DNA of 22,473 bases from a virus, in IMG/VR virus record IMGVR_UViG_3300011010_001092, positions 1 to 22,473 of that record; one strand, written 5' to 3'. Numbering within the stretch: the stretch's first letter is position 1; each line of letters begins with the position of its first letter. The notes under the pieces were generated by a model. The model saw only the letters and a program-made list of their open reading frames with translations. It did not search any database and was not told where the DNA came from. The position numbers and the translations under genes are program-made. This document shows positions 1 through 22,473 of the stretch, piece after piece.

Positions 1-830
1 GGTGTCCACACTGCCTAAACGACCTACAGTCAGAATCATCACTAGACGTAAAGTCAAAAATCGAAGAAAAGCTAGAAGAACTAAGAGAACAACTTCCTGA
101 AAAACAGAAGAGTGCGTCTGACTTGAACTCACAAGTAACTGATCTTTTATTGGAAAAGGGAGAATTTGATTCCAAAAAGTATTCAATTTTAGCTGACCTC
201 ACCTCACTTAAAAAATCACTTGCTGAATCTCAAAAGAAGGACGACTCCGACGATTCTTCAGAATCTATTTCTCAAATTATTGAAAACACCAAGAGACAGA
301 TTGAAGAAGATAATACAAATCTTTCCTCTTTTACTGATAAAAAGATACTATATTTAAACTTAGATGACCTTCTTTCTGATTCTGGGATAAAGAAGTCAAT
401 GATTGATAAGATCATACCTACTCTTAATGCTAGGATTCATGAAATATCTGAAAAACTTGAATTTAAGTTTTCCTTTGAGTTTGACAACGAATTTGATCCA
501 CATATAACTTATTTAGGCTTAGATATCTCACCTGAAAGCCTTTCTAGCGGACAGCGTAAAAAGATGAATTTAATAGTATTATTAGCATTCATTGAGATCA
601 TTAAGATGAAGCATAGCCAGATGAATGTCATGTTTCTAGATGAAATATTCAGTTCATTAGATAAAAATAATGTGTATAAAGCGATCTCCGTCTTGAAGGA
701 GTATGCTATAAAGTATAATATGACAATCTTTGTCGTTTCGCATGAAGCCTTGCCTGAAGAGTTCTTTGATTATAGAATAATAGTCAATCAAGTAGATCAC
801 TTTTCAGACATGGAAATAGTAAAGATCTAA
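1..830 (+). CDS. 46: Rad50/SbcC-type recombination endonuclease ATPase subunit, T4 gp46-like (5' partial)
   Basis: The reading frame is open from the window edge (first full codon at base 3), so only the C-terminal half is here. Codons 3-14 encode C-P-H-C, the CxxC zinc hook that joins two Rad50-type coiled coils through a shared zinc. A Glu/Lys-rich coiled coil follows, then the ATPase C-lobe: signature motif LSSGQRKKMNL (about 535-567), Walker B and D-loop MFLDEIFSSLD (about 628-660), and the switch histidine in VVSHE. In T4, gp46 pairs with the nuclease gp47 to resect DNA ends for recombination-dependent replication; gp47 is not in this window. A TTG at 123 could be read as a start but is internal, because the zinc hook upstream is in frame. 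The family call is firm; the missing N-lobe (Walker A) should lie upstream of the window. Confidence 0.93.
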   Translation, partial: CPHCLNDLQSESSLDVKSKIEEKLEELREQLPEKQKSASDLNSQVTDLLLEKGEFDSKKYSILADLTSLKKSLAESQKKDDSDDSSESISQIIENTKRQIEEDNTNLSSFTDKKILYLNLDDLLSDSGIKKSMIDKIIPTLNARIHEISEKLEFKFSFEFDNEFDPHITYLGLDISPESLSSGQRKKMNLIVLLAFIEIIKMKHSQMNVMFLDEIFSSLDKNNVYKAISVLKEYAIKYNMTIFVVSHEALPEEFFDYRIIVNQVDHFSDMEIVKI

Positions 831-861
831 TTTTATTTAAAACCTTTTTGCTTTTTCTTAA

Positions 862-867
862 TATAAT
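862..867 (+). promoter_or_regulatory. Possible -10 element before the ThyA-like gene
   Basis: A perfect TATAAT lies 8 nt before the ATG in the 45-nt gap after the gp46-like gene. There is no convincing TTGACA at 17 bp spacing, and the leader it would leave is very short. A promoter here is possible, but chance occurrence in AT-rich DNA is a real alternative. Confidence 0.25.
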
Positions 868-875
868 ATACTTAT

Positions 876-1754
876 ATGTTAACATACAAATCTGAAACAT
901 TTGCTGGTGCTTACAAGGAGAGTCTTTCTGATCTACTAATGTGCCCTGAGTATTTTACTCAACCTAGGGACATGAAAATCAAAGAAAATTGTGACGTTGC
1001 TCTAGTCATCACCAATCCTCTTTCTTGTCTTTATCAAAATTCAGTTCGTTCTTCTCAATGGAAGTATATTGCAGCTGAACTTCTTTGGTACTTTATGGGA
1101 AGAAATGATGTTGAATATATTGCAAAGTTTGCTAAGTTTTGGGAATCCATCCAAAATGAAGACGGAACAGTAAACTCTTCATATGGACACCTGCTTTTTA
1201 CAAATACTAACGAACATCAGTTTACTCAATATAACTGGGCATTTGAATCCTTAAAAAAGGATAAAGATAGCCGCCAAGCAGTTCTACATTTTAATTTACC
1301 TACCCATCAGCGTGAAGGAAACAAGGATTTTGTTTGTACAATGTATGGAATATTTCAAATACGTAACAATAAATTGAATTTTACAGTAAGTATGAGAAGT
1401 AATGACGTTATTTTAGGTCTTCCTACAGATATTGCATTCTTTGCTACTCTACAATCTCAAATGCTGTTTCATCTAGTACTACATGGCGGAGAAGATTTTA
1501 AGGATTTAGAACTAGGTACCTATACTCACATTGCAAACTCTTTTCACTTATATCAGAGACACTTTGACCTCGTAGAAAGAATGATAAGAGAACCATTTGC
1601 TCCATTAAACATTCCTAAAGTAAGAGAAGAATTAATTTCTGTTCAAGGAAAGCCATCTCCCTTATTTAATAGGCTATTCTCTACTCAAAATGATCTTTCT
1701 GAAAGAATGGGAGATGAACTAATGAATTGGATAAAAAATAACTTAAACTCATGA
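876..1754 (+). CDS. ThyA-superfamily pyrimidine methylase: thymidylate synthase or dCMP (hydroxy)methylase
   Basis: This 292-aa enzyme belongs to the thymidylate synthase / dCMP hydroxymethylase family, which transfers a one-carbon unit from methylene-tetrahydrofolate to C5 of a pyrimidine nucleotide. Visible landmarks are the nucleophile Cys154 in DFVCTMYG, the phosphate-binding R174-S-N-D177, the loop GLPTD (181-185) and the H-x-Y pair H224/Y226. The catalytic context (DF-C-T...IR, MRSND, RHF.LV) looks closer to T4 gp42 than to ordinary ThyA. Residue 185 is Asp where thymidylate synthases have the uracil-binding Asn (E. coli N177); gp42 has Asp there, which favours dCMP. The dCMP deaminase just downstream would supply dUMP, which fits thymidylate synthesis, so the substrate is unresolved. 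The ATG follows an AT-rich leader without a Shine-Dalgarno sequence. The stop overlaps the next start (ATGA). Confidence 0.85.
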   Translation: MLTYKSETFAGAYKESLSDLLMCPEYFTQPRDMKIKENCDVALVITNPLSCLYQNSVRSSQWKYIAAELLWYFMGRNDVEYIAKFAKFWESIQNEDGTVNSSYGHLLFTNTNEHQFTQYNWAFESLKKDKDSRQAVLHFNLPTHQREGNKDFVCTMYGIFQIRNNKLNFTVSMRSNDVILGLPTDIAFFATLQSQMLFHLVLHGGEDFKDLELGTYTHIANSFHLYQRHFDLVERMIREPFAPLNIPKVREELISVQGKPSPLFNRLFSTQNDLSERMGDELMNWIKNNLNS

Positions 1755-1981
1755 GACAATTTATCACAAAAGTTGCTGCTTTCTTTATAACTGCACTACT
1801 CTGTACGTATGTATACATTTGGACCGGCTTAAATGCTATATTTAAAGTCGATATAACGTATATACAATGGTTAGCTATTCAATTAATACTTAATTTAATT
1901 ATAGTTGGGCCTTTACTTAATAAACCATTAAACAAAAAGAATGAATCAAAAGGATCTAAAATATCACTTGACATACCTTGA
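1751..1981 (+). CDS. Small membrane protein, two predicted TM helices
   Basis: This 76-aa protein has two hydrophobic stretches, roughly residues 7-28 (VAAFFITALLCTYVYIW) and 38-56 (IQWLAIQLILNLIIVGPLL), and then a Lys/Asn-rich tail. That pattern suggests a small hairpin membrane protein with a short connecting loop. It starts by ATGA overlap with the upstream ThyA-like gene and runs 41 nt into the dCMP deaminase gene, so it is translationally embedded in the nucleotide-metabolism operon. I do not recognise a family, and no function is claimed. Confidence 0.6.
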   Translation: MRQFITKVAAFFITALLCTYVYIWTGLNAIFKVDITYIQWLAIQLILNLIIVGPLLNKPLNKKNESKGSKISLDIP

Positions 1982-2360
1982 AATGGCAACTGTGTGGTCT
2001 ACTCTGTCTTGCTGTAAACGCAAGAAAGTAGGTGCACTTATCGTCAAGGATGGTACTATAATTTCAGATGGCTTTAATGGGACACCTAAAGGCTTTGCAA
2101 ACGACTGTGAAGACGCTAACGGTAACACTAATTGGTATGTTTTACATGCTGAGGCTAATGCTATGTTAAAGGTAGCAAAATCAACTCAAAATACAGAAGG
2201 TTCAACCTTATATGTAACTTATTCTCCATGTAAAGACTGTTCAAAACTGATAATTCAATCAGGAATAAAAAGAGTCATATACAAGGAAGAATACAGAGAC
2301 ATTTCTGGTGTAAAAATATTAAGGGAGGCAAATATTGATGTCATCCACTTGGGAATTTAA
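1941..2360 (+). CDS. cd: Deoxycytidylate (dCMP) deaminase
   Basis: This 139-aa zinc enzyme deaminates dCMP to dUMP. The zinc site is clear: H69-A-E71 (HAEANA), where Glu71 is the proton shuttle, and P-C97-x-x-C100 (SPCKDC). KKVGALIVKDG and DGFNGTPKGF match the N-terminal nucleotide-binding strands of dCMP deaminases. The ATG at 1941 overlaps the preceding gene by 41 nt, but I prefer it to Met15 because the first helix (DLKYHLTYLEMA) is needed by the fold. It sits immediately downstream of the ThyA-like gene, as expected for a dTMP supply pathway. In T4 the same enzyme (cd) works within the dNTP synthetase complex. Confidence 0.92.
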   Translation: MNQKDLKYHLTYLEMATVWSTLSCCKRKKVGALIVKDGTIISDGFNGTPKGFANDCEDANGNTNWYVLHAEANAMLKVAKSTQNTEGSTLYVTYSPCKDCSKLIIQSGIKRVIYKEEYRDISGVKILREANIDVIHLGI

Positions 2361-2362
2361 AA

Positions 2363-2800
2363 ATGGAAAATAGAAAAATTGATGTTATATTCGTTAGAGA
2401 ATACAAGAGTTTCATAGGAGCTTTTAACAAAAAAAGTAAGTCTGATTATCTTCTAAATGTCACTAAAATAGTTAGAGACAAATTTAACACTCGATTTTTA
2501 ATGCCAAATAAAGTTCAATCTTTTTTGCTAAATTACGAAGTTAAAAAGCTACTAGATAAAGCAATCAAAGTAAAGAACAAGAAGTATACTAGAATAATTT
2601 ATCTAAACACTAATCTATCGATAAGTACAGTTCTAAATTCAATAGATTTTATTAATGAAGAATATTTCGATTTAGAATTTAGCTATTTCATGATTCCATC
2701 AAAAGAAATAGAAGAAGACTTTGAGTTAATTAATAATCCTAAGCTAGAAATATTAGATCCAGTTAAGATGAAAATACTTACAGAAGAGTCGATAGTATAG
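2363..2800 (+). CDS. Hypothetical protein, 145 aa
   Basis: I do not recognise this protein. It is Lys/Ile/Asn-rich with no signal peptide or membrane segment. Its predicted alternating pattern starts with a strand (KIDVIFVREY), continues with helices, and has a second strand-like core (YTRIIYLNTNLSISTVLNSIDFI), compatible with a small alpha/beta fold. It begins 2 nt after the dCMP deaminase stop and ends the first + strand operon, 19 nt before the convergent structural block. The tight spacing implies co-expression with the nucleotide-metabolism genes, but no catalytic motif can be identified. Confidence 0.75.
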   Translation: MENRKIDVIFVREYKSFIGAFNKKSKSDYLLNVTKIVRDKFNTRFLMPNKVQSFLLNYEVKKLLDKAIKVKNKKYTRIIYLNTNLSISTVLNSIDFINEEYFDLEFSYFMIPSKEIEEDFELINNPKLEILDPVKMKILTEESIV

Positions 2801-2819
2801 TTTATTACTACTGTTAATA

Positions 2820-3605
2820 TTAAGAATCTAAGTCAGCAAGGAATTTATCCATCTCCTCTTTACTTAAACCTAGATCATTTAAAAATTCAGGATTTGCTCC
2901 AAGCTGTGATTCTGACTCGTCACTGTCACAACTAGGACAATAATTATTATTATCAACTGGCTCACCACAACCTGAACAAGAATAACCGTCTGGATTCATT
3001 CCGCATTCTTCAGGATTCATTCCATATTGGTCAGGATTCATTCCACAGTGCATTCCGTATTCTCTTGAATCGTCTTTACCGCAGTTAGAACAGTATGCGT
3101 CTTCATCAATAGACGAACTACAACAACTAGACTTGTAGTCGTCGGGATTCATTCCATATTCATCTGAACCACCTTCATAACTTCTAAGATTAGCAGCTAC
3201 ATTTGAAATATCATCATACCCTTCGTTTATAAAAGTATTGAAAGAAACTACTTTAGTGTTTTCATCAAGTTCACCTACTTCAACTGTAGGATATGCTGTA
3301 AAATAAGGATCTGGATAAGTAAAAGGTTTTTTACCTTCTTGTTTGTATACCAAGTCATGTGTCATTGCTTTGTATGTAGAGTCATATACCTTATGTGAAA
3401 ATGCAGGGTCACGTTCAACTACTCTACGATATTGAGAAAGCTTAGGGCTCTTGTTAATTAACTTACCTTTTGCATCTCTTGCTTGAATTGCAGAAGCAGG
3501 TCCACCGAATCCTGGTTTTTTAAGATCCATATAGTCATTAAATCCTAATAGATCTCGTCTATGTGCGTTAAACATCTCCATCTTATTATACGTTAATTTG
3601 TCCAA
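2820..3605 (-). CDS. Virion-block protein with zinc ribbon and GMNP repeats
   Basis: This 261-aa protein is encoded in the late structural block and overlaps the 3' end of the tail tube gene by 20 nt. Residues 1-145 form an unrecognised domain. Residues 150-241 alternate cysteine motifs with a short repeat: YGMNPD or close variants begin at residues 150, 187, 194, 201 and (degenerate, GANPE) 236. One complete zinc ribbon is C210-x2-C213-x9-C223-x2-C226. A second, partial one has C161-C162-x9-C172-x2-C175, with the first CxxC collapsed to CC. The C terminus is acidic and helical (KEEMDKFLADLD). Position suggests a tail, neck or decoration protein, but no homologue is recognised. Confidence 0.8.
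   Translation of the reverse strand: MDKLTYNKMEMFNAHRRDLLGFNDYMDLKKPGFGGPASAIQARDAKGKLINKSPKLSQYRRVVERDPAFSHKVYDSTYKAMTHDLVYKQEGKKPFTYPDPYFTAYPTVEVGELDENTKVVSFNTFINEGYDDISNVAANLRSYEGGSDEYGMNPDDYKSSCCSSSIDEDAYCSNCGKDDSREYGMHCGMNPDQYGMNPEECGMNPDGYSCSGCGEPVDNNNYCPSCDSDESESQLGANPEFLNDLGLSKEEMDKFLADLDS
2886..3155 (-). repeat. GMNP(D/E) coding repeats
   Basis: Five in-frame copies of a short repeat (four GMNP, one GANP) are interspersed with Cys pairs. At DNA level the + strand shows repeated ggattcattcc blocks, for example near 2992-3045 and 3144-3155. The spacing is irregular, so this is a protein repeat and not a regular satellite. Confidence 0.75.
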
Positions 3606-4164
3606 TTCTACTCTCTATAAAGTAGTCAGCTCGATAAGTCATAGCTACATCATATATAGCAGTACCCCCATATTCTAGCGCCATTTCAGTCAGTTTGCCG
3701 TCTGGAATAACTGATGGAAACTTAAATTCTCTAAATATCTCGCCAGCCTTATTAAAGATAACTACCGCGATCTCTCCAACATAACTTCTCTTAAGGCCTT
3801 GTGCTCCAGTTTGTGGATTGTATACGATATCATTCCATGCCCTTAGTATATTATATACGTATGCATTATTTTCTTCATTTAAGTTCACAGTAAAATTGAT
3901 AGCCAAGTCAACTGTCGTCTTGTCGGGTGCAGATGCTGCATAACTTCTAGTAGCGAACTTGTATTTTTGTTCAATTAAAGATGTACCTGATGATTGTATT
4001 TCAGGCAGTCCGCCTATTTTTGTAACGTGTTCAACGAGTAGAGAAACATTAGGCCCTCCAATTACAGCCGGCGGCGTTATTATTACCTCGAACTGGTTTA
4101 AATAAATAGGTTCGTAGTATTTAACTGCAGCTGTTGAGTTTGTCCAATATGGTAAACCTGCCAT
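3586..4164 (-). CDS. 19: Tail tube protein, T4 gp19-like
   Basis: This 192-aa protein matches the gp19-type tail tube family, the subunit that forms the inner tube of contractile tails. Features are an N-terminal strand (YLNQFEVIITPP), a central loop with LPEIQSSGTS, the family pattern around ILRAWNDIVYNPQTGAQGLK, strands (GEIAVVIFNKAGEIFREFKF), then FPSVIPDGKL and a C-terminal strand pair ending in TYRADYFIE. Length is typical of gp19 relatives (about 160-200 aa). A RATAAATAA late-promoter-like element lies 18 nt before the ATG. The downstream zinc-ribbon gene overlaps its end. The tail sheath gene (gp18) is not in this window. Confidence 0.85.
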   Translation of the reverse strand: MAGLPYWTNSTAAVKYYEPIYLNQFEVIITPPAVIGGPNVSLLVEHVTKIGGLPEIQSSGTSLIEQKYKFATRSYAASAPDKTTVDLAINFTVNLNEENNAYVYNILRAWNDIVYNPQTGAQGLKRSYVGEIAVVIFNKAGEIFREFKFPSVIPDGKLTEMALEYGGTAIYDVAMTYRADYFIESRIGQINV

Positions 4165-4182
4165 TTTGTATCGATTATTTTA

Positions 4183-4192
4183 GTTATTTATT
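4183..4192 (-). promoter_or_regulatory. Late-promoter-like element before the tail tube gene
   Basis: On the minus strand the sequence is AATAAATAAC, 18 nt before the gp19-like ATG. It matches the RATAAATAA element found at the same distance before other late-type genes here and resembles the T4 late -10 element TATAAATA. Confidence 0.6.
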
Positions 4193-4207
4193 CTTTCTTC
4201 TAGTAAA

Positions 4208-5539
4208 TTATTTAGCTTCTCCACTTTCGCTAGGTGGTTTTACCAGTTCAGTCGTAGGTTCTTCATCTTCCGTATCGTCTTCCACCTCTTCTTCAGTCGA
4301 TTCTCCCTCTTCAGGAGCAATTATTGGTGATGCCACTTGCTCTTTAAAAATTCCATCAAAGTCTATATTTGCCTTAAATCCTACTTGTGCAGACCTATTA
4401 CTGTAAGTATCTATCTTTACTGAATCTCCTGAAAATTCTAAAAGTAATGAAGGTAATAGCGTCATGAATATTAATTCACTTAAGTTATCTACTGGATCGT
4501 ACATTGTTGCTTTAGATATAGGCGGCTCTGTTTTATTATCAATAGTCATTCCATCAAATAAACCGCCGCTTGCATAGACTTTAAAGTTATCCCAAGAATT
4601 TATAGACTGTCCGTCTAGTGTATCAACCATTCCTGTAGAAAGTTTTAGAGTACAGGTAGGTGTGCTGCTCTCTACACTACTTGTTGATATCTCTCTAAGT
4701 ACAATTCTATCTGCTTTAAATGTTATCTTTATATTAGTATTCTTGAAGTACTTGTCGTTTATTGCCTTTTTCTGTTCAACCGTTAGTGGAATTTTAGTAG
4801 CAGGTGGAGTAGTCTCTACCTTAACTGGCTCACTCTCCTTGCTTTCAGGTTCGTCAGTAGCTGCAGGTAGGCTAGCATCAGTAGTCGTTGCAGGTAGACC
4901 AGCCGCAGTAGTAGTTGCAGGTAAACCAGCAGCAGTAGTCGTTGCAGGCAAGTTTGATTCATTGATATTTTCACCTAGTTGTGCTTGACCCTTTCCTAAT
5001 TCTCCAGCAGTAGTTGTTCCACTTATTTCTCCGCTGTTTCCAACCTGTGCGGCTGTCTGTTGATTAGTCTTGTTTAGGGCGTCAGTAAAGTCGATATTTG
5101 CTAAATCATCGGGGTCAGGTTCAACAACATCAGGTATTCCACCAGTTATCGGTCCATTTGTTTGATCTGGCTGTGTTGCTACAATACCGTTCATCTCGTC
5201 GGCATATGCCTTAGAGAATGCCATTTTTATGTATTCTGTAGCTAGGTCAAGTTTACGTTTGAAAAGGTTTACTTCACTAAGGATAACGTAATTTAAGGTT
5301 GCATGACCCTCCATAAACTTTAAGTCTGGATAGATGTCTACTTGGTGAAGTTTTCCCTCAACCCAACGCTGATCGTATTTAGCTTCTCCGTCAACTATCG
5401 ACCATCTCATGTCATAGCTTAAGATTGCTTGAAAAACAAAACCACCATCTTTTATCGCAGCATCATCAGCTCCTTCAAATAAATTATGCATTTTTCTCTT
5501 TTCTGTCTCGGGTACGTCTATAGTTTTTCCAGATTTCAT
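4208..5539 (-). CDS. Structural-block protein with tandem LPATTTAAG linker
   Basis: This protein of up to 443 aa has no recognised family. Residues 18-115 form an N-terminal domain. Residues 120-260 are a low-complexity Thr/Ala/Pro/Asn linker holding three 9-residue repeats (LPATTTAAG, LPATTTAAG, LPATTTDAS) and a decayed fourth. Residues 260-405 look like a beta-rich domain. The last 40 residues are highly acidic (EEGESTEEEVEDDTEDEE). Two ATGs are possible: 5539, which overlaps the upstream gene by 56 nt, or 5491 (Met17), which overlaps by 8 nt; the second is the more usual arrangement and would give 427 aa. It lies 43 nt before the tail tube gene, so a tail or neck role is inferred from position only. 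Confidence 0.8.
   Translation of the reverse strand: MKSGKTIDVPETEKRKMHNLFEGADDAAIKDGGFVFQAILSYDMRWSIVDGEAKYDQRWVEGKLHQVDIYPDLKFMEGHATLNYVILSEVNLFKRKLDLATEYIKMAFSKAYADEMNGIVATQPDQTNGPITGGIPDVVEPDPDDLANIDFTDALNKTNQQTAAQVGNSGEISGTTTAGELGKGQAQLGENINESNLPATTTAAGLPATTTAAGLPATTTDASLPAATDEPESKESEPVKVETTPPATKIPLTVEQKKAINDKYFKNTNIKITFKADRIVLREISTSSVESSTPTCTLKLSTGMVDTLDGQSINSWDNFKVYASGGLFDGMTIDNKTEPPISKATMYDPVDNLSELIFMTLLPSLLLEFSGDSVKIDTYSNRSAQVGFKANIDFDGIFKEQVASPIIAPEEGESTEEEVEDDTEDEEPTTELVKPPSESGEAK
4861..4955 (-). repeat. 27-bp tandem repeat coding for LPATTTAAG
   Basis: The + strand word gcaggta or gcaggca recurs at 4863, 4890, 4917 and 4944, an exact 27-bp (9-codon) period with a few substitutions. 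It keeps the reading frame and encodes an extensible Thr/Ala/Pro linker. The period and sequence divergence fit slippage within a protein linker. Confidence 0.85.
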
Positions 5540-5747
5540 TATAGATATTACATGAGGCTCCTAGGAAGTTGATAATACCTACGTATTTCTTCTTCTCTTC
5601 ACCTTCCATGTTTGCAATCTTAGAACCTAATCGCTTAGCATCATTGACTGACAACTCCTCATCTTCGTCCTTTCCGACCAATTTTTTAAGATCTCCCTTC
5701 TTTTCTAATAGTGAATACCTTTCAAATCTTTCGATTGCTCTTTTCAT
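5484..5747 (-). CDS. Small charged hypothetical protein, 87 aa
   Basis: I do not recognise this 87-aa protein. It is very rich in Lys, Arg and Glu (KKGDLKKLVGKDEDEEL) and predicted mostly helical, with a more hydrophobic patch near residues 55-72 (YVGIINFLGASCNIYNEIW). The ATG has an A-rich leader; a TAAATAA-containing sequence about 13-14 nt upstream (5761-5770, minus strand) is a weaker version of the late element. It overlaps the next gene by 8 or 56 nt depending on which start that gene uses. Its place between two structural-block genes suggests a small virion or assembly factor. Confidence 0.7.
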   Translation of the reverse strand: MKRAIERFERYSLLEKKGDLKKLVGKDEDEELSVNDAKRLGSKIANMEGEEKKKYVGIINFLGASCNIYNEIWKNYRRTRDRKEKNA

Positions 5748-5765
5748 CTTATTTTTAAGATTTAT

Positions 5766-5990
5766 TTACTTTATGATATTCTTGTTTCTAGCAGTTGTCA
5801 TGTACTGACTAGTATACTTACCTATTTGAGGAGTACCTTTACCTTTTACTGGACCTTGTGTTAATCCTTGATTAACTTTTGCTGAGCCAGATCGGTCGTT
5901 AGCTAAAATGTTTGCTTTTCCTCTATAGCCAGATTCTGCCTTTTTGAAAGCTGACATGAACTGATTGTAATTCATAACTGGATTCGCCAT
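5766..5990 (-). CDS. Small basic hypothetical protein, 74 aa
   Basis: This 74-aa protein is basic and Gly/Asn/Gln-rich, with no membrane segment and no recognised domain. The middle (GSAKVNQGLTQGPVKGKG) looks disordered, and the ends (NYNQFMSAFKKAESGY and YTSQYMTTARNKN) could be short helices. It is the first gene of the minus-strand structural block. A perfect late-type element (GATAAATAAT) lies 17 nt before its ATG, which is the best evidence that it is expressed, and expressed late. A small virion protein is possible but not shown. Confidence 0.65.
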   Translation of the reverse strand: MANPVMNYNQFMSAFKKAESGYRGKANILANDRSGSAKVNQGLTQGPVKGKGTPQIGKYTSQYMTTARNKNIIK

Positions 5991-6007
5991 TGTGTGTTAA
6001 TTTTTTT

Positions 6008-6017
6008 ATTATTTATC
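6008..6017 (-). promoter_or_regulatory. Late-promoter-like element heading the tail block
   Basis: Minus-strand GATAAATAAT lies 17 nt before the ATG at 5990. It is in the 104-nt divergent gap between the late minus-strand block and the + strand glycosylase gene and would drive the whole 5990-2820 block. Confidence 0.6.
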
Positions 6018-6094
6018 TTTTACACCAGTATTTTTTATTAAATCCCAAGATATTTTAAGTTTTTAAGTATCGTAAGTTTTAGTATTATTGATAT

Positions 6095-6907
6095 ATGCCA
6101 GAATTAGCCGAAATAAGAATCATGTCAGACTACATAAACGATGTCTGCGAAACCAATAATTTTACTAGTTTTTTATTTTCTGAGAGTGCTTGGGATAGAG
6201 GACTTGGGATAACTATGCCTAGTGATTTACAGATATTTAGTATCCAAGCCGATGCAAAAGGTAAGGAGCTTATGCTATCAATCATTCAAGGCCAAGAGAT
6301 ATTTATGAAAATAAGCTGCTCAATGGGAATGTCAGGTCACTGGGTGTATGTCAAAAATGGCGAAGAGATGCCTAATCACGTACATATGATCTTTAGATCA
6401 GTCACGCTCGACTCATTATGTCTAGTAGACGTTCGTCGTTTTGCTAAATGGAAGGTCGTTAAGGACTGGTCACAGAGTCGTGGCCCATGTCCAGTCGAGG
6501 AACATGAAAGTTTTCTTGAAAACATCAATAACAATATCAGTCGTTCAGTCTTTTCAAAACCAATCTGTGAGTTATTATTAGATCAAAGGTTTTTTAACGG
6601 GATAGGTAATTATCTTAGGGCAGAGATACTATATCGTGCCTCTCAAGATCCATTTGAGGAAGCCAGAAAGGCCCTATCTAGTAATCCATTGATTACTGAA
6701 TTATGTAAAAGAATCCCATTAGAAGCCTACCAATTAGGTGGAGGTCAGTTGAAAGACTGGGAGAGCCCATTTAAGATACCTAGATTTAGTTTTGAGGGTT
6801 GGATTCAGTGCTATGGAAAGTCTCAAAAACAAGTAGATGGTACTGGTAGAACTATTTGGTATCACCAGAGTCAATTAAAACCAGAAGCAACAGTCTTAGT
6901 TCTATAG
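6095..6907 (+). CDS. Fpg/Nei-family DNA glycosylase/AP lyase with zincless finger
   Basis: This 270-aa protein belongs to the Fpg/Nei base-excision repair family, which removes oxidised bases and nicks the abasic site. After Met removal, Pro and Glu of PELAE give the catalytic N-terminal proline and glutamate. Lys57 (AKGKELML) matches the conserved phosphate-contact lysine. The helix-two-turn-helix is clear at about 160-182 (FFNGIGNYLRAEILY). The C-terminal finger (236-260) keeps the GRTIWY arginine (R252) but has only one Cys (C239) instead of four, so it should not bind zinc, as in the zincless finger of NEIL1. It is the first gene of a + strand block, divergent from the tail genes. Whether it prefers Fpg- or Nei-type lesions cannot be told. 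Confidence 0.9.
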   Translation: MPELAEIRIMSDYINDVCETNNFTSFLFSESAWDRGLGITMPSDLQIFSIQADAKGKELMLSIIQGQEIFMKISCSMGMSGHWVYVKNGEEMPNHVHMIFRSVTLDSLCLVDVRRFAKWKVVKDWSQSRGPCPVEEHESFLENINNNISRSVFSKPICELLLDQRFFNGIGNYLRAEILYRASQDPFEEARKALSSNPLITELCKRIPLEAYQLGGGQLKDWESPFKIPRFSFEGWIQCYGKSQKQVDGTGRTIWYHQSQLKPEATVLVL

Positions 6908-6995
6908 TAAGAATTAAAATTACCTTAATACCGCAAAAGATACGCCTTTAAATGTTGATGTAGAAACACAATTCAACATAACTTAAATTAAATAG

Positions 6996-8582
6996 ATGGA
7001 AATAGACCTTAATTTTTCACCAAGACCTCAACAAACTGAGATGTTAGAGTTTGTTAAGAGCTCAATAAACTTAGGTAAAAAATTCATCATGATTGAGGCA
7101 CCAACCGGCGTAGGTAAGTCATACGCATCAGTTATGATAGCTGAATGGTATCGTAATAGTTTTTCAAAAAAGGCAAAGGTTGATATATTAACTAATTCTA
7201 AGCTTTTACAAGAGCAGTATATTAAAGATTTTCCGTTTATGGCAAATCTAAAGGGCAAGACTAATTATTTCTGTAGAAGACAAAACATGAACTGTGGAGA
7301 AGCAGCAGTTTTAAACACAGCAGGTGGAACTAACTGTCATCCATGTCCATATAAATTAGCACAATCTAAGTTTTTACGTAGTCCGTTAAGTCTTACTAAC
7401 TTTCACCTAATAACTGCATATTCAATGTATTCTCCAGATATGCTAATTGAGAGAAAATCAAAGCTTCTAATTATAGACGAGTCTCACTCTTTTGAGGATA
7501 CTTTTTGCGACTTTATCTCATCTGTATACTCTGAAAGATCTATAAAAGCACTAGATATTTGGAGAGATTGGATGGAAAAAGATCTTTCCGAGATCTCATC
7601 ACTTACTGCACTATCTGAATATACAAGTTCAGTAATAATTACTCTACTAGATCAAAAATTCGAAGAACTCATAGGTGAGTCAAAAGAAGCGCGAACCAAA
7701 AAGAAAAAAGTAGAGCTCTTACGTAAAGCCGATCATGTCGATAAAACTCTCTGTAAGTTTAATAGATTTGTTAAAGACAAGGAAAATTACAAAAACAATT
7801 GGATTTTTGAAAAGGACCTAGACCAATTCGGTAAAATTAGGATCTTAGTAGAACCTATTTGGGGAAACATTTACCTTAATGACCTATTCTGGAGAGAATA
7901 CGATCATGTGATTATGATGTCAGGCACCATTCTTGATCAGGAACTTTTCTCCTTTATTATGGGAGTAGACGAAGAAAAGATGAGCTACTTGTCTTTACCT
8001 TGTCCATTCGATGCTGAAAAACGACCGATCATCTACCTAAAATTTGGTAAGATGTCATACTATAATAAAAAAGATACCTTTAGCAGAGCCGTGCCTATCC
8101 TAGGTAAAATTCTTGAAAAAAATCATGAAGTAAAAGGCATAATTCATACCTCAAACTATGAATTTAGCAATTGGATAAAGTCTTCAATCAAAGATTCACG
8201 ATTGATCTTTCATGATTCTTCAACTAGGGAAGCATCTCTAGAAAAACACCTAAGGTCTCAAAATTCAACAGTCTTAGTTTCACCATCCATGATCAATGGA
8301 ATAGATCTAAAAGACGATCTTTCCCGGTTTCAAGTGATATTAAAAGTACCTTTTCCTAATTTACTTAGTACTAAGATTAAAAAAAGACTAGAGACACGTA
8401 AAGAATGGTACAACTGGAAGTCCCTGATTGACCTTCTGCAGGCATATGGTAGATCAATTAGAAACGATGAAGATTGGGCAGAGACCTATATCTTAGATGA
8501 GTGTTTTGATCAGATACTTGAAAATAACAACGTGCCTCAATACTTTTTAGATGCACTAAAAATAAAAAAATTAAACAAATAA
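6996..8582 (+). CDS. Rad3/XPD/DinG-like superfamily 2 helicase with Fe-S cluster motif
   Basis: This 528-aa helicase has Walker A APTGVGKS (35-42), a DESH box (161-164) and a C-terminal motif VI YGRSIRND (484-491), the pattern of the XPD/Rad3/DinG branch of 5'-3' DNA helicases. Between motifs I and II are four cysteines (C93, C100, C114, C117) in the place of the 4Fe-4S domain of XPD. Motif III/IV-like MSGTILDQ is also visible. The family acts on forked or damaged DNA and R-loops. Here it follows the glycosylase gene by 88 nt and precedes gp39 by 6 nt, suggesting a repair/replication operon. T4 itself uses other helicases (Dda, UvsW), so this is a notable variation. A DinG-like nuclease domain is absent. 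Confidence 0.9.
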   Translation: MEIDLNFSPRPQQTEMLEFVKSSINLGKKFIMIEAPTGVGKSYASVMIAEWYRNSFSKKAKVDILTNSKLLQEQYIKDFPFMANLKGKTNYFCRRQNMNCGEAAVLNTAGGTNCHPCPYKLAQSKFLRSPLSLTNFHLITAYSMYSPDMLIERKSKLLIIDESHSFEDTFCDFISSVYSERSIKALDIWRDWMEKDLSEISSLTALSEYTSSVIITLLDQKFEELIGESKEARTKKKKVELLRKADHVDKTLCKFNRFVKDKENYKNNWIFEKDLDQFGKIRILVEPIWGNIYLNDLFWREYDHVIMMSGTILDQELFSFIMGVDEEKMSYLSLPCPFDAEKRPIIYLKFGKMSYYNKKDTFSRAVPILGKILEKNHEVKGIIHTSNYEFSNWIKSSIKDSRLIFHDSSTREASLEKHLRSQNSTVLVSPSMINGIDLKDDLSRFQVILKVPFPNLLSTKIKKRLETRKEWYNWKSLIDLLQAYGRSIRNDEDWAETYILDECFDQILENNNVPQYFLDALKIKKLNK

Positions 8583-8588
8583 AAGTTA

Positions 8589-10463
8589 ATGGCTAAACAG
8601 AAAGCAATCGAAAGTAAATATCAAAAATTAACAGATACTGAACACGTACTGCTTAGACCGTCTATGTATATTGGATCTGTTGCCATTCATACTGGCGATC
8701 AATACTTATACGATGGTGAAAAAGTAACGATTGAAGAAGTTAATTATAATCCAGGTTTTATCAAGCTATTTGATGAAATTGTTTCAAATTCAGTCGATGA
8801 ACACCGCCGTAATCCTAAATTAAATGAGATTAGAGTAACTATTAATTTAGATACTACTGGAATTACTATTTGGGATAATGGTGGAATTCCAGTTGAGAAA
8901 CACCCAGTCCACAAAGAATGGATTCCAGAAATGATTTTTTCAAATCTTAAAGCAGGTTCAAATTTCGATGATTCAGAACAACGCACAGTTGCTGGAACTA
9001 ATGGAGTCGGCTCAACCTTAACTAATATCTTTAGTAAATCATTTTCTATTTCTACTTGTGATGGTAAAAATAGGTTTGACCAGACGTTTACCAATAATAT
9101 GAGTAAACGAAGTACTGCTAGAATTAATCCAGCAAAGAGAGGATTTACTGAAATTGAATTCTTTCCAGATCTAGAAAGATTTAAAATGAAACACATAGAT
9201 GAAGTCTCATTTAAGATTCTATTTAAAAGATGCCTAGATCTAGTTGCTTGTAATAATAAACTGACCCTAAAGCTTACTAAGATAAGCGAAGGTGTTAAAA
9301 AGGACTTTGTTCTTAAGTTTAAAAGTTTTGAAGAGTATATTCAATTATATTCACAGGAATATTTCTTTGAAGAGACTCGAGATTGGAAGATAGGTTTTGC
9401 AAAGTCTGAAAACGGCTTTCAAAACGTAAGTTTTGTTAATTCAGTACATACTAAAGACGGTGGAACACACGTTGAATACATCACTAATCAGCTCATTGCA
9501 CAGCTAAGAGAAATGATTAAGAAGAAGCATAGAGTTGACGTAAAGCCCAGTGATATCAGAAATCATATATACGTTTTTATCGATTCAACTGTCGTAAATT
9601 CATTTTTTAGCTCACAAACTAAGGAAAAGCTGATTACTGAGATCAAAGATTTTGGTACGCGACATGATGTGACTGATAAAATTGCAAAACTAGTCTTTAA
9701 GTCAGAGATAATTGAATCTGTATTGGACTGGATCGAGAAAAAAGCACTTGCTCAAGAGAGAGCAGAGCTTAGAAAGCTAAATAAGGACCTAGATAAGACT
9801 AAAATTCCCAAGTTAATCGATGCACAACGTAAAGGTGATCGTGGTGTATGTGTTTTAGGAATATATGAAGGCTTGTCTGCGCTATCTGCAGTTCGTAAGT
9901 TTCGTGACACACAAACAGTCGGCGCATTTCCACTAAAAGGTAAATTTATCAACGTAAGCGAGATGAAAAGCTCTGAAATAATAAAAAACGATGAAGCTAT
10001 TCAGCTAATGGCTTCCTTAGGACTTAAATTAGGCGAAGAACCTAGAAATTTAAGGTATGGTCGAGTCTATATCTACACTGATGCTGATCCTGATGGAAAT
10101 TCAATCGCTTCTCTACTAATTAACTTCTTTGATAGGTATTGGCCAGAACTATTTGACCAAGGCCGCATCTACAAAGTAATGACTCCATTAGTAGTTGCTA
10201 AAAAAGCAAATAAGAAGATAAACTTTTACACAAACCATGAATTTGATAAGTGGTGTACTAAAAACAATCTTAATTCTTGGGAGATAGAGTATAAAAAAGG
10301 ACTAGCTGCCTTAGAAGACGACGAATATGAAGAAATCATAAAAAATCCCTATTTAATTCAACTTAAGAACGATAAATTGTATAAAGAGTCACTAGAAGCA
10401 TGGTTTGGTGGTGATTCTAAACCTAGAAAAGAACGAATATTAGCTACAAATGAAGTATTATAA
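8589..10463 (+). CDS. 39: Type II DNA topoisomerase large subunit (ATPase + TOPRIM), T4 gp39-like
   Basis: This 624-aa protein is the GyrB/ParE-like subunit of a T4-type topoisomerase. The GHKL ATPase shows E63-IVSN67, D96-N-G-G, and the glycine-rich lid AGTNGVGSTLT. The transducer domain follows. The TOPRIM domain has E427 in YEGLSA (the usual motif is EGDSA) and the metal-binding D498-x-D500-x-D502-G. The protein is intact, unlike T4 where this subunit is split into gp39 and gp60. It works with gp52 (10775-12139) to relax and decatenate phage DNA during replication. The start ATG lies 6 nt after the helicase stop with an A-rich leader. The stop region overlaps a short membrane ORF. Confidence 0.95.
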   Translation: MAKQKAIESKYQKLTDTEHVLLRPSMYIGSVAIHTGDQYLYDGEKVTIEEVNYNPGFIKLFDEIVSNSVDEHRRNPKLNEIRVTINLDTTGITIWDNGGIPVEKHPVHKEWIPEMIFSNLKAGSNFDDSEQRTVAGTNGVGSTLTNIFSKSFSISTCDGKNRFDQTFTNNMSKRSTARINPAKRGFTEIEFFPDLERFKMKHIDEVSFKILFKRCLDLVACNNKLTLKLTKISEGVKKDFVLKFKSFEEYIQLYSQEYFFEETRDWKIGFAKSENGFQNVSFVNSVHTKDGGTHVEYITNQLIAQLREMIKKKHRVDVKPSDIRNHIYVFIDSTVVNSFFSSQTKEKLITEIKDFGTRHDVTDKIAKLVFKSEIIESVLDWIEKKALAQERAELRKLNKDLDKTKIPKLIDAQRKGDRGVCVLGIYEGLSALSAVRKFRDTQTVGAFPLKGKFINVSEMKSSEIIKNDEAIQLMASLGLKLGEEPRNLRYGRVYIYTDADPDGNSIASLLINFFDRYWPELFDQGRIYKVMTPLVVAKKANKKINFYTNHEFDKWCTKNNLNSWEIEYKKGLAALEDDEYEEIIKNPYLIQLKNDKLYKESLEAWFGGDSKPRKERILATNEVL

Positions 10464-10560
10464 CGAACATCAGCGTGCACCAAAGTTTATATTTATTTGG
10501 TTAGTAATTATCTTAAGTATAATTGGCTCTTCTTACCTATTAATTAGAACTTTTTTATAA
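10450..10560 (+). CDS. Putative membrane microprotein, 36 aa
   Basis: A 36-codon frame begins 14 nt inside the end of the gp39 gene and stops at 10560. It encodes a polar N terminus (MKYYNEHQRAPK) and a single strong transmembrane segment (FIFIWLVIILSIIGSSYLLI), then R-T-F-L. Such single-pass microproteins are common in large phages. No family is recognised. Together with the next short frame it fills most of the 311-nt gap between gp39 and gp52. Its reality rests on the hydrophobic pattern and packing only. Confidence 0.5.
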   Translation: MKYYNEHQRAPKFIFIWLVIILSIIGSSYLLIRTFL

Positions 10561-10613
10561 CCCAAGAGTACTAGTAAGAAAAGTAAAAACACCTTTTAAA
10601 AATTACAAGGAAT

Positions 10614-10730
10614 ATGATAGTTATTAAAGTTATCGCAGCAACAGTCATATTAGCTCTCTGGCTTGTATTAACAGTCTTAAGTGCTGCACTTTTAGTGGAT
10701 TCAATTAAATACTTTAAAAAAGATAAATGA
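10614..10730 (+). CDS. Putative membrane microprotein, 38 aa
   Basis: A 38-codon frame encodes one long hydrophobic helix (IKVIAATVILALWLVLTVLS and on to about residue 28) followed by a positively charged tail (KYFKKDK), which predicts a cytoplasmic C terminus. An AAGGA precedes the ATG at 2-3 nt spacing, a rare Shine-Dalgarno-like match in this window but closer than usual. It lies between the two topoisomerase subunits; the remaining DNA to 10774 is AT-rich leader with no other feature I can support. Function unknown. Confidence 0.5.
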   Translation: MIVIKVIAATVILALWLVLTVLSAALLVDSIKYFKKDK

Positions 10731-10774
10731 GTATAGTATTATCTTATAACACAACCTATAAAAAATTATTTTAA

Positions 10775-12139
10775 ATGCGGCCAGAAGTAAAGACAGTTAC
10801 TGACTATTTAGATAGCGACTATAGAGACTATGCTAAGTACGTAGTTGAAGAAAGAGCTATACCTTCTGTAATAGACGGATTTAAACCTACTCAACGTAAG
10901 ATAATTTTCGTTGCAAATAAGGTCTGGAGGAACGGCTCAGAAAAACCATTGAAGATATTTCAATTAGCTGGAAAAGTTGCCTCAGATGCCCATTATCATC
11001 ATGGTGATGGCTCCCTAAACGGCGCGATAGTGACAATGGCACAAAAGTTTAAAAACTCAATGCCTGTACTAGATTCAATAGGTCAATTTGGTTCATTAAG
11101 GTCACCTGAGGCAGGTGCACCTAGATATATTTCAACAAAATTACACCAAAACTTTAGACTGCTATATAAAGATTTTGAACTACTTGAGTCAAGATATGAA
11201 GAAGGCAACGAGATAGAACCTAACTACTTTCTTCCAATAATACCTACTGTTCTACTAAATGGAGGTAGTGGAATTGCAGTAGGTTTTGCTACAAATATAT
11301 TAAACCGCAATCCATTAACACTTGTTGATGCTTGCCTAAAAAAACTTAATGGTGGCACTTTTCAGGACCCTACACCATGGTATTTAGAGTTTAATGGAGA
11401 GTGTATCCAAAATCCAGAATCACACCTTTCTTGGACGTTTAGAGGTAAATATGAGATAAAAAACACATCAACCGTTAGAATCTTAGAACTTCCTCCATCT
11501 GTTACCTATGAAAAATTCGACCAGCACCTAATTAACATAGAAGATAAGCGTAATATTGCAGCATACGAAAATAACTGTAAATCTAATATCGACTATACTC
11601 TAAAGTTTAGAAGAGAGGATTTAAAGACTATAAAAGACTCAGCTAAGCTAGAAAGACTCATTAAAATGGAGGAGAGACAGACTGAAAACTTCACTGTCTT
11701 GGATGAAAACGGCAAACTTAAGATCTTTACATCAGCTAAAGAGATAATAGAATATTTTGTAGATTTTAGACTTACCTACTATTTAAAGAGAAAAAGATAT
11801 ATTATCAATAGGCTTGAATCAGAACTATTGTTTCTTTCAAACCGTGCACGTTTCATTAAAGCAATAATAGATGAAGAGCTACTGGTAAACAATGTTCCTA
11901 AAAGTCAAATTTTACTATATCTTAAGACTGCTGATTTTGATGAAGTTGATGACTCATACTCATATCTGTTAAATATGCCAATCCATACTCTTACTTTTGA
12001 GAAGTTCCAAGAATTGCTTTCTCAAGTAGAAAATAGGCAACTTGAGCTCACAGATATTAAAAAAATAGAACCCATCGATATGTATAAAAGTGATCTTTTA
12101 GAGCTAAAAAAGGCGTTAAGTAAAACTTTTACCTCTTAA
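10775..12139 (+). CDS. 52: Type II DNA topoisomerase medium subunit (cleavage subunit), T4 gp52-like
   Basis: This 454-aa GyrA/ParC-like protein carries the strand-breaking tyrosine Y118 in EAGAPRYIS, preceded by the winged-helix features HYHHGDGSL (73-81) and QFGSLRSPEAG. The tower region and coiled coil (LTYYLKRKRYIINRLESEL) follow. It lacks the GyrA C-terminal beta-pinwheel, as T4 gp52 does. It pairs with the gp39-like ATPase/TOPRIM subunit encoded just upstream. The gap contains two membrane microprotein frames and an AT-rich leader (TATAGT at 10732, TTATAA at 10744), which may give it its own promoter. The ATG has no Shine-Dalgarno sequence. Confidence 0.95.
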   Translation: MRPEVKTVTDYLDSDYRDYAKYVVEERAIPSVIDGFKPTQRKIIFVANKVWRNGSEKPLKIFQLAGKVASDAHYHHGDGSLNGAIVTMAQKFKNSMPVLDSIGQFGSLRSPEAGAPRYISTKLHQNFRLLYKDFELLESRYEEGNEIEPNYFLPIIPTVLLNGGSGIAVGFATNILNRNPLTLVDACLKKLNGGTFQDPTPWYLEFNGECIQNPESHLSWTFRGKYEIKNTSTVRILELPPSVTYEKFDQHLINIEDKRNIAAYENNCKSNIDYTLKFRREDLKTIKDSAKLERLIKMEERQTENFTVLDENGKLKIFTSAKEIIEYFVDFRLTYYLKRKRYIINRLESELLFLSNRARFIKAIIDEELLVNNVPKSQILLYLKTADFDEVDDSYSYLLNMPIHTLTFEKFQELLSQVENRQLELTDIKKIEPIDMYKSDLLELKKALSKTFTS

Positions 12140-12144
12140 TCAAG

Positions 12145-12150
12145 TATAAT
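12145..12150 (+). promoter_or_regulatory. Possible -10 element
   Basis: TATAAT lies 19 nt before the ATG at 12170, in the gap after gp52. There is no clear -35 at standard spacing. It is a weak candidate for expression of the 12170-13634 genes. Confidence 0.3.
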
Positions 12151-12169
12151 CATTATTAAAAACATAAAA

Positions 12170-12400
12170 ATGTCAGAATTTTCAAAACAATATTGCGAGT
12201 CTACTAAACATGGATTTGCACCAGACTTTGACGTATTGGAAATAGCTAATACTTTAAATGCAGGCTACTATATTCCGCAGATATGCGAAGGCTATGGCTT
12301 TATTGGTATAGCTAAAGACGATAGTTCAAATATTATCCTTGCTTTTAGAGCAGATGACAATAAAATAGAATGGAAAAAATACTCAGAAGTAATCATATGA
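12170..12400 (+). CDS. Hypothetical protein, 76 aa
   Basis: This small soluble protein is not recognised. The sequence alternates acidic and aromatic residues, with a helix-like start (SKQYCESTKHGFAPDFDVLEIANTL, shown here only as its extent, residues 5-29) and a beta-rich end (YGFIGIAKDDSSNIILAFRA). Its overall size and strand pattern would fit a small alpha/beta domain. It ends with an ATGA overlap onto the secreted-protein gene, so the two are probably translated together. No catalytic motif is visible. Confidence 0.65.
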   Translation: MSEFSKQYCESTKHGFAPDFDVLEIANTLNAGYYIPQICEGYGFIGIAKDDSSNIILAFRADDNKIEWKKYSEVII

Positions 12401-12687
12401 AATCATTAATCTTTTTCTTACTAATAAACGTAAGCGTATTTTCACAAAAATCCTTTGTTAGCAATGAGCTAGTCGTTTCAAATCCATCACGGGATACTGC
12501 TTATATAAAAAACGATGAACTAGGTAGAAACATATACCACTCCTGGAAACTGGACCCTTATTACAATGGAAAGAAGGTAGTAGTTGCCCTAGTTGATGAC
12601 TTAACTCCATATCATGAGTTTTATTCTAGACTAACTGAAAGCGATATGGTTACTGTAGAAAGAAGAAGAAAAAGATCTAAGAATTAA
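12397..12687 (+). CDS. Small protein with signal peptide, flavobacterial style
   Basis: Starting at the ATG at 12397 (ATGA overlap with the previous stop), this 96-aa protein has a textbook signal peptide: MKSLIFFLLINVSVFS then Q-K-S. The pattern of short Lys N terminus, FFLL core and SVFSQ end is typical of secreted Flavobacteriia proteins. No lipobox Cys is present. The mature part is about 80 aa, polar, with a very basic end (VERRRKRSKN). An upstream in-frame ATG at 12370 would add nine residues before the signal and is less likely. Function unknown; an exported phage protein acting in the periplasm or envelope (lysis or superinfection control) is possible. Confidence 0.65.
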   Translation: MKSLIFFLLINVSVFSQKSFVSNELVVSNPSRDTAYIKNDELGRNIYHSWKLDPYYNGKKVVVALVDDLTPYHEFYSRLTESDMVTVERRRKRSKN

Positions 12688-12692
12688 AAAAT

Positions 12693-13634
12693 ATGAAAGG
12701 TAAACTTTTAAAAGAACTTATGGAAATGGAAAATTCTGATGAATTAAAAAGAGAAAGCATCGACCAGACCGTTTCATGCTGGCGACCTTTACCAAATAGA
12801 GAGTATTGTCCAGCACATGCAATAATAAATGAAGTGCCTTCAGGTTTTTATGAAATATACTATAATCGTGAAATTGGCCAAAATACTCTAAAGAATCTAC
12901 CGTTTACTACTGACGAACTCTATAAGCTACCTTCCCTTGAGATTCAGGAAATACTTTCTGATATTCAAAAATTTTGGGATAATCGAAAACTTTATTTAAA
13001 GTATAGATTTGTTCATAAGCGAGGTATATTATTATATGGTGAACCAGGCTGCGGCAAATCGGGAATAATTCAGTTATGTATTGAACAAATAATAGACCTA
13101 AACGGTATTGTTATTAACATTAAAGACGAAGACTCAATAGACAGCTTTATTGAGTTTATACCTAAGTTTAGAAGCATTGAACCTAAGCGGCCAATTGTTG
13201 TAATCTTAGAAGACTTAGAAGCAATTGCCGGTGAAGGTAAATACGCAGCAAGTCAATTACTAAACATTCTAGATGGTGTAAAGCAAATCGAGAACGTAGT
13301 CTATATTGCAACAACTAACTATCCTGAAAAACTAGAAGAGCGCATTTCAAATCGTCCATCTAGATTTGACCGTAGGTACCAAGTAAATATGCCTAATCCT
13401 GAGATCAGGGAGGCCTATATAAGGGCAAAACTAGGAGATAAAGTAAATGACATTGATCTACTCGATTGGGTCAATAAAACAGAAGATATGTCTCTTTCTC
13501 ACATAAAAGAACTTATTATCTCAGTATTTTTACTAGATAAGAATTTCGAAGATGCCCTTTCCCTAATGCAAGGAATGAAGATAAAGCCTAGAGTAAAGAA
13601 GACTGGAGAAAAATCGATTGGCTTTAGTAGATAA
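12693..13634 (+). CDS. AAA+ ATPase, BCS1-like
   Basis: This 313-aa protein has one AAA+ domain: Walker A GEPGCGKS (116-123), Walker B-type VVILEDLEAI (169-178), sensor-1 N209 in ATTNYPEKL, and the arginine-finger segment RPSRFDRR (221-228). The ED-LE Walker B and the RPSRFD motif are closest to the BCS1 branch of AAA proteins. The N-terminal 100 residues are not recognised and have no membrane helix. BCS1-type proteins remodel or translocate proteins; clamp-loader or helicase features are absent. It is followed by late elements driving the holin-like gene, and its own expression probably comes from upstream. The substrate in this phage is unknown. Confidence 0.85.
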   Translation: MKGKLLKELMEMENSDELKRESIDQTVSCWRPLPNREYCPAHAIINEVPSGFYEIYYNREIGQNTLKNLPFTTDELYKLPSLEIQEILSDIQKFWDNRKLYLKYRFVHKRGILLYGEPGCGKSGIIQLCIEQIIDLNGIVINIKDEDSIDSFIEFIPKFRSIEPKRPIVVILEDLEAIAGEGKYAASQLLNILDGVKQIENVVYIATTNYPEKLEERISNRPSRFDRRYQVNMPNPEIREAYIRAKLGDKVNDIDLLDWVNKTEDMSLSHIKELIISVFLLDKNFEDALSLMQGMKIKPRVKKTGEKSIGFSR

Positions 13635-13661
13635 TAAATAACAAATAAAGAGATAAATAAA
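13633..13661 (+). promoter_or_regulatory. Tandem late-promoter-like elements
   Basis: Two copies of the element lie in the gap after the AAA gene: AATAAATAAC (13633-13642, overlapping the AAA stop) and GATAAATAAA (13652-13661). The second lies 15 nt before the holin-like ATG, matching the spacing seen on the minus strand before structural genes. Confidence 0.55.
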
Positions 13662-13676
13662 TAAAACAATTAAAAG

Positions 13677-13847
13677 ATGAATAAGCAACAAATCATAGGA
13701 ATAATTAGACACAGTTTAACATTTATAGGTGGTATACTAGTAATGAAAGGAATAATCGATGAATCTACTCTAGGTGAGGTAATTGGAGGTGTTATTACCC
13801 TTACTGGTACACTTTGGTCAATTATTGAAAAGAACAAAGCTGTATAA
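13677..13847 (+). CDS. Small membrane protein, holin-like
   Basis: This 56-aa protein has two hydrophobic segments, about residues 6-26 (IIGIIRHSLTFIGGILVMKG) and 34-50 (EVIGGVITLTGTLWSII), joined by a short polar turn (IIDEST) and ending in a charged tail (EKNKAV). The arrangement and the RHSLTFIGGILV...KG pattern resemble small phage holin-like proteins, which open the inner membrane at lysis. Tandem late-promoter-like elements directly precede it, which suits a late lysis role. No endolysin gene is visible next to it. The holin assignment is by pattern only. Confidence 0.7.
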   Translation: MNKQQIIGIIRHSLTFIGGILVMKGIIDESTLGEVIGGVITLTGTLWSIIEKNKAV

Positions 13848-13849
13848 CT

Positions 13850-14215
13850 GTGGCAAATTTTTCATCTGCCTTATTGGGAATCTTAAACCAGTTAAAAGTA
13901 TTACACTGGCAGACTCAATCTTACGCTAAACATCAAGCATTTGGTGAAGCATATGACGAATTAGATGACTTAATTGACACATTCGTTGAAGTATATATGG
14001 GTAAGCATGGAAGAATAATCATAGAAAAGGATGATACTATTAACTTAGTAAACATTGGAGAGATGGATCAAGATGAATTCTTGACTGTAATTTGTGAGTT
14101 CTTATACTCTTTTAATAATCAATTAGATAGTAATAAAGATACTGACTTACTAAACATTCGTGACGAGATGTTAGCTACAGTTAATAAGTTAAAGTATTTA
14201 CTGACCCTACAATAA
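13850..14215 (+). CDS. Helical protein, DUF5856-like with Dps-like features
   Basis: This 121-aa protein starts with GTG two nt after the holin-like stop, implying coupled translation. It is predicted all-helical. The segment LHWQTQSYAKHQAFGEAYDE (18-37) followed by LIDTFVEVYMG (41-51) resembles the helix pair of Dps/ferritin-like proteins, in which HW, a second His and D-x3-E line the dinuclear iron site. Here H19, H28, D43 and E47 are present, but the spacing between the two His is shorter than in Dps and the intermediate Asp is missing. I recall similar uncharacterised proteins in T4-like phages (DUF5856). Iron binding is an inference; a structural helical bundle is equally possible. Confidence 0.75.
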   Translation: MANFSSALLGILNQLKVLHWQTQSYAKHQAFGEAYDELDDLIDTFVEVYMGKHGRIIIEKDDTINLVNIGEMDQDEFLTVICEFLYSFNNQLDSNKDTDLLNIRDEMLATVNKLKYLLTLQ

Positions 14216-14220
14216 TAAGA

Positions 14221-14553
14221 TTAATTAATTAATTTTTCAACGTAGGTACATGTTTCGCCTGCGATAAAACCTTTTTCTAAAAGAAGAGTCAAAGATGCTG
14301 GTTTACACCATGCATACACTACAAATCCTTCATATTTACTCTTAACGTATTCCCAGCGAGTATCCCATAGTCTTCTAAATACACCTTTTAGTCGATGTTC
14401 TTCGTGCACCCAAGCGTCTAGAAATTTTATTTTATTGTTCTCTTCTCTTTCCATATAGATATGACCTATGATTTCGCCATTTAACATAGCAATCCAGGTC
14501 TCAAGCTGTTGTGCGTTACTCTTTAGGTGAATTATTTTTATGTCTTCTATCAT
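14221..14553 (-). CDS. GNAT-family acetyltransferase, small
   Basis: This 110-aa protein looks like a compact GNAT N-acetyltransferase. LDAWVHEEHRLKGVFRRLW (about 45-63) matches strand 4 and the acetyl-CoA pyrophosphate loop (R/Q-x-x-G-x-G/A; here R54-x-x-G57-V-F), and LLLEKGFIAGETCTYVEKLI fits the C-terminal strands. IAMLNGEIIGHIYM matches strands 2-3. It is at the short end for the family. The gene is on the minus strand, just downstream of the capsid terminator and convergent with the + strand gene ending at 14215 (5-nt gap), so it likely has its own promoter in 14554-14594. The acetyl acceptor is unknown. Confidence 0.75.
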   Translation of the reverse strand: MIEDIKIIHLKSNAQQLETWIAMLNGEIIGHIYMEREENNKIKFLDAWVHEEHRLKGVFRRLWDTRWEYVKSKYEGFVVYAWCKPASLTLLLEKGFIAGETCTYVEKLIN

Positions 14554-14594
14554 AATTTAGTTAAGTTAAGTTTAATACAGTCCCTTATAAACAA

Positions 14595-14623
14595 GAAAAA
14601 GGAACCCGAAGGTTCCTTTTTTC
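14595..14623 (-). terminator. Intrinsic terminator after the capsid gene (bidirectional)
   Basis: On the minus strand a GGAACC / GGTTCC stem is closed by a TTCG loop (the C-UUCG-G type, very stable) and followed by a T-run; an A-tract before the stem also pairs with it. It starts 19 nt after the major capsid stop. Read on the + strand the stem is followed by six T, so it could also stop + strand transcripts coming from 13677-14215. Confidence 0.9.
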
Positions 14624-14641
14624 TTTATAGTTAGTTTAATA

Positions 14642-16279
14642 CTAGCTAAAGTTTGCAGGTGCAACACCACCAGTAAGAACTGCGATATCACCTTGGATAT
14701 CCATGTTAACATACTGTGTTTCAGGATGCCATCCAGCTTCCGTAATCGCGTAACGAGATTTCATACCGATTTTTGGAGAGAATGTACCTTCTGCGATAGT
14801 CTGAAGAGATTCAGCCATGATGTACGGCATAAATTTAACTCCAGGCTCTTCGTCAGCACCTTTACGACCGATTGCAAGTCGTGTATCTCCCCAAGATAAG
14901 TTAGGGTCAACATAAACTTGTACACCGTAAACTTTACCAGCAGGGTAAAGATTTCCAGCAACACCAGTCATATCAGTTGGAACTTGCGCGATTGAATAAC
15001 CAGCAACGTCTGCCAATGCAGAAGCAAGGCGTCCGTTAGTTACCATGAATGTTCCAGCTCCAAAACGTCCTCTGTGATAGATTAAGTTAGCAAGTTCAAG
15101 AACTTTAGTAACTAATCTACGTTGTAATGTAGAAACGTTTTCGAAACCTCCTGTACCTGTAGAAAGATCAAGAGTTGTAACACCAGCACCTTCAACTAAG
15201 TCGATCTCAGTGTTGTGAACTGCTGCTAATTGGAATACTCGGTCAACCAATTGCTTATTAATAGATTGAGCTAAGTCGTTTACTGCAACGTTTTCTAACA
15301 TAGAAACAACGTCGTAGTTCCATACTCGATTTAAGTCTTGAATCTGCTCAACAGTTGCAGAGATAGAAACTTGATCAGTTCTAGCTTCAACAAACTTAGT
15401 GAACATTCTTAGACCCATTTGACGGAACTTAGAGTTCTCACCAGATTCACGAGTCATTCCATTAGGAACGTCTCCTGTCGCAGGAAGGTATGAACCAGTA
15501 AATGCAGTAGCTGAATAATCAGCATCAGATACTGAAGTGAAACCAGAAATATGGTTTTCTAGTGCAGAAACTAGAGCAACTCCAGTTATATTACCAGAAA
15601 CATCACCGTTGATTGTAGCTGTGTTACCTACCAATGAAACAGATAAAGTGTTAGTACCTGCATCTGAAACTACTTTCGCGATTAACTGACCGTCTACACG
15701 AGAGTAACCTACAAAATGCAATGTAAAGTCACCAGCACCACCACCACTAATTGTGATAGCATCACCAGCAACAGCATTTGTGAAGTCATTTGCATAAGCT
15801 CCTTCGATCTTAACTAAGTAAGGATCAAAATCACCAGCACCAGTTCTACCACCTGCATATAAGTAATCCAAATATGGAAGGAATCCAACTGGAGAATCCA
15901 TAGGGATTACAGGAACTAGGTCGAAACCAATAGTTTTAGCAGCAACCTGAATTGCTACAGGCAATAAAGATGGGAACTTGTCTCCTGAACCAGAGTCAGA
16001 GTAAGAGTTCTTAACACCACCACCGAAAGGAGTTTGTCCTGCGGTAGGTGCTACTGGATTTCCCATGAATCCACCAAGAGATCCAGGAGTTTGTAAGAAC
16101 ACGCCAGGAGCAGTTTGTTCGAATAATGGAGTCGCGTTGTCAAAGATCGCGTGGTTGTGAGCGTACTCAGCTAACCATGGAGTCTTCGCAACGTCAGCAC
16201 CATATCCTTCTAAAATAGGCTTCCAGGTGTTTATCAAGCGATTATCACTTGAACGTTTAAAAATTTTTGTACGTGCCAT
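14642..16279 (-). CDS. 23: Major capsid protein, T4 gp23-like
   Basis: This 545-aa protein is the HK97-fold major head subunit of the gp23 type. The order protease-scaffold-capsid is that of T4 genes 21-22-23. Supporting sequence includes the N-arm, the segment FDLVPVIPMDSPVGFLPYLDY (as residues near 120-140), a Gly/Ala/Thr-rich insertion at about 170-265, and the conserved C-terminal half with NRVWNYDVVSMLENVAVNDLAQ and FVTNGR-type strands. Two (I/L)-x-E sites lie near the N terminus (I22-L-E24 and L36-A-E38), which could be prohead protease cleavage sites and would give a short propeptide. The ATG leader is A-rich without a Shine-Dalgarno sequence. No late element lies directly upstream, so it may be transcribed from the scaffold promoters. 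A strong terminator follows. Confidence 0.93.
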   Translation of the reverse strand: MARTKIFKRSSDNRLINTWKPILEGYGADVAKTPWLAEYAHNHAIFDNATPLFEQTAPGVFLQTPGSLGGFMGNPVAPTAGQTPFGGGVKNSYSDSGSGDKFPSLLPVAIQVAAKTIGFDLVPVIPMDSPVGFLPYLDYLYAGGRTGAGDFDPYLVKIEGAYANDFTNAVAGDAITISGGGAGDFTLHFVGYSRVDGQLIAKVVSDAGTNTLSVSLVGNTATINGDVSGNITGVALVSALENHISGFTSVSDADYSATAFTGSYLPATGDVPNGMTRESGENSKFRQMGLRMFTKFVEARTDQVSISATVEQIQDLNRVWNYDVVSMLENVAVNDLAQSINKQLVDRVFQLAAVHNTEIDLVEGAGVTTLDLSTGTGGFENVSTLQRRLVTKVLELANLIYHRGRFGAGTFMVTNGRLASALADVAGYSIAQVPTDMTGVAGNLYPAGKVYGVQVYVDPNLSWGDTRLAIGRKGADEEPGVKFMPYIMAESLQTIAEGTFSPKIGMKSRYAITEAGWHPETQYVNMDIQGDIAVLTGGVAPANFS

Positions 16280-16303
16280 TTGTTAAAATGTTTTTTTTAG
16301 TTT

Positions 16304-17560
16304 TTACTTTCGAAGATCTAAAGATCTCTGTAGATTTTCTAGGTAAGTTTGAGAGTAACCTCTCTGCATCTCAACTACCTGATTAACAGGCATCATACCT
16401 TCTGTACTTTGGCTTTCGTTGAGTTGTTGCATTTTATTATTTTGTTTGTTTTCTTCAATTCTGTATTGTACGCCTCTTAGGTCCATTTCGTCCCAGAATG
16501 CTTTAGCTTGATAAGGAGTGTTTACTTGATATAACTGAGCTTTAGCATAAATTCTATTCTTTTCACTCTCATTCATATTAGACCATAACGACTTATAATC
16601 AGCTGGCATAAATCTAACATAATTTGGAACATTTTCGTTTTTATGATTAAGAACAGCTTCCATAATTCCTAATACATCATTTTCGTTAAACCATAACGAA
16701 CCGTTAAGAGCTTCAACAATTGCTTGTTTGCTATCAGTATCTAATTTATGAAAAGACTTCTTGTTACTATCATCCATTACCTTTAAGAAAGGATATTTGC
16801 TTTCAAGAACTGCTTTAGCTGAAGAACTGTTAACTTCAGTAATAACTGCATCAACCTTATTAATTAAGTTATCAATTGAAGTAGACTCGTTTAGTCCAGC
16901 AACTCCACCAAGTATGTTTCTTCCTCCAACTACTGTTCCTCCGTTTAGAGATTCAGCAATATATTCAGAGTAACCAATATTTTGATCAAGTTTTTCAGCA
17001 ACATATTGAGAGTACGCTCGGTTTGCATTGATGTTTTCTGAAAGGTATTCAGCAAATTCAATTCCTCGATTTGCTCCTTGTGCAATATATTCAGTGTACT
17101 GTAATCCTTTATCTAATTCCTCAGCTAAATAGTTTTGGTATTTAACAGAGCTATTTAAAGTCTTAATAGAACCATTTAAGTTTTCTTTTAAGTATTCAGA
17201 ATAATTGATATTTTCATTTAACTTCTCAGAGATGTAATCTTGATAATTAACCGACTGATTAAGTTTTTCTCCAAGGTAGCTAGAATACTCAATGCTATTG
17301 TTTGTAGTCTCAGCAACGTGCTCAGTATAACGAATAGACTCGTTTAATTTATTTGACATATAGTCAGCGTAGTTTACAACACCTTCTAATTGTTCAGCCA
17401 AATAATTTACAAATCCCACTAACTGAGAATCAGATTGGTTTAAATTAGTAGATTCAAGGATAGACTTGTGTTTCTTCAACTCCTGCTTAAGTCCACCAAA
17501 TTGTGATTTAAGAACTTCTGAATATTGATTCATTTGTTCTTTTGTTACAAAATTAGACAT
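16304..17560 (-). CDS. Nested in-frame scaffold (gp22-like) predicted from an internal ATG
   Basis: An in-frame ATG at codon 246 (17560) of the protease-scaffold gene would give a 418-aa scaffold without the protease. Upstream of it is an A-rich leader (AAAAAAATAATAACAACAAT) like those before ordinary starts here; in the long protein this leader encodes five consecutive Asn. An exact late-type element lies 67 nt upstream. The product would begin MSNFVTKEQM, similar in style to the long form (MSNLNSKNND). The two proteins could give many scaffold copies and few protease copies. This is inferred from sequence layout; no expression evidence exists here. Confidence 0.5.
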   Translation of the reverse strand: MSNFVTKEQMNQYSEVLKSQFGGLKQELKKHKSILESTNLNQSDSQLVGFVNYLAEQLEGVVNYADYMSNKLNESIRYTEHVAETTNNSIEYSSYLGEKLNQSVNYQDYISEKLNENINYSEYLKENLNGSIKTLNSSVKYQNYLAEELDKGLQYTEYIAQGANRGIEFAEYLSENINANRAYSQYVAEKLDQNIGYSEYIAESLNGGTVVGGRNILGGVAGLNESTSIDNLINKVDAVITEVNSSSAKAVLESKYPFLKVMDDSNKKSFHKLDTDSKQAIVEALNGSLWFNENDVLGIMEAVLNHKNENVPNYVRFMPADYKSLWSNMNESEKNRIYAKAQLYQVNTPYQAKAFWDEMDLRGVQYRIEENKQNNKMQQLNESQSTEGMMPVNQVVEMQRGYSQTYLENLQRSLDLRK

Positions 17561-18295
17561 ATTGTTGTTATTATTTTTTTGTGTCTTAATCGCTTCCTGG
17601 AACGATGCCCCTGAGCCATTTTCTAAATTATTTATCTTATATACTTTGTAATTATTCGCAAAGTTTAAACTTTCTGAGATATCTACTAAATGATTTGCGC
17701 TTATTATTGAACTACTCTTCAAGGAATTATAACTTTCAGTCATCATTGAGAAGTTATGTTTAAAAGATTCGTTTACTCCAGACTTAGTAGAGTTAAGCAC
17801 TGCTTCTGTAAATCCAGGTTCACCAACTAGGTCATATGTGAATATTCTTTGTAAATGAACTTTACCACCTTCGTTTACTTGACCTGCTGCTCTAGAAGAA
17901 ACTGACAGTTGAACACCACCATCGATTAAAGCCTTAGCTATTCGACCATTTGGCGTGTTTTCTAGGATTCTAAGTCTAATATTAACACGACTTCCTCCGT
18001 CATACTCTAGTGCCTCAATTATATGAGAAGCGCTCTTTAGTGAAACTTCAAAATTTTGTGGATGATCAAGTTCACCAACGAGTTGCCTTTTAGTGATCTT
18101 TTCTTTTAAGTAGGTTAAGTGAGGAAGATATTCATCCTTTTCATAAACTCTACGGTTATTATTCATCTGGCCAAAGATTGCACAGACTCCTTCAAGAATG
18201 GTTGAACCTGGTGAAGCGCTCTGTACCTGCAATTTTTGTCCAATGTTTTCTACTATAAGTAGCCAATCATTGTTCTTTGAATTCAAGTTTGACAA
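16304..18295 (-). CDS. 21: Prohead protease (gp21-like, peptidase S77) fused to scaffold/core protein
   Basis: This 663-aa protein joins two functions encoded separately in T4. Residues 30-170 are the serine protease of prohead maturation: catalytic His78 in GELDHP, Ser133/134 in SVSSRA, and the downstream D155-LVGEPGF motif. Residues 170-245 are a polar linker. Residues 246-455 hold the scaffold, with eleven 14-residue repeats of the form Y-x-x-Y-(L/I/V)-x-E-x-L-N. Residues 455-663 form a C-terminal helical domain. The start is TTG at 18295: the next upstream codon but one is a stop, the first in-frame ATG (codon 44) would remove part of the protease fold, and a late element lies 16 nt upstream. 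The capsid gene follows 25 nt later. Protease action would remove the core from the prohead. Confidence 0.88.
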   Translation of the reverse strand: MSNLNSKNNDWLLIVENIGQKLQVQSASPGSTILEGVCAIFGQMNNNRRVYEKDEYLPHLTYLKEKITKRQLVGELDHPQNFEVSLKSASHIIEALEYDGGSRVNIRLRILENTPNGRIAKALIDGGVQLSVSSRAAGQVNEGGKVHLQRIFTYDLVGEPGFTEAVLNSTKSGVNESFKHNFSMMTESYNSLKSSSIISANHLVDISESLNFANNYKVYKINNLENGSGASFQEAIKTQKNNNNNMSNFVTKEQMNQYSEVLKSQFGGLKQELKKHKSILESTNLNQSDSQLVGFVNYLAEQLEGVVNYADYMSNKLNESIRYTEHVAETTNNSIEYSSYLGEKLNQSVNYQDYISEKLNENINYSEYLKENLNGSIKTLNSSVKYQNYLAEELDKGLQYTEYIAQGANRGIEFAEYLSENINANRAYSQYVAEKLDQNIGYSEYIAESLNGGTVVGGRNILGGVAGLNESTSIDNLINKVDAVITEVNSSSAKAVLESKYPFLKVMDDSNKKSFHKLDTDSKQAIVEALNGSLWFNENDVLGIMEAVLNHKNENVPNYVRFMPADYKSLWSNMNESEKNRIYAKAQLYQVNTPYQAKAFWDEMDLRGVQYRIEENKQNNKMQQLNESQSTEGMMPVNQVVEMQRGYSQTYLENLQRSLDLRK
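16931..17413 (-). repeat. 14-residue (42-nt) scaffold repeats
   Basis: Residues 295-455 of the protease-scaffold protein contain eleven units of 14 residues, with one extra 7-residue half unit at 379-385. Examples are YQDYISEKLNENIN (351-364) and YSEYIAESLNGGTV (442-455). The 7-residue insertion shows that the base unit is a heptad, consistent with a long alpha-helical coiled coil. DNA identity between units is low. Confidence 0.85.
17627..17636 (-). promoter_or_regulatory. Internal late-promoter-like element inside the protease gene
   Basis: Minus-strand GATAAATAAT, identical to the element before the 5990 gene, lies within codons for K-I-N-N and 66 nt before the nested scaffold ATG. A nearer out-of-frame ATG would give only about 24 residues. 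Confidence 0.45.
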
Positions 18296-18311
18296 GACCT
18301 AAAAATTTTTT

Positions 18312-18321
18312 ATTATTTATT
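18312..18321 (-). promoter_or_regulatory. Late-promoter-like element before the protease-scaffold gene
   Basis: Minus-strand AATAAATAAT lies 16 nt before the TTG start at 18295, in the 52-nt gap after the DnaJ gene. Its spacing supports the TTG as the true start. Confidence 0.6.
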
Positions 18322-18347
18322 AAAGTTATTGTCAGTTTTTCTTAGTT

Positions 18348-19319
18348 TTATTCTTTTGCAGGTTTCAATAGATTTTTTATTTCAGATTTTATCTCATCTG
18401 TCATTTCTTCAAACGAGGGCGTAATTATATCTATTTTTACTATATACTTACCCCTTTCTGTTTTAGATAAAGCAAGTCCTTCGTTTTTGACTGAGAATTC
18501 TATCTTACTTAAGTTTTTAGGGTAATTTAGGCTAGCTTCATACTTCTTACCGTTTACTCCCTCTACCTTTATCTTCTTGTTATCAATTATGGCAGAAACA
18601 AAAGGTGCCTCTATTCGGTGTATGATATTCTTATCCTCAATTGAGATATTTGGCTCTAATACCAACCATATCTTTATTAAAGCATCACCGCACATAGGAA
18701 TAGACTCCACTTCTCCCCAAAAATTAGTTATTTTTTGTAAGTCTTCATTTCCTAGCTTAGAAAGTCGAACAGTTGTTGTGTATTTACCTGCATCTTCTTT
18801 TATTGCAGTCGTCATCTTAGTCAAGTCAAAATCAAAAGCTATAGTTTTCTCTTCATTCTCTAAAAAGTAGTCAGTTGCACTATTATAGTGTATTTTTTTA
18901 CGACTAAATTCTAATTCGATCTTTTTTCCAATAAATGCGTCACGAAGAGTTACATATGACTCTATAGTTATGTCCAAATATTCAGGTGTTCGATAAGTTC
19001 CAGCAGTTCTTCCTTGTTGCTTTTTATTTCTATCACCGTTTCTTTTTTGCCAATCGTTAAATTGTGTGCCTGAAAAGCCATTAACGAAGTCATCAAATCC
19101 ATGTTTAAAGGACTGGCTCGATCGATCATCGTGCTGCTTCTTCTTGATTGGGTCAGAGAGTATAGTATAGGAATCAGATATTTTTTTGAAATTATCTTCA
19201 GCCTCTAAGCTTCCTCCGTTCTTGTCCGGGTGCCATTTCTTTGCAAGTTGGCGATATGCCTTCTTTATCTCGTCAAGTGAGGCTGTGCGCTTCAAACCCA
19301 ACGTCGCATAATGATCCAT
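18348..19319 (-). CDS. DnaJ-domain (Hsp40) co-chaperone, CbpA-like
   Basis: This 323-aa protein opens with a complete J domain (residues 1-65): DHYATLGLKRTASLDEIKKA, the HPD motif H30-P-D32 in KKWHPDKNGGS, and helix IV up to about residue 65. A Gly/Asn/Gln-rich linker follows (68-105), then a C-terminal region with two beta-rich parts like the substrate-binding domains of CbpA/type II Hsp40. The cysteine-rich zinc finger of DnaJ is absent. The J domain stimulates the ATPase of Hsp70 (host DnaK), and the rest selects clients. It lies directly upstream of the protease-scaffold and capsid genes on the same strand, suggesting help with folding virion proteins. Its start is divergent from the glycan module, across a 60-nt shared control region. 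Confidence 0.88.
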   Translation of the reverse strand: MDHYATLGLKRTASLDEIKKAYRQLAKKWHPDKNGGSLEAEDNFKKISDSYTILSDPIKKKQHDDRSSQSFKHGFDDFVNGFSGTQFNDWQKRNGDRNKKQQGRTAGTYRTPEYLDITIESYVTLRDAFIGKKIELEFSRKKIHYNSATDYFLENEEKTIAFDFDLTKMTTAIKEDAGKYTTTVRLSKLGNEDLQKITNFWGEVESIPMCGDALIKIWLVLEPNISIEDKNIIHRIEAPFVSAIIDNKKIKVEGVNGKKYEASLNYPKNLSKIEFSVKNEGLALSKTERGKYIVKIDIITPSFEEMTDEIKSEIKNLLKPAKE

Positions 19320-19379
19320 TTTATTGGATTTTTTTCTAAACTATTCTATATTATATTGTATAAGAAAGAAAAGTTTTAC
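19320..19379. promoter_or_regulatory. Divergent AT-rich control region
   Basis: These 60 nt separate the starts of the DnaJ gene (minus) and the glycan module (plus). They contain dense TA-rich sequence, including TATATTATATTGTATAA on the + strand and TATAAT on the minus strand. They probably hold promoters in both directions, but no single element can be assigned with confidence. No RATAAATAA element is present. Confidence 0.35.
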
Positions 19380-19994
19380 GTGGGACTAGTTAAAAGTGTT
19401 AAAGAGTTCATGAAGATTCATGATGGCGAAAAAATTATCGTCTGTGGTTGTGGCACCTCTCTTGAAAAACTAAAAAACTCTTACGATCAATACATAACAA
19501 TCGGAGTAAATGATGTACCTGCAATGTTTGATCCCACCTATTTACTTGTAACTGATCACCCAGGGAGGTTTTATGGTAGACGCAAAGAGTTAATACAAGA
19601 ATCTAAAACTAAATTCCTATTTACTTGTGTAAAAGGATGGAGACACCCAAGACTAGTATACTTTGACTTGGGTTCTAAGGAACTTCGTAGCCTTGATAGC
19701 ACTTCTAAAATCGATCATTTTTTAAATTCTCCATACGTTGCAGTTGGGCTTGCATATAAGATGGGAGCCAAGCATATAGGGTTAATTGGGGTAGATTTTA
19801 CAGAAGGTCATTTCTACAATCATAAAGACGGTTCGCATCCACTAATCAAAGCAAATTATTTAAGGCGTTTAAATTCAGCATATCAAGTAATGGTGACTGA
19901 ACTAGCTAAAAGAGGAACTTCTCTCTACAATTTAAGTGAAATTAGTAAGTTAGAGATTCCAAAGATTTCTCTAGAAAAATTTAATGAAATATGA
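19380..19994 (+). CDS. MptE/DUF115-like protein, first gene of glycan module
   Basis: The likely start is GTG at 19380 (204 aa) or ATG at 19410; a longer frame from ATG 19311 would overlap the divergent DnaJ gene and begin with an implausible hydrophobic leader. The N-terminal part (KIIVCGCGTSLEKL, then YITIGVNDVPAMFDPTYLLV) has the G-x-G-x-S-L and I-x-V-N-D pattern of the MptE-like/DUF115 Rossmann-type proteins often found with surface glycan genes. The part around HIGLIGVDFTEGHFYNH completes the fold. It ends with an ATGA overlap onto the CMP-sugar synthetase. The exact reaction is unknown; sugar or glycan handling is inferred from neighbours. Confidence 0.7.
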   Translation: MGLVKSVKEFMKIHDGEKIIVCGCGTSLEKLKNSYDQYITIGVNDVPAMFDPTYLLVTDHPGRFYGRRKELIQESKTKFLFTCVKGWRHPRLVYFDLGSKELRSLDSTSKIDHFLNSPYVAVGLAYKMGAKHIGLIGVDFTEGHFYNHKDGSHPLIKANYLRRLNSAYQVMVTELAKRGTSLYNLSEISKLEIPKISLEKFNEI

Positions 19995-20629
19995 AAATAA
20001 TCATACCTGCTAGGGAAGGATCTAAGGGTTTTCCACACAAGAATAGAGCGCTTTTTAAGTATACTGCTGAGTCAATCCCAACTGAGATTAGAGAAAATGT
20101 TTACGTTACTAGCGATGACTCTAAGATACTTGAGATGGCAGATATTGCTGGTTTTAACTGTATAAGTCGACCTATTGAACTAGCACAAGACAATACTTCA
20201 ATGAAGACAGTAGTCGAACATGCCTTGGGTTTAATGGATGTTTCTGAAGACGAGTTAGTCGCAGTATTATATCTTACTTATCCTGAAAGACGATGGGTCG
20301 ACTTGATAGACGCTGTTGCCTTCTATGTTATGATGGAACCCGCAATGCCAATAAGTTCGCTCCTCTGTAAGAAGCCGGCTAAAGCCAGCCCTTTTCTATT
20401 AATGTATGATTTTGGTCACCGTGGCAAACAGATAATTAAACATGATCTATATCGTCGACAAGACTATCATGAATGTTTCGAGCTATCCCACTTCATCGTA
20501 TTGGTTAGGCCCAAGAACATAAATAAATTAAATAACAATCTCTATGATAGCGAGACTCTTTTTTGGGAGATCGAAGATAAGATTGATGTTGATTATGAAA
20601 AAGATTTCTTAACATTCTATGATAATTAA
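19991..20629 (+). CDS. CMP-sugar cytidylyltransferase (NeuA/PseF-like)
   Basis: This 212-aa protein matches the acylneuraminate cytidylyltransferase family, which makes CMP-activated acidic sugars. The CTP-binding loop is IIPAREGSKGFPHKN (residues 4-18). VYVTSDDSKILEMA and RPIELAQDNTSM follow, as in NeuA. The C-terminal E-D-K-I-D-V-D-Y-E-K-D-F resembles the metal-binding D-I-D-x-x-E-D end. Some positions differ from standard bacterial enzymes (REGSKGF for RGGSKGI). It overlaps both neighbours by a few nucleotides, so it belongs to a tight operon with glycosyltransferases. The activated sugar (sialic, pseudaminic, Kdo-like) cannot be read from the sequence. Confidence 0.82.
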   Translation: MKIIIPAREGSKGFPHKNRALFKYTAESIPTEIRENVYVTSDDSKILEMADIAGFNCISRPIELAQDNTSMKTVVEHALGLMDVSEDELVAVLYLTYPERRWVDLIDAVAFYVMMEPAMPISSLLCKKPAKASPFLLMYDFGHRGKQIIKHDLYRRQDYHECFELSHFIVLVRPKNINKLNNNLYDSETLFWEIEDKIDVDYEKDFLTFYDN

Positions 20630-22118
20630 CATTGCAGTAGAGATAACTGAAGAGTCAATATTACAAACTAAAGTTAGTTTACGTTCCTTTATAGAAAAAA
20701 ACGCTTGGTTTAATGGAACTGTCTATCTTTTAACATCTTCATATTTTCCAATATCTGAAAAGACTTTTGCTGAGATCTCTTTTCTCTATCCAACAATCGA
20801 AATAGTAAACGTTGACTTGGACGATCGAATAAGTAAGATGATGCATTCGTCTAAGCATATGTTAACTAGCAGTATGCTAAGCCATTTAAAGATGGGTACT
20901 TTTTTAATAGACGGGCCTGTGCTTTATATCTCTCAAAAATCTATATTCTTTTCTGATATTTCTTTTTTCATAGAAGATAACTTTATAAATTTTTCAAGCC
21001 TTTTTAATCAAGATACCTCTTCTATTTTTTACTTAGGTGAAAAATTAAACAAAAATGAACTTCTTTCAACTGTTGCTATGCTTGTTCTTGAGGATACTTC
21101 AATTCCTCCAAACAGAAGACTTTCTAATTTTCTAGTAGCTGAATTTAATAAAATAGGTATACCATCTATGAAATATAGCAATAAAATAGTGTCTGCCTCT
21201 AAGTATTTAGACAGATACTTTAATAAATTTAGATCTTCTCTAAAAGAAGTCTCATGCTTACATTTTAATGATGGTGTATTCAACAGTCCGCTATACACTA
21301 AAATAAATCAGATTTGGCTTCATACTGCAAGATCAGTTGCTCGTTTACTAACCAGACCTTTAGCTAATCGCTCAACTATACCTCATACACCAGTTCAATC
21401 CTTTAAGGATGATAGCTTTTCAGTTTCAATAATAATTCCAGCATTCAAAGCACATAATTATATTAAAGACTGTTTAGATTCTATCAAGAACCAAAAGACA
21501 TTAGCCTCTATTGAGATACTCGTAGGTATAGACAACTGTGAAGAAACCTTATCTGAATTAAATAAGATAGCAAAAGATTATCCAAATATGAAGGTCTTCT
21601 TTTCTAATAAATCAATTGGAGCGTATGTTATGAGAAACAGCTTAATTGAATTTACAAGTCATGAAAACTTATTATTTTTTGATGCTGACGATATAATGAA
21701 AGAAGGGATGATAGCGACTATATTGTACAAATACACGAAAAATCAACCAATTAGGTTTAAGTATTTTAATTTTACTCATGGATCAAACCCAATTATACAT
21801 AATTCATTGAATAAAGGAGTTGCACACGGAGTCTTCTTTATAAACAAAGCGCTATTTGACAAAATCGGCGGCTTTCAAGATTGGTTGTGTGGTGCAGACA
21901 GTGATTTCATGAAAAGATGCTTAAACAACAAGATTCTTGATTTACATATACTTTCCCCTTTATTTTATAGAAGAATTCATTCTAAAAGCCTCACACAGGA
22001 CCCTTCTACTGGTTTTAAGTCTACTTTACGAAATGAAATAGCGATCAAGATTAAAAACACTAGAGTTTGGCCGATTCCTCTCTCTAGAGTAACATCAAAA
22101 TTACAAAAAATAAAATGA
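20619..22118 (+). CDS. Two-domain glycosyltransferase: degenerate GT8-like + GT2
   Basis: This 499-aa protein has two parts. Residues 1-240 resemble a GT8-like transferase fold (MIINIAVEITEESILQTKVSLRSF, noted here only as residues 1-24; then HLKMGTFLIDGPVLYI), but the D-x-D expected after the YL strand is absent (YISQKS), so this half may be inactive or bind only. Residues 270-490 are a family 2 transferase: VSIIIPAFKAHNYIKDCLDS, IEILVGIDNCEET, the metal-binding FDADD, and GGFQDWLCGADSDFMKRC, which places the catalytic base. It starts 11 nt before the upstream stop and ends by ATGA overlap with the next transferase. It likely adds a sugar to a virion or host glycan; donor and acceptor are unknown. 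Confidence 0.82.
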   Translation: MIINIAVEITEESILQTKVSLRSFIEKNAWFNGTVYLLTSSYFPISEKTFAEISFLYPTIEIVNVDLDDRISKMMHSSKHMLTSSMLSHLKMGTFLIDGPVLYISQKSIFFSDISFFIEDNFINFSSLFNQDTSSIFYLGEKLNKNELLSTVAMLVLEDTSIPPNRRLSNFLVAEFNKIGIPSMKYSNKIVSASKYLDRYFNKFRSSLKEVSCLHFNDGVFNSPLYTKINQIWLHTARSVARLLTRPLANRSTIPHTPVQSFKDDSFSVSIIIPAFKAHNYIKDCLDSIKNQKTLASIEILVGIDNCEETLSELNKIAKDYPNMKVFFSNKSIGAYVMRNSLIEFTSHENLLFFDADDIMKEGMIATILYKYTKNQPIRFKYFNFTHGSNPIIHNSLNKGVAHGVFFINKALFDKIGGFQDWLCGADSDFMKRCLNNKILDLHILSPLFYRRIHSKSLTQDPSTGFKSTLRNEIAIKIKNTRVWPIPLSRVTSKLQKIK

Positions 22119-22473
22119 AACACTCAATATTAACTAGAATAAATTTTACTGATCTTACTCTACTTGATCAGTACTTAAAAGTTACTAAAAAAGTACTCAT
22201 TCCTGCGTTAAAGTCACAAACAAATAAGGACTTTGATTTAATAGTCATTACTAACCCTGAAATAGTTGATTTACTTAGGTCTGAACTTGACTACCCATTC
22301 ACAGCAGTATATGGAAACGGCCAGTGCTATTCCTATTTATTAGATAATAAAATAAACATCCAGACTCGACACGACTGTGACGATTATATGTCACCAGATT
22401 ATGTTCAAAAGATACAGGAAACATATCTTATCACCCATAAGAAATACGATAAATTCATAATTCAGGCACAGCC
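22115..22473 (+). CDS. Putative rhamnosyltransferase-like glycosyltransferase (3' partial)
   Basis: The frame opens with ATG at 22115, overlapping the previous stop by ATGA, and runs off the window after 119 codons. The start MKHSILTRINF, then VLIPALKSQTNKDFDLIVIT, and TRHDCDDYMSPDYVQKIQ resemble the putative rhamnosyltransferase family, in which R-x-D-x-D-D is the metal-binding motif; here it reads R-H-D-C-D-D. It is part of the same operon as the CMP-sugar synthetase and the two-domain transferase. Because the C-terminal half is missing, specificity and integrity cannot be judged. Confidence 0.72.
   Translation, partial: MKHSILTRINFTDLTLLDQYLKVTKKVLIPALKSQTNKDFDLIVITNPEIVDLLRSELDYPFTAVYGNGQCYSYLLDNKINIQTRHDCDDYMSPDYVQKIQETYLITHKKYDKFIIQAQ

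Follow-up and report, generated by a model that had tools for sequence, protein, structure and literature searches.

Does the long open reading frame 5′ of the capsid gene at this phage locus give rise to one head-assembly protein or to two? The window analyzed here, a 22,473-nt stretch of viral DNA, contains a 663-codon frame in which a protease, a linker, and a putative scaffold are fused. An in-frame ATG (its A at 17560; residue 246) lies at the border between the linker and the scaffold part. The first-pass annotation had proposed that two products arise from this single frame, the shorter one starting at that border. Its coordinates for the frame, the ATG, and an upstream motif are correct, and the proposal is strongly supported by an invariant Met, a start-like leader, and a clade-tracking element devoid of synonymous change. 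We consider it highly probable that this one gene yields both the fusion and the scaffold alone, the latter by way of an internal late promoter and an mRNA that runs into the capsid gene. The computed support consists of the domains, the conserved start, a constrained promoter motif that tracks the clade, a promoterless capsid gene, and genes for gp55-like sigma factors in relatives. The features of the locus are collected in Table 1.

Table 1. Positions in the window of the features discussed in the text.
Feature	Position	Strand	Description or basis
Protease-linker-scaffold fusion (long frame)	16304..18295	-	663 aa, TTG start
Protease domain (residues ~10-158)	17822..18268	-	AF2 sheet domain, Foldseek, invariant residues
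Linker (residues ~159-245)	17561..17821	-	Low model confidence; holds putative promoter element and A-rich leader
Predicted nested scaffold frame	16304..17560	-	418 aa from an ATG; coiled-coil, made of 11-residue repeats that bear L/I-x-E sites
Putative A-rich translation leader of nested gene	17561..17584	-	Leader model score
Putative internal late-promoter element, GATAAATAAT	17627..17636	-	Conservation, codon locking, gene-upstream enrichment
Putative late promoter of long frame, ATAAATAATAAAAAA	18306..18320	-	
Putative hairpin region	18296..18328	-	Arms flank promoter core; 3′ arm adjoins TTG start
Major capsid protein Gp23	14642..16279	-	PF07068, E 1.2e-34; starts 24 nt past scaffold stop

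The N-terminal part of the fusion is, by profile and by fold, a peptidase of family S77 of the T4 gp21 type. Residues 34-142 match Peptidase_S77 (PF03420; E 2.4e-10, above the cut-off) in a Pfam profile search, and in a PHROG search the entire N-terminal part matched the head maturation protease phrog_207 (E 1.3e-35). The T4 gp21 structure 5jbl was matched by profile as well (E 9e-6), and it was the top Foldseek match of the protease model (E 6.4e-11; TM 0.77 by target length), followed by weak matches to herpesvirus proteases (E about 0.08-0.1). The AlphaFold2 model of the fusion has a mean pLDDT of 57.5, with values of ~75-88 across most of the protease domain; it is composed of a sheet domain (residues 10-158), a low-confidence linker (~160-250), and long helices that begin at residue 252, shortly past Met246. 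His78, Ser133, and Ser134 are invariant, and by their position and conservation His78 and Ser133/134 are the predicted catalytic residues. An in-frame stop sits two codons upstream of the TTG that opens the frame, and hence no ATG is usable for the long product. A J-domain (DnaJ-type) protein is encoded immediately 5′ of the protease gene, within the head module (18348-19319, minus strand).

No scaffold family, including gp22, was among the Pfam or PHROG matches of the C-terminal half. Its position, repeats, and cleavage motifs are what mark it as a putative scaffold. The motif in question, L/I-x-E, is that cut by the T4 protease (PMC9026906), and the scaffold part has 16 such sites, compared to 5.5 in shuffled sequences. 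For comparative purposes, 74 distinct fusions of about 30-90% identity were gathered from IMG/VR and huge-phage records. Of 528 homologs, ranked by how well they matched the fused query, the top 80 were retained, so split forms could be under-sampled. At one locus (L132:3896-5900), the fused frame is interrupted, by a sequencing error or a genuine split, into 425 + 235 aa inside the scaffold, away from the protease boundary.

The linker has a candidate self-cleavage site of its own, ISE at residues 206-208, whose E208 is invariant in alignment A2, and 72 of the 74 fusions have at least one L/I-x-E in this region. These observations would suit a scheme in which proteolysis of the linker releases the scaffold from the fusion, with no role for the internal Met. 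Such a scheme predicts equimolar amounts of protease and scaffold, however, and it leaves the conservation of the Met, the leader, and the promoter unexplained; we regard it as scarcely credible. Linker cleavage and a nested start can nonetheless coexist.

The boundary Met is present in all 74 fusions. Indels flank it on both sides, with variation both in the linker that precedes it and in the 0-4-residue spacer that separates it from the FVT sequence. The leader of the window’s ATG is AAAAAAATAATAACAACAAT, which reads K-NNNNN in the long frame. Although the run of five Asn residues noted in the first-pass annotation is present in the window, it is not conserved as protein; what is conserved is A-rich DNA. 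The run is a by-product of the leader, and we have dropped it as a feature in its own right. A 24-nt leader model was derived from 462 predicted gene starts and 2694 in-frame internal ATGs, which it separates with an AUC of 0.93. The family’s nested ATG scores 5.5; on average it ranks at the 99.3rd percentile among internal ATGs and at the 67th among predicted starts, and the window’s own ATG is at the 100th percentile of internal ATGs. At the gene’s remaining five conserved Met columns, the leader means are at the 41st-88th percentile. By composition, then, the A-rich leader of the nested ATG looks like that of a true start. A-rich leaders without a Shine-Dalgarno sequence are the norm in Bacteroidota (PMC6847099), and two of the relatives fall in Bacteroidetes MAGs. 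Four codons past the nested ATG, Val codon 250 (near 17546-17548, minus strand) is GTA in 35/35 relatives, and this locked codon is perhaps part of the initiation region. The first-pass annotation had held that fusions retained after loss of the ATG and leader would count against a nested start; within this fusion family, the fusion was found with the ATG and leader in place.

The second signal is located in the linker. The 10-mer GATAAATAAT is in the sense orientation, and its nearest edge is 67 nt upstream of the nested ATG, just where it had been placed. It had also been called an exact copy of a late element that precedes other virion genes, and this part does not stand: the 10-mer has one further copy in the window, at 6008-6017, ahead of a 74-aa ORF. 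Having two window copies, it was dropped as stand-alone evidence. The core that it shares with the region upstream of the protease is ATAAATAA. In the window alone this core is no more frequent than chance would have it (30 found vs. 28 expected; 9-mer, 1 mismatch), and we count it as significant because of its conservation and its genome-wide enrichment in relatives. In an unbiased enrichment analysis, ATAAATAA was the top gene-upstream 8-mer of the close clade (32 vs. 0.63 expected; 44 vs. 0.57); in a second, more distant clade, that place was taken by GATATATA (21 vs. 0.28 expected). Genes for a gp55-like late sigma factor were detected in 5 of the 7 contigs searched, in both clades (E 1e-15 to 1e-19), and gp55 promoters require just a -10-like element (PMC2988020). 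As judged from the enrichment of an AT-rich element and the encoded sigma factor, the late promoter system here is of the T4 gp55 type.

The internal copy is under constraint as DNA. Among the relatives that have ATAAATAA ahead of their genes, it reads RATAAATAA in 46/46, even though the preceding residue varies among K, R, and Q and, in L086/L089, a small insertion has shifted the element. The Ile codon within it is ATA in 33/33 members of the close clade, whereas the next-highest conserved Ile column has 29% ATA. On a 35-taxon tree, the locked codons have undergone no synonymous changes, compared to means of 9.4 for Ile and 7.5 for Asn. In the second clade, the internal copy is GATATATA in 16/18, and it locks a different pair of codons three residues earlier (Ile219 of the alignment, not Ile222; ATA in 15/15). 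Protein constraint does not explain the element, because selection on amino acids cannot fix ATA and AAT codons. The element in the linker is therefore almost certainly a late promoter, on the strength of these sequence comparisons. A short out-of-frame ORF whose ATG is 15 nt past the element is not conserved and was dropped.

The same facts bear on the notion that only the fusion is made, with the Met and the element having been retained for protein reasons or for unrelated DNA or RNA reasons. Fusions similar to that of phage PTm1 have no boundary Met and presumably function as single proteins, a point in favor of this notion. But the Met persists here despite variable neighbors and spacing, the leader is composed like those of true starts, and the locked codons are beyond the reach of amino-acid selection. 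We thus think it very improbable.

The capsid gene offers a further line of evidence. Among 39 close-clade loci, it starts 16-37 nt past the scaffold stop, and RATAAATAA is absent from the 150 nt ahead of it in 39/39. In the second clade the capsid start is mostly 9-35 nt past the scaffold stop, and no GATATATA was found ahead of it. Given a close-clade capsid gene without a promoter of its own, the internal promoter probably serves both genes, feeding a scaffold-capsid mRNA. Huge phages differ: their capsid gene is preceded by its own AATATATA, the top gene-upstream 8-mer of that clade, in 4/5, and their internal copy is degenerate. A second peak of synonymous constraint is located at the 3′ end of the scaffold (16398-16420, minus strand; codons about 626-633). 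The constrained sequence, AACGAAAGCCAA(A/G)GTACAGAAGG, is unique in each genome and lies some 120-140 nt ahead of the capsid gene. Its folds are inconsistent and it has no Rfam match; this uniqueness, too, led us to reject a simple hairpin as the explanation of the peak.

Could ribosomes instead initiate internally on the long mRNA, independently or by coupling, as in lambda C/Nu3 and Mu I/Z, and so make the scaffold with no internal promoter at all? The huge-phage clade conserves the nested start and leader although its internal promoter copy is degenerate. The start and leader are conserved in the L130-L137 clade as well, and L122/L132 retain the Met; no clade promoter motif was recognized in any of these. 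Set against this are the capsid gene that has no promoter of its own and the locking of codons to each clade’s own gene-upstream consensus, in a different register per clade. We deem this alternative unlikely, albeit worth keeping in mind. As for the internal re-initiation invoked in the first-pass annotation, we favor over it a separate late transcript on which the scaffold start is used independently.

That annotation had also envisioned a rare fusion and an abundant scaffold. This is plausible, yet the promoters do not speak for it: among gene-proximal late promoters, the PWM percentile of the internal element is just the 20th, compared to the 53rd for the protease promoter. The internal element lacks the A-rich 3′ extension of other late promoters (PWM 14.0 vs. 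a mean of 17.3; no higher than the 68th percentile among other in-CDS copies of ATAAATAA) and is 45-75 nt from its ATG, where the spacing for other late genes is mostly 22-34 nt; for these reasons, the internal promoter may be weak. We do not take promoter strength as proof of an abundant scaffold, as the PWM percentiles do not support it.

In the window, the ATAAATAA core at 18313-18320 is 25 nt ahead of the protease start, and in 46/46 close relatives a TTG, GTG, or ATG, mostly TTG or GTG, is found 24-29 nt past the core. In many relatives the core is in the loop of a putative hairpin whose 3′ arm adjoins the protease start. The arms covary (GCC/GGC, GTC/GAC, CGTCT/AGACG, GTCTTCG/CGAAGAC). 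Because the MAFFT alignment placed the 5′ arm in mixed registers, arm-mispairing was chosen over column counts to assess the hairpin; the stem score was 16.1, compared to 13.3 +/- 0.4 for mispaired arms (35 representatives). The hairpin is weak in the window’s copy and strong in relatives, except for the L086-L107 subgroup, where it is weak or missing. As a general trait of late promoters it was ruled out (12.06 vs. 11.56 +/- 0.29). Elsewhere, in a relative (G001, the contig of L016; about 191477-191560, plus strand), a GIY-YIG homing endonuclease gene has its ATG covered by a long, nearly perfect hairpin with a late promoter core inside it, in the manner of T4-style sequestration.

The model that we infer covers the actual transcription start, the two products and their ratio, targeting to the core, and cleavage. 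The long frame’s own late promoter and TTG would give the fusion, whose scaffold part would carry the protease into the prohead core. The linker promoter would give a shorter late mRNA on which the boundary ATG is the first in-frame start; from it would come a scaffold that shares the C-terminus of the fusion, and then the capsid protein. After assembly, the protease would cut the L/I-x-E sites of the linker and the scaffold repeats. We lean somewhat toward an extension of this model, in which the embedded promoter changes register with late-promoter specificity and drives scaffold and capsid, while the protease is gated by its non-ATG start and by the hairpin, which would block the translation of read-through RNA. 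If so, two nested transcripts would set both the stoichiometry and the timing of head assembly. By analogy with T4, whose prohead contains about 72 gp21, 576 gp22, and 930 gp23 (PMC9026906), the nested transcript may be a direct route to such protease/scaffold/capsid ratios.

From these comparisons, a large group of T4-related Bacteroidota phages appears to obtain two head-assembly proteins from one gene. If true, the nested protease/scaffold layout of lambda, Mu, and the herpesviruses would extend to the T4-type head lineage, in abundant phages whose genomes are in some cases among the largest known for phages. The 418-aa scaffold would escape automated annotation. The locus would also be a clean natural experiment in which a promoter has fixed codons of a protein gene and the register of those codons differs between two clades, each with its own late-promoter motif. 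Farther along the window (19311-22118, plus strand), genes for a family 2 glycosyltransferase and a cytidylyltransferase (CTP_transf_3) are clustered, which suggests sugar-nucleotide and surface-glycan functions.

In the C/Nu3 system of lambda, the scaffold is made from an internal translation start inside the protease gene. The I/Z pair of Mu also uses an internal translation start, with a Shine-Dalgarno sequence (PMC4378225). The locus studied here resembles both in its predicted in-frame scaffold start inside the protease gene, and the trait that defines a nested scaffold, a conserved boundary start with its own initiation signal, was found in the invariant Met and the leader score. It differs in its putative internal promoter and in its A-rich leader without a Shine-Dalgarno sequence. 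With T4 genes 21, 22, and 23, it shares a gp21-like protease, a Gp23 capsid protein, L/I-x-E sites, and late promoters. In T4, however, protease and scaffold are separate genes, and the internal start of gp21, at Met45, gives essential short gp21s (PMC9026906), i.e. a shorter protease. This phage is not alone in having a protease-scaffold fusion in a T4-type head module: ORF-300 of Tenacibaculum phage PTm1 and a frame of Streptococcus phage vB_SagM-GXN1 combine a protease and a long coiled-coil in one frame just 5′ of the capsid gene, although PTm1 has no Met at the domain boundary.

The hairpin has parallels in T4 genes e, soc, 49, and I-TevI, where a late promoter is inside a hairpin; read-through RNA hides the start codon, and late transcripts lack the hairpin’s 5′ arm (PMC3014915). 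The predicted arms here similarly flank a late promoter, cover the start, and covary. They differ in serving a head protease, in being weak in the window, and in being missing from part of the clade.

The closest precedent, by analogy, is UL26/UL26.5 of the herpesviruses, in which the scaffold is expressed from an internal promoter (PMC10284419). Both systems have an N-terminal maturation protease, a C-terminal scaffold, and a shared C-terminus, and in both the short scaffold comes from a promoter within the protease gene, as predicted here from sequence. A promoter upstream of the nested start and inside the protease gene is indeed what motif identity, constraint, and clade tracking point to. 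The differences are that this is a tailed Bacteroidota phage with an S77 protease and a gp55-type late promoter instead of the herpesvirus TATA box, and that the internal promoter probably drives the capsid gene too. Since the promoter version resembles that of the herpesviruses and not lambda or Mu, it bears on whether the nested layout is ancestral or convergent in origin.
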